A stretch of 64,000 bases of DNA from an uncultured Sphingomonadales bacterium (lineage in GTDB: Bacteria; Pseudomonadota; Alphaproteobacteria; Sphingomonadales; Rhodothalassiaceae): positions 496,001 to 560,000 of the forward strand of contig CANMND010000002.1 of the NCBI GenBank assembly GCA_947499155.1. The letters run 5' to 3'. Positions 1-64,000 of the stretch are shown here, piece by piece. Under the pieces are notes generated by a model. It saw nothing but the letters and a program-made list of their open reading frames with translations. It was not told the origin of the DNA and ran no database searches. The number at the start of each line of letters is the position of its first letter. Position 1 is the first letter of the stretch. The position numbers and the translations under genes were made by a program.

Positions 1-1104
1 ATTGACGACGCCACCATAACGCGCAATTTCACGTGTATGGAGACGATCGTATAGAACACCCACACACAAGAACAGTGCGCCGGAAACGACGCCGTGGCTC
101 AGCATCTGGAAAACACTGCCGCCCACCCCTTGGGAGTTGAGGGCAAATATCCCGATGGTAACAAAGCCCATATGCGCGACCGATGAATAGGCGATCAGCT
201 TTTTCATGTCTTTTTGAGCCAGGGCTACCAGTGACGTATAGATGATAGCCACCATGGACAGGCCAAAAATCAGCCAGGCCAGCTGGTCCGTCGCCACAGG
301 GAACATGGGAACAGAAAAGCGCAGGAAGCCATAACCACCCATCTTCAAAAGGACACCCGCCAGAATAACTGAACCAGCAGTCGGCGCTTCCACGTGGGCA
401 TCAGGTAACCAGGTGTGGACAGGCCACATCGGCATTTTGACTGCAAATGAGGCAAAAAAGCCAAGCCACAGCCAAGTCTGAATAGATGCGGGGAAATCTG
501 TCTGCATCAGTGTGGGTATATCCGCAGTTCCAGCGTCAATATACATCCACAAGATCGCGACAAGCATCAGCAGCGAGCCAAGCAGCGTATAAAGGAAGAA
601 CTTGAAGGAGGCATAAATCCGCCGAGGACCACCCCACACCCCGATAATCAGGAACATGGGGATGAGCCCGCCTTCAAAGAATATGTAGAACAAGAAGATA
701 TCAAGGGCGACGAAAACGCCGACCATTAACGTTTCCAGAACCAGAAACGCGATCATGTATTCCTTGACGTTGTCCTGGATCGATTCCCAGCTGGCCAGAA
801 TACATATCGGCATCAGGAATGCGGTGAGAACCACCAGCAGCATGGATATCCCATCGACACCCAGCTTATAGCGGATAGATTCACCTATCCAGGCATGGTC
901 TTCGATGAGTTGAAAGCCAGCTTCGCCAACCTCAAACATCGACCACATCAGGATGACCAGAACAAACTCTGCCAATGTGGTGAAGAGTGCCACATAGCGA
1001 ATATTCTTCTTGGCCTGTTCGCTGTCACCCCGAATGGTGAGAATTAAAAGTGCGCCAAAGAGAGGGACCAACAAAAGCGCAGATAAGATGGGCCAGTCCG
1101 CCAT
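1..1104 (-). CDS. nuoM: NADH-quinone oxidoreductase subunit M (partial, N-terminal 368 residues)
   Basis: Antiporter-like proton-pumping subunit in the membrane arm of respiratory Complex I. I translated it directly: it opens [20 protein letters not shown] and stays open to the window edge, so the C-terminal part (family length about 500) is missing. It is almost entirely hydrophobic helices. It keeps the family stretch containing [20 protein letters not shown], which holds the conserved Lys and Pro of the discontinuous helix, and a later [18 protein letters not shown] segment. The ATG at 1104 follows the nuoL stop by only 3 bases, as expected in this operon. The next gene to the left should be nuoN. 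Identification is secure. Confidence 0.97.
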
Positions 1105-1107
1105 CAC

Positions 1108-3045
1108 TTAAAAACCTCCCCCGGTAAGCACAAAATAGGTGATGACGATAGCGATACCGATCAGCATCGCGAACGCATAGTGATAAACATAACCAGATTG
1201 CAAGACCCTGAATCGGCTTGCCGTTGCCATGATCCGTGCAGACACACCATCAGGCCCAAGCCCGTCAATGGTCTTTCCGTCTCCGCGCTTCCAGAACAAA
1301 CGTCCGAACCAGAATGCAGGCCGGATGATTACCCGGTCATACAGCTCGTCGAAATACCATTTATTGAGCAGGAAGGCATAAATCCCAGGGAACGTCCGCG
1401 CCACTGCGGCTGGAAGATCCGGCTTCAGAATATAAAACAGAAGAGACAAACCAAAACCTATAGCCATCATGACTGCAGGCAACCACTTGATATAGCCAGG
1501 GATATTGTGAGCCTCATCCATTACATCGCCGGCGTGGGTCATGAGTGAGCCGGCCCAGAAGGCAAGTCTTTCATGCCCTATGAAATATTCCGCAAATACC
1601 ACTCCGGTGAAGAGTGCACCAACAGCAAGAACAGCAAGTGGCACCCACATAACAGGCGGACTTTCATGGACATGGCTCATGACTTTTTCATCGGCACGCG
1701 GATTGCCATGGAACGTCATGAAGATCAGGCGCCAGCTATAAAAACTGGTCATGAGAGCGGCAATCACTGTCATCAGGAATCCGAAATCTGCCATACCATT
1801 TTCAGTGACATAAGCAGCTTCGATCACCATGTCCTTTGAGAAAAAGCCTGCGGTATAGGGGAAGCCAGTCAGCGCCAATGTACCCACCAGCATCATGATA
1901 TAGGTGAGCGGGATCATCTTCATCAACCCACCCATGTTCCTCATGTCCTGTTCATCAGACATGGCGTGAATGACAGACCCGGCACCAAGGAACAACAAGG
2001 CCTTGAAAAATGCGTGGGTAAAGAGATGGAAGATGGCCGCACCATAAGCGGACGCACCAATAGCCACGAACATATAGCCAAGTTGCGAACAGGTGGAATA
2101 GGCAATCACTCGTTTGATGTCATTTTGGACCAGGCCCACTGACGCTGCAAAAAATGCAGTCGCGCCACCAATTACCATAATGAGGGTAAGAGCGTCTGGC
2201 GACAGCTCCAGAATGGGAGATACCCGGGCCATCAGGAACACACCTGCCGTCACCATGGTTGCCGCGTGGATCAGGGCTGACACCGGCGTCGGTCCCTCCA
2301 TGGCGTCTGGGAGCCAGGTATGCAGAAACAATTGGGCTGATTTACCCATGGCACCAATGAACAGCAGTATAGAAATAACCGTCAAGGCGTGAGCGTCTAT
2401 GCCTATGAAGACGAAACGCGCATCGGCATAAGTTCCCAGTGACGCAAAAATCTCATCAAACAGCACGCTGCCGGTCAGAAGGAACAGAGCGAAAATACCA
2501 AGACTGAAACCGAAGTCTCCTACCCGGTTCACGACAAATGCCTTGATAGCCGCCGCATTGGCGCTCGGCCTTTGATACCAGAAACCAATCAGCAAATAAG
2601 ACGCAAGTCCCACTCCTTCCCAGCCAAAAAACATCTGAACCAGATTGTCACTGGTAACCAGCATCAGCATGGTGAAGGTAAAAAGCGACAGATAAGCAAA
2701 GAAACGAGACCGATGCGGATCCGCGCTCATATAACCAATGGAATACCAGTGGACCAGAGCCGATACCACATTCACCACAACCAGCATGACAGCGGTCAGC
2801 GTATCGATCTTCAGCACCCAGTCGAAGACCATGTCCCCAGACTGCACCCAGCTCATCACCAGAACGCGGTACATGTTGTTGTCAAACGCCACGTCCTTCA
2901 AAGCGAACAGGGACAGGACGGCCGACAGCGTTACAAGACCCGACGTCACCGCCATGGATGCACGGTCGCCAATTCTCCGCCCGAAAATTCCTGCAATGAG
3001 AAAGCCCAGCAATGGCCCGAAAACGATAATATGAAATTGTGACAT
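1108..3045 (-). CDS. nuoL: NADH-quinone oxidoreductase subunit L
   Basis: Largest antiporter-like subunit (645 aa), at the distal end of the Complex I membrane arm, with the lateral helix that runs along the arm. The protein is polytopic. It shows the Proton_antipo_N region early (FFGWEGVGLASYLLIGFWY) and the central motif LHTWLPDAMEGPTPVSALIH near residue 245, with the Lys of GAMGKSAQLFLHTW just before it. The length matches the family (about 610-700). The start at 3045 lies 5 bases after the nuoK stop, so the two are translated in series. It sits in the standard K-L-M order. No truncation or frameshift is visible. Confidence 0.98.
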   Translation of the reverse strand: MSQFHIIVFGPLLGFLIAGIFGRRIGDRASMAVTSGLVTLSAVLSLFALKDVAFDNNMYRVLVMSWVQSGDMVFDWVLKIDTLTAVMLVVVNVVSALVHWYSIGYMSADPHRSRFFAYLSLFTFTMLMLVTSDNLVQMFFGWEGVGLASYLLIGFWYQRPSANAAAIKAFVVNRVGDFGFSLGIFALFLLTGSVLFDEIFASLGTYADARFVFIGIDAHALTVISILLFIGAMGKSAQLFLHTWLPDAMEGPTPVSALIHAATMVTAGVFLMARVSPILELSPDALTLIMVIGGATAFFAASVGLVQNDIKRVIAYSTCSQLGYMFVAIGASAYGAAIFHLFTHAFFKALLFLGAGSVIHAMSDEQDMRNMGGLMKMIPLTYIMMLVGTLALTGFPYTAGFFSKDMVIEAAYVTENGMADFGFLMTVIAALMTSFYSWRLIFMTFHGNPRADEKVMSHVHESPPVMWVPLAVLAVGALFTGVVFAEYFIGHERLAFWAGSLMTHAGDVMDEAHNIPGYIKWLPAVMMAIGFGLSLLFYILKPDLPAAVARTFPGIYAFLLNKWYFDELYDRVIIRPAFWFGRLFWKRGDGKTIDGLGPDGVSARIMATASRFRVLQSGYVYHYAFAMLIGIAIVITYFVLTGGGF

Positions 3046-3050
3046 CGAAA

Positions 3051-3359
3051 TCAGCCCCGCATCTGGTTGATCTGTTCCACACCGATCGATCCGCGATTGC
3101 GGAAATAGACGACCAGAATGGCAAGCCCCACTGCCGCTTCGGCAGCCGCAACTGTCAGAACGAACATGGCGAATACCTGTCCGGTCAGATCATTGAGGAA
3201 GGATGAGAAGGCAACGAGGTTTATATTCACCGCCAACAGCATCAACTCAATCGACATCAGAATGATGATGACATTCTTGCGATTGATGAAAATGCCGAAA
3301 ATACCGGTCGTGAACAACATCGCCGCGACTATGAGATAATGGCCGAGACCGATCTCCAT
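3051..3359 (-). CDS. nuoK: NADH-quinone oxidoreductase subunit K
   Basis: Small three-helix membrane subunit of Complex I (102 aa), homologous to MrpC. I place the start at the ATG at 3359 ([20 protein letters not shown]), which gives the usual family length of 101-102 residues. A longer open frame to 3422 adds a polar N-terminus not found in the family. The conserved membrane glutamates are present in [10 protein letters not shown] (helix 2) and [12 protein letters not shown] (helix 3); they belong to the chain of charged residues through which protons are thought to move. It lies between nuoJ and nuoL. Confidence 0.96.
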
Positions 3360-3402
3360 GAATACGTCCTTGCTTCGAGCTTTTCCTGGGATGAAGACGA
3401 GG

Positions 3403-4011
3403 TCAGATGCCCTCGCCCACATTTACCTTTTTAATTTCAATCGCATCCTTGGCCCGACGACGGACCTGGTCAGCGATATTTTGTTTTTTCACACCGTCAC
3501 GCTGGCGCAAGGTAAGGACAATCGACCCGACCATGGCAACCAGCAAAATCATGCCAGACGCTTGAAAGGCATAGACATATTGCGTAAAAATCACCGAACC
3601 TAGAGCTGCAATATTGCTCATCTCTGTTACCGGTGGTGCTGCCGAGGCCACCACTACTTCAGGTGCCAACGTCCATGCCCCCAGCACGAATACCAGTTCC
3701 ACCAGCACAATTAGAGCAATCAGCGCGCCTATAGGCAGGTAGTGCAGGAAGCCTTCACGCATTTCCACATAATTGATGTTCAGCATCATCACAACAAACA
3801 GGAACAAGACCGCAACGGCGCCCACATAGACAATAACCAGAATCATTGCCAGGAACTCAGCACCCAGTAACAAGAACAGCGCTGCAGCGTTGAAGAATGT
3901 CAGTATCAGATACAATACCGAATGCACCGGATTGCGTGCGGCAATCACCATAAATGCAGACAACACCGCAATCGATGAAAACATGTAAAATGCCAGTGCA
4001 GTCCAACTCAT
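3403..4011 (-). CDS. nuoJ: NADH-quinone oxidoreductase subunit J
   Basis: Membrane subunit of Complex I (202 aa) with five predicted helices. Helix 3 carries the conserved Tyr and Gly of [20 protein letters not shown], the family signature that forms a pi-bulge near the quinone-linked proton channel. The polar tail (from about residue 165) is rich in Lys/Arg and extends past the last helix, a normal variation. The start at 4011 is preceded on the coding strand by a purine-rich GAGGAGAGGG. The gap of 151 bases to nuoI is longer than any other spacing in this operon. Confidence 0.96.
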
Positions 4012-4162
4012 TCCGCCCTCTCCTCAGGCTTTCTTCTTGTAGCCGTATCGCACATGAAACGCCCTTTCATATTGCACGTCCGTCATTCGTATCAGTCTTG
4101 TGTCCGTTCGGATATTTGGCCTTTAGGGGCTTATGCTGCTTCTGGTCCGACCGGATCGTTGT

Positions 4163-4654
4163 CTAGCGATATGGCGCGTCCTGTGCAAGGTTCGCGGCGA
4201 TTTCGTGTTCCCAGCGGTCGCCGTTTTCCAGCAGTTTTTTCTTGTCGTACAGCAATTCCTCGCGACTTTCGGTCGCAAACTCAAAATTCGGCCCCTCGAC
4301 AATGGCGTCAACCGGGCAGGCTTCCTGACACAAACCGCAGTAAATGCACTTCACCATGTCTATGTCGTAGCGCGTCGTGCGCCTGCTACCATCCTCGCGT
4401 GGTTCCGCTTCTATGGTTATGGCAAGCGCCGGGCAGATCGCCTCGCACAGCTTACAGGCAATGCAGCGTTCTTCCCCGGTCGCATAACGGCGAAGTGCGT
4501 GCTCACCCCGAAATCGCGGTGACAAATGCCCTTTCTCATATGGGTAATTGAGTGTCGTCTTGCGCTTGAACATATAGCGGAATGTTATGGCAAGTCCGAG
4601 CACGATATCCCATAGAAACAGGCTGCGCGCATTTCTGTCCAGAAAGGCAATCAT
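4163..4654 (-). CDS. nuoI: NADH-quinone oxidoreductase subunit I (2x 4Fe-4S)
   Basis: Ferredoxin-like subunit (163 aa) of the Complex I connecting module, holding clusters N6a and N6b that pass electrons to N2 in NuoB. Two full CxxCxxCxxxCP motifs are visible, [12 protein letters not shown] and [12 protein letters not shown]. An N-terminal amphipathic segment contacts the membrane arm. The family motif [20 protein letters not shown] precedes the clusters. The length equals that of other alphaproteobacterial NuoI proteins (about 162). The start at 4654 is 25 bases after the nuoH stop. Confidence 0.97.
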
Positions 4655-4679
4655 GATATACGGGCCTCTCTCATATCCA

Positions 4680-5705
4680 TCACCCTATCAGGCCAAGGGC
4701 AAGCCCCACGCCTGCATAAAACACAACAGCAAATAGCGAAATCGGCAAGAAGACCTTCCACCCCAGACGCATCAACTGATCATAGCGATAACGCGGGACC
4801 GTTGCTTTCACCCATGAAAAGACAAAGAAGAAAGCGCAGATCTTGAAAAACAACCAGAGCGGCCCAGGAATAAACTCAAGGAACCCAAAGGGTGCGTACC
4901 AGCCACCAAAGAACAAAACAGCTGTCATGGCACACATCAGAAGGATATTGCCGTACTCTCCAAGCCAGAACAGGGCAAATGCCATGGAGCTGTATTCAAC
5001 CTGATATCCGGCAACCAGCTCTGCTTCCGCTTCCGGCAAGTCAAACGGCGGGCGATTGGTTTCCGCCATCGCCGAAATCAGGAAAATGACGAACATCGGA
5101 AACAGGCCAATAAAGTTCCAATTCCAAAAGCCACCTGCCTGATGCTCAACAATAACCGATAGATTGGTCGATCCCGCAAACATGATCACGGTCACAATCA
5201 CAAAGCCCATGGAGACCTCATACGAGACCATCTGAGCCGCTGATCTAAGCCCACCAAGAAAGGCATAACGCGAGTTGGATGCCCATCCGGCCATGATGAT
5301 TCCATAGACACCCAGCGACGATATGGCGAGAACGTACAAGATTCCCACATTGATATCAGCCAGGACCGCACCTGCATCCCAAGGGATAACCGCCCAGCCC
5401 AGCATGGCCAAGGTAAAGGTCAACATCGGTGCGATGAAGAAGATGGCTTTGTTAGATCCTGACGGAATAATCGTTTCTTTCAGGAACAACTTCAGGCCAT
5501 CAGCAAAACTTTGCAAGAGACCAAACGGACCCACGACGTTGGGACCACGACGCAATTGCATCGCAGCCCAAATCTTTCGGTCCGCATAAACAGCGAACGC
5601 CACGGCCAGCAACAACGGCGCAATAATGGCCAGAATCCAGGTGAGGATGGACATGGCATAGGCGAATTCACCGCCACCATAAATTTCGGAGAGCCACTCA
5701 ACCAT
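4680..5705 (-). CDS. nuoH: NADH-quinone oxidoreductase subunit H
   Basis: Membrane subunit (341 aa) that forms much of the quinone chamber where the peripheral arm meets the membrane arm. It has about eight transmembrane helices. Family motifs include [19 protein letters not shown] after helix 1, and [20 protein letters not shown] in the loop with many acidic residues that links the quinone site to the proton path. The ATG at 5705 overlaps the nuoG end by 8 bases, which points to translational coupling. No unusual feature is seen. Confidence 0.98.
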
Positions 5706-7749
5706 GGGTTCCTGTCGCCTCCGTTCTCTGTCTCTTCACGGCGCTGCACTCAGCCATCGTCTCAGATGAGCGCGCAATGGGATTCGTCTGATAATGGTCA
5801 TGAATGATTGGCGCTATCGGCCCACGAGCCACATCGCCCTCTTCACCGAATGCACCCCATGCAGACTTGGGCAGTCTGTCAATCTCGTCCAGATGAGGTA
5901 ATTCAGATACCAGCGCCTTAAGCAACTGTTCACGATTATCAAAGGGCAGAATCTTGCCGATCTGTTCTGACAGTGCACGGAAGATTGTCCAGTCCTCGCG
6001 AGCATCACCCGGCGGGAATACAGACCGCTCGCCCATTTGCACCCGACCTTCTGTATTGATGTATATGCCAGGCTTTTCCGTATAGGCCGCACTTGGCAAA
6101 ATCACATCAGCATGACGTACGCCATGGTCACCATGGCTGCCGATATAAACCGTAAAGCAGTCAGCAAGCGGGCTGGTATCGACTTCATCAACACCCAGCA
6201 GGAAAACGGCCTTCAGCTTTCCGTCTTTTGCATCATCCATAATGGCGGATACGCCACCCTTGGCGGTCAGTCCCAAATCCATGGCACCCACACGTGCAGC
6301 CGCCTGATGAAGAACGTTGAAGCCGTTCCATTCGTCGGTCACAAGTCCGAACTTTTCGGCTATGTCGTGCGCCGTTTTCAGGATCTGCGCGCCATCGGGC
6401 CGCCTTAGTGCGCCCTGGCCCAATATAATCATCGGGCGTTTGGCCGTTTCCAGCTTTTTGGCAAGCTCGTGCTTGCCTGCAAGGATATCGGCCAGAATAG
6501 CCGCATCATCACCTGCCTGCTCCACTTTATAAGTAAGGTCATGGGCCGGGCCGATATTGGCAACCTTAAGGCCAAGATGACGTGTACCTTTCAAGATCCG
6601 TGCATTGAGAATTGCCGCCTCATAGCGGGGATTGGTGCCAACAAGAAGACAGAAATCCGCTTCTTCGATGCCATCGATTCCGCTGTTGAACAGGTAGGAC
6701 GCCCGAACTTTTGTCTCAAGCGCTGCACCATCCTGGCGGCCTTCAATCCGATCAGAACCAAGTCCACGCAGCAGCTCACGGAAGGCGTACATGCCTTCCA
6801 TCTCATTAAGGTCGCCGACAAGCCCTGCAATCTCTTCGCCCTTAAGGTCAGATACAGCCGTTTTAATGGCTGCAAAGGCCTCAGCCCAGCTCGCTTCCAC
6901 CAGTTTGCCGTCTTTTTTCACATAAGGACGATCAAGGCGATTGTTCAGCAAACCATCATAAGCAAAGCGAGTCTTGTCGGAAATCCATTCCTCATTCACG
7001 GCATCATGATTGCGTGGCAGGATCCGCATGACTTTGCGGCCACGGGCATCAACCCGGATATTGGAGCCAACCGCATCCATCACATCAACAGATTCGGTCT
7101 TGATCAATTCCCATGACCGTGCCTCGAACGCATAAGGCCGTGAGGTCAGCGCCCCAACCGGGCACAGATCAATCACATTGCCCTGCAATTCGCTTTCCAT
7201 TGCCTGTTCAAGGTAACTGGTGATCTGCATGTTTTCGCCGCGATAGATGGCGCCAAGCTCCGTAGTCCCAGCCACCTCTTCCGAAAAGCGGATACATCTT
7301 GTGCAGTGAATACACCGGGTCATGATCGTCTTGATCAGCGGCCCGATATATTTATCCGTAACGGCCCGCTTGTTCTCATCAAAACGATTGGTGCCCCGGC
7401 CATAGGCCATGGTCTGGTCCTGCAATTCACACTCACCGCCCTCGTCACAGATCGGGCAATCAAGCGGATGGTTAATCAGGAGAAACTCAAGCACCCCTTC
7501 CCGCGCCTTCTTAACCAGTGGCGTGTCGGTATGGATCACCATGCCATCACCCGCCGGCATTGCACATGATGCAATCGGTTTTGGGCTGCGCTCCATCTCC
7601 ACAAGACACATGCGGCAGTTACCGGCTATCGAAAGGCGCTCGTGATAGCAGAAGCGCGGAATTTCATATCCGGCTTCCTCACAGGCCTGCAGAACAGTTG
7701 TTCCCTGTGCGACTTCGATTTCCTTGCCGTTGATTGTCAGCTTCGGCAT
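5698..7749 (-). CDS. nuoG: NADH-quinone oxidoreductase subunit G
   Basis: Large iron-sulfur subunit (683 aa) of the Complex I NADH-oxidising module. The N-terminus is a 2Fe-2S ferredoxin fold with Cys in [16 protein letters not shown]. It is followed by the His-coordinated 4Fe-4S region ([18 protein letters not shown]) and a second 4Fe-4S site (CIHCTRC ... CPVGAL), all in the first 210 residues. The rest is a molybdopterin-oxidoreductase-like domain that has lost the cofactor role in this family. The length is typical of alphaproteobacteria and shorter than the roughly 900 aa E. coli protein. It lies 49 bases after nuoF and overlaps nuoH. Confidence 0.97.
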
Positions 7750-7798
7750 TGGCTCTTCTCTGTTACAGCACCCTCAATCGGGCAACGAATAGGCGAAT

Positions 7799-9091
7799 TC
7801 ATTCGGCAGCGACTTGCGTTCGGCCGTGGAAGGCGTCGATGCGACGTTCAAGCTCGGGGCGGAAATGCCTGATCAAGCCCTGAACCGGCCAGGCCGCTGC
7901 ATCACCAAGGGCGCAAATCGTGTGGCCCTCCACCTGCTTTGACACATCAAGCAGCATGTCGATCTCCTGCTTTTGCGCCTTACCGACCGCAAGCCTTTCC
8001 ATCACACGCCACATCCAGCCGGTCCCCTCCCGGCAAGGCGTGCATTGGCCACAGCTTTCATGCTTGTAGAAATGGCTGAGCTTGGCGATGGCCTTCACGA
8101 TATCGGTGGACTTGTCCATGACAATCACCGCCGCCGTACCAAGACCGGTCTGCACCTCTTTCAGCGAATCGAAGTCCATTAAAACGTCGTCGCAGATGGA
8201 TTTGGGGATAAGGGGCACAGACGATCCGCCGGGGATTACTGCCAGCAGATTATCCCAGCCACCCCGCACACCACCTGCATGCTTTTCAATGAGCTCCCGT
8301 AGAGGAATGCCCATTTCTTCTTCCACATTGCACGGTGCGTTCACATGACCCGAAATACAGAAAATCTTGGTCCCTGTATTTTTAGGCCTGCCCAACCCTG
8401 AAAACCAGCCTGCTCCGCGACGCAAGATTGTGGGCGCGACTGCAATGGATTCTACATTGTTAACAGTAGTGGGGCAGCCAAACACGCCAACATTGGCCGG
8501 AAATGGCGGCTTCAGGCGAGGCTGTCCCTTTTTGCCCTCAAGGCTTTCGATCAGGGCCGTTTCCTCACCACAAATATAGGCACCAGCCCCGCGATGGACA
8601 TAAACATCGAAGTCATAGCCCGAGCCGCAGGCGTTCTTGCCGATAAAACCTTTGTCATAGGCCTGGGCAATTGCAGCTTCCAGGCGCTCAGTCTCAAGGA
8701 TAAATTCGCCACGGACATATATATAGGCTGCTTTTGCCCGCATGGCGTATCCGGCCAAAAGCGCGCCCTCTATGATCTTTTGCGGATCATGCCGCATGAT
8801 TTCCCGATCCTTGCAAGTGCCCGGCTCGGATTCATCGGCATTCACAACCAGATAACTGGGGCGACCGTCTTTTGACTCTTTTGGCATAAACGACCATTTG
8901 AGGCCTGTGGGGAAACCCGCTCCGCCACGTCCGCGAAGTCCAGATTCCTTCACCTGCTCGATGATCCATTCCTGGCCTTTTGCCATCAACTCTTTCGTTC
9001 CGTCCCAGTCACCACGTTTTAGTGCAGCGTCAATGGTCCAGGGCTGATAGCCGTATATATTGGTAAAGATGCGGTCCTGATCATTCAGCAT
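7799..9091 (-). CDS. nuoF: NADH-quinone oxidoreductase subunit F (NADH/FMN-binding)
   Basis: Subunit (430 aa) that binds NADH, FMN and the N3 4Fe-4S cluster, the entry point of electrons into Complex I. Visible motifs are the glycine-rich [13 protein letters not shown], the nucleotide-binding [19 protein letters not shown], the [17 protein letters not shown] region, and cluster cysteines in [13 protein letters not shown] plus a late Cys (TICALGDA). I place the start at the ATG at 9091 because AGGAG lies about 7 bases upstream and the protein then begins [14 protein letters not shown]. The open frame extends 21 bases further to 9112, into nuoE. Confidence 0.97.
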
Positions 9092-9095
9092 CGCT

Positions 9096-9707
9096 CTACT
9101 CCTTGCCCGCATCAGCGGTAATCATGTCTTTCAGCACCGTTGGCCCGCCAACCGGTGCGGAAAACTGACGATCCACCTGCGGCCCAGGCTTTGGCGTTTC
9201 TCCACGCTTGAATGCCTCAAGCACCGCTTTCATGCTGTCATACGTGAGATCTTCATAATAATCATCGTTGATCTGAACCATCGGTGCATTACAGCACGCA
9301 CCAAGGCATTCAACCTCTGACAGATGAAACAGGCCGTCCTCAGTGGTCTTTCCGGTCTCTAGCCCCATATCATTGCAGGCTCGCAGCACATCATCAGAAC
9401 CGCGTAGCCAGCAAGGCGTTGTCCCGCACAACTGCACGTGGACCCGGCCAATCGGCCTTAGGATGAACATGGTATAAAAGGTCGCAACCTCAAGTACCTG
9501 TATCTCTGTCAGCTCCAAAAGTTCGGCAACATGTTCAATGACTTCACTGCTGACCCAACCGTCATTCTGGCGCTGTGCCAGATCCAGCATTGGCAGGATG
9601 GCCGATCGCTGACGCCCTTCCGGGTATTTTGCCAGAATCGTCTTTATTTTTTTCTGATTTTCCTCAGAAAAAGCGAAAGGACCACCGCTTTGCGTTACAT
9701 TCAGCAT
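9096..9707 (-). CDS. nuoE: NADH-quinone oxidoreductase subunit E (2Fe-2S)
   Basis: Thioredoxin-like 2Fe-2S subunit (203 aa) holding cluster N1a next to the FMN of NuoF. The four ligands are in the family pattern: CGTTPC in the middle and CLGACC about 35 residues later. The N-terminal helical part ([20 protein letters not shown]) is typical. The tail after about residue 165 is polar and Pro-rich, as in other alphaproteobacterial NuoE proteins. It lies 12 bases after nuoD and 4 bases before nuoF, within one transcript. Confidence 0.97.
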
Positions 9708-9719
9708 GTCAAAAACTCC

Positions 9720-10913
9720 CTAGCGGTCCACTTCGCCAAACACGATATCGATCGAGCCAAGAATCGTTGGGACGTCTGCCAGCATATGGCCGCGCAACAT
9801 CATGTCCATGGCCTGCATATGGACGAATCCCGGCGCACGGATTTTGCACCTGTAGGGCTTGTTGCCTCCATCCGATATCAGATAAACGCCAAACTCACCT
9901 TTAGGCGCTTCCACGGCGGCGTAAACTTCACCCTCAGGCAGCTTATAGCCTTCAGTATAAAGCTTGAAATGATGGATGAGCGCTTCCATTGAGCGCTTCA
10001 TTTCGCCACGGCGGGGCGGAGCCACCTTGCGGTCATCCGTCATGACTTCACCGCCTGGCATTTCATTGATGCACTGGCGCATGATCTTCAAGGATTGCCG
10101 CATCTCCTCGATCCGCAGCAAGAAACGGTCGTAGCTGTCGCCGTGCTTACCCACAGGAACGTCAAAGTCCATGCGCTCATAAACATCATAAGGCTGAGAT
10201 TTGCGCAGGTCCCACGCAATACCGGTCGAACGCAACATCGGACCTGACAGGCCCCAATCCATAGCCTGTTCTTGCGTTACCACACCAATATCCACGTTGC
10301 GCTGCTTGAAAATACGGTTTTCGATCAGCAGCACTTCGATATCTTCAATCACTTGGGGGAATTTTTCCGTCCAGGCCATGATATCGTCCAGAAGATCAGG
10401 CGGCAGGTCCTGATGAACACCGCCGGGCCGGAAATATTTGGCATGCATGCGCGACCCTGATGCCCGCTCGTAAAATTCACATAAGGTCTCGCGCTCTTCA
10501 AATCCCCACAAAATAGGTGTCAGCGCCCCCACATCCATTGCGTGCGTAGTGATATTAAGGATGTGATTCATGATCCTGGTCAGTTCGGCGTAAAGCACCC
10601 TGATATACTGTGCGCGTAATGGCACTTCCACATCCAGCGCCTTCTCCACGGCAAGAACAAACGCGTGCTCCTGATTCATGGGTGCTGCGTAGTCAAGACG
10701 GTCGAAATAGCCGATAGCCTGAAGGCAGGTCTTGTGTTCGATCAATTTTTCCGTACCGCGATGCAGCAGACCGATATGCGGGTCCGAACGCTCGACCACC
10801 TCACCATCCATCTCAAGAATCAGACGCAAGACCCCATGAGCCGCCGGATGCTGCGGGCCAAAATTCAGGTGATAATTCTTGATCTGGCGCTCATCAAACA
10901 TCTGAGTGGTCAT
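9720..10913 (-). CDS. nuoD: NADH-quinone oxidoreductase subunit D
   Basis: The 49-kDa-type subunit (397 aa) of the quinone-binding module, homologous to the large subunit of NiFe hydrogenases but without the metal ligands. It opens with [20 protein letters not shown], which contains the His of the quinone-binding beta hairpin, and includes [18 protein letters not shown]. The C-terminal region ends [11 protein letters not shown], the almost invariant end of this family. The ATG at 10913 overlaps the nuoC stop by 4 bases (ATGA). NuoC and NuoD are separate here, not fused as in enterobacteria. Confidence 0.98.
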
Positions 10914-11533
10914 TTCTCACCCTTCTCCGCCTCATCTGCTTTTTCATCGCCGGGAAGTACATATTTCGCACTCTCCCAGGGGCTGAGGAAATCAAAATTG
11001 CGGAATTCCTGAGTCAGCTTCACAGGCTCGTAAACGACGCGCTTTTGCTCTTCGTCATAGCGCATCTCTACATAGCCAGTGAGCGGGAAGTCCTTACGCA
11101 AGGGATGACCCTGGAAGCCATAGTCAGTCAAAATACGGCGCAGATCGGGATGGTCGGACACCATGACACCGAACATGTCCCACAATTCGCGCTCAAACCA
11201 TCCTGCGGCTGAATAAACACTGGTGACTGAAGGTACCGGCGTTTCCTCGTCGGTTTCCACCTTGACGCGGATGCGTTGGTTCAGATGCATCGACAACAGG
11301 TGATACACGACATCGAACCGATTGTGACGCTGTGGCCAGTCCACACCACACAGATCAACAAGTATCCGGAATTTGCACTCCGAGTCGTCCCTTAAGAACG
11401 TCAGAACCTTGACAATCTGGTCCGTGCGCACAGTAAGACACAGCTCGCCTTTCGCGATGCTGTATCCCGTCACCTCATTTTCGAGGGCGCTTTCAATGTG
11501 CTTGCCGAGCTGGTCAAGCGCGGTGGCTGTCAT
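10910..11533 (-). CDS. nuoC: NADH-quinone oxidoreductase subunit C
   Basis: The 30-kDa-type subunit (207 aa) of the peripheral arm connecting module. The family signature [10 protein letters not shown] is present near residue 115, followed by [20 protein letters not shown], both conserved across bacterial and mitochondrial homologues. The last 20 residues are acidic and Lys-rich. It overlaps nuoD by four bases and lies 61 bases after nuoB. Confidence 0.97.
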
Positions 11534-11594
11534 ATCTCATTCCCGATCGTCAAAACGTCACATCCAAATGGTGCACGCTCTATTAAGGCAGAGT

Positions 11595-12149
11595 TTAGCG
11601 ACGCAAAGTTCCAGTCCGCCGGATTTTTCGTTGTAACTGCAATATTCCGTATAGCAGGGCCTCTGCCGTTGGTGGGCACCCGGGGACATATATATCCACC
11701 GGCACGATGCGGTCACATCCCCGCACCACAGAATAGCTGTAGTGATAATAGCCACCACCATTGGCACATGAGCCCATAGAGATCACATAGCGCGGCTCGG
11801 ACATCTGATCATAGACCTTGCGCATGGCAGGAGCCATTTTATTACACAAGGTACCGGCCACGATCATAACATCAGACTGCCGTGGGGAGGCACGAGGAGC
11901 TGCACCAAAGCGCTCCAGGTCGTAGCGCGGCATGCTTGTATGCATCATCTCGACCGCGCAACAGGCAAGACCGAATGTCATCCACCACAAGCTGCCAGTT
12001 CGTGCCCAGGTAATGAGATCGTCTACCTTGGCAACAAGAAATCCTTTGTCGGAAAGCTCCGACCGCACATCGCTGAAAAAGGCGTCATCTTGTGCCGATA
12101 GCTTTGGAGCGCCTGCCGGCACTGGTCCCTGGGCCATATTCACTCCCAT
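11595..12149 (-). CDS. nuoB: NADH-quinone oxidoreductase subunit B (cluster N2)
   Basis: Subunit (184 aa from the chosen start) that binds the terminal 4Fe-4S cluster N2, which reduces quinone. The tandem cysteines are visible in [12 protein letters not shown], and the further ligands in [14 protein letters not shown] and [16 protein letters not shown]. Three starts are possible: a GTG at 12170, an ATG at 12149 and an ATG at 12137. I prefer 12149, which has GGGAG about 7 bases upstream and overlaps the nuoA stop. The N-terminal 40 residues are poorly conserved in the family, so the exact start is uncertain. Confidence 0.95.
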
Positions 12150-12505
12150 TCCAAAGCTCCCTTCTTCCACTCATAGATAAACCCGACAGTCAAGATCGTC
12201 AGGAATACAACGCCAGACCAAAAACCGAACATCCCGATATCCCCCAGAGCAACAGCCCAAGGAAACAGGAACGCGACTTCAAGGTCAAAAATGATGAACA
12301 GGATTGTGACCAGATAGAATCGCACGTCAAACCGACTGCGCGAATCTGCAAAGGCCTCAAACCCCGATTCATAGGCCGAGACCTTTTCAGAATCTGGACG
12401 CTGCTCGGCAATAAACCACGCCGCCCCTATAAAGATGGCGGAGAAGACGATAGCCACCCCCAAAAACATGAGGATCGCAAGATATTCTAGTAAAAAGGCT
12501 TCCAC
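12140..12505 (-). CDS. nuoA: NADH-quinone oxidoreductase subunit A
   Basis: Three-helix membrane subunit (121 aa), first gene of the Complex I operon. The motif [20 protein letters not shown], between helices 1 and 2, is the family signature; it includes the loop that moves during turnover. I choose the GTG at 12505 as start: GGAG lies 6 bases upstream and the resulting length equals the family norm. The open frame continues to 12535 but adds only an atypical cysteine-containing stretch. The last bases overlap nuoB. Confidence 0.95.
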
Positions 12506-12600
12506 GGAGCACTCCGTACAGAGGTCCAAGATCAAGGGTACCGGGTGTATCGCTCGTCTGATTGGGTCGCTAGGACATCAGATGAACGACCTATGTGGGC

Positions 12601-12628
12601 GCTATAACAAACCTTGGCGCGCTTTCAA
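12601..12628 (-). promoter_or_regulatory. candidate promoter of the nuo operon
   Basis: On the minus strand, TTGAAA (12628-12623) and TATAGC (12606-12601) are separated by 16 bases. Transcription would start near 12593, giving a leader of about 90 bases before nuoA. This is the best sigma-70-like match I found between tRNA-Asp and nuoA, but it is only a pattern match. The rest of the 293-base interval (12506-12798) holds no gene. Confidence 0.35.
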
Positions 12629-12798
12629 AGCCCGGTTTGACATTCGAGCCACAAATATGACCAAAAATAAATATTTTCGTGACTTCCAGCCCACATTATC
12701 CACCCTAACGATTAATAATCCCGCCACACACACCCACGGGTCGCGTGACCGTCGTGTAGTAGCCGGAAAAGAAAGCGGAACGATCTGGCTGGAGAAGG

Positions 12799-12875
12799 TG
12801 GCGGGAGTGACGGGACTTGAACCCGCGGCCTCTGGCGTGACAGGCCAGCGCTCTAACCAACTGAGCTACACCCCC
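12799..12875 (-). tRNA. tRNA-Asp (GTC), copy 1
   Basis: The minus strand folds as a tRNA. The acceptor stem GGGGGTG pairs with CACTCCC, the anticodon arm is CTGGCCTGTCACGCCAG with anticodon GTC, the T-loop is TTCAAGT, the discriminator is G and CCA is encoded. All 77 bases are identical to the second copy 140 bases away. Confidence 0.97.
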
Positions 12876-12894
12876 GCAAGAAGGGTCGGCGCGC

Positions 12895-12923
12895 CTTGTA
12901 TCCACGACCCGTCAGACTGTCAA
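12895..12923 (-). promoter_or_regulatory. candidate promoter of tRNA-Asp copy 1
   Basis: TTGACA (12923-12918) and TACAAG (12900-12895) on the minus strand are spaced by exactly 17 bases and lie in the 63-base gap between the two tRNA-Asp genes. The first copy can therefore be transcribed on its own as well as by read-through. Confidence 0.5.
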
Positions 12924-12938
12924 GTCGAATTGGGAAAG

Positions 12939-13015
12939 TGGCGGGAGTGACGGGACTTGAACCCGCGGCCTCTGGCGTGACAGGCCAGCGCTCTAACCAA
13001 CTGAGCTACACCCCC
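12939..13015 (-). tRNA. tRNA-Asp (GTC), copy 2
   Basis: Same cloverleaf as the downstream copy, with anticodon GTC and encoded CCA. All 77 bases match, while the flanking sequences differ, so this is a gene duplication kept identical rather than a recent larger tandem repeat. Confidence 0.97.
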
Positions 13016-13037
13016 CTAATGCGCGTCGGGGACCGTT

Positions 13038-13066
13038 GAGATAGGCCGCCAACCCCTATCTGTCAA
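13038..13066 (-). promoter_or_regulatory. promoter of tRNA-Asp copy 2
   Basis: A perfect TTGACA (13066-13061), a 17-base spacer and TATCTC (13043-13038) on the minus strand. The stretch between the -10 box and the tRNA is G+C-rich, as in the discriminator of promoters under growth-rate or stringent control; that last point is inference. Confidence 0.6.
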
Positions 13067-13096
13067 CGCAAATGTGCCCAGATGAAGCCAAATGAC

Positions 13097-13621
13097 TCAG
13101 GAAACACCGCCTTTAAATATGATTCTGTCGCTGCGATAGCGCGCAGATGCAAGCGACGAGCCCCACATGGAGAGAAGAACCGCCACGGCAAAGCAGTAAA
13201 GGCCCGGCTGGGTCATTGCCGTTCCAAGCCCACTCGCCTTCACAGAAAATACCAGGAGAGCCAGAATCAAAACATCCAGCATTGACCACCGCCCCAGCCA
13301 TTCAAGAAGCTTCAGAATATGCTCTGCGCCGTACCCGCCTTTATGTTTAATCCATAAAACACACAGCAAGACCCATTTCAAAATGGGGAACAAAACCGAA
13401 AACAATCCTGTAACGAGCCCTAGAAAAATATCGTCGCCTCTGAGTAGCTGCCAGGTGAGACCGAGTAGCGAAGTTTCCGATGAGAAAAAGATAAAGCGCT
13501 CTACCTGAATAACCGGAAGAACGAGACCAGCCACCAAAAGCCCGCCTGCAAGCAACAAGATAAGACATTCAAGTGAGTTGTTATGGGTGCGTTGCGCCGA
13601 CCTGGCATCAGGCTGCTTCAT
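13097..13621 (-). CDS. PqiA-like (paraquat-inducible protein A family) membrane protein
   Basis: A 174-residue integral membrane protein with four predicted helices. The segment PILKWVLLCVLW and the later LGRWSMLDVLILALLVFSVKASGLG match the conserved core of PqiA-family proteins, where the R-W-S-M-x-D motif is characteristic. It covers only one half of E. coli PqiA, which has two such domains, and no PqiB/MCE gene is adjacent. PqiA proteins act in the inner membrane with MCE proteins in lipid transport; what a lone short form does is not known to me. It sits alone between tRNA-Val and tRNA-Asp on the same strand, preceded by a terminator. The ribosome-binding site is weak. Confidence 0.75.
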   Translation of the reverse strand: MKQPDARSAQRTHNNSLECLILLLAGGLLVAGLVLPVIQVERFIFFSSETSLLGLTWQLLRGDDIFLGLVTGLFSVLFPILKWVLLCVLWIKHKGGYGAEHILKLLEWLGRWSMLDVLILALLVFSVKASGLGTAMTQPGLYCFAVAVLLSMWGSSLASARYRSDRIIFKGGVS

Positions 13622-13639
13622 GACAATCCAGACTGGATC

Positions 13640-13659
13640 AAAAGCCCATTCTAATGGGC
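13640..13659 (-). terminator. rho-independent terminator after tRNA-Val
   Basis: On the minus strand GCCCAT-TAGA-ATGGGC is followed by TTTT. It lies about 80 bases downstream of tRNA-Val and just before the PqiA-like gene, so it separates the two transcripts. Confidence 0.65.
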
Positions 13660-13741
13660 CATGGCCACAAAGACTACAGCAATTACTCTCGTAAAGCTGA
13701 GGCTTGTGACGCTAAAGTCATGACAAGATGATAAGAGTGAA

Positions 13742-13817
13742 TGGTGGGCGGTGACAGGCTCGAACTGCCGACCCTCTCGGTGTAAACGAGATGCTCTACC
13801 AACTGAGCTAACCGCCC
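13742..13817 (-). tRNA. tRNA-Val (TAC)
   Basis: The minus strand gives acceptor GGGCGGT paired with ACCGCCC, anticodon arm CTCGTTTACACCGAG with anticodon TAC, T-loop TTCGAGC, discriminator A and encoded CCA; 76 bases. Confidence 0.97.
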
Positions 13818-13852
13818 CCGGACTTTGTCTGCACCAGAATAGTGCCAGCGCA

Positions 13853-13881
13853 GTCATAGCGTCTCGGACTATGCGTTTCAA
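13853..13881 (-). promoter_or_regulatory. candidate promoter of tRNA-Val
   Basis: TTGAAA (13881-13876), a 17-base spacer and TATGAC (13858-13853) on the minus strand, about 35 bases before the mature 5' end of tRNA-Val. Confidence 0.45.
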
Positions 13882-13906
13882 GTCCATATGTGCGTTTGTG
13901 ACAACA

Positions 13907-13939
13907 ACGACCGCCCGAATCTTCGCGGGCGGTCGTTTT
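13907..13939 (-). terminator. strong stem-loop terminator after hup
   Basis: An 11-base perfect inverted repeat (13907-13917 with 13926-13936, 8-base loop). A second 8-base stem (13945-13952 with 13964-13971) lies between it and hup. On the hup strand it is followed by TGTTGT rather than a clean U-run; the plus strand has TTTT after the stem, so it may stop transcription from both sides. Confidence 0.6.
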
Positions 13940-13982
13940 CGCTTGAGGCAGCAGGAGAAACCGGCTGCCTCTTGTTCGTTGT

Positions 13983-14258
13983 TCAAACGTTCACAGCGTC
14001 TTTAAGCTGCTTACCGGCTTTGAATTTAGGCTGTTTGGATGCAGCAATCGCAATTGGTTCCCCGGTACGAGGATTGCGGCCCTGCGACGCGGCGCGATGT
14101 GCAACCGAGAAAGTGCCAAAACCAACCAGGCGTACTTCATCCCCTTTGGACAGGGCTTTGGTGACGCTGGAAAAAACGGCATCAACGGCTTTCGTTGCGT
14201 CCGCTTTTGAAAGTTCTGCCGCCTCAGCGACGGTCGAAATGAGTTCGTTCTTATTCAA
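13983..14258 (-). CDS. hup: HU-family DNA-binding protein
   Basis: Small basic nucleoid protein (91 aa) that binds and bends DNA without strong sequence preference. It begins [20 protein letters not shown] and contains the flexible DNA-binding arm region [21 protein letters not shown], with the conserved GRNPxTG tip, and the KPKFKAGK-type strand near the end. The length is normal for HU. IHF subunits differ in the arm and are longer, so HU is the better call. It lies directly downstream of lon with its own promoter. Confidence 0.96.
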
Positions 14259-14309
14259 GGTTTACCCCCTCGTGTGGTTGTGAGGTTCCTCCATGGGTCA
14301 GCGAACGGC

Positions 14310-14339
14310 AGTGTAAAGCGGAATTTTTCGAACTGTCAA
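14310..14339 (-). promoter_or_regulatory. promoter of hup
   Basis: A perfect TTGACA (14339-14334), an 18-base spacer and TACACT (14315-14310) on the minus strand, about 50 bases before the hup start. The -35 box overlaps the U-run of the lon terminator. Confidence 0.6.
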
Positions 14340-14368
14340 AAGGAAACCGCAGATTTCCGCGGTTTTCC
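14338..14368 (-). terminator. terminator after lon
   Basis: On the minus strand, GGAAAACCGC (14368-14359) pairs with GCGGTTTCC (14350-14342) with one bulged A and an 8-base loop, followed by TTTT (14341-14338). It lies 60 bases after the lon stop. Confidence 0.6.
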
Positions 14369-14427
14369 ACAGCTTTCCTGCTTTTGCGACACAGAAGATA
14401 CACACCTAAAGACGAGCGCTCGAATAA

Positions 14428-16836
14428 TCAATGCGTCAAGGTAGCATTGTCACGTCTTTTTGCCTCATCGGCAGCGAGCTGTTCAAGGTTTGCAGCCTTC
14501 TCTTCATCTTCGTCCGTCCATTCGATCGGGACCAGAGGTCGATTGAGTGCATGATGTAAAACTTCTTCCGCACGCGACACCGGGACAATTTTAAGACCAC
14601 GCTTCACATTCTCCGGAATCTCGGCCAGATCTTTTTCATTCTCAGCCGGAATCAGGACTGTCTTGATCCCTGAACGCAAAGCGGCCAGAAGCTTTTCTTT
14701 CAGTCCGCCGATTGGCAGGACATGACCACGCAATGTTACTTCACCGGTCATCGCAATATCACTTCTAACGGGAATTCCGGTCAGAACCGATACAATCGAA
14801 GTTACCATCGCAATACCCGCAGACGGTCCATCCTTGGGGGTTGCCCCCTCAGGCACATGAACGTGGATATCATATTTGTCGAACATTGTGGGTTTGATCC
14901 CAAATGTCGTCGCCTTGCTCTTCACATATGAGCGTGCTGCCTGGATCGATTCCTGCATAACATCGCCCAACTTGCCCGTGGTTTGCACACGGCCCTTGCC
15001 ACGCGACATCACAGCCTCAATAGACAGAATCTCTCCACCGACCTCGGTCCATGCAAGGCCAGTGCTCAGGCCGACCTGGTCTTCTTCTTCTGCCTTGCCA
15101 AAGCGATAACGACGCACACCGGCATAGCTTCCAAGATTTTGGACTGTGACCTGAACATGCGTCTTCTTGCCTTCGACAATTTGCTTTACAGCCTTTCTGA
15201 CAAGGCGGGCAATCATGCGCTCCAGGCTACGGACACCGGCTTCTCGCGTATAATAACGGATGAGGTCGCGCAGGGCTGCATCTGAAATTCGCCACTCAGC
15301 CTTTTTGAGGCCGTGATCCTTGATCTGTTTCGGCAAGAGGTGACGTTTGGCGATTTCCACCTTTTCATCTTCCGTGTAACCCGAAAGATAAATGATTTCC
15401 ATCCGGTCAAGCAAAGGACGCGGCATGGAAAGCGTATTGGCGGTCGTGACAAACATCACATCCGACAGATCATAATCCACTTCCAGATAATGATCATTGA
15501 AATGTGAATTCTGTTCAGGATCCAGTACTTCCAGCAATGCTGAAGACGGGTCCCCCCGGAAGTCCTGCCCCATCTTGTCGATCTCGTCTAGGAGGAACAG
15601 TGGGTTCGTCGTTCCGGCCTTTTTCATGTTCTGCATGATCTTGCCCGGCATCGATCCTATATACGTCCGCCGATGACCGCGAATTTCCGCCTCATCCCTG
15701 ACACCGCCAAGGCTAAAGCGAATGAAATTGCGGCCAGTTGCTTTGGCAATAGAACGGCCAAGTGAGGTCTTGCCCACACCTGGTGGTCCAACGAGACACA
15801 GAATCGGTCCCTTTATCTTGTTGGCGCGTTGCAGGACTGCGAGATACTCGATAATCCGCTCCTTGACCTTTTCAAGGCCATAATGATCGGTATCCAGCAC
15901 CTTTTCCGACCAGGCGATATCCTTTTTAACCCGTGAGCGCGTGCCCCAGGGCATGGATAGTACCCAGTCGAGATAATTGCGTACTACAGTCGCTTCTGCA
16001 GACATCGGGCTCATTGACTTGAGCTTTTTCAGTTCGGCAATACACTTGGTCCGGGCTTCCTTGGTCAGACGGGTTTCCGCAATCCGCTTTTCCAGCTCTG
16101 CAGTTTCCTCGCGACTTTCATCGGTCTCACCCAGTTCCTTCTGGATCGCCTTCAACTGTTCGTTCAGATAATATTCGCGCTGTGTCTTTTCCATCTGGCG
16201 TTTGACACGGCCACGGATTTTCTTTTCCACCTGCAACACGCCGATTTCGCCTTCCATGAAGGAATAAACCTTCTCAAGACGATTGGTCACTGATGTTGTG
16301 GACAGCAAACCCTGCTTATCAGCGATTTTGAGTGCAAGATGAGAGGCAACAGTATCCGCCAATTTTGATGGATCATCGATCTGATTAACAGACACCAGAA
16401 CTTCTGGTGCAATCTTTTTGTTGAGCTTCACATAATGTTCGAACTGGGCAACAACTGAACGTGTCAATGCCTCAAGCTCTTTGTCATCTCCGACGGTTTC
16501 TTCGACCACATCAATGCGGGCTTCGAAGAACTCGTCATTGTCCACAAACTCTTTGATGCGAGCGCGACTGGAGCCTTCCACAAGCACCTTTACCGTACCA
16601 TCAGGCAGGCGCAGCAGTTGCAGCACACTGGCAAGTGTACCGATTTCGTATATATCTTCTGCTGTCGGGTCATCCTCACCAGCATTCTTCTGGGATACCA
16701 GAAGAATGGGCCTGTCATCCTTCATGACCTCTTCAAGAGCACGTACGCTTTTCTCGCGCCCAACGAACAAGGGCACTATCATATGCGGGAAAACGACAAT
16801 GTCCCGCAAAGGGAGTACAGGGTAGGACATGTCCAT
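14428..16836 (-). CDS. lon: ATP-dependent protease La (Lon)
   Basis: Cytoplasmic AAA+ serine protease (802 aa) that degrades misfolded and regulatory proteins. In order: N-terminal substrate-binding domain (begins [20 protein letters not shown]), coiled region ([20 protein letters not shown]), AAA+ module with Walker [10 protein letters not shown] near residue 350 and Walker [12 protein letters not shown], and the protease domain with catalytic Ser672 in [10 protein letters not shown] and the partner Lys in [10 protein letters not shown] about 43 residues later. All key residues are present and the length is normal. A sigma-32-like promoter and a hairpin lie upstream. Confidence 0.98.
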
Positions 16837-16875
16837 TTAAAAATCCGATCTTACTGTCTACACAAAAATCCTAAG

Positions 16876-16917
16876 CGGTGCTCCATTCGATTTTTTAGCC
16901 TGATAATCGGAGCACCA
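16876..16917 (-). promoter_or_regulatory. stem-loop in the lon leader
   Basis: GGTGCTC (16877-16883) and GAGCACC (16910-16916) are perfect complements. The stem continues inward as CGATT/AATCG with a 4-base bulge. It lies between the candidate heat-shock promoter and the lon start, so it would be in the lon 5' untranslated region. It could instead be a late terminator of clpX, since TTTTT follows 9 bases after the stem on the minus strand. Confidence 0.5.
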
Positions 16918-16935
16918 CCTGCGACCTGATCAATG

Positions 16936-16964
16936 AGATGGCCCATCAGCCGGAGGACTTCAAG
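16936..16964 (-). promoter_or_regulatory. candidate sigma-32 (RpoH) heat-shock promoter of lon
   Basis: On the minus strand CTTGAAG (16964-16958), a 14-base spacer and GGCCATCT (16943-16936). This resembles the heat-shock consensus CTTGAAA-N13-15-CCCCATNT closely. lon is a classic RpoH target, which fits. The start site would be near 16929, leaving a leader of about 93 bases. Confidence 0.55.
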
Positions 16965-17017
16965 AGCGTTCCCATGACGCCAGTGGCCATGACCCGGCTC
17001 TTTCTTTGAAACACCCC

Positions 17018-18283
17018 TCAGGCTGACGACCCGGCTTCATCGCGGCGTTCCGCATAGATAAACAACGGCTTGACCCCGGTCTCTACCACGTCTCCATTGA
17101 TGACCACTTCTTCCACGCCTTCAAGGGATGGCAGGTCGAACATGGTATCCAGCAGTATGTCTTCCATAATTGATCGTAGGCCACGCGCGCCGGTTTTGCG
17201 CAAAATCGCCTTGCGCGCAACTGCAGCCATTGCCTCTTCAGTAAAGGTGAGCGACACGTCCTCCATCTCGAACAAGCGCTGATACTGTTTAAGCAAAGCA
17301 TTTTTCGGCGTCGACAGGATCTTGATCAGAGCACTCTCATCAAGGTCTTCAAGGGTTGCAATGACGGGAACGCGTCCTACAAATTCAGGAATAAGCCCGA
17401 ATTTCAGCAGGTCCTCTGGTTCGGCATGCATCAAAAGCTCGCCTACACCACGGTCTTCAGGCGACGCCACATTGGCACCAAAGCCCATGGACTTTCCTTG
17501 CATGCGTGAAGATATGATCCGGTCCAGTCCGGCAAAGGCCCCACCGCAGATGAATAGGATGTTGGTGGTATCCACCTGCAGGAATTCCTGCTGCGGATGC
17601 TTGCGCCCACCTTGCGGCGGAACACTGGCAACCGTGCCTTCCATGATCTTCAACAACGCCTGCTGCACACCCTCACCCGACACATCTCTTGTTATGGAAG
17701 GATTGTCAGATTTGCGGCTGATCTTGTCCACCTCGTCAATATAGACAATACCGCGCTGTGCTCGCTCGACATTATAGTCAGCAGACTGCAACAGCTTCAG
17801 GATGATATTCTCCACATCTTCGCCCACATAACCTGCTTCGGTCAGTGTGGTCGCGTCAGCCATGGTGAAGGGGACATCAAGAATCCGCGCCAGCGTCTGG
17901 GCCAGCAATGTCTTGCCGCACCCCGTGGGGCCGACCAGAAGGATATTCGATTTGGCCAATTCCACATCTGAACTTTTAGAAGCGTGATTGAGACGCTTGT
18001 AATGATTATGGACGGCAACAGACAAGACGCGCTTCGCCTTGGGCTGGCCAATAACATAATCATCCAGAACATCCAGGATTTCCTGTGGTGCCGGAACGCC
18101 ATCACCGGACTTTGCCAGTCCTGATTTGCTTTCCTCGCGGATGATATCGGTGCATAGCTCGACGCATTCATCACAGATGAACACAGTTGGTCCGGCTATG
18201 AGTTTACGCACTTCGTGCTGACTCTTCCCGCAGAAAGAGCAGTAGAGCGTATTTTTCGAATCTCCGCCGCTCAGTTTCGTCAT
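17018..18283 (-). CDS. clpX: ATP-dependent Clp protease ATP-binding subunit ClpX
   Basis: AAA+ unfoldase (421 aa) that selects substrates and feeds them to ClpP. The N-terminal zinc-binding domain is complete ([12 protein letters not shown] ... [10 protein letters not shown]). Walker A is [14 protein letters not shown] near residue 117 and Walker B is [10 protein letters not shown]. The ClpP-docking IGF-type loop is present as [14 protein letters not shown]. The length matches the family (about 420). It lies downstream of clpP with 177 bases between, so it may have its own promoter as well as read-through from clpP. Confidence 0.98.
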
Positions 18284-18460
18284 CGGACTTCCTTAAGTCT
18301 TGTATGTATCAGACCATGGTAGAACGGTACGCAAGCAAGCGGCAACCGCTTTAATCCCATATCTGTATCAAGCATGCCTCACAGGCCACATTTACACGTT
18401 AACAAGGATACATTGTCACTAACCAAGATTGATACCAGCTTAACGACACCATCCTATATC

Positions 18461-19084
18461 TTATTCGCCTTCGTCGGGGCGCTTTTCCAGCACAGTATCA
18501 ATAATTCCCCAATCCTTGGCCTCATCTGCGCTCATCCAGCGGTCACGGTCCAGTGCTTTTTCCACTTCTTCCAGCGTTCTGCCGGTATGGTTCACGTAAA
18601 TGTTATTAAGGCGTTCGCGCAACTTCAGTATTTCACGAGCCTGAATCTCAATATCAGTCGCTTGTCCACGGAAACCACCGGACGGCTGATGAACCATTAC
18701 CCGGGCGTTAGGCAGACAGTGCCGCATGCCATCCGCACCGGCTGCAAGCAAAAGAGACCCCATGGATGCAGCCTGACCAATGCATAATGTCGCGACTCTC
18801 GGCCGGATATATTGCATCGTGTCATAAATTGCGAGGCCCGCACTCACCACCCCTCCTGGTGAGTTGATATAAAATGAAATATCTTTCTTCGGGTTGTCCG
18901 CTTCCAAAAACAGGAGCTGGGCTACAATCAGGCTGGAGATATTATCCTCCACGACACCTGTCAGAAAAATAATCCGCTCTTTCAGCAAGCGGGAATAGAT
19001 ATCATACGCCCGTTCACCGCGGTTGGTCTGTTCAACCACCATTGGAACGAGCTGACTTCTATACTGATCCACAATATCGACCAT
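18461..19084 (-). CDS. clpP: ATP-dependent Clp protease proteolytic subunit ClpP
   Basis: Serine peptidase (207 aa) that forms the tetradecameric barrel of ClpXP. The catalytic triad is visible: Ser107 in GQAASMGS, His132 in MVHQPSGG, and an Asp about 50 residues later. The oligomerisation motif [20 protein letters not shown] is intact. I place the start at the ATG at 19084 ([14 protein letters not shown]); the longer frame to 19168 runs back into the hairpin that terminates tig, so it is not likely to be translated. Confidence 0.96.
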
Positions 19085-19137
19085 CGGCCCTTCGCTCCTG
19101 TCGTTTCCGTCCGGTCCTGGCCCCCGGATATTTCGAT

Positions 19138-19175
19138 AAAAGGGCCGCGATGAGCATCTAGCGCCCACGCGGCCC
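19138..19175 (-). terminator. rho-independent terminator after tig
   Basis: On the minus strand GGGCCGCG (19175-19168) pairs with CGCGGCCC (19149-19142). The stem can continue inward through TGGGC/GCTCA, and it is followed directly by TTTT. It lies 22 bases after the tig stop and separates tig from clpP. Confidence 0.8.
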
Positions 19176-19197
19176 TGTGTAACGCACTGTTACATAC

Positions 19198-20799
19198 TTA
19201 ATTATCGGACGCAGGCTTGTCAGCCGCCTTTGTCGTCTTTTTTGCCGCAGCTTTCTTTGCAGGTGCCTTTTTAGCTGCTGCCTTCTTGGCCGGCTTCTTG
19301 TCCTCGGACTTTTCAACCGTCTTTTTGGCAGGTGCTTTTTTCTTGGCAGCCGGAGCTTTCTCGTCAGCTTTAGCCGTCTTTTTCTTTGCCGCAGACGTTT
19401 TCTTTTTAGCACCAGGCTTGGATGAAGCCGCTTTTTTGTCGGACGAAGCGTCTGCCTCGTCTTCTTCTGTTACAGCCTGACGCAGCTTTTCAAGGCTTAC
19501 CTCTGTATCGTTGATTTCTGCCATTTCGAGGATGAAATCAACGACCTTGTCCTCATAAAGAGGTGCCCGCAACTGTGCCATGGCCTGTTCGTTTTTGGTA
19601 TAAAACTCAAAAACTTCACGTTCCTGACCAGGATAGCGGCGCGCCTCATCAGCCACCTTCTGCATCAACTCATCACGACTGATCTCAACGTTATTGGCAA
19701 GTCCCAGCTCTGAAAGCAAAAGCCCAAGACGCACGCGCCGTTCGGCGATGGAACGGTATTCCACGCGGTCCTCTTCGCTTTCCGGCTCTTCGTGTTCCGC
19801 CAATTCAGCTTCTGTTGCCTCACCGCTCATGACGGCGTCGCGTTTGATCTGCTCCCAGATGTCGCGATACTCCATCTCGACCATGCCAACTGGCACTTCA
19901 AAGTCGTACGTATCGGCAAGGCTGTCGAGAAGAGTCCGCTTGACCTTGGCTCGCGACAGGTCCTTTGCTTCATTAGCAAGCTGGGTTCTGATCGCGTCTT
20001 TCAACTGGTCAAGGTCTTCAAGGCCGAATGACTTCGCCATTTCATCGTCGATCTTGCGTTCGACAGGCGACTTCACTTCTTTCACGCTCACCTTAAAGGT
20101 AGCGTCTTTGCCATTAAGATCTTCACGGCCATATTTTTCCGGGAAGGTCACAGAGACAGTTTTCTCCTGACCGGCCGTTGCGCCGACCAGTTGATCTTCA
20201 AAACCGGGGATAAATTGTCCTGAGCCCAATTCAAGCTGGACATCTTCGCCCTTGCCACCGGCAAATTCCTCACCGTCCACCGAACCGACAAAATCAACGA
20301 CAACTGCGTCGCCGGTTTTGGCCTTGGCGCCCTTGGCTACCGCTTCATAAACTTTGGATTGGGCGACAAGACGCTCCAGCGCCTCATCCACATCCTCATC
20401 CGAAGGCTTGGCGACAAGGCGCTCCAGTGCCGGAGCCCTGAAGCCAGCCGTATCAACCTCAGGCAGGATTTCGGCTTCAACCGTAAAGTCGAAGCCACCA
20501 TCACCTTCCACGTCACCCACATCGATCTTGGGCTGCATGGCGGGTCTGATCTTGCGGTCACGGAACAGCGAATCAACGGATTCGCGAATCGATTCCTCGA
20601 TCGCTTGGCCGCGAGCTGATTCACCATGAAGGCTTTTCAAAAGTGCGAGAGGTGCCTTGCCAGGGCGAAAGCCCTTCATACGCACTTTGTCCCGCAGGTC
20701 CATAAGGATAAGCTGGATACGGCGGTCGAGATCGTCTTTCTCGACCGTTACCTTGAATTCCCGCTTCAATCCGTCATTTTTCAATTCGTCGATTTGCAT
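19198..20799 (-). CDS. tig: trigger factor with a long Lys/Ala-rich tail
   Basis: Ribosome-associated folding factor and peptidyl-prolyl isomerase (533 aa). The N-terminal ribosome-binding domain contains the signature region MKGFRPGKAPLALLKSLHG near residue 40. The FKBP-type domain follows (GDAVVVDFVGSVDGEEFAGG near residue 165), then the helical chaperone domain with arms up to about residue 435. Beyond about residue 445 there is a tail of roughly 90 residues made almost only of Lys, Ala, Pro, Thr and Glu/Asp, with repeated AAKK/PAKK units like those of histone H1. The usual family length is 430-450, so the tail is extra. Confidence 0.96.
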   Translation of the reverse strand: MQIDELKNDGLKREFKVTVEKDDLDRRIQLILMDLRDKVRMKGFRPGKAPLALLKSLHGESARGQAIEESIRESVDSLFRDRKIRPAMQPKIDVGDVEGDGGFDFTVEAEILPEVDTAGFRAPALERLVAKPSDEDVDEALERLVAQSKVYEAVAKGAKAKTGDAVVVDFVGSVDGEEFAGGKGEDVQLELGSGQFIPGFEDQLVGATAGQEKTVSVTFPEKYGREDLNGKDATFKVSVKEVKSPVERKIDDEMAKSFGLEDLDQLKDAIRTQLANEAKDLSRAKVKRTLLDSLADTYDFEVPVGMVEMEYRDIWEQIKRDAVMSGEATEAELAEHEEPESEEDRVEYRSIAERRVRLGLLLSELGLANNVEISRDELMQKVADEARRYPGQEREVFEFYTKNEQAMAQLRAPLYEDKVVDFILEMAEINDTEVSLEKLRQAVTEEDEADASSDKKAASSKPGAKKKTSAAKKKTAKADEKAPAAKKKAPAKKTVEKSEDKKPAKKAAAKKAPAKKAAAKKTTKAADKPASDN

Positions 20800-20846
20800 G
20801 CGCTCACTCGTGGCCTAATCGCTGACCATCTCTTCAATCTATCTAG

Positions 20847-20933
20847 TGGTGCGGGCGAAGGGACTTGAACCCCCACGTCCTCTCGGACACCAGAACCTAA
20901 ATCTGGCGCGTCTACCAGTTCCGCCACGCCCGC
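20847..20933 (-). tRNA. tRNA-Leu (TAG)
   Basis: Class II tRNA of 87 bases on the minus strand: acceptor GCGGGCG paired with CGCCCGC, anticodon arm CCAGATTTAGGTTCTGG with anticodon TAG, a long variable arm (TGTCCGAGAGGACGT), T-loop TTCAAGT, discriminator A and encoded CCA. It lies 47 bases upstream of tig on the same strand. Confidence 0.97.
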
Positions 20934-21139
20934 AGGAAAAACAGTCTGCCGCCCAGGGCGATCAAACATTCCAACCAAGGCCTCAGCCTCGGATGGCATC
21001 GGCCAGTACCGGCAGATCGGCGCTTCCTTAGCACAGGCCGTTTGAGAAAAACCAGCATGATTGCGCATCATCCCCCTTAAGTTTTTCACAAAACGGCTAA
21101 ATCGTGCCATTTTAGCGGTTGCCAGCCTCATCTTATTTT

Positions 21140-22666
21140 TTATGGCACCTTAAAATAATATGTATCCAGCGCTCTCATCGCTTCAGGCAATCCCTGGATA
21201 AGATCGCCTGCAATCATACCGCGCCCAAAATGAAGGGCTGCATCACCATGCAATCGGACTGCAGCCGCGGCCGCAGCCCAGGGCGGCATATGCTGCGCCA
21301 AAAGCCCTGCGACAAGTCCTGTCAGCACATCTCCGGTACCAGCCGTCGCCAGATGTGTGGGGCCATGACTATCGATCACTGTCACGCCTTCCGGTGTAGC
21401 AATTACCGTGTCTGGTCCTTTAAAAACAGTAACAGCGCCTGACTTTCTTGCGGCATGCCGGGCACTGGCCAACTTGTCGTCGGACATATCATCTTCAAAC
21501 AAACGCCTGAACTCCCCGGCATGGGGTGTGAGGACAGTTGGCCCCTTGATGACATTAAACAGGCGGGCGGGGTCCTTTTCAAAAGTCGTCAAGGCATCAG
21601 CATCCAGAACCACAGACCTGCCAGTCCCCAGGGCGGAGACCACAGCCCGCCTTGTATCCTCACTGATCCCGGCTCCTGGACCTATTGCCATCACTGAAAA
21701 GCGCTTATCGGATATCAGGGAGGTGAGCGCCGATATATCGGCAAAGGGTGCGACCATCACCTCGTTTAACGCGCCGGCTTGAATTCCGTAGCTGTCCTGG
21801 GTAGCTGCAAGGGTTACAAGCCCTGCCCCTGCCCGCAAGGCCGCCATAGCCGTCATGCGGGACGCTCCCAGAGCTGGTGGTCTGCCGCCAACAACCAAAA
21901 CATGTCCACGATGATATTTATGCCCATTAACAGCATAGACCGGCCAGAAAGAACGCCAAAGATCAGGGTGATTTTCAAAATTCCGTGGGGCGATATCTTC
22001 CAGGACAGACGCTGGTATTCCAATATCACGTACAACCAGCCGCCCCGCCTCGCTTCGTCCTGGGAGCAAGACATGGCCCGGCTTTTTGCGGAAAAACGTG
22101 ACAGTGAGGTCAGCCCTGACAGCGGCACCTAATATCTGGCCACTGTCTCCTGAGATTCCCGATGGCACATCAACAGAAACCCGGCGGCCCTTGAGGCTAT
22201 TGACTGCTTTGACAAGCTGTATGACATCGCCTGTTAAAGGGCGATCAAGGCCTGCACCAAACAAGGCATCGACCACAAGGTCAGAGCCCGCCAAACCAGC
22301 AGGTGTAAAGGGAATCACCGGACCCTGATACCGGTCGGCCATGATTGCCGCATCACCTGCAAGACTTTGGCGCTCAACAAGTGACATGACAGCAACATTC
22401 ACGCCTGCAGCCATAAGGTGCCGGGCAGCAACCCAGCCATCTCCGCCGTTATTGCCAGGGCCGGCCAAAACAACAGCACGATGAATTGAGCCGGACGCAA
22501 GGCAAGCCTCAGCTACTGCCTGCCCGGCAGCTTCCATTAGTTCAAGACCTGTAATGCCGGTCGCAATGGCTGCCGCATCGGCACGGGCCATTTCGGCACA
22601 GGTCAGCAGACAGGAATCTTCTCCGGTCTCACTTATCGTTTCATGGGATGATTGATCATGGTGCAT
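21140..22666 (-). CDS. nnr: bifunctional NAD(P)HX epimerase/dehydratase
   Basis: Metabolite-repair enzyme (508 aa) that restores damaged, hydrated NADH and NADPH. The N-terminal half is the epimerase (YjeF_N) with VVLAGPGNNGGDGWVAARHL near residue 65. The C-terminal half is the ADP/ATP-dependent dehydratase with a ribokinase-like fold: VLVVGGRPPALGASRMTAMA, VLTPHAGEFRRLF and the catalytic region ATAGTGDVLTGLVAGLLAQ near residue 465. The fused form is the norm in Proteobacteria. It lies between tRNA-His and tRNA-Leu on the same strand. The interval 20934-21139 downstream of it shows no gene. Confidence 0.95.
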   Translation of the reverse strand: MHHDQSSHETISETGEDSCLLTCAEMARADAAAIATGITGLELMEAAGQAVAEACLASGSIHRAVVLAGPGNNGGDGWVAARHLMAAGVNVAVMSLVERQSLAGDAAIMADRYQGPVIPFTPAGLAGSDLVVDALFGAGLDRPLTGDVIQLVKAVNSLKGRRVSVDVPSGISGDSGQILGAAVRADLTVTFFRKKPGHVLLPGRSEAGRLVVRDIGIPASVLEDIAPRNFENHPDLWRSFWPVYAVNGHKYHRGHVLVVGGRPPALGASRMTAMAALRAGAGLVTLAATQDSYGIQAGALNEVMVAPFADISALTSLISDKRFSVMAIGPGAGISEDTRRAVVSALGTGRSVVLDADALTTFEKDPARLFNVIKGPTVLTPHAGEFRRLFEDDMSDDKLASARHAARKSGAVTVFKGPDTVIATPEGVTVIDSHGPTHLATAGTGDVLTGLVAGLLAQHMPPWAAAAAAVRLHGDAALHFGRGMIAGDLIQGLPEAMRALDTYYFKVP

Positions 22667-22763
22667 CCGCCAAGCTTAAGGCCATCTGGCCGCGGCGCCT
22701 AACGAAGAAGATGACTTGCAGAATGATCAGTCTGATGCAGTCAGAACAGCCAGACCATTTTGG

Positions 22764-22841
22764 TGGGGCGAGCGACGGGACTTGAACCCGCAACCTCCTG
22801 GACCACAACCAGGCGCTCTAACCAGTTGAGCTACGCCCGCC
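22764..22841 (-). tRNA. tRNA-His (GTG)
   Basis: Minus strand cloverleaf with the extra G at position -1 opposite discriminator C, as only tRNA-His has. Acceptor GCGGGCG pairs with CGCTCGC, the anticodon arm is CCTGGTTGTGGTCCAGG with anticodon GTG, and CCA is encoded. Confidence 0.97.
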
Positions 22842-22862
22842 ACCGGTCTGGAAGGCGGACCT

Positions 22863-22890
22863 CTTAGACGAGGAACCAAGGGTCAGTCAA
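22863..22890 (-). promoter_or_regulatory. candidate promoter of tRNA-His
   Basis: TTGACT (22890-22885), a 16-base spacer and TCTAAG (22868-22863) on the minus strand, about 22 bases before the tRNA. Pattern match only. Confidence 0.4.
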
Positions 22891-23119
22891 GCACGGAGAC
22901 GACCTGACCTCCTTATCCATACCGTCATCATGACCTTTATTTGACCAGGAGCCAACCAGTCAGACTCGGAAAAATAATAAAATCTGTGGAAAACCCCACA
23001 TTCACACATATCTCTCGGACATCACCCACTGGTACCATCCGTACAATATCTGTATGAAGAGCAGGTTGATTACCATGATGAAAACACCCTGCCCTGACTA
23101 TCTGCAAAAAGCCGGATAA

Positions 23120-23461
<342 letters not shown>

Positions 23462-23526
23462 TCCAAGTCTCCCTGAAATTGATCCACTCCACTTTCCCCG
23501 TTACCTAAGACCGAAAGACAAAGGCT

Positions 23527-24951
23527 ATGCCCAAGTACAAAAACCTCACCGCTGCCGATCTTTTGAAGCTGTGCAAGGATGAAGATCTGACATGGATCGA
23601 TTTGCGCTTTACCGGCCCACTCGGCACCTGGCAGCACATGACTCTCGATTCTTCATTCACTGATGAAGATATGCTGGAGGAAGGGCTGATGTTTGATGGG
23701 TCGTCCATCGCCGGGTGGAAAGCGATCAACGAGTCGGACATGATCCTGAAGCCGGATTTGAGTCATGTGACGACCGACCCCTTCACCGCCCAGGGCACGG
23801 CTATTGTCTTTTGTGACGTACTCGACCCCGGTACAGGCCAACCCTATGGCAGGGACCCGCGATCAACCGCAAAACGGGCCGAGACATATCTTGAATATAC
23901 CGGCATTGGGGATACGGTCTTTATTGGCCCTGAACCTGAATTTTTCATGTTTGATGATGTCCGGTTTGAGGTCGGTTACTCGGGTGCCATGTATTCCCTT
24001 GATGACATTGAAGGCCCGTATAATTCCGGCCGATCCTATCCGGAAGGCAATCATGGACACAGACCGCAGGCAAAGGGCGGCTATATTCCCGTCGCACCGG
24101 TGGATTCATGCTTTGATATCCGGGGTGAAATGGTCACCATTCTGCGCCAGTTGGGCGTAAGCATGGACAAGCACCATCATGAAGTGGCGGCGAGCCAGCA
24201 CGAACTGGGCATTACTTTTGGCCGCCTCACAGAAATGGCCGACAAGATCCAGCTGTTTAAATATGTGGTCCACCAGGTGGCCCATTCCTATGGGAAAACC
24301 GCCACTTTCATGCCTAAGCCGGTGAAAGGTGACAATGGATCGGGGATGCATGTCCATCAGTCGATCTGGAAAGATGGCAAGCCTCTCTTTGCTGGTTCTG
24401 CCTATGCAGACCTTAGTGAAACGGCGCTTTATTATATCGGTGGGATAATCAAGCACGCCAAGGCACTCAATGCCTTCACCAACCCATCTACCAACAGTTA
24501 CAAACGCCTGACACCAGGTTTTGAGGCCCCCGTGCTTCTTGCCTATTCGGCCCGAAACCGTTCGGCTTCCATCCGCATCCCTTATGTGACGAGTCCAAAG
24601 GGCAAGCGCATCGAAGTGCGATTCCCCGACCCTCTGGCCAATCCCTATCTTGCTTTTTCGGCCCTGCTGATGGCTGGTCTTGATGGCATTGAAAACAAGA
24701 TCCACCCAGGCGACGCCATGGATAAGAACCTCTATGCCCTGCCACCTGAAGAACTGACCGGTGTTCCCACAGTCGCACGGTCACTGCGTGAGGCGCTGGA
24801 AGCTCTCCAGGATGATTGCGCCTTCCTGAAAAAGGGTGATGTATTCTCCCAGGATCAGATAGATGCATTTATACAAACGAAATTTGCTGAAGTCACAAAT
24901 TTCGAGCTAAGCCCGCATCCGATAGAATTTGACATGTATTACAGCGGATAA
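23527..24951 (+). CDS. glnA: glutamine synthetase, type I
   Basis: Makes glutamine from glutamate, ammonia and ATP (474 aa, dodecamer). Family motifs in order: the N-terminal beta-grasp with [18 protein letters not shown], the metal-binding [15 protein letters not shown], the [12 protein letters not shown] ammonia/glutamate region, the ATP site [16 protein letters not shown], and the adenylylation loop with the Tyr of [10 protein letters not shown] near residue 400. The presence of that Tyr and of glnB directly upstream fits control by reversible adenylylation (type I-beta). It is followed by a long perfect stem-loop. Confidence 0.98.
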
Positions 24952-24962
24952 GATCAATGGAT

Positions 24963-24996
24963 GACCGGCAAATCAAAGGCCCTTGATTTGCCGGTC
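24963..24996. terminator. perfect 14-base stem-loop between convergent genes
   Basis: Positions 24963-24976 and 24983-24996 are exact complements with a 6-base loop. It lies 11 bases after the glnA stop and overlaps the stop codon of the facing gene. There is no proper U-run on either strand, so it may act as an mRNA 3' end stabiliser or as a terminator that needs help. Confidence 0.6.
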
Positions 24997-25363
24997 AATT
25001 GGCGCGCGACTTCTCAGGCGCGCCTTTATCAAGAGGTAAGGATCCAAGGGGTACGTCGCGCACTCTGCGGCGATATCGAGTCATGTTCCGGCTTGCAGGC
25101 TGTCTGCTGTCCAACGAAAATCGCGTTGTATCAAGCAAGGTCGCCAGGGCCACCAGTCTGCGTTCATAGCGCAGGCGGGCGTGGCTGATGACCACATGGG
25201 GAAAATCGGTGCCTCGTGGTTGGACAATACGCTCTACAACCCAGATATTTTCCCAGCGACCGCATTCAAAAAACCGGTCTCCTTCGTTAATGCTGCTCTG
25301 AAAGTTTCCAACGTCGTCTTGATTTTTATTGAGTCTGCGCGTCAGCCACGTCATTTGCACCAT
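24995..25363 (-). CDS. uncharacterised small protein (122 aa)
   Basis: I do not recognise a named family. The frame is backed by a clear AGGAG seven bases before the ATG and by a promoter-like pair upstream. The N-terminal part, WLTRRLNKNQDDVGNFQSSI, is followed by DRFFECGRWENIWVVERIV and HVVISHARLRYERRLVALATLL, which read like a small beta-rich fold. The C-terminus is basic (RYRRRVRDVPLGSLPLDKG). There is no signal peptide, membrane helix or Cys motif. It stands alone between glnA (convergent) and parE (divergent). A conserved alphaproteobacterial protein of unknown function is my guess. Confidence 0.65.
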   Translation of the reverse strand: MVQMTWLTRRLNKNQDDVGNFQSSINEGDRFFECGRWENIWVVERIVQPRGTDFPHVVISHARLRYERRLVALATLLDTTRFSLDSRQPASRNMTRYRRRVRDVPLGSLPLDKGAPEKSRAN

Positions 25364-25390
25364 CGTTTCTCTCCTGCCCGAGGACCGTAA

Positions 25391-25418
25391 AAAGTACCAT
25401 AGCCAAGCCCCATGACAA
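25391..25418 (-). promoter_or_regulatory. candidate promoter of the 122-aa gene
   Basis: TTGTCA (25418-25413), a 16-base spacer and TACTTT (25396-25391) on the minus strand, with a start near 25384 and the ATG at 25363. Confidence 0.4.
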
Positions 25419-25751
25419 GAACGGGAAAAAACAAAAAATTAACAGTTTTTTATAATCGCATGTAATGACAAACACTTGTAGAGACGTTGAGAGGAACGAA
25501 AAAGCTATGAATTACACATAGCCTTATAAGATAATTCCATAGGCCAAACGAATCGGATTGATGGATGCAACACCCCTTAAGCATCGTGGAATATTCGGCC
25601 TGTTTCCGTGCGTTTTACCAGTACCCTTCAGGCATCAGGCCATGGGCAAAGTGTCATGGACTGTACGAAGCTATTGCCACAAAGGGCCTTTCATCCCCTA
25701 TAGTAGCGCACCATCCCTTTGTTGACTTGTTATGAAAGAGTGTCCGGCCCC
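25419..25751. other. gene-free interval upstream of parE
   Basis: No coding frame with support. It contains an A+T-rich stretch with an exact TATAAT (25451-25456, plus strand) but no matching -35 box, and a small inverted repeat GCTATG/CATAGC (25504-25509 and 25517-25522). The parE promoter is presumably here; I cannot place it with confidence. Confidence 0.5.
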
Positions 25752-27740
25752 ATGGCTGATCTGTTCCAAGACGTCTCCCAAACCAGTAATGATTATTCAG
25801 CGCAGGATATCGAGGTTCTTGAGGGCCTTGAACCCGTTCGCCAACGTCCCGGCATGTACATCGGCGGGACCGATGAAAGCGCCATGCACCACTTGGCTGC
25901 GGAAGTTCTGGACAACTGTATGGACGAGGCTGTCGCAGGCCATGCCAGCCGAATCGAAGTGGAGCTCGCCTCGGACGGATCCTTGACCATCAGTGATAAT
26001 GGGCGCGGCATTCCAGTAGACGAACACCCCAAATTTGCACCAAAATCCGCTTTGGAAGTGATTTTGACCACCCTGCACTCTGGGGGCAAGTTCAAGGAAG
26101 GCGCCTATGCGACCTCGGGCGGGCTTCATGGAGTTGGCATTTCAGTCGTAAACGCACTGTCCAGTCTGATGGAAATCGAAGTTGCTCGTGATCGCCAACT
26201 TTTCCGCCAATGTTATTCTCGCGGTATTCCGGAAGGCCCTGTGGAAAACCTTGGTACTGTCCAAAACAGGCGCGGTACTCGTATCCGGTTCCTGCCCGAC
26301 ACTCAGATTTTCGGTGATAAGATCAGCCTGAAACCAGCGCGCCTATACCGCATGGCCCGTTCCAAAGCGTTTTTGTTTCGGGGAGTCGAGATCCGCTGGC
26401 GCTGTGCCGACGACCTAGTAAAAAACAGCGATGACATTCCAGCAGAGGCAACGTTTCATTTCCCCGGTGGACTTGCAGACTTCCTGAAAGAAAATCTGAA
26501 GAACCGCACACTGGCTGGTGACGACTTGTTCTTCGGCGTGGCCAATTTCCCGGATCAGGCGGGAAAAGTGGAATGGGCAATTGCATGGCCGGAATTTGGT
26601 GACGGCTTTTCGTCCACCTATTGCAACACGGTTCCAACACCACAAGGCGGCACCCATGAAACCGGCCTCAGAAATGCGCTACTCAAATCATTGCGTGCCT
26701 ACGGCGAGATGACTGGCAACAAGCGCGCTGCCCAGTTGACCGCCGATGATGTCTATTCTTCCGCTGTGTGCATGCTGTCGCTTTTTATCAAAAACCCGCA
26801 ATTTCAGGGTCAAACCAAGGACAAGCTTTCCACTGCCGAGGCAACAAGACTGGTTGAGAATGCAATACGCGATGAATGTGACCACTGGCTGGTGGGAACA
26901 CCTGATCGCGGGCCTGCAATTCTTGGCTGGGCACTTGAGCGTCTTGATGAACGTCTTCGGCGCCGGGCAGAGCGCGAGGTCAAGCGTGCAAGCTACACCT
27001 CAAGACGCCGCCTGCGGCTGCCGGGCAAACTGACGGATTGCGCACAAGATTCTGCTGAAGGAACTGAAATCTATATCGTCGAAGGTGACAGTGCCGGCGG
27101 CTCAGCAAAACAGGCACGAGACCGAAAGACTCAGGCCGTTCTGCCCATTCGCGGTAAAATTCTTAATGTGGCGAGTGCGACAGCCCAGAAAATCGCAGCC
27201 AATCAGGAAATTAAAGACCTTACACAGGCTCTGGGCTGTGGGGTGCGCGAACATTATGATCCCAATGCCCTGCGCTATGAAAAAGTAGTAATCATGTGCG
27301 ATGCCGACGTGGACGGAGCCCATATCGCTACATTGCTGATGACGTTTTTCTTTCAGGAAATGCCGCAACTGGTCCGTGACGGCCATCTTTATCTGGCTCA
27401 GCCACCCTTGTATCGGCTCGCTACCAAAAGTGGCCTTGTTCGCTATGCGCGTGACGATGAACACAAGGATGAGCTGATGAAAGACGTGTTCTCCGGCAAG
27501 GGCAATGTGGAATTGTCGCGGTTTAAGGGGCTGGGAGAAATGCCCCCTGCCCAGCTACGGGAAACCACCATGTCCCGCGATAGCCGGACCTTGCTGCGTG
27601 TGGTCTTGCCACAACCGGGTGAAGGCTATCATGCCATCAAGGTTCTGGTTGACAAGCTTATGGGAAGGCGTCCGGAAGACCGCTTTACCTTCATTCAGGA
27701 GCATGCGGAATTCGTGGACAGGGATGTGCTGGACGTCTAG
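25752..27740 (+). CDS. parE: DNA topoisomerase IV subunit B
   Basis: ATPase subunit (662 aa) of topoisomerase IV, which unlinks daughter chromosomes. The GHKL ATPase part includes LEPVRQRPGMYIGG, the Asn-bearing AAEVLDNCMDEAV, ISDNGRGIPVD, and the lid region YATSGGLHGVGISVVNALS. The TOPRIM domain has IYIVEGDSAGGSAKQARDRK and CDADVDGAHI. The C-terminal end is that of ParE (HAEFVDRDVLDV). The ParE/GyrB choice rests on overall resemblance to alphaproteobacterial ParE and a length below GyrB (about 800). I use the ATG at 25752 (MADLFQDVS), not the upstream frame from 25719. Confidence 0.93.
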   Translation: MADLFQDVSQTSNDYSAQDIEVLEGLEPVRQRPGMYIGGTDESAMHHLAAEVLDNCMDEAVAGHASRIEVELASDGSLTISDNGRGIPVDEHPKFAPKSALEVILTTLHSGGKFKEGAYATSGGLHGVGISVVNALSSLMEIEVARDRQLFRQCYSRGIPEGPVENLGTVQNRRGTRIRFLPDTQIFGDKISLKPARLYRMARSKAFLFRGVEIRWRCADDLVKNSDDIPAEATFHFPGGLADFLKENLKNRTLAGDDLFFGVANFPDQAGKVEWAIAWPEFGDGFSSTYCNTVPTPQGGTHETGLRNALLKSLRAYGEMTGNKRAAQLTADDVYSSAVCMLSLFIKNPQFQGQTKDKLSTAEATRLVENAIRDECDHWLVGTPDRGPAILGWALERLDERLRRRAEREVKRASYTSRRRLRLPGKLTDCAQDSAEGTEIYIVEGDSAGGSAKQARDRKTQAVLPIRGKILNVASATAQKIAANQEIKDLTQALGCGVREHYDPNALRYEKVVIMCDADVDGAHIATLLMTFFFQEMPQLVRDGHLYLAQPPLYRLATKSGLVRYARDDEHKDELMKDVFSGKGNVELSRFKGLGEMPPAQLRETTMSRDSRTLLRVVLPQPGEGYHAIKVLVDKLMGRRPEDRFTFIQEHAEFVDRDVLDV

Positions 27741-27786
27741 CGCCTGACGTCTGGCAGCACAATCACCTGTCCCCCAGATATTGCCG

Positions 27787-28915
27787 TTAGTCCACGTCCT
27801 CTATTTGCACATCACTGCCATGAATGCGTGCAGCCAGGGCTGCTGCGAGGAAAGGGTCAATATCACCATCCAGAACCTTGTCTGGCTGGCTTGTTTCAAC
27901 ACCTGTCCGCAAGTCCTTCACCATTTGATATGGCTGAAGCACATAGGACCTGATCTGATGACCCCATCCGATTTCTGTTTTACTGGCATTGCTGGCTGCC
28001 GCGTCCTCTTCGCGCTTTTGCAGTTCCTGCTCATAAAGCCGCGCCTTCAGCATCTTCATGGCTGTCGCCCTGTTTTTATGCTGCGAGCGTTCATTCTGAC
28101 AGGCAACGATAATACCGCTGGGAATATGGGTGATGCGTACGGCACTGTCGGTCGTGTTCACATGCTGACCACCGGCACCTGATGACCGGTAGGTATCCAC
28201 CTTCAGGTCCTTGTCCAGCACCTCGATTTCGATGGTATCGTCAACAGCGGGATAAATCCAAACCGAGGCAAAGCTGGTATGGCGCCGCGCAGAGCTGTCA
28301 TAGGGCGATATGCGAACAAGACGATGAACACCGGATTCAGTCTTTGCCCAGCCATAGGCCTTGTCGCCCTTGATCATAAGCGTTGCGGCCTTGATTCCCG
28401 CCTCTTCACCGGCGGAATAATGCATGATCTCCACCTTAAAGCCGCGTTTTTCAGCCCAGCGCATATACATGCGCATCAGCATTTCCGCCCAATCCTGACT
28501 TTCTGTGCCGCCGGCTCCTGAATGAATTTCTATATAACAGTCAAGCTCATCTGCTTCGCCGGACAGCAGGCTTTCCACTTCCATTTCACCGGCACGCTGG
28601 GACAGCTTTTCCAAAACTGCCAACCCTTCCGATTCAAGGTCGTCATCGCCTTCAGCTTCCGCAAGCTCGATCAACTCCACCGTATCGGCAAGCTCAGTGC
28701 TTATGGCACGGCATGTAGACAGGGCACCGTCCAGCCGTGTCCGTTCGCGCATCAGCGTCTGTGCACGACCTGGATCATTCCATAGCTCAGGGTTTTCAGC
28801 CTCGGCATTCAGTTCATCAAGGCGATCAATTGCAGCATCCCAGTCAAAGATGCCTCCTCAGCAGTGCAAGAGACTGCTTGATTTTATCAACAAGATTTTG
28901 GGCTTCAGCACGCAT
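27787..28915 (-). CDS. prfB: peptide chain release factor 2, with programmed +1 frameshift
   Basis: Release factor 2 (375 aa after the shift), which reads UGA and UAA stop codons. The first 23 codons run from the ATG at 28915 to CTT (28849-28847), followed by an in-frame TGA (28846-28844). A shift of +1 there gives GAC and continues in the long frame to 27787. AGGAGG sits three bases before CTT, as in E. coli prfB. Downstream, the protein has the peptidyl-hydrolysis GGQ loop ([14 protein letters not shown]) and the codon-recognition tripeptide as SPY ([16 protein letters not shown]), where E. coli has SPF. It lies third after the amidase and PBP1A genes and converges on parE. Confidence 0.96.
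28843..28858 (-). promoter_or_regulatory. RF2 programmed frameshift site
   Basis: On the minus strand: AGGAGG (28858-28853), CAT, CTT (28849-28847), TGA (28846-28844), C (28843). This is the known RF2 autoregulatory arrangement: an internal Shine-Dalgarno-like sequence at short distance from a slippery CUU UGA C. When RF2 is scarce, the ribosome pauses at UGA and slips forward by one base. Confidence 0.95.
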
Positions 28916-28959
28916 GGTTATTTATATCCTTGAGAAATCAGAAAGGCACAGCGCCATAA

Positions 28960-31485
28960 TCAGTAAAGACCGCCTGTACCTCTTCTTGGCCTGCCGTCTA
29001 AACCCAGCGAGCCCGGGCCGTCAAGTACTGCAAGCTCTCCAGGTGTGGGTTCCGTGCCTGGAATAAAGGCTTCAAGAATCACATTGCTCTCACCAGGACG
29101 GGCTGGCAGGCCGGATTCCGCATTCACGCGGACCAGCCGTACGCCTTCAGGAATACGGAATGGAATCGCCGGTTTATCCTTAAGAGCGGCAGCCATAAAC
29201 TCCCTGAAAATCGGTGCCGCCACATTTGACCCTTCTTCGCCTGGACCAAGCGTACGCGGCTGGTCAAAGCCAACGAAGACTCCCACTGCAAGATCCGGTG
29301 AGAACCCGGTGAACCAAGTATCAAATGAATCATTGGTCGTCCCGGTCTTTCCGGCCAACGGCATACCCAAGGTCCCAACGCGCCGTCCCGTACCCCGCTC
29401 AACCACGCCTTCCAGCATATGCACCACCTGATAAGCTGTCCGTGGGTCTATGACCTGCTCCCTGTTTTCAGGGATGGCAGGGGGCGTCATGCCATCGTGC
29501 CACTGATCCACATCACAGCCAGTACATGGACGGCTATCGTGGCGCAGAATTGTTTCGCCATAGCGGTTCTGGATACGGTCAATCAGTGTTGGGACAATAC
29601 GCTTCCCGCCATTGACCAGCATGCCATAGGCTGCTGTGAGGTCGATCGGCGTTACCTCTCCTGCTCCCAAAGCGTAAGCAAGTGTCGGCTCCATATCCTC
29701 ACCAATGCCAAAACGCTTTGACACATCAATGACCGTATCTATGCCGATATATTGCGCCACCCGCACTGTCATCAGGTTACGGCTTTTTTCAAGGCCCATC
29801 CGCAAGGTGGACGGCCCGTAAAACCTGTTGGACGAATTCCGCGGCTTCCACTTTCCTTGCCCTGCCCCCTGATCGATAACAAAAGGTGCATCAAGAACCA
29901 GAGAAGATGGTGTAAAGCCCTCTTCCAGTGCTGCGGCATAGACGAAAGTCTTAAAGGCAGAGCCAGGCTGGCGGTGAGCTTGTGTTGCCCGATTGAACTG
30001 GCTGGCTTTAAAATCAAATCCGCCCACCATGGCCAGGATCCGGCCAGTGTGGGGGTCAAGTGCTACAAGCGCGCCTTCCACATCAGGAATCTGCCGCAAA
30101 CCATAAGTCGGAACCTGCCCCACAGGCCGATCGTCCGCATCAAAAAAGCTTTCAAGAACGACCGTGTTGTCCTGATCTTTTAATTTCTCAACGACGATGA
30201 CGTCACCTGAGGACAAAACAGCGGCGGGGTCTACAGGTTTGGCACCAATACGCTGACCAGGTATCCAGCGTCTGGCCCATTCCATCTCGCTAAAGGGAAT
30301 GTAACCAAAATCCCCATCTGCAAAGCCAATGACCGCACCATCCGCCCTCACATCATGAACAAGCGCAAGGATCCATTCCTTGATACCGGTCGATATGGGC
30401 ACATTGGCAAGTCGGGTCTGCCAATCTCCAGAAATAGAGCGCTGGGTCAGCGGACCCCGCCAGCCATGCCGACGATCATAATTGACAAGACCTTCATGCA
30501 GAACCCGGTCGGCTATGGCCTGCAATTTGGGTTCAAGCGTTGTGCGCACAGACAAGCCGCCGCCATAGAGATCACTGGACCCATAATCACGGGCAAGCTG
30601 GCGACGCACTGCCTCTTCAAAATAATCAGCACGAAAGCTTGCATGAGCACTGGGTGCCCGCACATCAAGCGGCTGCTCCTGGGCTTCAAGCATTTCCGCT
30701 CTGGTTATGTAGCCATTCTCATGCATCTGGTTCAAAACCCAGTTGCGTCTTCCGATTGCGGCCCGCTTGCGGCGTACAGGATGATAATTATAAGGCGCCT
30801 TTGGAAGAGCTGCGAGATAGGCACTTTCAGCAAGTGTCAATTCGTCCACTGATTTGTCGAAATAATTAAGGCTGGCGGCCGCCAGTCCATAGGATCCGTA
30901 GCCGAACAAAATCTCGTTTAGATACAGCTCAAGGATACGGTCCTTGCTGAAGGCACGCTCGATACGAAAAGCCAGGATCGCTTCCTTGATCTTGCGTTCA
31001 TAGGAAACTTCACTGGTTAGAAGAAAGTTTTTGGCCACCTGCTGGGTGATAGTGGATGCCCCGACCGGGCGCCGGTCAGTGAGGAGGTTGCGCACATTCG
31101 TCACTGAAGCACGCAAGATACCAAGAAAATCAACACCAGGATGACGGTAGAAATTCTTGTCTTCTGCCGACAAAAAAGCATGGATCGTCTGGCGTGGGAC
31201 GACCTCGATCGGGATAAACAAGCGCTTTTCGGTGGAGAATTCCGCCAGAAGGGAGCCATCCCCTGCATGGACCCGGGTGACGACCGGTGGTTCATAATCT
31301 GCAAGCTGATGATAATCAGGAAGATCGCTGCCAAAATGGATCAAAACATACACGACTCCGCCAGCTAGCGCTAACACGCCAACGACCGACATGACGCCCA
31401 AAGCAGCAAGAATCCGGATTATAATTCGCTTCTTACGAGACCCGGCTGTCACAATAGTTCCGTTTGGCTCATGCTCGCCTGTCAC
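28960..31485 (-). CDS. mrcA: penicillin-binding protein 1A (class A)
   Basis: Bifunctional peptidoglycan synthase (841 aa), anchored in the inner membrane by one N-terminal helix (about residues 20-50), with its domains in the periplasm. The glycosyltransferase (GT51) region has AEDKNFYRHPGVDFLGI with the catalytic Glu, and STITQQVAKNFLL. An OB-like insert follows. The transpeptidase has the SxxK motif in RQPGSAFKTFVYA near residue 510, SRN near residue 565 and KTG in LAGKTGTTNDSFDTWF. The length fits alphaproteobacterial PBP1A. It is flanked by the amidase (86 bases upstream) and prfB (44 bases downstream), a conserved cluster in this class. Confidence 0.97.
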   Translation of the reverse strand: MTGEHEPNGTIVTAGSRKKRIIIRILAALGVMSVVGVLALAGGVVYVLIHFGSDLPDYHQLADYEPPVVTRVHAGDGSLLAEFSTEKRLFIPIEVVPRQTIHAFLSAEDKNFYRHPGVDFLGILRASVTNVRNLLTDRRPVGASTITQQVAKNFLLTSEVSYERKIKEAILAFRIERAFSKDRILELYLNEILFGYGSYGLAAASLNYFDKSVDELTLAESAYLAALPKAPYNYHPVRRKRAAIGRRNWVLNQMHENGYITRAEMLEAQEQPLDVRAPSAHASFRADYFEEAVRRQLARDYGSSDLYGGGLSVRTTLEPKLQAIADRVLHEGLVNYDRRHGWRGPLTQRSISGDWQTRLANVPISTGIKEWILALVHDVRADGAVIGFADGDFGYIPFSEMEWARRWIPGQRIGAKPVDPAAVLSSGDVIVVEKLKDQDNTVVLESFFDADDRPVGQVPTYGLRQIPDVEGALVALDPHTGRILAMVGGFDFKASQFNRATQAHRQPGSAFKTFVYAAALEEGFTPSSLVLDAPFVIDQGAGQGKWKPRNSSNRFYGPSTLRMGLEKSRNLMTVRVAQYIGIDTVIDVSKRFGIGEDMEPTLAYALGAGEVTPIDLTAAYGMLVNGGKRIVPTLIDRIQNRYGETILRHDSRPCTGCDVDQWHDGMTPPAIPENREQVIDPRTAYQVVHMLEGVVERGTGRRVGTLGMPLAGKTGTTNDSFDTWFTGFSPDLAVGVFVGFDQPRTLGPGEEGSNVAAPIFREFMAAALKDKPAIPFRIPEGVRLVRVNAESGLPARPGESNVILEAFIPGTEPTPGELAVLDGPGSLGLDGRPRRGTGGLY

Positions 31486-31571
31486 TTGAAACTCACGTTC
31501 ATGATGGAGGATGCTTCATTTTCACATGACTATATATAAGAATGCAATATGGCGGCTGTAAGACAGGACTG

Positions 31572-32771
31572 TTACGGATATTGAAAATGCTCGCGGTCTA
31601 TGGCCTTGAAATAACGGTCAATACCTGAGACCAGTGCCGCTCCGATGCGCATTTGTCCATCCCGCGAGCCCAGCATGCGAGCGTCCTCGATATTTGACAA
31701 ATAACCCATTTCCACAAGGACCGATGGCACATCTGGCGCCTTCAGAACCAAAAACCCGGCAAAGCGGTGGGAATTTCTCCGAATCTGGACTCGCCTTTCA
31801 AGTTCAGGGATGAGGAAATTGGCAAATCTGGCCGAATAATTCATCGATTCACGCTGGGCAAGTTCAATCAGAATATTGGCGACCTCGGGCGCTTCTTCAC
31901 CCAGATCCATGCCAACAAGAACATCGGATTTGTTTTCACGTGCGGCCAATGCAGCAGCTTCGGCGTCAGAAGCATTTTCTGACAAGGTATAAACGGTTGC
32001 CCCTCGAACCCGACTGTCTTTAAACGAGTCCGCATGAAGGGAAATAAACAAGTCTGCTTTATGTTTGCGGGCGACGCCATAGCGCGCACGATGTGGAATG
32101 TAGATATCGCGATCTCTGGTCAAAATGGCCTGGTACCGGCCTGTAGAATTCAATTGGCGCGCCACTTCTTTTGCAACATCAAGCGTAATAACTTTTTCAG
32201 GCCGACCTGCAGCACCGGGCGCACCGGGGTCGTTTCCGCCATGTCCTGCATCAATAACAATAATCCGTTTCCTGCCCGCCTCACGCAGACTTTGACCGGG
32301 GGCAAGCGTGGTTGTGACCGGAGCTGTGGCAGCAAAGGCCTTTGGTTTTCTTATGTCAGCGATAAAATCAGCCCGTGCCGTAGGACTGAGATCAAATACC
32401 AGGCGATAGTTACTGTTGCCTTGTGGCGGCAGTGTAAAAAAGCGGTCAAGCTTTGCCGGTGATTTCAAGTCCAGCACCAAACGTGCGGTTTTCGTATCAA
32501 AAAGGCCGTAACGATATTGTCGTACAAGTCCCCGCCCTTCGCCGGACCCCTGGCTGTCCAGCTTGAACTCAACAGCTGGGAGGTCAATCACCAGACGATA
32601 GGGGTCGGCCAGCGTAAAGACTTCTGCCTTCACATCTTGACCGATATCAATGACAAAGCGCGTACTTTTGCCATTCTCGCCAAGGCGCAAGCCCGTAACA
32701 GCAGGCGCGGCTACAGCCTGGCCGACCAGTGAGAAGATACACATACCGGCTATGAGCCACAGATATCGCAT
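31572..32771 (-). CDS. amiC: N-acetylmuramoyl-L-alanine amidase (AmiC type)
   Basis: Periplasmic cell-wall amidase (399 aa) that removes stem peptides from septal peptidoglycan. It has a signal peptide (MRYLWLIAGMCIFSLVGQAVA, cleaved near AAP), an AMIN domain at about residues 28-125, and an Amidase_3 domain from about 180 on. Zinc-site motifs are visible: IIVIDAGHGGNDPGAPG, SLHADSFKDSRVRGATVYT and the C-terminal VLVEMGYLSN. I choose the ATG at 32771, since it gives a clean signal peptide and is preceded by GGGG; the frame extends further, to 32906. The AmiA/B/C paralogue assignment is not certain. Confidence 0.93.
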   Translation of the reverse strand: MRYLWLIAGMCIFSLVGQAVAAPAVTGLRLGENGKSTRFVIDIGQDVKAEVFTLADPYRLVIDLPAVEFKLDSQGSGEGRGLVRQYRYGLFDTKTARLVLDLKSPAKLDRFFTLPPQGNSNYRLVFDLSPTARADFIADIRKPKAFAATAPVTTTLAPGQSLREAGRKRIIVIDAGHGGNDPGAPGAAGRPEKVITLDVAKEVARQLNSTGRYQAILTRDRDIYIPHRARYGVARKHKADLFISLHADSFKDSRVRGATVYTLSENASDAEAAALAARENKSDVLVGMDLGEEAPEVANILIELAQRESMNYSARFANFLIPELERRVQIRRNSHRFAGFLVLKAPDVPSVLVEMGYLSNIEDARMLGSRDGQMRIGAALVSGIDRYFKAIDREHFQYP

Positions 32772-33005
32772 CAATATCCCCGTTTTATCGGCCACCCACA
32801 GCTGTCCGTGCTTTTTATTCACCGGTATCTCCGCCCATTCATGCAGGCCCTTGTTTTCAACTCCCGCTCGCCATAACGGATCACAGGTAAACTTAACCAA
32901 GCGCACACAATCTTAAAATACCGCAAACATGCAGAATGAAAAGCCTCCAAACCACATGAAACGCCAGACAAACGAGTATGCACGTGTTTTATACGCACAA
33001 AGTGA

Positions 33006-33034
33006 TTGTATCAGAACGTATGAATGATTAGATT
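33006..33034 (+). promoter_or_regulatory. candidate promoter of rne
   Basis: TTGTAT (33006-33011), a 17-base spacer and TAGATT (33029-33034). A start near 33041 would give a leader of about 367 bases, close to the 361-base leader known for E. coli rne. Pattern match only. Confidence 0.4.
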
Positions 33035-33096
33035 AACTTACAGGTTCCAGTGATTGCATGGTTCAAGGTGAAAGTCTTGTGCGGTGTGATCCGGAA

Positions 33097-33154
33097 AAGA
33101 CCACTGGCTCATATAGTGGTTTTCATGCAGGTCTGGATGCTCTCCAGGACTGCA
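33097..33154 (+). promoter_or_regulatory. two adjacent hairpins in the rne leader
   Basis: The first hairpin pairs ACCACT (33100-33105) with AGTGGT (33115-33120) and can extend by A-U pairs to 33097-33123. The second pairs 33126-33137 with 33143-33154: 11 of 12 positions (one G-U) with a 5-base loop. Together they form the most stable structure in the leader. Confidence 0.6.
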
Positions 33155-33285
33155 CCAGCTGGTAGTAGGCACATGCCACTATGCCGGAACCTGCCCCTTG
33201 ATGCATGACGCTGATGAGTATGACAAAAACAGACGCCCACAACATCCCTGACCTGCATACGTCAGAACAGACGCAGGACAGCCGT

Positions 33286-33382
33286 GCGCCGTCTTCATCA
33301 CGCACTGTGCACAAGCCAGACAATATTTTCATATCATACCCGTCAGCCTGCGCGCCCGGACCTTTTGTCCGGAAGACGGCGC
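33286..33382 (+). promoter_or_regulatory. long-range stem and nested hairpin before rne
   Basis: GCGCCGTCTTC (33286-33296) is the exact complement of 33372-33382. Inside this loop, CCGGAC (33356-33361) pairs with GTCCGG (33367-33372) around a 5-base loop. The stem ends about 17 bases before the rne ribosome-binding site (GGAG). Confidence 0.55.
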
Positions 33383-33407
33383 GGCATGGCGTTCGGAGAA
33401 CTTTTAA

Positions 33408-36152
33408 ATGTCAACGCGTATGCTTATCGACGCACGCCATCCCGAAGAGACGCGTGTCGCCGTCGTTAAGGGAAATCAGGTAGAGGACTTTGACTACGAA
33501 TCTGTTGCAAGAGACTACCACAAAGGAAATATCTATCTCGCCAAGGTAACACGGGTTGAACCGTCGCTTCAGGCCTGCTTTGTAGATTATGGTGAAAACC
33601 GCCATGGGTTTCTTGCATTTAGTGAAATCCATCCCGACTACTATCAGATCCCGTCAGAAGATCGAGAAGCCATGCTGGCTGAGGAAGCCGAGCATCACAA
33701 ATCCCATGCTGAAAATTCCAGCGCCGATGATGATGCAAAACACGAAAAATCCAATGCTGCCTCTGAAAGTGGGGACCATGAGGACGACGATTCCAGTGTA
33801 GAACATATTTCTGGTGAAGATGACTATGATGATATGTCACATCGGAAAAGCAGCCGTCTACGCCGCCGATACAAAATACAGGAAGTCATTAAGCGTCGCC
33901 AAATTCTGTTGATCCAGGTGGTAAAGGAAGAACGTGGCACCAAAGGTGCAGCCCTTACTACCTACATGTCACTTGCCGGACGCTATTGTGTGCTTATGCC
34001 CAACAGCCAGAATGGCGGTGGCATCAGTCGCAAAATTTCCAATATCGCCGACCGCAAGAAACTCAAGGACGTGATGAGCGCTCTGGATGTGCCTGAAGGC
34101 ATGGGCTGTATCATCCGCACCGCTGGTCTCAATCGGACAAAAACCGAGATTAAGCGCGACTTCGATTATCTTATGCGTTTGTGGGACGGCATCAGGGAAC
34201 GGACACTTGAATCCGTTGCACCTACCCTTATCCATGAAGAGGCTGATTTGATAAAGCGCTCGATCCGGGATCTTTATTCCCGCGAGATCGATGAGATCCA
34301 TGTGGAAGGGGAAGAAGGCTACAGAACAGCCAGGAACTTCATGAAGCTTCTGATGCCCAGCCATGCCCGCCGCGTCCAACATTACAAGGATCGCATCCCG
34401 CTCTTTTACCGCTATCAGGTAGAAAACCAGCTGGACGCCATGTATTCGCCTACTGTCCAACTTAAGTCCGGTGGCTATCTGGTCATCAATCCAACTGAGG
34501 CACTGATCGCCATTGATGTGAACTCCGGGCGTTCCACCAAGGAACATAATATTGAGGAAACTGCGCTCAAAACCAATTTGGAAGCCTCAGATGAAGTAGC
34601 TCGCCAATTGCGGTTGCGTGACCTTGCCGGTCTTGTCGTAATCGATTTTATCGACATGGAAGATCGCAGCAATAACCGCGCTGTAGAAAAACGCCTCAAA
34701 GAAGCTCTTAAAGCAGACCGTGCCCGTATTCAGGTTGGTCGTATTTCCACATTCGGTCTGCTGGAAATGTCGCGTCAGCGCCTGCGTCCCAATCTGCTTG
34801 AAGCAACAAGATTGCCCTGCCCGCATTGTTCAGGTGCCGGAATTGTACCGTCCAAAGAGTCCGCATCGCTTAATATTCTGCGCGCCCTCGAGGAAGAAGG
34901 TATCAGGGACCGCAGCAGCGCCGTCACTATCCAGGCGCCTGCCCATGTGGCCTTTTATCTGCTAAATCAAAAACGCGACGTCATAACTGAACTTGAAAAG
35001 CGTTATGCCTTTGACGTCAAGATCGAAGCCGGAGAAAATCTGGGGTCCTCACCCTATGAAATGGACCGCGTGACAAAATCCGCAGAACAACGTGCTGTGG
35101 AAATCAAAGAGACCTTTGAGCATGCTGCATCAACACTGGCGCCCGAAGATGACGAGATTGAAGAAGACATTTCTGAAATCAAACAGGACGCCGACAACGA
35201 CAATACTCCCGATGTACATGAGGTCTCTTCACAAGATGAAGAACAGGCTCCTAAAAAACGCCGCCGCCGCCGCCGCCGTGGCCGTCGTGGCCGAGGAGGC
35301 GAGGATCAGGCACAGTCCAATGGCCATAATCTGACAGCCTCTGGAGATGAGGATTCCACGTCTAAAAGTACGTCACAAGCAGAAGATGCGAACAAAAAGG
35401 CCACGGCCCAACCCATTCAAAATGGCGCATCTAACGGGCAAACTGACGAAGCTCACACGCCAGACGAACAGGCGGACAAAAGCAAGCACGACCAGCGCCC
35501 ACGTCGCCGCTCACGTCGTCGCAAGCCGTCCGAGCCCAGAGCGCATACGCCTGAGAATGGCATGGAGGGCGATATAACCAATGCACCTCAGCCGGAGATT
35601 ATTGATACTCCATCGGCGGATATCAAAGCTGTGGCTGACGAAAAGTCTGACAGCGTGCCGCCACGACGCCGTCGTGTTCGCCGCAAGGTTCATGCTGACA
35701 ATGGTGAAACCACAAGCAAAGTTGCAACTGGCACAAATGTTGACGCCAACACATCCGCCTCAACCGAACAGGTCAGGTCACAGGCAACCAACGATGCTGC
35801 CAACTCTAAAAACGCGGAAGCCAAAAAGCCAGCCCGTCCACAGAGCCGTAAAAAGCCTGTTGAGGACACGGCAGACGCAAAGCCTGCCAAGGATAAGGTC
35901 AGCGCATCTGAAAAGCCCACAAAACCTGTGACCGCAGCTGAATCCGACGCTGCCAAAAAGACGCCATCACAGCCTCAACCAGCAGAGTCTTCTGCTTCTG
36001 TCACGGCCCCTGCCATGACATCCTCTGTAGAGCGTCACGTTATTACGCCGAACCGCGCGACCGCAAATGAGGACAAGAACAAAGATCGCACCGACAAGGC
36101 CGACACCGAACCGCGCAAACGGGGCTGGTGGCAACGTGCCCTTGGCCGATAA
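33408..36152 (+). CDS. rne: ribonuclease E
   Basis: Essential endoribonuclease (914 aa) for mRNA decay and rRNA/tRNA processing, scaffold of the degradosome. The N-terminal S1 domain (residues 1-175) is split by an acidic insertion (about 85-155, rich in Asp/Glu/Ser/His), as is usual in alphaproteobacteria. The catalytic Mg2+ ligands are Asp370 (AIDVNSGRS) and Asp413 (VVIDFIDME). The Zn-link is Cys471/Cys474 in CPHCSGAG. The C-terminal half (from about 590) is disordered with Arg-rich RNA-binding runs (residues about 615-630) and alternating acidic and basic segments. The start has GGAG 7 bases upstream. A terminator follows. Confidence 0.97.
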   Translation: MSTRMLIDARHPEETRVAVVKGNQVEDFDYESVARDYHKGNIYLAKVTRVEPSLQACFVDYGENRHGFLAFSEIHPDYYQIPSEDREAMLAEEAEHHKSHAENSSADDDAKHEKSNAASESGDHEDDDSSVEHISGEDDYDDMSHRKSSRLRRRYKIQEVIKRRQILLIQVVKEERGTKGAALTTYMSLAGRYCVLMPNSQNGGGISRKISNIADRKKLKDVMSALDVPEGMGCIIRTAGLNRTKTEIKRDFDYLMRLWDGIRERTLESVAPTLIHEEADLIKRSIRDLYSREIDEIHVEGEEGYRTARNFMKLLMPSHARRVQHYKDRIPLFYRYQVENQLDAMYSPTVQLKSGGYLVINPTEALIAIDVNSGRSTKEHNIEETALKTNLEASDEVARQLRLRDLAGLVVIDFIDMEDRSNNRAVEKRLKEALKADRARIQVGRISTFGLLEMSRQRLRPNLLEATRLPCPHCSGAGIVPSKESASLNILRALEEEGIRDRSSAVTIQAPAHVAFYLLNQKRDVITELEKRYAFDVKIEAGENLGSSPYEMDRVTKSAEQRAVEIKETFEHAASTLAPEDDEIEEDISEIKQDADNDNTPDVHEVSSQDEEQAPKKRRRRRRRGRRGRGGEDQAQSNGHNLTASGDEDSTSKSTSQAEDANKKATAQPIQNGASNGQTDEAHTPDEQADKSKHDQRPRRRSRRRKPSEPRAHTPENGMEGDITNAPQPEIIDTPSADIKAVADEKSDSVPPRRRRVRRKVHADNGETTSKVATGTNVDANTSASTEQVRSQATNDAANSKNAEAKKPARPQSRKKPVEDTADAKPAKDKVSASEKPTKPVTAAESDAAKKTPSQPQPAESSASVTAPAMTSSVERHVITPNRATANEDKNKDRTDKADTEPRKRGWWQRALGR

Positions 36153-36205
36153 TATACGCCAATACCTGGCCGGAGATCATGGCCGGACAAACTGGCACTA
36201 AAACA

Positions 36206-36252
36206 AAGAAGGCGAGAGCGGGAGTTTTCCTTGCTTCTCGCCTTTCTTTTTC
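36206..36252 (+). terminator. rho-independent terminator after rne
   Basis: GGCGAGA (36211-36217) pairs with TCTCGCC (36236-36242), with flanking A-rich and T-rich arms that extend the stem, then TTTCTTTTT. It lies about 55 bases after the rne stop. Confidence 0.8.
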
Positions 36253-36368
36253 CGAACAGTGAACCGATATGTCATCAAATAGACAACAATCTGCACAATA
36301 TGGTGCGTTGACGGACGGACCAGCAGCCATCTAGTCTTTCGGATTATCTACTTTACCTGGAGCAGGCC

Positions 36369-37727
36369 TTGGCTCGATTTATGCGTTTACTCATGATTAT
36401 CGTGCTCCTCTCGCCAGTGTTTGCACCGGCGGCATGGGCTCAGGGTATCCGTACCTTGCGCGATGCAGAATTCGAGCATTTCCTGCACGAAATCAGTGAT
36501 CCCATTTTCATCGCCGGTGGCCAGCGTCCTGAAGACGTGACGATCGTGATTGTGGACGATACCAATCTCAACGCCTTTTATGCAGGTGGACAGGCCATTT
36601 TCATCCACACAGGCCTTATCTTGCAAACAGACAATGTGGATCAGGTGATTGGTGTTATCGCCCATGAATCCGGTCATATGGTGGCAGGCCATACTCAGCG
36701 TTTTAGTGAAGGTCTCGAACCTGCTTCCAGCATTTCAATCCTGGGTCTTGTGCTGGGAGCGGCCGCCATTGCAGCCGGAGCGCCAGATGCAGGCATGGGC
36801 CTGATCATGGGAAGCCAAGGGGCAGCTCAACGCACGTTTCTTAAATTTCGCAGAGTTCAGGAAGCCTCAGCGGACCAGGCTGCGATCCAGTTTCTGGAAC
36901 ATGCAGGCTATTCCGGGCGCGGACTAATAGAAGTATTCGAAAAATTCCGTTATCAGGAACTTCTGGCGGCCCCAAATATTGACCCTTATGTCCTGACCCA
37001 TCCCCTGTCCGGGGACCGTATTTCCAATGTGGAAGCCAAGCTCAAGGAACAGACCCACTGGAATACGCCAACCGATCCTGAATTGCAGGCAAAATACGAT
37101 CGCATCAAGGCCAAGCTTCAGGGATATATCTGGCAACCTCGCGCCACCTTGGGCAAATACCCCCCCAGTGACAAAAGTGTACCGGCACGTTACGCCCGTA
37201 TTTATGCCTATAACAAGGCACTCGAGTGGGACAAGGCCATGGCAGAAGCCGACAGCCTGATCGCCGAAGCGCCCAATGATCCTTATTTCCAGGAAATAAA
37301 AGGCCAGATTCTTTTGGAAAATGGTCGTGTGGAAGAGTCTATCCCCTATCTTAAAAAAGCGGCTGAACTTGCTCGTAACGAGTCATTGATCCAAACCCTT
37401 TATGGACAGGCTCTTGTCGCGCTTGAGCAACCAGAAAGCGATCTGGAAGCCATGCCTATTCTGGAAAATGCTGCCCGTGCCGACCCCTATAACAGCTTTG
37501 CCTGGTACCAGCTTGCCATTGTCTATACCAGGCGCGATATGCCTGCTCTTGCTGACCTTGCTACTGCTGAACGCTACATGCTGATGCGCAATCCTGGACG
37601 CGCCGCTTTCCACGCTGCTCGGGCGGTGGAGGGTCTGGATCGCGGAACACCGAAATGGTTGCGAGCCCAGGACATACGCCAGGCCGCAGCCATAGACCTT
37701 GAAAATTCTTCAAAACGTCGTCGTTAA
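36369..37727 (+). CDS. bepA: periplasmic M48 metalloprotease with TPR repeats (BepA-like)
   Basis: Zinc metalloprotease and chaperone (452 aa) of the periplasm, related to E. coli BepA, which surveys outer-membrane protein assembly at the BAM complex. It has a signal peptide (MRLLMIIVLLSPVFAPAAWA), the zinc motif HESGH with His99 in GVIAHESGHMVAGH, the third-ligand helix EASADQAAIQFL, and C-terminal TPR helices from about residue 255. A TTG at 36369 has GGAG six bases upstream, while the ATG at 36381 has no well-placed site, so I use the TTG. A candidate promoter (TTGACG 36308, TAGTCT 36332) lies upstream. It precedes the DsbA-like gene by 14 bases. Confidence 0.9.
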   Translation: MARFMRLLMIIVLLSPVFAPAAWAQGIRTLRDAEFEHFLHEISDPIFIAGGQRPEDVTIVIVDDTNLNAFYAGGQAIFIHTGLILQTDNVDQVIGVIAHESGHMVAGHTQRFSEGLEPASSISILGLVLGAAAIAAGAPDAGMGLIMGSQGAAQRTFLKFRRVQEASADQAAIQFLEHAGYSGRGLIEVFEKFRYQELLAAPNIDPYVLTHPLSGDRISNVEAKLKEQTHWNTPTDPELQAKYDRIKAKLQGYIWQPRATLGKYPPSDKSVPARYARIYAYNKALEWDKAMAEADSLIAEAPNDPYFQEIKGQILLENGRVEESIPYLKKAAELARNESLIQTLYGQALVALEQPESDLEAMPILENAARADPYNSFAWYQLAIVYTRRDMPALADLATAERYMLMRNPGRAAFHAARAVEGLDRGTPKWLRAQDIRQAAAIDLENSSKRRR

Positions 37728-37741
37728 ATAAGGAATGACAT

Positions 37742-38530
37742 ATGTCTGTACGAAATGGGAAGCAGGGGTTTGTTACCCTGTCCCTGACCATTGCCATCCT
37801 GGCTCTTCTTCTGGCAGGAGCTGCATTATATATTGCCTGGCCAAAGACTGCTGAACCGGTTGCACCTGCAATGGATGAACGGCAAATCCACCAGATGGTG
37901 CGCGGCTATATTCTGGAAAATCCTGAAATTCTGCCACAAGCTATCGCTGTTTTGCGCCAGCGGGAAGAAATGGTGCAACAAAACCAGTTGAGTGCCATGG
38001 CCAGTGATCGCTGGGATGATATCAAAACCGATGGCTTCTCTCCCGTTGCCGGTAATACGGACGCCGCTGTCACCGTAGTTGAATATTATGACTATCGCTG
38101 CCCTTATTGCAGACGTGCCCATCCCGATATGGTTCGCCTGTTGGCCGAGCATGGCGATAAGGTCCGTTACGTCTTTAAACAATTCCCTGTTCTGGACAGC
38201 GAAGGGCCAAACGGCGTTTCCCATTTTGCAGCCCGTGCAGCCATCGCCGCTGATCGCCAGAACTCGTTTTTGGCATTCCACGACAAAGTGATGAGTGATG
38301 ATGCGCGGCTTGACAAGGCCCGCGTTATTTCATTTGCCAAAGAGCTTGACCTTGATATGGACCGATTCCACAAAGATATGGATGACCCTGAAATCAATCA
38401 GTATTTTGGTGAAACTATCGCCCTTGCCCGCATGATCGGTATATCCGGCACACCCACTTATGTGATCAACGGCAAGGTTCTGGCCGGTGCCCATGGCTAT
38501 GACGCCATTCTCTCACTGGTCCAGGAATAA
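37742..38530 (+). CDS. DsbA-family thiol-disulfide oxidoreductase (ScsC/Com1-like)
   Basis: Periplasmic or membrane-anchored thioredoxin-fold protein (262 aa). One hydrophobic N-terminal helix (about residues 10-33) acts as signal or anchor. A helical segment (residues 45-90, MDERQIHQMVRGYILENPEI) resembles the oligomerisation region of ScsC-type proteins. The active site is CPYC at residues 120-123 in YYDYRCPYCRRAHPDM, with the cis-Pro loop GISGTPTYVING near residue 235. Likely roles are disulfide formation or isomerisation of exported proteins. It is in tandem with the BepA-like gene, a common pairing near rne in alphaproteobacteria. Confidence 0.9.
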   Translation: MSVRNGKQGFVTLSLTIAILALLLAGAALYIAWPKTAEPVAPAMDERQIHQMVRGYILENPEILPQAIAVLRQREEMVQQNQLSAMASDRWDDIKTDGFSPVAGNTDAAVTVVEYYDYRCPYCRRAHPDMVRLLAEHGDKVRYVFKQFPVLDSEGPNGVSHFAARAAIAADRQNSFLAFHDKVMSDDARLDKARVISFAKELDLDMDRFHKDMDDPEINQYFGETIALARMIGISGTPTYVINGKVLAGAHGYDAILSLVQE

Positions 38531-38708
38531 CAACCTGACCGGCACTGCGAATTGACCACAAGCGGGCGGTCCTCTAAGGTCACCCGCTATATTCGTGCCA
38601 ACGCAGAGAATAATGACAGATTAGCGTCATAATCCCATACGAAGAGTGTCTTATGAACGCCCCCGCCTGCCCAAACTCCATCCGTCACCGAAGAACTGGT
38701 AAACGGCC

Positions 38709-39482
38709 ATGAACTTTTTTGCGATTATCGGGCGATTCACGCTCAACGCATTGGCAGCGCTTGGGCGATTGACATTGTTTGCAGGGCAGGCGCTCGGACA
38801 TCTGGCTCGCCCGCCATTCTTCATCCGGAATATAAGCCAGCAGATTCTGACCATCGGTTATTTCTCGCTTCCGGTTGTGGGTCTCACAGCGCTGTTTACA
38901 GGAGCCGCTCTCGCCCAACAGATCTATGTGGGGTCGGCGCGTTTCAATGCGGAAAGTACCATGGCCGCAGTTGTGGTGATTGCCATTGTCCGCGAGCTTG
39001 GACCTGTTCTGGGCGGATTGATGGTGGCAGGCCGCGTTTCATCGGCCATGGCCGCTGAAATCGGCACCATGCGGGTGACAGAACAGATCGATGCGCTGGT
39101 GACGCTTTCCACCGACCCCTATAAATATCTGGTGGTCCCGCGTCTGATCGCCGGGGTGATTACCCTGCCCTTTCTTGTTGCCGTCGCCAACATCATTGGT
39201 GTTTTCGGTGGATTCCTTGTGGCCACCCAACGTCTTGGCTTTAATGCTGGCAATTATTTGAGCGTCACCATGAATTTTCTGGAGGCGACAGATATTGTCT
39301 CGTCCCTGGTAAAAGCTGCTGTTTTTGGCTTTATCATCGCCCTTATGGGCAGCTATCACGGCTATCATTCATCAGGTGGCGCACAAGGCGTCGGCCGTGC
39401 AACCACTGATGCGGTTGTCTCCGCCTTCATACTGATATTGCTGGCCAATCTGATCATAACCATCATGGTGTTCGGCTCATGA
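38709..39482 (+). CDS. mlaE: MlaE-family ABC transporter permease
   Basis: Inner-membrane permease (257 aa) of an MCE-type lipid transporter that keeps phospholipid asymmetry of the outer membrane. It shows the MlaE fold, with helices and the conserved GLTALFTGAALAQQIYVG and the central VRELGPVLGGLMVAGRVSSAMAAE, the EQIDAL coupling region and the C-terminal VGRATTDAVV. The length is usual (about 258). It overlaps mlaF by four bases (ATGA). No MCE protein (MlaD), MlaC or MlaB gene is adjacent, so the partners must be elsewhere. The ribosome-binding site is weak. Confidence 0.94.
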   Translation: MNFFAIIGRFTLNALAALGRLTLFAGQALGHLARPPFFIRNISQQILTIGYFSLPVVGLTALFTGAALAQQIYVGSARFNAESTMAAVVVIAIVRELGPVLGGLMVAGRVSSAMAAEIGTMRVTEQIDALVTLSTDPYKYLVVPRLIAGVITLPFLVAVANIIGVFGGFLVATQRLGFNAGNYLSVTMNFLEATDIVSSLVKAAVFGFIIALMGSYHGYHSSGGAQGVGRATTDAVVSAFILILLANLIITIMVFGS

Positions 39483-40255
39483 AGGACACACCAAAAATTG
39501 CCCTCGATGGCGTCAAAAAACGCTTTGGCTCCAAGGTTGTGCTTGATGGCGTCACGCTCAACATTGCCAAGGGCGAAAGCCTTGTAGTGATTGGCGGTTC
39601 CGGTACCGGAAAGTCGGTCCTGCTGAAATGTATTCTGGGTCTGCTCAAGCCCGAAGAAGGCAGCATTCACATTGATGGCGAAAATACTCTGACCAGGTCC
39701 GGGAAATCCCGCCGCGAGCAGATGGCACGATTTGGAATGCTGTTCCAGGGTGCAGCCCTGTTTGATTCATTGCCGGTCTGGGAAAATGTCGCCTTTGGTC
39801 TGATGAAAGCCCATGGCGTCAAACGTAAAGATGCCCGTGATATCGCTCTTGAGAAACTAGGCCGCGTAGGCCTTTCCGAGGATGTAGGGGCACTTTTCCC
39901 TGATGAACTGTCTGGCGGCATGAAAAAACGTGTGGGCCTTGCCCGCGCTATCGCTGCCGATCCTGACATCATTTTCTTTGACGAACCGACAACTGGGCTG
40001 GACCCAATTATGTCCGACATCATTAACGACCTGATTGTTGAAAGTGTACGAGACCTTGGCGCCACCACCATCACAATCACCCATGACATGGCCAGCGCCC
40101 GCAAGATCGCGCATTCCATTGCCATGCTCCATAAGGGTCAAATCATCTGGCAAGGCTCACAAGATGATGTGGACAATAGTGGCAACGCCTATGTCGAACA
40201 GTTCATCCATGGTCGCGCAGAAGGGCCCATCAAGATGGCCGTACGGAAAGGCTGA
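39479..40255 (+). CDS. mlaF: MlaF-family ABC transporter ATP-binding protein
   Basis: Cytoplasmic ATPase (258 aa) that powers the MlaE permease. Walker A is VIGGSGTGKSVLLKCILG, the signature is DELSGGMKKRVGLARAIA and Walker B is IIFFDEPTTGLDP; the H-loop is TITHDMASARKIA. The FQGAALFDSLPVWENVAF Q-loop segment is typical of MlaF. It is translationally coupled to mlaE and lies 62 bases before radA. Confidence 0.94.
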   Translation: MKDTPKIALDGVKKRFGSKVVLDGVTLNIAKGESLVVIGGSGTGKSVLLKCILGLLKPEEGSIHIDGENTLTRSGKSRREQMARFGMLFQGAALFDSLPVWENVAFGLMKAHGVKRKDARDIALEKLGRVGLSEDVGALFPDELSGGMKKRVGLARAIAADPDIIFFDEPTTGLDPIMSDIINDLIVESVRDLGATTITITHDMASARKIAHSIAMLHKGQIIWQGSQDDVDNSGNAYVEQFIHGRAEGPIKMAVRKG

Positions 40256-40317
40256 TGGTTCATCTTTTTTAAAATCGGCACTTGGCGGCAGAAGAACAAA
40301 GCGCTAACATCGCCAGC

Positions 40318-41685
40318 ATGGCAAAACACCCACATCATTTCGCCTGCCAAAGTTGCGGCGCCAGCTATCGCAAATGGCAAGGCCGCTGCGATGAATGCAA
40401 TGAATGGAATTCCATTACTGAGGAAGCCGCACTTACAAGCGGCACGCCCAAGGGACTGGGAGGAAAACGGGGGCGTGCGGTCTCGCTTGTCGGGCTGGAG
40501 CAAACTATTGATAGTCCTGAACGACTGACTTCGGGCATAGCGGAATTTGACAGAGCAACCGGCGGCGGGCTTGTTGCCGGGTCTGCCCTTCTTATTGGCG
40601 GTGACCCAGGTATTGGAAAATCCACCCTGCTGCTTCAGGCCGTGGCCGCCCTTGCCAGCAAGGGGCATGATTGCGTTTATATCTCTGGTGAAGAGGCAAG
40701 CGCCCAGATTCAGATGCGGGCCGCCCGTCTTGGCCTTGGCCAGTCGCCGATGAGATTGGGAGCCGCTACCAGCCTACGGGATATTCTCACTACTCTTGAC
40801 GAATCTAAACCCCCCGAAATTCTGGTCATCGATTCGATCCAGACGGTTTTTGCTGATTCTCTGGACAGCGCACCGGGAACTGTGGCTCAGGTTCGGGCTT
40901 GTGCTGCTGAACTGATTTCCTTTGCCAAGCGGCGCGGCACCATCATGCTGATTGTCGGACATGTGACGAAAGACGGCCAGATAGCCGGTCCCCGTGTGCT
41001 TGAGCATATGGTGGATACGGTGCTGTACTTTGAAGGTGAGCGCGGCCATCAGTTTCGTATTTTACGCAGCGTCAAGAATCGCTATGGCGGTACTGATGAG
41101 ATTGGCGTCTTTGAAATGACCGGTCAGGGTCTGAGCGAGGTTGCCAACCCGTCACAGCTTTTTTTATCGGATCGTGCATCTGACGTTGCAGGCTCTGCGG
41201 TTTTCGCCGGAATTGAAGGAACGCGCCCGGTACTTGTGGAAATTCAGGCTCTAGTTGCCTCATCCTCTGCCGCAAACCCCCGACGTGCCGTTGTTGGTTG
41301 GGATTCGGGCCGCCTTGCCATGGTTCTGGCTGTTCTGGACGCACGATGCGGTCTGGGCCTGTCCAGTTCGGACATATATCTTAATGTGGCAGGTGGATTG
41401 AAAGTCGGAGAGCCCGCAGCCGACCTCGCCGTCGCCGCCGCCCTTGTCTCATCCTTGTCAGGCGTAGCCGTTCCACCAGAAACCGTGATTTTTGGAGAGA
41501 TCAGCCTGTCTGGCGATGTACGCCCAGTGGCGCAAGCAGACGCGCGCCTGAAAGAAGCCGCAAAACTTGGGTTCAGCAAGGCACTTGTCCCAGCCAACAC
41601 AAAATCCGGTGGTAATCACCTGAAACTGGAAAGCTGTGCACGTCTCCATGCGCTTGTCGAGCGGTTTGCTTTGGATGGGTCCTGA
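40318..41685 (+). CDS. radA: DNA repair protein RadA
   Basis: RecA-like branch-migration helicase (455 aa) acting in recombination. The N-terminal zinc finger is complete (FACQSCGASYRKWQGRCDEC). Walker A is LIGGDPGIGKSTLLLQ near residue 95, and the RadA-specific KNRYG motif is in RSVKNRYGGTDEIGVF. The C-terminal Lon-protease-like domain follows (DIYLNVAGGLKVGEPAADLAVAAAL). I choose the ATG at 40318 because the protein then opens just before the zinc finger; a TTG at 40282 adds 12 unconserved residues. Neither start has a strong ribosome-binding site. Confidence 0.96.
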   Translation: MAKHPHHFACQSCGASYRKWQGRCDECNEWNSITEEAALTSGTPKGLGGKRGRAVSLVGLEQTIDSPERLTSGIAEFDRATGGGLVAGSALLIGGDPGIGKSTLLLQAVAALASKGHDCVYISGEEASAQIQMRAARLGLGQSPMRLGAATSLRDILTTLDESKPPEILVIDSIQTVFADSLDSAPGTVAQVRACAAELISFAKRRGTIMLIVGHVTKDGQIAGPRVLEHMVDTVLYFEGERGHQFRILRSVKNRYGGTDEIGVFEMTGQGLSEVANPSQLFLSDRASDVAGSAVFAGIEGTRPVLVEIQALVASSSAANPRRAVVGWDSGRLAMVLAVLDARCGLGLSSSDIYLNVAGGLKVGEPAADLAVAAALVSSLSGVAVPPETVIFGEISLSGDVRPVAQADARLKEAAKLGFSKALVPANTKSGGNHLKLESCARLHALVERFALDGS

Positions 41686-41702
41686 AGGCGCGGTTTTGGC
41701 CA

Positions 41703-42155
41703 TTAAAGCCGTTGACGCGGCATTTCACTAAATATGGCTTCAGGCGTTGCAGTGAACCTTGCTGACGCAAGTGCATCGGCAAGACTGGTTCCAGTTATGT
41801 CCGGATCCAAGAAGGATTGCGTAAAACGACCTGTTCGATTGGCCAGCAGAAAGCTGTGCCGCAAGCGATCAAACGTACGGCCTTTTGCTTCCACATTCTG
41901 AAGTGCAAACCAGCGCACAATCGCTTCCCGCGCCAGATCATGGATAAGAGCCTCAATCCGTCCAGCCGCCACAACATCGCGTGGCAGATCATTTAAGGAC
42001 TCCATCAGCCGCATACGCAAGCGCATGACCGCATTTTTGTCATTAATTCCAAATGATCCGCACCACCGCACTGCAATGTCTTCACAAAGGGCATCGAGAT
42101 TCACGATAGAAATCATCGCGTCTGGTGCTGTTGGAATTTGAAACTGTGCCGTCAT
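41703..42155 (-). CDS. uncharacterised protein (150 aa), third gene after opgGH
   Basis: I do not recognise it. It is soluble, with no signal peptide or membrane helix. The middle (residues 40-100) looks helical and charged, with RLRMRLMESLNDLPRD and IEALIHDLAREAIVRWFAL; the rest is mixed. The start at 42155 (MTAQFQIPTAPDAM) has GAGG nine bases upstream; an alternative ATG at 42170 has none. It lies 98 bases downstream of opgH on the same strand and converges on radA, so it may be part of the opgGH transcript. A link to glucan synthesis is only inferred from position. Confidence 0.6.
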   Translation of the reverse strand: MTAQFQIPTAPDAMISIVNLDALCEDIAVRWCGSFGINDKNAVMRLRMRLMESLNDLPRDVVAAGRIEALIHDLAREAIVRWFALQNVEAKGRTFDRLRHSFLLANRTGRFTQSFLDPDITGTSLADALASARFTATPEAIFSEMPRQRL

Positions 42156-42253
42156 CGTTATGTACCTCATATCAAGGATTTAATTGAGGCCATGGATTGC
42201 CTCAGCAACATTATTTAAACAGTGAATACGACAATGAGCGGGAGAAAATACGA

Positions 42254-44329
42254 CTATTTCATGCCCGATTGTGGCCAAGTGTTACTGTCTTCCCTGCCAG
42301 CCCTAACCTGATCCAATGGACGCACAGGATATGACAGAAGAAGCGTTTTTTCTCTTGAGGTCAGACTGCTTGCACCTAACCGTTCGAGCTTTTCATAAAT
42401 AAGGGATACTTCAGTTACGAGACGGGGATCCGGCGCCGATTCAGGCAAGAGGGCCGCATGAAGGGCGCTGGCAAAAGGGTCTTCGATCAAGCGATGCAGG
42501 CCTTCATCTGGATCAAAGTCTTTTGTCTGATCCAGTTCTTCTTGCAGGTATAAAAGCTCGCCTGAAGCAGCCACTTCTTCCGGCGTTACGAATAACCCCC
42601 TGCACCGCGCACCGACGCCCCATGAAACCTTGCTGGTCACATGCGTCAGAAACGGTGACAACACAAGGCCTAGCAAAACTGGCAACATCCACCAGAAAAA
42701 GGATGCTGTCGCGTAAAGTGCCAATGCTCCCCAGCCAAGACCAATCAGAATATGGACTTTATGAACAGCAAATGCCGATGAAAGAGGCACCACCTTGTCG
42801 CCACGCACTTGCGCTTCCCAACCAACTGCTCTCCCCATAAGGATGGAAACGACAAATTGGGTATGCAAAAGCATCATCTGGGGAGCCAGCAGCGCTGAAA
42901 ACACAAGTTCCCCAACCAACGCCCCCAAAAGCCCAGGAAGACCACCGTAGATTTTCGCACGCCGGAACATGACAACCATAAGCGAGAATATCTTTGGTAC
43001 AGCAAGCATTCCAAGAGTAACGGCGAGCAAAGTCAAAAGCTCAGCTTGCCTGTCAACCGGCCAGGTCGGGAACAAGGCTGCTCCTTCAGAAAAGAACGAC
43101 GTACCCGCCCTGGTCGTTTCTATGGCCGTTGCAGTTGATGCCAATAAAAGTAACAGCCAGAATGGCGAGGATAAAAAGCTCATGACACCCATAAACAAGT
43201 GAAGGCGACTCAAGGGCTTTAGCCCGCGGGCAAACAGGATGCGCGCATGTTGCAGATTACCCTGACACCAGCGGCGGTCACGGATTGCATAATCAATCAC
43301 ATTGGGCGGCAGCTCTTCCCAGCTTCCCTCAATGTCGGGTGCCATCCATACAGTCCAGCCACCCCGACGCATCAGGGCCGCCTCGACAAAGTCATGGCTG
43401 AGAATGGGTCCACCCAGTGGCGGTTTGCCCGACAGGACCGGAAGCCCGCAGCATTCCAGAAACGCTTTAGTACGGATAATCGCGTTGTGCCCCCAGTAAT
43501 TACCGCTTCCCAACTGCCAGAAGGCCAGTCCTCTGGCCATCGCCGGCCCATGAACCCGCGATATAAACTGCAGGATACGGGCAAAAAGTGTCTCACGTCC
43601 AAAAGGTGACGGCGGGCTTTGAATGATGCCAGCGTCTGGTGTCATTTCCATATGTTTGGCAAGACGCACAATAGCCTCACCGGCCATCACACTGTCTGCA
43701 TCAAACACCAGCATAAAGTCATAAGCCCCGCCCCACTTCTCGCAGAAATCCTTGAGGTTTCCCGACTTTCTTTCAACATTATTCTCACGGCGTCGATAGA
43801 AAATGCGTCCTACTGCATCCAGGTCTTCACAGGTTTCGGCCCATAACAGCTCTTCTGCAATCCAGATGTCGGGATCGCGCGTATCCGACAAGACAAAAAA
43901 GTCAAAATATTCAAGTTTTCCTGTCTCTGAGAGAGAACGCCATGTTGCCTTCAAACCGGCAAAGACCCTGGAAGGATCTTCATTATAAACCGGAATAACG
44001 ATAACCGTCCGACTGGAGAGGGTAATATCGCGTGCTTTTGGCCAGTGTGGAAAAGGCCGGAGTTTAACGGGATCGAGCCGCAAAAGGCGTAGGACCACAC
44101 CCACAAGGCCGGTCATGAAGGACAAAGTTATCCAACTGAAATTAATCCCGAAAATCGCCAGAAGAATGATCTCAAGAGTCGTCAGTCCATCGCCGGAAAG
44201 AGCATAAGACAATGCCCAGACGCCAAGGGCGGACACAATGACGACCGATGCAAAAAACAGACTGCGCCTGATGATTGCGGACTTGTTGTTAAACCGAAAG
44301 TCCTCGTCATGTATCTTTCTCAATACCAT
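42254..44329 (-). CDS. opgH: glucans biosynthesis glucosyltransferase OpgH
   Basis: Inner-membrane GT2 glucosyltransferase (691 aa) that builds and exports the beta-1,2-linked backbone of osmoregulated periplasmic glucans from UDP-glucose. Two N-terminal helices are followed by the catalytic domain: VIVIPVYNEDPSRVFAGLKA, the DxD in FMLVFDADSVMAGEA, and the acceptor/QxxRW-type segment RDRRWCQGNLQHARIL. Then come about five helices (LFMGVMSFLSSPFWLLLLLA onward). It is shorter than E. coli OpgH (847 aa) mainly at the N-terminus. It lies two bases after opgG, clearly co-translated. Confidence 0.95.
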   Translation of the reverse strand: MVLRKIHDEDFRFNNKSAIIRRSLFFASVVIVSALGVWALSYALSGDGLTTLEIILLAIFGINFSWITLSFMTGLVGVVLRLLRLDPVKLRPFPHWPKARDITLSSRTVIVIPVYNEDPSRVFAGLKATWRSLSETGKLEYFDFFVLSDTRDPDIWIAEELLWAETCEDLDAVGRIFYRRRENNVERKSGNLKDFCEKWGGAYDFMLVFDADSVMAGEAIVRLAKHMEMTPDAGIIQSPPSPFGRETLFARILQFISRVHGPAMARGLAFWQLGSGNYWGHNAIIRTKAFLECCGLPVLSGKPPLGGPILSHDFVEAALMRRGGWTVWMAPDIEGSWEELPPNVIDYAIRDRRWCQGNLQHARILFARGLKPLSRLHLFMGVMSFLSSPFWLLLLLASTATAIETTRAGTSFFSEGAALFPTWPVDRQAELLTLLAVTLGMLAVPKIFSLMVVMFRRAKIYGGLPGLLGALVGELVFSALLAPQMMLLHTQFVVSILMGRAVGWEAQVRGDKVVPLSSAFAVHKVHILIGLGWGALALYATASFFWWMLPVLLGLVLSPFLTHVTSKVSWGVGARCRGLFVTPEEVAASGELLYLQEELDQTKDFDPDEGLHRLIEDPFASALHAALLPESAPDPRLVTEVSLIYEKLERLGASSLTSREKTLLLSYPVRPLDQVRAGREDSNTWPQSGMK

Positions 44330-44331
44330 GG

Positions 44332-45981
44332 TCAGGACGTTCCACTTTGCGTAAATGTCCAGACTTCTGAGACGGGCTTGCCTTCCAATCTCAAAAACAG
44401 CCTGATATCCATCGGATTTACTCCCGATGGCATGGCATCAAATATGACCCGAACGGCTTTGGTTTCTGGATTATTCTGAAGCGCCACCAATGTGACACTG
44501 CCGTTATCAGCGCTCAGCTCCGCCTTGATATTATTTATGAACTGCGAAGCATATTCTATTGTTTCACCAGTAAATTCCACGATATGCCGCCGCATTCCAG
44601 ATGGTGCGTTGTCTTTGGTCCCCGGCACATGGGCCCTGGTATTGAGACTGAGACTTGCCCTACCCAGGCGGTGAGGAGAAATGCCGGGATCAAGTGCTGA
44701 CAAGCGATAGGAAAAATCCCGTCTTTCGCCAACTTCCATGGCTTTTTCCGACACCCAGAAAGCGACGATATTGTCGTTGGTCTCATCGGGACTTGGTATT
44801 TCCACCAGTTCCACATGTCCCTTGCCCCAGTTACCCTTGGGTTCTACCCAGTAGCTTGGACGACGGTCATAATGGGCTTCCAAATCGCGATAATGATTAA
44901 AGTCCGCGTCACGCTGAAACAGGCCAAAGCCCCGCGGGTTTTCATCTCCATAGGCATTGATACCCAGCCTGCGCGGGTTAGTCAGCGGACGCCACAACCA
45001 TTCACCAGCACCATTGTTAATTAAAAGGCCATCGCTATCATGAACCTCGGGCCGGTAGTCGTCAAAACGGTTGCCACGATTTTCTCCATACAAAAACATG
45101 CTGGTCAAAGGCGCAATGCCGGTCTTTTTGGCAGCACTTCGCGCAAACAGGCGTACTTCCACATCGATATAACTTGCGTCTCCAGGATTAAGGTCAAAGC
45201 GATAAGCCCCTGTCACACTAGGGCTTTCAAGAAGTGCATAGATCCGGATGGGATTGTTTTCCGACTGCCCTTCCTCAATCCAAAAAGCTGAAAAGCGAGG
45301 AAACTCCTCACCCTTAGTGCTGGCTGTATCAAGTGCCAGGCCACGCGCGGACAGGCCATATTGCTGTCCACTGCCAAGAAAGCGGAAATAACTGGCACCC
45401 TGAAAGGCCAAAACCTCGTCAAATATCCCTGCCTTATTGAGCGGATAATGAAGTCGAAAACCGGAAAACGCTGAAAAAATCCCCGCGTCTGCTTTTGCAG
45501 GCGTGCGATCTATAAGATCACCATATTCAAACAGGTCCGGATCAAAGGCGACATCCTTGACAAGCCCATTGATTAAAAGCGCGACCCTGACTGGTTCCTT
45601 AAACAGAAAACCGGGATGGAAAAGCTGAAGTCGGACTTTTTCAGACAAATGGATTGCCTTGTCAGCCTTAAAACGGATCCGTCGGTAAGCGTCATAATCC
45701 AGATCTGCCATCCATTGCGGCAAAGAATTCGCCTTGCTTTGAAATGGCTTTAATGCAAGTTCGGCTGCATGACTGGTAAGGCTGTCAAAGCTGAAAACTT
45801 TGCCATTGGCCACACCTTCCTCAACTGCCGGCTCAAGGACAGGATCCGGCCCGGCTGGCTGTTCAGCCGCTGGTGTCTGTTGCGCGTTGGCATATGCCGA
45901 ATGAGTTGTCATGAGGCAGGCCACGGAAAAAAACGCCGCGATTTTTAGCCACTGCCATCTGTTCCTATTTATTCTGACCAT
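44332..45981 (-). CDS. opgG: glucan biosynthesis protein OpgG
   Basis: Periplasmic protein (549 aa) needed for osmoregulated periplasmic glucan formation. It has a signal peptide (core LKIAAFFSVACLMTTHSAYA), the N-terminal beta-sandwich catalytic-like domain with ASYFRFLGSGQQYGLSARGLA and FPRFSAFWIEEG, the YGENRGNRFDDYRPEVHDSDG segment conserved in OpgG/OpgD, and a C-terminal Ig-like domain. OpgG and OpgD belong to a family in which beta-1,2-glucanase activity has been shown for OpgD. Start choice: the ATG at 45981 gives a standard signal peptide; 46023 is also open. Confidence 0.94.
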   Translation of the reverse strand: MVRINRNRWQWLKIAAFFSVACLMTTHSAYANAQQTPAAEQPAGPDPVLEPAVEEGVANGKVFSFDSLTSHAAELALKPFQSKANSLPQWMADLDYDAYRRIRFKADKAIHLSEKVRLQLFHPGFLFKEPVRVALLINGLVKDVAFDPDLFEYGDLIDRTPAKADAGIFSAFSGFRLHYPLNKAGIFDEVLAFQGASYFRFLGSGQQYGLSARGLALDTASTKGEEFPRFSAFWIEEGQSENNPIRIYALLESPSVTGAYRFDLNPGDASYIDVEVRLFARSAAKKTGIAPLTSMFLYGENRGNRFDDYRPEVHDSDGLLINNGAGEWLWRPLTNPRRLGINAYGDENPRGFGLFQRDADFNHYRDLEAHYDRRPSYWVEPKGNWGKGHVELVEIPSPDETNDNIVAFWVSEKAMEVGERRDFSYRLSALDPGISPHRLGRASLSLNTRAHVPGTKDNAPSGMRRHIVEFTGETIEYASQFINNIKAELSADNGSVTLVALQNNPETKAVRVIFDAMPSGVNPMDIRLFLRLEGKPVSEVWTFTQSGTS

Positions 45982-46159
45982 AAACTTGTGTCTGCTCCTG
46001 GCCTCGCCATATATCAAACCCATAACCAGTCTCTTCGCCTATAGAAGTGTTACGGCATTTTTACGGCGACGCGGTTTGTGCGCCATTGAGCAGACACTTG
46101 ATGGAAGACAGTATTTCAGGGCACACTCTGCGAAATTCCTCCAGTCTGACAGAGGCACC

Positions 46160-46837
46160 ATGACCGACGCCCTCACCGCTTTTGATATTATCGTGCTCCT
46201 TTTTGTCACGATTACGGTGATTTATGCTCTGATGAAGGGTTTGACCACCATGCTTTTGACCGTACTTGCATGGGTGGGGGCCATTATAGTCACATTATAC
46301 GCCATGCCTTACGCCACCGATTTTGCGCAAAGCTTTATCCAGCCGACAACGCTTGCAAACGTTATTGCTCTACCTGTTTTGTTCATCGGCAGTCTGATTA
46401 TTTTGAAGCTGATCGCATCTGCCATCGGGTCACGGGTTCGAACCGGCCCGGTTGGTGCACTCGACCGTTCACTGGGTGCAGCCCTTGGGCTTTTTCTTGG
46501 GGCGGTCCTCGTCTCTACTGCTTATTTATTTTTCTCAGGCATAGTGAGTGAAAAGCGCCAGCCCGACTGGATACAGGAAGCCCGGCTAAAACCCCTGGTC
46601 TCATATGGCGCGGCCATGGTTGCCAAAACCGGCCCTGATCTGTTTTCCCGAGTGGAAAAGACCGATGAAGGACAGGACCTTATCAATCAGGTTCGCGGCA
46701 CGTACAACGAAGGTAAAACCAAAGTTCGCTCTGCCGCCGAGACAGCTTATGAAGAACAGGTGCGACGCCAGCTTGATGAAAAGCTGGAAGATCTGATGAA
46801 GTCCCAGAAAGACAAAAAAGAGCCCTCTTCTGAATAG
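46160..46837 (+). CDS. cvpA: CvpA family membrane protein
   Basis: Inner-membrane protein (225 aa) of the family named for colicin V production; its exact role is not settled. Four predicted helices run from FDIIVLLFVTITVIYALMKG to the segment ending TAYLFFSGIV, with the family's small-residue-rich GALDRSLGAALGLFLGAVL. The C-terminal 70 residues are charged and probably coiled (EEQVRRQLDEKLEDLMKSQK). I use the ATG at 46160 with AGAGG just before it. The pairing with purF downstream is the classic one. Confidence 0.92.
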   Translation: MTDALTAFDIIVLLFVTITVIYALMKGLTTMLLTVLAWVGAIIVTLYAMPYATDFAQSFIQPTTLANVIALPVLFIGSLIILKLIASAIGSRVRTGPVGALDRSLGAALGLFLGAVLVSTAYLFFSGIVSEKRQPDWIQEARLKPLVSYGAAMVAKTGPDLFSRVEKTDEGQDLINQVRGTYNEGKTKVRSAAETAYEEQVRRQLDEKLEDLMKSQKDKKEPSSE

Positions 46838-46959
46838 AGGGGCGGCATAAAGGCGCACATGATAAAGAAATATCCTGAAAACGGCTTTTCATCAGCGGCC
46901 CCAGTGCGTATATGAAAGCCTCATTGGCAGCCTCTGAACCATAAGGGCCGCATAAAGGC

Positions 46960-48438
46960 ATGAGCCACGATCATCCGGACTTAATAACCACCCACCCCTT
47001 TGACGATGACAAATTGAAGGAGGAATGTGGCGTTTTTGGTATTTACGGCACCCCAGACGCAGCCGCGCATACGGTTCTGGGCCTTCACGCCTTGCAACAT
47101 CGCGGCCAGGAAGCAGGTGGCATTACCAGCTTCAACGGCGAGACCTTTCATACCCAACGACAATTGGGCCTGGTCTCTGACAATTTTACCAACCAGGCTG
47201 TTATCGACCAATTGGAAGGCTTTGCCGCAATCGGCCATGTACGCTACTCCACGACGGGAGAAAGCAGCATGCGTAATGTGCAACCACTCTTTGCCGATCT
47301 GGCAAGCGGTGGTTTTGCCGCTTCTCATAATGGCAATATCACCAATGCCTGGCACCTGCGCCGCCATCTGGTCCGGCATGGCTCACTCTTCCAGTCCACA
47401 TCAGACACTGAAGTCATCCTTCATCTGGTAGCCACATCCACCTACCGCCCGCTGCTCGACAAAGTGATTGATGCCCTACGCAAGATCGAAGGGGCCTACT
47501 CCCTTGCCATTCTTACCCCTGAAGGGCTGATCGGTGTCCGTGACCCATTGGGCGTGCGGCCATTGGTGCTGGGGATGCTGGGGGATGCCTATATCCTCAG
47601 TTCTGAGACCTGCGCCCTTGATATCATCGGCGCACGCTATGTCCGCGATATCGAGCCTGGCGAAATCGTCATAATCAATGACAAGGGCCTGCGTTCGCTC
47701 TCACCCTTTGTTGAGCTTAATCCCCGTCCCTGCATCTTCGAGCATGTCTATTTCGCACGTCCCGACAGCCTTGTTGATGGCATGTCGGTTTATGATGTGC
47801 GCAAAAGAATCGGCGCAGAACTTGCTCGCGAAGCGCCACAGGACGCAGATGTGGTGATCCCTGTCCCTGATAGTGGTGTACCGGCAGCAATTGGCTATGC
47901 CGCAGAATCCGGCATTCCGTTTGAGCTGGGCATTGTCCGCAATCATTATGTCGGTCGCACTTTTATCGAACCGTCAGACCAGATCCGTCACCTGGGAGTC
48001 CGGCTGAAACACAATGCCAACCGCTGGCAGATTGAAGGCAAGCGGATCATTCTTGTTGATGACTCCATTGTGCGCGGAACTACATCCCTTAAAATCGTTG
48101 ATATGCTGCGTCAGGCAGGTGCCAAAGAAGTCCACATGCGCATCGCCAGCCCGCCAACACGCCATAGCTGTTTTTATGGAGTGGACACGCCTGAGCGCTC
48201 AAAGCTTCTGGCCGCACGCATGGACGTGGACGCCATGTCAAAGCATATCCACACAGATACATTGGCCTTCATCTCTATTGATGGTCTCTATCGCGCCTGC
48301 ATGCAAACAGAAGGGCGCATTAATGACCGTCCGCAATTTTGTGACGCCTGTTTTACCGGCGATTATCCAACACACCTGACCGATCAGGAAGAAGACAACA
48401 GCGACCAGTATACGCTTCTGCAATCCATGGGAAACTGA
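46960..48438 (+). CDS. purF: amidophosphoribosyltransferase
   Basis: First enzyme of de novo purine synthesis (492 aa): makes phosphoribosylamine from PRPP and glutamine. The N-terminal nucleophile is Cys23 in KEECGVFG, so a 22-residue propeptide is expected to be removed. The glutaminase region has ALQHRGQEAGG, and the PRPP site is IILVDDSIVRGTTSLKIVDM. The long-propeptide form with extra cysteines near the C-terminus (RPQFCDACFTGDYP) resembles the Bacillus-type enzyme with an Fe-S cluster. It is the first of three tightly packed genes with the SDR and flavoprotein. Confidence 0.97.
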   Translation: MSHDHPDLITTHPFDDDKLKEECGVFGIYGTPDAAAHTVLGLHALQHRGQEAGGITSFNGETFHTQRQLGLVSDNFTNQAVIDQLEGFAAIGHVRYSTTGESSMRNVQPLFADLASGGFAASHNGNITNAWHLRRHLVRHGSLFQSTSDTEVILHLVATSTYRPLLDKVIDALRKIEGAYSLAILTPEGLIGVRDPLGVRPLVLGMLGDAYILSSETCALDIIGARYVRDIEPGEIVIINDKGLRSLSPFVELNPRPCIFEHVYFARPDSLVDGMSVYDVRKRIGAELAREAPQDADVVIPVPDSGVPAAIGYAAESGIPFELGIVRNHYVGRTFIEPSDQIRHLGVRLKHNANRWQIEGKRIILVDDSIVRGTTSLKIVDMLRQAGAKEVHMRIASPPTRHSCFYGVDTPERSKLLAARMDVDAMSKHIHTDTLAFISIDGLYRACMQTEGRINDRPQFCDACFTGDYPTHLTDQEEDNSDQYTLLQSMGN

Positions 48439-48439
48439 T

Positions 48440-49171
48440 ATGGGACGCCTGAAAGATCGCATCGCCGTCGTAACCGGCGCATCGCGCGGCATTGGTTATG
48501 CCGTCGCCAAGGCGCTTGCCAAAGAAGGCGCGCATATAATCGCCATCGCCCGTCCACGCAGCAAGGCCGCTCTGGAAGAGCTGGACGATGATATCCGCGC
48601 CCTGGGTGGAAGTGCAACGCTCACACCGCTTGACCTTACTGACTATGTAGGTATCGACCGTTTGGGTGCTGCCATTTACGAACGCTGGGGACGGCTTGAT
48701 ATTCTCGTTGCCAATGCGGGGCTTCTTGGTTCCCTCTCACCTATGGGTCACCTTGATCCCAAGGAATGGGACAGGGTTATGGCTGTCAATGTAACCGCTA
48801 ACTGGCGGCTCATTCGCTCTCTGGAATCGCTATTGCGCCAGTCAGATGCGGGACGTGCCCTGTTTGTCACTTCTGGCGCTGCTCACAAGGCCGTTCCCTA
48901 TTGGGGGCTATATGCCACAAGCAAGGCGGCGATGGAAAAGATGGTCGAAATTTATGCTGCGGAATGTGCAAAAACACCAGTCAGGGTCAATATGATCAAT
49001 CCCGGTCCTATTCGCACCGGTATGCGCGCCAAGGCATTTCCCGGTGAGGACCCTGAAACTCTCGCCACACCTGCCGATATTGCCCCCATGTTCGTTGAAA
49101 TGGTGACGCCTGAATATCAAAAGAACGGCCACATTGCACATTTCAGGGACTGGAAGAATACGCACGACTGA
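48440..49171 (+). CDS. SDR family NAD(P)-dependent oxidoreductase
   Basis: Short-chain dehydrogenase/reductase (243 aa) of unknown substrate. The cofactor motif is VVTGASRGIGYAVAKALA at the N-terminus. NAG occurs in LVANAGLLG, the catalytic Ser in VTSGAAHKA and the YxxxK in LYATSKAAMEK. The Asp/Arg pattern after strand 2 (IAIARPRSK) suggests NADP rather than NAD. It begins one base after the purF stop and overlaps the next gene by one base. SDR genes next to purF are a recurrent alphaproteobacterial arrangement; the function is not known to me. Confidence 0.9.
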   Translation: MGRLKDRIAVVTGASRGIGYAVAKALAKEGAHIIAIARPRSKAALEELDDDIRALGGSATLTPLDLTDYVGIDRLGAAIYERWGRLDILVANAGLLGSLSPMGHLDPKEWDRVMAVNVTANWRLIRSLESLLRQSDAGRALFVTSGAAHKAVPYWGLYATSKAAMEKMVEIYAAECAKTPVRVNMINPGPIRTGMRAKAFPGEDPETLATPADIAPMFVEMVTPEYQKNGHIAHFRDWKNTHD

Positions 49172-50373
49172 TGGCGCAAAGTCAGCCATTTTCCTTAGAT
49201 AATCATGATGTCGTCATCATTGGAGCCGGCGCGGCAGGCCTGATGTGCGCAATTGAGGCCGGACGGCGCGGACGCCGCGTCCTGATTCTTGACCACGCGC
49301 AAAAACCAGCAGAAAAAATACGAATCTCAGGTGGCGGACGCTGTAACTTTACCAATATCCACACGCACCCGGAGGCCTTTCTCTCTCAGAACCCGCGCTT
49401 TTGCATTTCAGCGCTCAAGCGCTTTACGCCCGCACAATTCATTGAACGTGTCGAACGACACAAAATCGGCTGGCATGAAAAGACGCTGGGGCAGCTTTTT
49501 TGCGATGACAGCTCAAGCCGTATCATTTCCATGCTGCTTGATGACTGCAAGGCTGCCGGCGTCACTCTACGCCTGGCTACGCCGGTGAAAAGCATAGAAA
49601 AATCCGCAGATGGCTTCAGGCTTGCCACGCATAACTCCACAATACACACAGCACAGCTCGTGATCGCAACCGGTGGCAAGTCGATCCCCAAAATGGGCGC
49701 AACCGCATTTGGTTATGAGATAGCGGAACAGTTTGGCCACACTATCATCCCCACACGCGCAGGCCTGGTTCCCTTTACTTTTGATGACAAGATGCGCGCT
49801 GAAATGAAAACCCTTGCGGGGATTTCCGTAGACGCCCGCCTCACCTGCAAGAAGACGGAATTTTCCGAAGGTCTGCTATTCACTCATCGCGGGCTGTCTG
49901 GCCCATCAATCCTGCAGATTTCTTCTTACTGGCGTGAAGGTACAGCCCTTAGGGTAAATCTTCTGCCCCATGTGGATACAGTGACGGCCCTAAAGGACAT
50001 GAAAAATAAGCATGGCCGTGTGACATTGGCCAACTGCCTGGCGGAATGGCTACCCAAACGCCTTGCCATGCAGATTACCGCCCGCTTTGGGTCTGACCGC
50101 AAATTGGCGGATATCAGCAAGGATGATATGACAGCTTTGGCAGCCGCCATTAATGATTGGACTGTGATACCCCAGGGGACAGAAGGCTACCGCACCGCTG
50201 AAGTCACACTTGGCGGCGTGGATACAGATGGTCTCTCATCCCAAACCATGGAATCAAAGCACTGCCCCGGTCTTTATTTCATTGGGGAAGTGGTGGATGT
50301 AACCGGGCATCTGGGTGGCTATAATTTTCAGTGGGCCTGGGCATCCGGCCATGCAGCAGGACATGCTGTCTAA
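49171..50373 (+). CDS. HI0933-family NAD(P)/FAD-dependent oxidoreductase (YhiN/BaiN type)
   Basis: Flavoprotein (400 aa) with an N-terminal Rossmann FAD site (VVIIGAGAAGLMCAIEAGRRG) and the family signature ISGGGRCNFTN near residue 55. GLSGPSILQISSYW lies in the inserted domain, and the second FAD-contact region is VVDVTGHLGGYNFQWAWASG at the end. Members such as BaiN act on bile acids in gut clostridia, but the physiological substrate in Proteobacteria is unclear. The TGATG overlap with the SDR gene shows coupling. The length is normal. Confidence 0.92.
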   Translation: MAQSQPFSLDNHDVVIIGAGAAGLMCAIEAGRRGRRVLILDHAQKPAEKIRISGGGRCNFTNIHTHPEAFLSQNPRFCISALKRFTPAQFIERVERHKIGWHEKTLGQLFCDDSSSRIISMLLDDCKAAGVTLRLATPVKSIEKSADGFRLATHNSTIHTAQLVIATGGKSIPKMGATAFGYEIAEQFGHTIIPTRAGLVPFTFDDKMRAEMKTLAGISVDARLTCKKTEFSEGLLFTHRGLSGPSILQISSYWREGTALRVNLLPHVDTVTALKDMKNKHGRVTLANCLAEWLPKRLAMQITARFGSDRKLADISKDDMTALAAAINDWTVIPQGTEGYRTAEVTLGGVDTDGLSSQTMESKHCPGLYFIGEVVDVTGHLGGYNFQWAWASGHAAGHAV

Positions 50374-50382
50374 GAGACCTCT

Positions 50383-50718
50383 TCAGCCACGCATATCAGC
50401 GGTTTCAGATGGCAGATAGACCGTTAAGCCTTCCATGTCATTCGTCACCACAATCTGACAACCAAGTCGCGACGTTGAAGTAACTCCTGAAGCCAAATCA
50501 AGCAGGATATCTTCATCCTCACTCATCTCCGGTGAGAGGCGATCAAAATCCTCGTCAGAAAAAATCATGTGACAAGTGGAGCAGGCCAGATTGCCGCCAC
50601 AGGCCCCTTCAACGTCAATACCTTCATATTGCGCCAGCTTCATCAAGTTCATCCCCAATGGCGCATCAATAGTACGCTGCGCCGTACGATCCGGGGATAC
50701 AAAAGTAATTTTAACCAT
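50383..50718 (-). CDS. fdx: 2Fe-2S ferredoxin (adrenodoxin type)
   Basis: Electron carrier (111 aa) of the adrenodoxin-like class used in iron-sulfur cluster assembly and some P450 systems. Ligands are Cys40, Cys46, Cys49 and Cys87 (EGACGGNLACSTCHMIF ... SRLGCQI). The acidic patch FSDEDFDRLSPEMSEDEDILL is where partner proteins dock. It lies 17 bases after the cysteine desulfurase gene on the same strand, which favours a role in Fe-S assembly. Confidence 0.94.
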   Translation of the reverse strand: MVKITFVSPDRTAQRTIDAPLGMNLMKLAQYEGIDVEGACGGNLACSTCHMIFSDEDFDRLSPEMSEDEDILLDLASGVTSTSRLGCQIVVTNDMEGLTVYLPSETADMRG

Positions 50719-50735
50719 CTGTCTCCAAAGCGAGC

Positions 50736-51911
50736 CTATTCGGCTGCGTCCTGCGTTACGCCACCCAATTCAGACACCACTCTGCAGACCGTCTCGGCGG
50801 CAAAGTCCATCTCCTCAGCGGTGGTAAAGCGCCCGATTCCAAAGCGCAAGGACGCTGACGCCAGTGAGCGTGGGCGGCCAATGGCTTCCAAGACATATGA
50901 AGGGCCAGTGGAAGCCGATGAACAAGCTGAACCCGATGATACGGCCAGGTCACGCACGCCACTCATCAGCAGATCACCGGAAAGGCCGGGAAAACTGATA
51001 TTAAGGTTCCCCCACCAGCGGGCATCCAGATCACCATTGATCAAAATTCCAGGATGGCTTGCCCGGATTTTGGCAAGAAAGCCCTGCATCAAACCTTTGA
51101 TCCGGCTTTCTTCCTGTCCCATATCAAGGGATGCCAACCGGGCCGCTTCGCCAAGACCCACACACAAGGCAGGAGCCAGAGTCCCTGCCCTTACGCCATT
51201 TTCCTGTCCACCCCCTGACATTTGCGGCACGAACCGGACACGGGGACGACTGCGGCGAATATAAATCGCACCAACCCCTTTTGGTCCATATATCTTGTGG
51301 CCGGAAATACTCAGGATGTCGATTTTCATCCGCTCCACATCAAGCGGTATTTTACCAAAGGCCTGGGCGGCATCACAGTGAAAATAGATACCCCGCTCCC
51401 GACAAAGGGCACCAATTTTCGCCAAGGGCTGCACAACCCCGATTTCATTATGGACAGCCATCACCGAGACAAGCGCTGTCTCATCGCTTAGACTGTCTGC
51501 CAAATCATCCAGATCGATCAGCCCATTCGCCCCCACAGGCAGCCAGGTAACGCGTGCACCAAAACGCTCCATGACCTTGGCTGATTCCACCACACATTTA
51601 TGCTCGGTGACCGGGATCACCATATGCGGTTTTTGCTTTATGAGCGCTTCCATCACGCCCTTGATCGCGAGATTGTTCGACTCCGTTGCGCCGGATGTGA
51701 AAAACAGCGCTTTAGGGTCTGCATTGATCAGTGATGCAATTGTGCCTCTAGCCTGGTCAATTGCTGCTTCTGCTTCCCAGCCAAAGCGGTGAGTACTGGA
51801 ATGGGGATTGCCAAAGCGCGGACCCAGCCACGGTGTCATGGCGTCCAGAACCTGTGGGTCCATCGGTGTCGTCGCCTGATAATCGAGATAAACCGGTGTT
51901 TTCACACCCAT
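50736..51911 (-). CDS. iscS: cysteine desulfurase (IscS-like)
   Basis: PLP-dependent enzyme (391 aa) that takes sulfur from cysteine for Fe-S clusters and tRNA modification. The PLP lysine is Lys206 in SISGHKIYGPKG, with EHKCVVES and GVVQPLAKI as further family marks. The active-site Cys330 lies on a long loop (SSGSACSSASTGPSYVLEA), as in group I enzymes. I place the start at 51911 (MGVKTPVYLDYQ) with AGGAG seven bases upstream. It follows the second desulfurase by 27 bases. The symbol rests on similarity; IscS and NifS types are hard to tell apart. Confidence 0.92.
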   Translation of the reverse strand: MGVKTPVYLDYQATTPMDPQVLDAMTPWLGPRFGNPHSSTHRFGWEAEAAIDQARGTIASLINADPKALFFTSGATESNNLAIKGVMEALIKQKPHMVIPVTEHKCVVESAKVMERFGARVTWLPVGANGLIDLDDLADSLSDETALVSVMAVHNEIGVVQPLAKIGALCRERGIYFHCDAAQAFGKIPLDVERMKIDILSISGHKIYGPKGVGAIYIRRSRPRVRFVPQMSGGGQENGVRAGTLAPALCVGLGEAARLASLDMGQEESRIKGLMQGFLAKIRASHPGILINGDLDARWWGNLNISFPGLSGDLLMSGVRDLAVSSGSACSSASTGPSYVLEAIGRPRSLASASLRFGIGRFTTAEEMDFAAETVCRVVSELGGVTQDAAE

Positions 51912-51938
51912 TCCAACACTCCTGCCGTTCAATAGAAT

Positions 51939-53072
51939 TTATGAAACCGCCATGCGGCGCTTATGGCGGACATAGATCTTCTCCCAGGCTGCCAAAAAGC
52001 GCGACACATCCTCTTTCGTCGTCTCAGGCCCAAGACTGACGCGGATGGCCTGGGATGACGCCTCATGGCTCACTCCCATGGCCTCCAGCACATGACTGGG
52101 GCGGACCTTGCCAGACGAGCAGGCAGAACCGGCGCTTATGGCGATTCCTTCCAGATCAAAGCTCATGACCTGGGTTTCAGCAGCAAGACCGGGCATGCGG
52201 ACGGACACCGTATTGCACAGTCTGGGGGCATCCTGGCCAAAAACTGTGCCTTCAGACGTAATCGCTGCAAGGCCTGATTCCAACATGTCACGCAAATCGG
52301 CCAGATGACTCGTTTTTTCAGCGGTCTCCATGGCGATACGGGCCGCAGCGCCAAAGCTTGCAATTCCGGGCACATTCTCAGTACCGGAACGACGACCGAG
52401 TTCCTGCCCACCGCCCGTCGCCTGCGCTGTTATGACAACAGACCCGCGTGCCCACAAAACACCTGCCCCCTTCAAGGCCCCCATTTTGTGGCCAGAAAGG
52501 GTCAACAGATCCACACCCAGTTCATGCACTGATATGGGCAAGCGCCCGCCGGCCTGAACGGCATCACAGTGCATAAGGCCACCTTTGCCATGAACACGCT
52601 CTGTAATGGCGGATATAGGCTGAATGACGCCCGTTTCATTATTGGCCAGCATCACTGAAACCAGGGGAGGCGCGTCCATCTGGTCCAAAAGCACATCAAG
52701 AGCTTCCATATCAAGGACACCATTGGGTAAAACCGGGCAGATATGAAGAGTGCGCCCGCATGACTTGGCCGCCACTAAAACGCTGTCATGTTCAATGGCG
52801 GATACGATCAACGGACCTGTCCTTGCGCCATGAAGCGCCAGAATATTGGCTTCCGTCCCGCCTGAGGTGAAGATAATTTCTTGCGGGCGTGCACCAATCA
52901 GGGCGGCTATGTCGCCGCGCGCACTTTCCACAACAGCACGGGCATCACGACCTTCTGCATGCACAGAAGACGGATTCCCGTTTAAAGCCATGGCCGCAAG
53001 AGCAGCTTCACGCGCCTCAACCAAAACAGGCGCTGTAGCATTATAATCAAGATAAAGACGATTGTTGTTCAT
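51939..53072 (-). CDS. cysteine desulfurase family protein (NifS-like)
   Basis: Second group I desulfurase (377 aa). It has the PLP lysine Lys196 in TLSGHKMGALKG, the active-site Cys318 in ISAGSACSSGKVRPSHVLEAMG, and the YLDYNATAPV opening. It differs enough from the downstream gene that the two are old paralogues, not a recent copy. Tandem desulfurases before Suf or Isc genes are frequent in alphaproteobacteria. No scaffold gene (iscU, sufB) is in this strand block. It is divergent from the alpha/beta hydrolase gene. Confidence 0.92.
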   Translation of the reverse strand: MNNNRLYLDYNATAPVLVEAREAALAAMALNGNPSSVHAEGRDARAVVESARGDIAALIGARPQEIIFTSGGTEANILALHGARTGPLIVSAIEHDSVLVAAKSCGRTLHICPVLPNGVLDMEALDVLLDQMDAPPLVSVMLANNETGVIQPISAITERVHGKGGLMHCDAVQAGGRLPISVHELGVDLLTLSGHKMGALKGAGVLWARGSVVITAQATGGGQELGRRSGTENVPGIASFGAAARIAMETAEKTSHLADLRDMLESGLAAITSEGTVFGQDAPRLCNTVSVRMPGLAAETQVMSFDLEGIAISAGSACSSGKVRPSHVLEAMGVSHEASSQAIRVSLGPETTKEDVSRFLAAWEKIYVRHKRRMAVS

Positions 53073-53149
53073 GATCAGGAAATAGTGTCAGTTATAATGA
53101 AAATCAAAGGTAATCCATGAGCCATAATGTATCATGACACCCGGACCGC

Positions 53150-53177
53150 TTGCACCAGAGCGTGACAAGCTTATATA
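53150..53177 (+). promoter_or_regulatory. candidate promoter of the alpha/beta hydrolase gene
   Basis: TTGCAC (53150-53155), a 16-base spacer and TATATA (53172-53177), in the 193-base divergent region. Pattern match only. Confidence 0.4.
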
Positions 53178-53265
53178 AGGCTTAAACCCTTGCGGCTCCT
53201 ATAGCCTTTCAACGCTATGTCCGCAAATGTCCATAAGCCCGTGATCGAAAGTGACGAACCCGCCT

Positions 53266-53904
53266 ATGCCTGACGTGATTTTTAACGGCCCCGACGGACG
53301 CCTCGAAGGCCGTTACCAACCCGGCAAGACGCCTAATGCGCCTATCGCTCTTATCTTGCACCCGCATCCGCAGTTCGGCGGGACGATGAACAACAAGGTT
53401 GTTTATCACCTGTTTCACGCATTCGCCAAACGAGGCTTTGCCACCCTGCGTTTCAACTTTCGTGGTGTCGGACGTAGCCAGGGAGAGTTTGACAATGGCA
53501 TCGGCGAATTGTCCGACGCAGCAGCCGCCCTTGACTGGGTACAGACGTTTAACCCGGAAGCCCCTGCAACCTGGGTTGCCGGATTTTCCTTCGGTGCCTG
53601 GATTTCAATGCAGCTTTTAATGCGGCGTCCTGAAATTCAGGGCTTCATCTCAGTTGCACCCCCGGCTGACAAATATGACTTTACTTTTCTTGCTCCATGC
53701 CCGTCATCGGGCCTTATGGTTCAGGGAACAGCAGATGATATTGTCACCCCGGCCTCTGTCCAAAAGTTGATTGAAAAGCTCAAACAGCAAAAGGCTATCG
53801 TCATTGATCAGGCGATCATCGAAGGAGCCGACCACTTTTTTGAAGGCAAGCTCGATGAGATGATTGCTGAAGTTGACGCCTATCTCGACAAACGGCTTGG
53901 CTGA
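53266..53904 (+). CDS. alpha/beta hydrolase
   Basis: Small cytoplasmic hydrolase (212 aa). The nucleophile elbow is GFSFGAW with Ser in AGFSFGAWISMQL near residue 110. An oxyanion-side motif is HPHPQFGGTMNNKVV near residue 35. The Asp is in GTADDIVTP and the His in IEGADHFFEGKLDE. The pattern is that of the conserved CC/dienelactone-hydrolase-like family often found beside cysteine desulfurase genes; its substrate is unknown. I use the ATG at 53266; a GTG at 53251 adds five residues. Confidence 0.88.
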   Translation: MPDVIFNGPDGRLEGRYQPGKTPNAPIALILHPHPQFGGTMNNKVVYHLFHAFAKRGFATLRFNFRGVGRSQGEFDNGIGELSDAAAALDWVQTFNPEAPATWVAGFSFGAWISMQLLMRRPEIQGFISVAPPADKYDFTFLAPCPSSGLMVQGTADDIVTPASVQKLIEKLKQQKAIVIDQAIIEGADHFFEGKLDEMIAEVDAYLDKRLG

Positions 53905-53930
53905 TTGAGAGATTTGCCACGACCGTCACA

Positions 53931-53960
53931 ATGCGCATGACCTCAGAACGTTATGCGCAT
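53931..53960. repeat. pair of palindromic octamers
   Basis: ATGCGCAT occurs at 53931-53938 and 53953-53960, 22 bases centre to centre. As a pair they also form a 9-base stem (AATGCGCAT with ATGCGCATT) around a 14-base loop, 26 bases after the hydrolase stop. It could be a terminator or an operator for the next gene. Confidence 0.45.
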
Positions 53961-54071
53961 TTCCTAAAACACTCTATCCAGAAAGAAGCGCCATTCCTGA
54001 TCTTTTGACTAAGCTTTAAAAACCTGGATGATTATCTCTGTCGAAACAGGAATAAAGGGGGGAAGACATCC

Positions 54072-55100
54072 ATGGACAAGGTACGCTCAAAGGCTCCATT
54101 ACGTCTGGGATTGGCTGGCGGCGGTAGTGACGTTTCACCTTATTGTGATCTCTATGGCGGTGCAGTTTTAAACGCCACCATTGATCTGAGTGCCTATTGC
54201 ACGATCGAACCATCACCGGACGGTATGGTGCGCTTTCGGGCAACAGACCGTGATGAAGTCTTCACAGACGAGCCTCGTTCTTCCTATGGCTATGATGGGC
54301 TGCTGGACCTCCACAAAGGCGTCTACAACCGGGTTGTTCGTGATTACAATAATGGTGAGCCACTAAAGATTCATGTCACCACCTTTTCCGATGCACCAGC
54401 AGGATCGGGGCTAGGGTCCTCTTCCACCATGGTGGTTGCTATCCTCAGCGCCTATACAGAATTGCTGCACCTTCCTCTGGGTGAATTTGATATTGCCCGC
54501 ATCGCGTTTGAAATCGAACGCCGCGACATTGGCCTTCGAGGCGGCGGACAAGATCAATATGCTGCAACCTTTGGCGGCGTGAATTTTCTGGAATTTTATG
54601 AAAGTGACCGCGTAGTGGTGAACCCCTTGCGGGTCAAAAACTGGATTTTAAATGAGCTTCAAGCATCACTAGTCCTGTTTTTTTCCGGAGTATCACGGGA
54701 ATCAGACAAGATTATCGCTGAGCAGGTCAAAAACTTCCAAAACAAGTCCGGCAAAAGTATCGAGGCCGTTCATTCGCTGAAAAAAGACGCTTATTACATG
54801 AAGGATGCCCTTTTGAAGGGTGATATCCCGGAATTTGGAGCCATTCTGGGTCGCTCCTGGGAAGCCAAAAGGCAAGTTGCCGCCAACATCTCCAACACCT
54901 TGATGGAAGATGTTCTCGACCGCGCCAGAAAAGCCGGAGCCTGGTCGGGCAAGGTCTCAGGTGCAGGCGGTGGCGGCTTTATGATGCTGATGGTGGACCC
55001 GGTCGACCGCATGCAGCTCATATCCGCCCTCAATACGCTCGACGGGCGCGTTGTCCATTTTAATTTCGTCAAACAGGGAACACAGGCATGGCGAATATAA
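54072..55100 (+). CDS. hddA: GHMP kinase, D-glycero-D-manno-heptose 7-phosphate kinase-like
   Basis: Sugar kinase (342 aa) of the GHMP superfamily. It opens with [20 protein letters not shown], which is characteristic of heptose-7-phosphate kinases, and has the ATP loop [17 protein letters not shown] near residue 112 and the C-terminal [14 protein letters not shown]. HddA phosphorylates at the anomeric position in the GDP-D-glycero-alpha-D-manno-heptose pathway, which feeds S-layer or capsule glycans. It overlaps gmhA by 13 bases, the enzyme for the preceding step, which supports the call. hddC and gmhB do not follow. Confidence 0.88.
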
Positions 55101-55684
55101 GCATCGACTATGTGCGTCAGCAGGTAGAAGAATCCGCGGCCACAAAACAAGCACTTCTCGCCGATAACGCTCTATTGGATGAGATTTATACAGTCGGCAA
55201 AAAAATTATCGCCGCCTATAAAAAAGGCAACAAAACCCTGCTCGCCGGAAATGGTGGCAGTGCGGCGGACGCACAGCATATTGCAGCGGAATTTGTCAGC
55301 CGCTTTTATTTTGATCGTCCTGGATTACCATCCATTGCACTAACCACCGACACATCAATCCTGACGGCAATTGGCAATGACTATGGTTATGAAAAGCTGT
55401 TCCGCCGCCAGTTGGAAGCCAATGGCGTGCCGGGAGATATCTTTATCGGCATATCCACCAGTGGCAATTCACCGAATATCATCAAGGCACTGGAGATATG
55501 CAAAGAGCGAGATATCCTTGCCATAGGGCTTAGCGGCCAGTCAGGCGGCAAAATGGCGGACCTGTGCGACCACTGCCTCAAAATGCCATCCATGAGCACG
55601 CCACGCATACAGGAATGCCATATCCTTGTCGGTCATATCCTGTGCGCCATGGTAGAAGAAGAGCTCTTTGGTGAGGGGCGCTGA
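55088..55684 (+). CDS. gmhA: phosphoheptose isomerase
   Basis: SIS-domain isomerase (198 aa) that turns sedoheptulose 7-phosphate into D-glycero-D-manno-heptose 7-phosphate, the entry to heptose synthesis. Family motifs are [20 protein letters not shown] near residue 55, [19 protein letters not shown], and the second SIS motif [16 protein letters not shown], with [16 protein letters not shown] near the end. The length fits (about 195). The ATG at 55088 lies inside the end of the kinase gene, so the two are coupled. A short hairpin follows the stop. Confidence 0.95.
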
Positions 55685-55820
55685 GTAGGCAATGCCTAAA
55701 CTTCACAGGCCCGCATCTTGCGCGATCCAAGGCGATTAAAATACACGCAAGCATTGAATTTTCAGGACAATTAAGGCAACCTCTATCGACCATTCACAAT
55801 GGAAAGGGAGGCTTCCTCAT

Positions 55821-56294
55821 ATGGAAACGCAAGACATAGGGCAGACAGCGCCTGGCGTAACTTCACCGCTTCATGGCTATGCCTTTGCATCATGGTCACG
55901 CTTGGCTGCAGCTATCATTGACGCAATAGTATTGATCATAATCAGCTTTTTGTTCAGCCTGCTGCTCGGTGCAGTTTTGAGAGTAGCTGACCAGCCTCTG
56001 GAAACGATCAAGCTTTCGAGTAACATTTTCAGTCTTGTCGTAGGTTGGCTTTATTATTCTATTCAGGAAAGCTCGGAAAAGCAGGCAACAGTCGGCAAAG
56101 CGGCATTGGGTCTTCGTGTGACCGATATAAATGGAGAAAGAATTTCCTTCTTGCGAGCGACAGGACGATATTTTGCCAAGGCTCTCAGCGCCATCATCCT
56201 TCTGATCGGCTATATCATGATCTTGTTCACCAGCAGGAAACAGGGACTTCATGACATCCTTGCAAGCACTCTGGTCTTGCGAAGGAAAAAGTAA
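55821..56294 (+). CDS. RDD family membrane protein
   Basis: Inner-membrane protein (157 aa) with three predicted helices. The N-terminal YAFASWSRLAAAIIDAIVLI holds the Arg and Asp that define the RDD family. Helix 2 precedes the TVGKAALGLRVTDINGERIS loop, and the C-terminal helix precedes RKQGLHDILASTLVL. The function of most RDD proteins is unknown; some have been linked to ion transport. It stands alone, with its own ribosome-binding site (GGGAGG), and shares a terminator with fabZ. Confidence 0.88.
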   Translation: METQDIGQTAPGVTSPLHGYAFASWSRLAAAIIDAIVLIIISFLFSLLLGAVLRVADQPLETIKLSSNIFSLVVGWLYYSIQESSEKQATVGKAALGLRVTDINGERISFLRATGRYFAKALSAIILLIGYIMILFTSRKQGLHDILASTLVLRRKK

Positions 56295-56319
56295 GATTAA
56301 GTCCATGCCTTAATCGAAA

Positions 56320-56352
56320 AAAGCCACCGGCATGGAACCGGTGGCTTTCTTT
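56320..56352. terminator. bidirectional terminator between RDD gene and fabZ
   Basis: An 11-base perfect stem (56320-56330 with 56338-56348) with a 7-base loop; T-rich sequence follows on the plus strand and A-rich sequence precedes it, so it serves both convergent genes. Confidence 0.85.
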
Positions 56353-56397
56353 ATGGTGTTGACTATGACGTGCCGGATCCCGGACACACCCCGATCG

Positions 56398-56856
56398 TCA
56401 GTCCAGTTCCTTGTCCATCAGCATGGCAGTGATGGTGGCCTGGGCGACGACCGCGCCTTCTACCTTGGCCATGCACTCAAACCGCCAAACATTGCCCCGC
56501 GCCCGATTTTTCGCGACTTCCAAATGCAGGACGTCGCCCGGCACCACAGGTTTGCGAAAGCGGGCACTATCAATGCTCATGAAATAAACAAGACGCCCTT
56601 CCGCCTCTTCGCCCAAAGAATGGACAACAAGTATTCCGCATGTCTGAGCCATGGATTCGACAATAAGCACGCCCGGCATCACCGGCCTTTGCGGGAAATG
56701 CCCAGGGAAAAACGGCTCGTTGATCGTTACATTCTTGATCCCGGTCGCGCTCTCTCCCAACACGATATCACGAACACGGTCTACCAGCAGAAAAGGATAT
56801 CTATGCGGGATTTTGCGTACGATATCGCCGATTTCCAGTACATCCAGTGATGCCAT
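56398..56856 (-). CDS. fabZ: 3-hydroxyacyl-[acyl-carrier-protein] dehydratase FabZ
   Basis: Hot-dog-fold dehydratase (152 aa) of fatty acid synthesis. The catalytic residues are His53 in PFFPGHFPQRPVMPG and Glu67 in VLIVESMAQTCG. The opening IVRKIPHRYPFLLVDRV is the family start. I use the ATG at 56856; a GTG at 56865 is also open. In most alphaproteobacteria lpxD lies just upstream of fabZ and lpxA downstream. Here skp is directly upstream (110 bases) and a convergent RDD gene lies downstream. Confidence 0.96.
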   Translation of the reverse strand: MASLDVLEIGDIVRKIPHRYPFLLVDRVRDIVLGESATGIKNVTINEPFFPGHFPQRPVMPGVLIVESMAQTCGILVVHSLGEEAEGRLVYFMSIDSARFRKPVVPGDVLHLEVAKNRARGNVWRFECMAKVEGAVVAQATITAMLMDKELD

Positions 56857-56966
56857 TCCGTTCACTCTCTATAATGGATTATACAGATCACGCACGCTTG
56901 CCAAAACCAACAGGCGTGCGAATGCTTAATCAATAGTCAGCATGTGGCTGACGAGCGGTTAGCCGC

Positions 56967-57530
56967 CTAGTTTTGTGCAGCTACTTTCGTAGCATCGGGA
57001 AGTGACACATCAAAGCTTGGCATGACCTTGTCCAGTTTTTCGATGACCTCAGTGGTCACGTCAAGGCCCGACACATGATGAGACACAAGCGCCTTGTCGA
57101 TCACCATATTGGCGCCTTTTGTTTCCATCACTTCACGAACGATGGGGCGCAATGCACGCTGTACCTCAAGATTGGCCTGTTGCATGGCTTGGCCACTCTG
57201 GCGATCTATCTGCTGCAATTCGGCCTGACGGCGCTGAGCTTTTTGTTGAAAGGCACGCACACGCTCGTTGAAAGCTTCCTGACTGATGATGCTGCGCTGC
57301 TTTTTCAACTCTTCTTCTTCATCTGCCAGATTAGACTGGATGGACCGGGCGCTGTTTTCAAGATCGACCCGAAACGATTGCGTCTGGGCAGCAATATCTT
57401 TACCGACGAGCGATTCACGTGAGACTCTATCAAAATCAACAACAATGATTTTTGAATTCGGAACAGACTGGGCCTGAGCCACACCGGCTAAAAAGACCAA
57501 TCCGATAGTAATGAGAATGTTTCGAAGCAC
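56967..57530 (-). CDS. skp: OmpH/Skp family periplasmic chaperone
   Basis: Chaperone (187 aa) for outer-membrane proteins on their way to BamA. It has a signal peptide (MLRNILITIGLVFLAGVAQA, cleavage near QAQ), a short beta strand (KIIVVDFDRVSRESLVGKDI) and a long charged coiled coil at about residues 50-135 (EEELKKQRSIISQEAFNERV), which forms the jellyfish arms of the trimer. The C-terminal part closes the core (NMVIDKALV). It lies 21 bases after bamA. Confidence 0.94.
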   Translation of the reverse strand: MLRNILITIGLVFLAGVAQAQSVPNSKIIVVDFDRVSRESLVGKDIAAQTQSFRVDLENSARSIQSNLADEEEELKKQRSIISQEAFNERVRAFQQKAQRRQAELQQIDRQSGQAMQQANLEVQRALRPIVREVMETKGANMVIDKALVSHHVSGLDVTTEVIEKLDKVMPSFDVSLPDATKVAAQN

Positions 57531-57551
57531 GAGAGATATCCTTTCTTCTTA

Positions 57552-59927
57552 TTAGAAGCTGGTGCCGACATTAAACTGGAACGACTTCGTGTCGTCGAAG
57601 GGCTGACTCTTCAGGATCTTGGAAAAGTCGATGCGAAACGGCCCAAAGGGCGACTCCCACGCAACACCAACACCCACAGAGATACGTGGTTCAGCCGTAT
57701 CACCAAACACGGCCTCACCTTCAAAATCCGTTCGCCCGCTCAGGCCAAACAGGGATGCTGCATCCACGTAAACACTGGCCTGCACACCCATTTCCCTCGC
57801 GGCCTCGCCCAGCGGAAGGAAGACCTCCGCTGTACCAAGATAAAAGACCTCACCGCCGATAAAGTCCGGTCTGAGGCCCACGATCGGCTCGCCCGTCTCA
57901 TCCAGCAAAACCGCAGCCGGCCCCAGACCCGCTGTATCAAATCCACGTACCCGCGGTCCACCCAGGAAAAAACGGTCATTAATGCGTATATCCTGTCCCA
58001 ACCCGCGCGTATAGCCTGCTTCTGCACCAAGCCGACCATAAAAGCCCCAGACAAGCGGGATAAATTTGTCATAGTCGAGACGGCTGCGCAAATAGAAGAT
58101 GTCCCCGCCAACACCCGCCAGGTCCTGACTGAAAACCGCACGCTGGCCGCGGGTCGGACGCAACGGATGGTTAAGGCTGTCATAAATCAGGCTGTAGCCA
58201 ACAAGCGATGTAATGTTGTCGCCAAGCTGGTCACGGATAAACCGCGATATCCGAGTGCTGTCGATATTGCCGATATCAACCAGGTCGCGGCGTATCGAAT
58301 AACGCAAGGCAAGCACTGACCGTTCCGCAATGGGAAGGCCAAGGCGCAAGGACATGCCAGTTGATGTCGTCTTGAAGCTGCTGAATCTACTTTGCTCAAG
58401 GCTGATTTGGAACAAATCCACACCGGCAGAGATATTGCGCCCCAAGAAATGAGGCTCGGTAAAGCCAACGTCAATTTGCTTGCGCAAGCTGGATAGGGAG
58501 AAATTAAGACGCAGTTCCTGTGCACGCCCCAGGAAATTCCGTTCACGAATGCTGAATTCAAAGATGAAGTTTTCAAGGCTTGAAAATGCAGCACCGAGTG
58601 ACAATTCACCAGTTGCATCTTCTTCAAGGCTTACATCCAGAACCAGCCTGTCTTCACGGCTACCAGGCAACTGTTCGATTTCAGACTCGCGGAAAAAACC
58701 CAATCTTTGAATTCTTTGGCGAGACCGCTCCATCTTTGAAAGGTTAAACGCGTCCCCTTCCACCAGGCGGAATTCACGGCGGATCACTTCATCCCTAGTT
58801 CGCACGTTACCATGAACCGCAATACGCTCCACATAAACACGTGGTGCATCCAGAACACGGAATGTAATATCCAGCGTGCGTGTCTCGCGGTTTTTGACTG
58901 GCAATGGACGAACCGTCACAAAAGCATAGCCCAAGATACCAGCGGCATTGGTCAGTCGCTCGACCGTGTCGGTAATTTTGTCAAGATTATAGGTCTGTCC
59001 CTCCCGCATACCGACAAAAGCCTTGAATAATTCAGGCTCGATATCACGGATTTCGCTTTCAACATCTACTTTGCCAAAGCGGTAAACCTCGCCTTCTTCC
59101 ACAACAAAGGTGACGATGAAGTCTTCACGATCAGGAGTTAGTTCAGCAACGGCAGATACAACGCGGAAGTCCGCATACCCATTGTTAAAGTAAAATCGCC
59201 GCAACTGCTCGCGGTCAAATGCCTGGCGATCTGGATCATAAGTATCGTTAGAGCCAAAAATCCGCCACCAACGGGCTTCAGTCGTTGCCAGTTCGCCACG
59301 CAGGTCACTATCTGAGAAGTTTTTATTCCCAAGGAAGTTAATTCGCCGAATCTTACTTTTGGGACCTTCGGAAATCTCGAATATGAGATCGACACGGTTT
59401 TGCGGGAGTTGAACCACTTTAGGCTCGATCACCGCAGCAAACCGACCTGAGCGGCGATACAGGTCAAGCATACGCTGAACATCAGCCTGGACCTTGGCGC
59501 GTGTAAAGACGATGCGAGGCCGCAATTGAACTTCAGCGCTCAGTTCATCATTCTTAAGGCGCTTATTCCCTTCAAACACAATACGGTTGATGATCGGATT
59601 TTCCGTAACATCAATAACAAGCGTATTGCCACGACGGTCAAAGGAGACGTCGGCAAACAATCCGGTCGCAAAAAGGCGCTTTAGACTGTCATCAAGCGAT
59701 GCGGGATCAAACTGGTCACCAACCCGAACAGACAAATAGGAAATGATTGTTGCGGATTCGATACGCTGGGTACCCGAAACAGCAATACCTTCAATCCTGC
59801 CGGCCTCAACCGCAGGAGACACAATGCCCTGCTGGGACAAGGCCGGTGGCGCGGAAAGTAGAATAATGCCGGAAAAAGCGACCAGAACCGCGCATAACCG
59901 GGGAAAAAGATTCGACCGCAATGTCAC
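57552..59927 (-). CDS. bamA: outer membrane protein assembly factor BamA
   Basis: Core of the BAM complex (791 aa), which inserts beta-barrel proteins into the outer membrane. It has a signal peptide (to about residue 31), five POTRA domains (about residues 42-440, beginning IEGIAVSGTQRIESATIISY) and a 16-strand barrel. The VRGF motif of loop 6 is in GGPRVRGFDTAGLGP, and the barrel ends in the C-terminal Phe of NVGTSF. The length is normal. It is followed upstream by rseP and downstream by skp. Confidence 0.98.
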   Translation of the reverse strand: MTLRSNLFPRLCAVLVAFSGIILLSAPPALSQQGIVSPAVEAGRIEGIAVSGTQRIESATIISYLSVRVGDQFDPASLDDSLKRLFATGLFADVSFDRRGNTLVIDVTENPIINRIVFEGNKRLKNDELSAEVQLRPRIVFTRAKVQADVQRMLDLYRRSGRFAAVIEPKVVQLPQNRVDLIFEISEGPKSKIRRINFLGNKNFSDSDLRGELATTEARWWRIFGSNDTYDPDRQAFDREQLRRFYFNNGYADFRVVSAVAELTPDREDFIVTFVVEEGEVYRFGKVDVESEIRDIEPELFKAFVGMREGQTYNLDKITDTVERLTNAAGILGYAFVTVRPLPVKNRETRTLDITFRVLDAPRVYVERIAVHGNVRTRDEVIRREFRLVEGDAFNLSKMERSRQRIQRLGFFRESEIEQLPGSREDRLVLDVSLEEDATGELSLGAAFSSLENFIFEFSIRERNFLGRAQELRLNFSLSSLRKQIDVGFTEPHFLGRNISAGVDLFQISLEQSRFSSFKTTSTGMSLRLGLPIAERSVLALRYSIRRDLVDIGNIDSTRISRFIRDQLGDNITSLVGYSLIYDSLNHPLRPTRGQRAVFSQDLAGVGGDIFYLRSRLDYDKFIPLVWGFYGRLGAEAGYTRGLGQDIRINDRFFLGGPRVRGFDTAGLGPAAVLLDETGEPIVGLRPDFIGGEVFYLGTAEVFLPLGEAAREMGVQASVYVDAASLFGLSGRTDFEGEAVFGDTAEPRISVGVGVAWESPFGPFRIDFSKILKSQPFDDTKSFQFNVGTSF

Positions 59928-59983
59928 AGACCTTTTATTTTGAACAAAATTATCTTCGAAACCGTGCGCAGACTGTCCTACGA

Positions 59984-61093
59984 TTACAAGGATTGCAAGT
60001 CGTTCACAGTCAAAAACACCATCAATGTTATAATCAGGGCAAATCCGACCATATAGCCCAACTCCTGAATACGCGCGCTGACAGGCGATCCCTTGACCGC
60101 TTCAAACGCATAAAACAATAGATGCCCGCCATCCAGAACAGGGATTGGAAAGAGGTTAATCAGGCCCAAATTAACGGAAATCAGGGCAACAAGCTGGATA
60201 AACGGAACGAATCCCAGGGATGCCTGTTCGCCGGTAACTTTGGCGATTTTGACCGGGCCTCCCAGATCATCGATGGATCGTACACCCATGATGACCTGTC
60301 CCGTGGCCGTCAGCATTAATCGCACCATGGTCACCGTTTCTGTCACCGCAGCTCCCAGTGATTCCACCGGTCCCAAAGATCTGATTTCTACGGGACGATC
60401 CAGCATCACACCCAGCATGCCGCGGGTGTATGTATTGCCAAACCTGTCTACCTGGCTGTCTTCTGCCAGAGTGACTGAACGGGTAATTCTGCGCCCGTCC
60501 CGCTCATAAACAAGCGCGACCGCCATTCCTGGATAAAGGGAGACTGTCCGCACCAGATCACCCGCACTGTCGACCGAATGTCCTGCAACTGAAATGATCC
60601 TGTCGCCAACCATCAAACCTGCTTCTTGTGCTGGCATGTTCTCAGAGACGCCGGCAACGACAGCTGGCTGCACCGGCTGCCCATATGTCCCAAAAAGTCC
60701 AGCATAAATCAGAATTGCGAAAAGGAAGTTGATCATGGGTCCGGCAGCAACAATAGCCGCACGCTGCGCCACTGGCTTATAGTGAAAGCAGACAGCCTGT
60801 TCTTCTTCAGTGAGGGTTGAAGTTATCTCTTTGGAGCCACGACTTGCGGCATCTGCATCGCCAAAAAAGCGAACATAACCTCCAAGGGGGAGCAGGCTGA
60901 TTTTCCAGCGCGTCCCTTTTTTGTCAGTCCAGCCGTATATTTCGCGGCCAAATCCAATGGAAAACACCTCCACACGCACGCCAAACATTCGCGCAACAAT
61001 GTAATGACCCCATTCATGCACGAAAACCAGAGCCGACAATGCCAGCAGAAATGTGAGAATTGTGAAGATCAGGCCAGGCGACGCAACATCCAT
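59984..61093 (-). CDS. rseP: RIP metalloprotease RseP
   Basis: Intramembrane site-2 protease (369 aa) that cleaves anti-sigma factors and leftover signal peptides. The zinc motif HEWGH is at residues 26-30 in the first helix, and the third ligand is in the LDG motif of FPIPVLDGGHLLFYAFE. One PDZ domain is clear in the middle (AQEAGLMVGDRIISVAGHSV); E. coli has two. The shorter length is normal for alphaproteobacteria. Confidence 0.96.
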   Translation of the reverse strand: MDVASPGLIFTILTFLLALSALVFVHEWGHYIVARMFGVRVEVFSIGFGREIYGWTDKKGTRWKISLLPLGGYVRFFGDADAASRGSKEITSTLTEEEQAVCFHYKPVAQRAAIVAAGPMINFLFAILIYAGLFGTYGQPVQPAVVAGVSENMPAQEAGLMVGDRIISVAGHSVDSAGDLVRTVSLYPGMAVALVYERDGRRITRSVTLAEDSQVDRFGNTYTRGMLGVMLDRPVEIRSLGPVESLGAAVTETVTMVRLMLTATGQVIMGVRSIDDLGGPVKIAKVTGEQASLGFVPFIQLVALISVNLGLINLFPIPVLDGGHLLFYAFEAVKGSPVSARIQELGYMVGFALIITLMVFLTVNDLQSL

Positions 61094-61104
61094 CTATCAG
61101 GTCC

Positions 61105-62271
61105 TTACACCAGTGCCTTTACCGCTGAAATAGCAGTACGTCTGGTCTTTGCATCAATGCCAAACACATCATCCAGTCCGGCAAGCGAACTGCCATCGAC
61201 CGCCGACAGACAGTCTTCCACGATATTGGTGATATCAAGAAAACCGATCTGACCGTTTAAAAAGGCTGCGACGGCCACTTCATTTGCAGCATTAAGAATA
61301 GTCGGAGCCGTCCCGCCCTGACGCAACGCTTCTCGCGCCATTCGAAGGGCCGGAAAGCGTATTTCATCAGGTATCTCAAAACTGAGTGTCCCGATTTCTG
61401 CCAGATTAAGCTTTTTTACAGGGGCATTCATCCGTGCAGGCCAAGCCAGGGAGTACGCGATAGGTGTCCGCATATCCGGGCTTCCAAGCTGGGCCAGAAC
61501 TGACCCGTCGGCATATTCGACCATGGAATGGACCACTGATTGAGGATGAACCAAAATATCAATCCGCTCTTCAGGAACAGGAAACAGATGAAATGCTTCG
61601 ATCAGCTCCAGCCCCTTGTTCATCATCGTCGCAGAATCAATGGATATTTTTGCACCCATAGACCAATTGGGATGCTTGACCGCTTCTTGAGGCGTAACAG
61701 ACGCAAGGCTTTGACGGGACCGCTTACGAAATGGTCCGCCTGATGCTGTCAGAATGATTTTTGACACGCCTTCAGGGCGATTAAAATCAAACACCTGAAA
61801 GATAGCGTTATGTTCAGAATCTACTGGCAATAATGTGGCCCCATGGTCTTTCACCGCCTGCATTACCAGATCACCAGCACAAACAAGGCATTCCTTATTG
61901 GCCAGTCCTACGATGGCCCCTCGCTCGATCGCGGCCATCGTGGGGGCAAGTCCTGCGGCCCCGACAATAGCGGACATCACCCAGTCTGTAGGGATTTTCG
62001 CAACTTCAACCAGAGCCTCGGCCCCGGCAGCACAGGCAATGCCGCTTCCGACCAGCGCATCTTTCAATTCTGCATATTTTTCAGGATTGCCTATGACGGC
62101 AATTTCCGCTGACAAATTCTTGGCCTGTTCAGCCAGCAAGGTAACATTATCATGGGCGGTCAGTGCAACAACACGCCATTGATCCAGGTCCCGTTCAACA
62201 AGGTCCAGGGTACTGCAGCCGATTGAGCCAGTGGAACCCAGAACGGTAATACTGCGCCGAGTATTCATCAA
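61105..62271 (-). CDS. dxr: 1-deoxy-D-xylulose-5-phosphate reductoisomerase
   Basis: Second enzyme of the MEP isoprenoid pathway (388 aa): converts DXP to MEP with NADPH. The NADPH loop is VLGSTGSIGCSTLDLV. Metal and substrate residues are in LLPVDSEHNAIFQ, and the flexible substrate loop is in KHPNWSMGAKISIDSATMMNKGLELIEA territory near residues 208-235. It overlaps cdsA by four bases. The enzyme feeds IPP to UppS, which is encoded two genes upstream. Confidence 0.97.
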   Translation of the reverse strand: MMNTRRSITVLGSTGSIGCSTLDLVERDLDQWRVVALTAHDNVTLLAEQAKNLSAEIAVIGNPEKYAELKDALVGSGIACAAGAEALVEVAKIPTDWVMSAIVGAAGLAPTMAAIERGAIVGLANKECLVCAGDLVMQAVKDHGATLLPVDSEHNAIFQVFDFNRPEGVSKIILTASGGPFRKRSRQSLASVTPQEAVKHPNWSMGAKISIDSATMMNKGLELIEAFHLFPVPEERIDILVHPQSVVHSMVEYADGSVLAQLGSPDMRTPIAYSLAWPARMNAPVKKLNLAEIGTLSFEIPDEIRFPALRMAREALRQGGTAPTILNAANEVAVAAFLNGQIGFLDITNIVEDCLSAVDGSSLAGLDDVFGIDAKTRRTAISAVKALV

Positions 62272-63140
62272 AATACCCCTTGCTGTTCAAGCCAGCCTGA
62301 AAATGCAACAACCATGGCAACCACCGGCGCCACGAAAACGAGTCCGTCCACGCGATCCAGCAAGCCACCATGCCCAGGAATGAGACGGCTTGAATCTTTC
62401 ACGCCGAAATGGCGTTTCAGGGCACTTTCCGCGATATCCCCGGTCTGAGCAACAACTGCTAGCGTCGCACCGGCAAGCGCCAGAAGTATGGCATTCCCCA
62501 GATTAAACCAGATAGCCCCGATCGCACCGGCAATTGCAGCAAGCAACATACCACCAAACAAGCCGGACCAGGTCTTGTTGGGACTGATTTGTGGCACCAG
62601 TTTGGCACCGCCTACAGAACGGCCAACAAAATAACCGCCTATATCCGTTCCCCAGACCACCAAAAGTACCCAGGCGACCAGCCACAAACCATGCTCTGCA
62701 TCACGAAGCCAGAACAGGGAATAAACCGGGGTCCAGCAATAAAGAACCGCCAGACCAAGCCAGCGCAGCACGGACACCCCTTTAAACTTGCCCAGCAAAA
62801 GCAACATCACCCCAATAGCGGCACAAGAAATAATCCAGAATGTAATGTCCCCACCGGACCGTAACAGGATAAACCCTGTGCCGATTAAGAGTGAAAGCCC
62901 CATAAACAGCCAGAATGTCCGTCTGCCAAGCCCAAGGATCATCCCCCATTCAGCGCTCATGAGAATTCCGGCAAGCACCAGCAAAATAGCGTACCACACC
63001 CCACCAAGCCAGACTGCTGACAGGGCAAGCGGGATAAGAACCAAGGCCGATGCTACCCGCGTGGCCAGATGCGACGGGGCCTCAGTCGGCGGAAAGGGCG
63101 CACCCATATTGCCTGAAGACTTGTCGTTTTCACCGTCCAC
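62268..63140 (-). CDS. cdsA: phosphatidate cytidylyltransferase
   Basis: Integral membrane enzyme (290 aa from the chosen start) that makes CDP-diacylglycerol, the precursor of all phospholipids. It has about eight helices. The family signature near the C-terminus is complete: LKRHFGVKDSSRLIPGHGGLLDRVDGLVF, as are GTDIGGYFVGRSVGG and SPNKTWSG. Start choice: a GTG at 63140 has GGGAG ten bases upstream and overlaps the uppS end by 11 bases; an ATG at 63107 (279 aa) is an alternative. Confidence 0.94.
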   Translation of the reverse strand: MDGENDKSSGNMGAPFPPTEAPSHLATRVASALVLIPLALSAVWLGGVWYAILLVLAGILMSAEWGMILGLGRRTFWLFMGLSLLIGTGFILLRSGGDITFWIISCAAIGVMLLLLGKFKGVSVLRWLGLAVLYCWTPVYSLFWLRDAEHGLWLVAWVLLVVWGTDIGGYFVGRSVGGAKLVPQISPNKTWSGLFGGMLLAAIAGAIGAIWFNLGNAILLALAGATLAVVAQTGDIAESALKRHFGVKDSSRLIPGHGGLLDRVDGLVFVAPVVAMVVAFSGWLEQQGVF

Positions 63141-63864
63141 CAAATCGTCGCTCCCGCGTTTTATAGTCGTCGAGCGCTGCAGCCAGGGTCTCTTCATCGA
63201 AGTCAGGCCACAAAACATCCAGAAACAGCAACTCCGCATAGGCTGATTGCCACAAGAGGAAATTGCTTAATCTTCGTTCACCGCTGGTTCTGATTACCAG
63301 GTCGGGATATGGAAGATCGGCGATCTGCAAATGCGCGCCAAACGACTCCTCATTTATCTCAGCGGTGTCCAGTTCGCCACGTGCCACTTTTCCAGCTAGT
63401 TTGCGACATGCCAATACAATTTCAGCCTGCGACCCATAGTTCAAGGCAATAACAAGTGTCAGCATCTTGTTGGAGGCGGTCAGGGCCTCTGAATCCTTAA
63501 CCATCTGCTGCAGGTCTAGTGGCAGCCCAGCCATATCTCCGATAAAGCGGACAGACACTTTATTGTTATGCAGTTCCTTGATTTCCCGCTTTAGATAAAA
63601 GCGTAACAAGGCCATCAGATCGTCGACCTCTTCTGCCGGACGCTTCCAGTTTTCCGAGGAAAACGCATAAAGGGTGAGAACTGAAACGCCCTGCCGGATG
63701 CATCCTTGTACAACTTTGCGCACAGCTTCAGCACCCCTGCGATGCCCCATGGCCCGAGGGAGATGCCGCGCGGCTGCCCAGCGTCCATTGCCATCCATAA
63801 TTATGGCAACGTGGCGGGGAACCGCTGCAAGAGTTGCGGGTATATTCGGCTGAACGGAAAGCAT
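63130..63864 (-). CDS. uppS: undecaprenyl diphosphate synthase
   Basis: Cis-prenyltransferase (244 aa) that makes the C55 lipid carrier for peptidoglycan and surface polysaccharides. The catalytic Asp24 is in IIMDGNGRWAAARHLPRAMG. The typical VLTLYAFSSENWKRP and the C-terminal DLVIRTSGERRLSNFLLWQSAYAE are present. Its start codon shares one base with the frr stop (TGATG). Confidence 0.98.
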   Translation of the reverse strand: MLSVQPNIPATLAAVPRHVAIIMDGNGRWAAARHLPRAMGHRRGAEAVRKVVQGCIRQGVSVLTLYAFSSENWKRPAEEVDDLMALLRFYLKREIKELHNNKVSVRFIGDMAGLPLDLQQMVKDSEALTASNKMLTLVIALNYGSQAEIVLACRKLAGKVARGELDTAEINEESFGAHLQIADLPYPDLVIRTSGERRLSNFLLWQSAYAELLFLDVLWPDFDEETLAAALDDYKTRERRFGGR

Positions 63865-64000
63865 CAGACTTGCATAATCTCCTTTTCCTTTGCCGCCAAA
63901 ATCTCATCGATGCGCCCAATCTGTTCGTCTGTCAGTTTCTGAATACTGTCAGAGAGCTTTTTGGCGTCATCTTTGCCAAGGTCGCCATCTTTCTCGCGCT
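63864..64000 (-). CDS. frr: ribosome recycling factor (partial, C-terminal 45 residues)
   Basis: I translated the window end directly: the frame ends with [20 protein letters not shown] and then a Lys/Glu-rich close, KEKEIMQV. This is the C-terminal helix of domain I of ribosome recycling factor, which with EF-G splits ribosomes after termination. The N-terminal part (about 140 residues) lies outside the window. The stop overlaps the uppS start, the usual order in this cluster. Confidence 0.93.

Follow-up and report, generated by a model that had tools for sequence, protein, structure and literature searches.

Why some Gram-negative bacteria live without lipid A has been described as an unanswered question (PMC10964400), and the route by which bacterial sphingolipids reach the outer membrane was described in 2024 as not known (PMC11324152). 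Sphingomonas is free of lipopolysaccharide and has sphingolipids, and Caulobacter survives without lipid A given anionic sphingolipids (PMC10964400; PMC11324152). A sphingolipid Lpt2 system has been proposed in Caulobacter, where CC_1156 is the proposed LptF2 and its mutants show co-fitness with a sphingolipid gene (PMC11324152). CpgB, encoded in the Caulobacter sphingolipid region and possessing a DAG-kinase domain, is a ceramide kinase in vitro according to the available text of PMC10331486. At a greater distance, the spirochaete Borrelia burgdorferi also keeps an Lpt bridge without lipopolysaccharide, and a glycolipid cargo has been proposed from modelling; the abstract of that study mentions neither sphingolipid gene linkage nor paralogue replacement (PMC10353723).

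Here we describe an alphaproteobacterial genome (2.81 Mb, 25 contigs, completeness rating 100%) by way of a 64,000-base window, by which we mean the whole stretch of DNA analysed, bases 496001-560000 of contig C2. The envelope that this genome encodes resembles that of Sphingomonas in its undetected lipid A pathway, its Sphingomonas-type serine palmitoyltransferase (Spt), perhaps the 2-OH fatty acids listed for its named relatives and, probably, its order; it differs in that Sphingomonas bears glycosphingolipids and none are reported for Iodidimonas, the genus of those relatives, in the available text of PMC10556733. Its ceramide genes and lptFG form one cluster, whereas they are scattered in S. 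wittichii and Z. mobilis (PMC11324152). The closest arrangement is the CC_1152-CC_1168 region of Caulobacter crescentus, which likewise unites ceramide genes, lptF, lptG, a flippase-like gene and a lipid kinase; Caulobacter, however, also makes lipopolysaccharide, and its LptC2, LptF2 and LptG2 are second versions, whereas the sphingolipid-linked LptFG is the sole pair here. Set against the LptB2FGC-LptA-LptDE bridge of E. coli, Klebsiella and Shigella, LptF, LptG and LptD all pass their Pfam cut-offs and LptG its NCBIfam cut-off as well, but LptF falls below the NCBIfam equivalog cut-off and there would be no lipid A to carry. The LptG found here also lacks the basic pair that lipopolysaccharide-type alphaproteobacterial LptG proteins have at the end of their first transmembrane helix (TM1).

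A bamA-skp-fabZ junction without lpx genes

On the minus strand of the window, the gene order is dxr, rseP, bamA, skp and fabZ, after which come a hairpin and a convergent RDD gene. The bamA gene (57552-59927; Pfam POTRA and Omp85), which encodes the outer-membrane protein insertase, identifies Iodidimonas muriae (86%) and strain Q-1 (84%) as the nearest named relatives, the latter now named I. nitroreducens in the available text of PMC10556733. Upstream in the same conserved cluster, the site-2 protease gene rseP (59984-61093, minus strand; Pfam Peptidase_M50, 233.9 bits, with PDZ domains) has 76% identity to the I. muriae locus (L001) and 72% to the Q-1 locus (L002), and skp, an OmpH-like periplasmic chaperone gene (56967-57530, minus strand; Pfam OmpH, 63.6 bits), has 80-86% identity to the two. 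The 3-hydroxyacyl-ACP dehydratase gene fabZ follows at 56398-56865 on the minus strand (NCBIfam TIGR01750, 194.8 bits against a cut-off of 155.15; Pfam FabA-like, 124.8 bits).

The skp-fabZ junction (56866-56966) is the site that lpxD occupies in lipid-A-making relatives, and no coding remnant was found in it. An earlier note on this DNA, made from the sequence alone, placed fabZ 110 bases after skp, which is correct from the next ATG and becomes 101 bases from the GTG start. It also held that lpxD, lpxA and lpxB are missing from the cluster; this is borne out, and lpxI joins them, because tblastn with LpxD, LpxA, LpxI and LpxB gave no match at 1e-3 across the whole window. On the far side of fabZ, in the region that holds lpxA-lpxI-lpxB in relatives, lie a terminator-like hairpin with an 11-pair stem (56320-56348, plus strand) and a gene for an RDD-family membrane protein (55821-56294, plus strand; Pfam RDD, 89.4 bits). 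The convergent RDD gene is as that note described it, but the terminator it assigned to fabZ would depend on the near symmetry of the hairpin, judged by eye: the terminator scan, which returned four such sites in 800 bases against 0.8 expected in shuffles, lists the hairpin for the plus strand, that of the RDD gene, and not for the minus strand of fabZ.

We compared 12 of the 21 loci that matched BamA, two from Iodidimonas and ten of Rhizobiales type (typed by record title). I. muriae and Q-1 share the lpx-free bamA-skp-fabZ order; the RDD gene follows fabZ in I. muriae and was not found there in the Q-1 locus. All ten Rhizobiales-type loci have lpxD immediately after bamA, nine of them with the complete lpxD-fabZ-lpxA-lpxI-lpxB series and the tenth stopping at a contig edge; lpx identities were verified by NCBIfam in L003 and L004. 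In the window, fabZ stands alone after the loss of its lpx neighbours, and the junction is probably one place that this loss left behind.

Lipid A enzymes across the genome, family and order

None of LpxB, LpxC, LpxK, KdtA, LpxD and the LpxA C-terminal domain was detected anywhere in the 2.81 Mb genome. With six enzymes of the pathway undetected, and each of the searches positive in both E. coli and Caulobacter, which served as controls, the local absence of lpx genes is not a matter of chance. A genome-wide search was the test that the earlier note had named for deciding whether the lpx genes had moved or were gone, and finding none of the six enzymes favors loss over relocation.

The same absence extends to relatives. 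LpxC was found in none of the seven genomes of the family (five of them at least 90% complete), and neither LpxK nor KdtA was found in these seven, which are a subset of the 80 genomes drawn from the order; across all 80, LpxD and the LpxA C-terminal domain were each absent. LpxK matched in seven of the 80 at E<=0.001, with one above the curated cut-off and six below it. The match above the cut-off, in G314, is a piece close to the end of a contig that covers only positions 5-107 of 328; its assembly is 85% complete and has no LpxA or LpxD match, and we took it as foreign or a remnant. KdtA was found in four of the 80 genomes, none of them in the family. These KdtA/WaaA carriers, G300 (L149), G307 (L150), G302 (L151) and G311, are without LpxA, LpxD or LpxK matches, and their gene could be a remnant or could encode a Kdo transferase now acting on another lipid. 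LptD, by contrast with these absences, is present in 80 of 80.

The Spt of G016, from coded family f2 of the order, scores 717 bits against the same solved Spt group as the Spt of the window genome, a group that we take to be from Sphingomonas. Judged by that match, the order would very likely include the sphingomonads.

Published chemistry of the genus can be set beside these searches. 3-OH fatty acids are a marker of lipid A. Table 5 of PMC10556733, within the available text and restricted to acids of at least 1%, gives only 2-OH forms (C12:0, C14:0, C15:0 and C18:1) as the hydroxy fatty acids of three Iodidimonas species and includes no 3-OH acid, acids below 1% not being shown; this listing fits an envelope without lipid A. 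Thin-layer chromatography in the same available text gives PE, PG and DPG together with four unidentified aminolipids, neither a glycolipid nor a sphingolipid being named (PMC10556733), and a sugar head group on the Iodidimonas surface lipid is not supported.

A ceramide gene cluster that holds the only LptFG pair

The ceramide synthesis set of aasR, cerR, acpR, spt and cerS appears to be complete in this genome, with cerS and cerR assigned by position and resemblance. Compared with solved Spt proteins, spt (G000:C1:60211-61431) reaches 597 bits for the best of them and 279 bits for the next group; among NCBIfam models it passes SerpalmtaseBetaP (609 bits, cut-off 500) and comes under SerpalmtaseAlphaP (649 bits, cut-off 670). 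It is accompanied by genes for an acyl-carrier protein, acpR (L049:1434-1694; Pfam PP-binding), an NAD-dependent reductase, probably cerR (L049:1814-2746), and a fatty acyl-AMP ligase, probably aasR (L049:2806-4671), these last two named by resemblance. The adjoining part of the cluster encodes an N-acyltransferase-like protein, probably cerS (L048:12223-13386; no Pfam or NCBIfam match), a flippase-like protein (L048:13457-15016; MatE 22.5 bits, below cut-off), LptG (L048:15013-16131; NCBIfam 250.9 bits, above the cut-off of 240), LptF (L048:16128-17333; NCBIfam 208.5 bits, below the cut-off of 230) and a DAGK-type lipid kinase (L048:18271-19266); LptF and LptG each pass the Pfam cut-off. Thus lptF and lptG are linked to spt and cerS in L048/L049. 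The names aasR, cerR and cerS are taken from the Caulobacter region that the cluster resembles (PMC11324152), with position as a further guide for cerS and cerR, for which there is no curated model. By eye, a row of three similar subtilisin-like proteases, all secreted, lies a few kilobases away from these genes (L049:15334-19579; one on the minus strand, two on the plus).

Exactly two proteins in the genome match PF03739 (LptF_LptG), and both lie within the ceramide cluster. The place where such a pair would be expected from the lipid-A makers that we opened, whose usual order is pepA-lptF-lptG-lptD-surA-pdxA-ksgA, is empty: the lptD domain match (C2:268270-269370, passing the Pfam cut-off) is preceded by pepA at a distance of 253 bases, with no gene between, and followed by surA, pdxA and ksgA. 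In all three lipid-A-less genomes opened at lptD (this one, G004 and G131), pepA adjoins lptD without an LptFG match. Because the lipid A pathway is undetected, the LptF, LptG and LptD encoded here are predicted to form a relative of the Lpt system that is not a lipopolysaccharide exporter. The envelope without lipopolysaccharide that the earlier note had offered as one outcome accordingly needs one amendment: it holds as regards lipopolysaccharide, but the ceramide cluster with its LptF and LptG makes the outer leaflet probably a sphingolipid one and not a bare one.

Spt, LpxC and LptFG across Alphaproteobacteria

We extended the comparison to a class sample of 289 alphaproteobacterial genomes that are at least 90% complete, of which 250 have LpxC and 39 do not (20 listed directly, 19 deduced by elimination from the listed matches). 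A strong Spt match, defined as at least 336 bits by a threshold chosen after the gap was seen, occurs in 43 of the 289, namely 26 of the 39 without LpxC versus 17 of the 250 with it (Fisher p 2e-16, kinship not removed). Eight of the 51 genomes with matches at E<=1e-60 were set aside, their best matches reaching 205-247 bits at 34-38% identity; we took these as other alpha-oxoamine synthases.

The 26 LpxC-less genomes with strong Spt span 12 coded families. Three families show both states, f24 (G029 versus G139), f66 (G249 versus G071 and G169) and f79 (G177 and G255 versus G084), and in each the LpxC-bearing member is without strong Spt and the LpxC-free member has it; lipid A was therefore probably lost more than once. 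The remaining 13 of the 39 LpxC-less genomes have no strong Spt match, which counts against a strict rule; LpxC states are also mixed in f73 (G078, 90% complete) and f88 (G093, 0.7 Mb), where LpxC is missing from an Spt-less member.

LptFG proteins were counted in 48 hand-picked genomes: 26 lipid-A-less, 12 of the 17 with both LpxC and Spt, and 10 of the 233 with LpxC and without Spt. Five of the 26 (G295 and G297-G300) lie outside the LpxC scans and were called lipid-A-less on LpxA, LpxD and LpxK. Genomes with both LpxC and Spt have four LptFG proteins in 11 of 12 cases and five, one a fragment, in the other, and those with LpxC and without Spt have two in nine of ten, the exception being G024 with four, two of them weak. 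The 26 lipid-A-less genomes have two in 21 cases, three in three, four in one and none in one.

The genome with none, G061, is lipid-A-less and has spt and cerS, yet no LptF or LptG match was found anywhere in it, so the link between Spt and LptFG is not absolute. By eye, G061:C1:1492001-1532000 (L141, L142) seems to contain a Cas9-like gene, repeats and transposase-like copies, on account of which a recent disruption of that locus is possible. The LpxC-bearing G024 has a very divergent LptFG-like pair (L132; G024:C2:499772-501927; 82 and 76 bits) close to a weak Spt-like gene; this pair may represent a third kind of Lpt pump.

Two families of LptFG

In a tree of 55 LptF and LptG pairs, 36 fall on a sphingolipid side and 19 on a lipopolysaccharide side, a split with 100/100 support that was recovered in all 200 bootstrap trees counted. 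The 36 comprise 24 lipid-A-less pairs and 12 sphingolipid- or kinase-linked pairs of genomes with both LpxC and Spt; the 19 comprise the 12 second pairs of those same genomes and seven pairs from genomes with LpxC and without Spt. All 24 lipid-A-less pairs, that of the window genome included, are on the sphingolipid side. From linkage we infer that the window genome's pair is of the Caulobacter LptF2G2 type, Caulobacter not being among the named rows of the tree.

Left out of the tree were the divergent G024 pair (L132), G061, which has no pair, G295, in which the pair is split between contigs, and the LptF and LptG proteins of G029, G047 and G077, which are unpaired. The unpaired proteins, the G295 pieces and the extra LptF-like copies carried by G006, G213 and G297 were scored with group hidden Markov models instead. 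The six unpaired proteins are lipopolysaccharide-type by these models, and for the extra copies of G006 and G297 and the G295 pieces the sphingolipid-side models give the higher scores, as they do, least clearly, for the extra copy of G213 (131.7 versus 69.4). The further LptF copy of G006 (L143; G006:C2:213001-231000) stands beside flippase-like, cerS-like and DUF502 genes, and the main lptFG of that genome is on C4.

Gene context provides evidence independent of the tree. In the windows fetched around each pair, pepA and/or lptD, surA, pdxA or ksgA stand beside 19 of 19 lipopolysaccharide-side pairs versus 0 of 36 on the sphingolipid side. Among the latter, cerS or spt is present for 23 of the 24 from lipid-A-less genomes and for 10 of the 12 others.

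The two families also differ in sequence. At the periplasmic end of TM1 in LptG (alignment columns 32-33), all 19 lipopolysaccharide-type proteins have at least one Arg or Lys, and 16 have two, whereas at least one Arg or Lys occurs in four of 36 sphingolipid-type proteins and at least one Asp or Glu in 25 of 36. The basic pair aligns with E. coli K40/K41 by eye only (V-D/E-x-L-K/R-K/R-A). In a published structure, K40 contacts the lipid A 4'-phosphate and K41 the inner core (available text of PMC6744409). Two things speak against giving this match much weight: MAFFT places the pair three columns off, for which reason alignment columns are given here in place of a residue identity, and in E. 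coli K40E/K41E leaves growth unaffected (available text of PMC5548808). LptF shows the opposite trend at one site, where sphingolipid-side proteins conserve an E-R pair: 34 of 36 have E, and 35 of 36 have R or K.

One sphingolipid-side pair, L118 (G111:C19), comes from an LpxC-bearing genome of another family and groups with G006 within the order of the window genome (100/99), a placement that suggests movement of the ceramide cluster by horizontal transfer.

Interpretation and alternatives

This interpretation builds on what can be read from the genomes, that is, six undetected lipid A enzymes, the ceramide genes present, and what LptFG is, where it lies and how it groups in the tree. We think it likely that this lineage has lost lipid A and has a ceramide-based outer leaflet that sphingolipid-type LptFG and the sole LptD supply, and that the lipopolysaccharide-type LptFG was lost together with lipid A. 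An ancestor of the lineage would have lost lipid A synthesis, with the skp-fabZ junction as a trace. A ceramide-based lipid made by AasR, AcpR, Spt, CerS and CerR probably fills the outer leaflet; the sphingolipid-type LptF and LptG of the cluster probably lift it from the inner membrane, and the single remaining LptD would deliver it. The lipopolysaccharide-type LptF and LptG beside lptD would have gone along with lipid A.

For the class as a whole, we favor, with somewhat less assurance, a reading in which two Lpt pumps with a common LptD exist in Alphaproteobacteria. The lipopolysaccharide pump would be encoded beside lptD and dropped when lipid A is lost, and the sphingolipid pump would be encoded beside spt and cerS; lipid A would have been lost repeatedly, mostly in the presence of the sphingolipid pump, which then became the sole exporter.

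A different division of labor, which we consider unlikely, would also begin with lipid A lost and sphingolipids made, but would assign the Lpt bridge a different amphiphilic cargo, whether a polysaccharide-lipid, an aminolipid or an envelope glycolipid, and send sphingolipids through Mla/MCE or some other route. It gains from the MlaE permease and ATPase kept in the window, from G061 with its Spt and no LptFG, and from the unidentified aminolipids, which are the only unnamed lipids reported for Iodidimonas in the available text of PMC10556733. The cargo of LptFG and LptD, like the surface-lipid chemistry and head group, is also something that we infer and not an experimental result. However, a bridge with such a cargo would leave the recurrent proximity of cerS or spt to lptFG to be accounted for, both in the lipid-A-less genomes (23 of 24) and in the LpxC- and Spt-bearing ones (10 of 12), as well as the way that four-copy and two-copy LptFG patterns track Spt and LpxC and the co-fitness of Caulobacter CC_1156 mutants with a sphingolipid gene (PMC11324152).

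Loss of lipid A with ceramide export by LptFG and LptD also fares far better than two readings in which nothing was lost. It is highly improbable that a missing contig or sequence divergence has produced false absences: the assembly is a draft in 25 contigs, but LpxD and LpxA are absent from 80 of 80 order genomes, and LpxK and KdtA above cut-off from 79 and 76, single-contig genomes included; LptD was found in all 80, and the bamA-skp-fabZ junction is unbroken in this genome, as it is in I. muriae and Q-1. That the lpx genes were relocated as a set and ordinary lipid A is made has only their local absence in its favor and is scarcely credible when six lipid A and Kdo enzymes are undetected in a genome rated 100% complete and the lptFG pair found beside lptD in lipid-A makers is gone too.

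Our search of the literature covered open-access sources, mostly by titles and abstract beginnings. Within it, we found no statement that lipid-A-less alphaproteobacteria keep only the sphingolipid-type LptFG, and none that Iodidimonadaceae belong to the lipid-A-less sphingolipid group; as far as we searched, both the gene pattern in Iodidimonadaceae and the apparent coupling of lipid A loss to loss of lipopolysaccharide-type LptFG seem to be new. Because lipid A loss goes hand in hand with loss of one LptFG family and retention of the other, the retained family is the foremost candidate for exporting sphingolipids, and the LptFG pattern offers a testable answer on both sphingolipid export and life without lipid A. 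If the two-pump reading is true, lipid-A-less genomes are natural knockouts that identify the missing sphingolipid transporter. The prediction is that a cultivable iodide-oxidising family, and probably its order too, is without endotoxin, which could bear on its response to polymyxins and LpxC inhibitors.

Other envelope genes in the window

Two heptose genes lie beyond the RDD gene. The hddA-like heptose 7-phosphate kinase gene (54072-55100, plus strand) matches Pfam GHMP kinase and scores 446.6 bits on NCBIfam NF049969, below the cut-off of 600; the gmhA-like sedoheptulose 7-phosphate isomerase gene (55088-55684, plus strand) matches Pfam SIS_2 and is below both NCBIfam cut-offs (PRK13936, 206.6 bits against 276; TIGR00441, 199.1 bits against 209.45). 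The gmhA-like gene is not evidence for lipopolysaccharide in this genome, and with the lipid A pathway undetected the product of the two genes (54072-55684) probably goes into another glycan.

The lipid-asymmetry transporter permease gene mlaE (38709-39482, plus strand; Pfam MlaE, 249.1 bits) is kept despite the loss of lipid A and adjoins an ABC ATPase gene (39479-40255, plus strand; Pfam ABC_tran, 112.8 bits) that is probably mlaF, a name given from position. Periplasmic glucan genes are present in this lipid-A-less cell as well: opgG (Pfam MdoG, 597.6 bits) and an opgH-like glycosyltransferase gene lie at 42254-46023 of the window.
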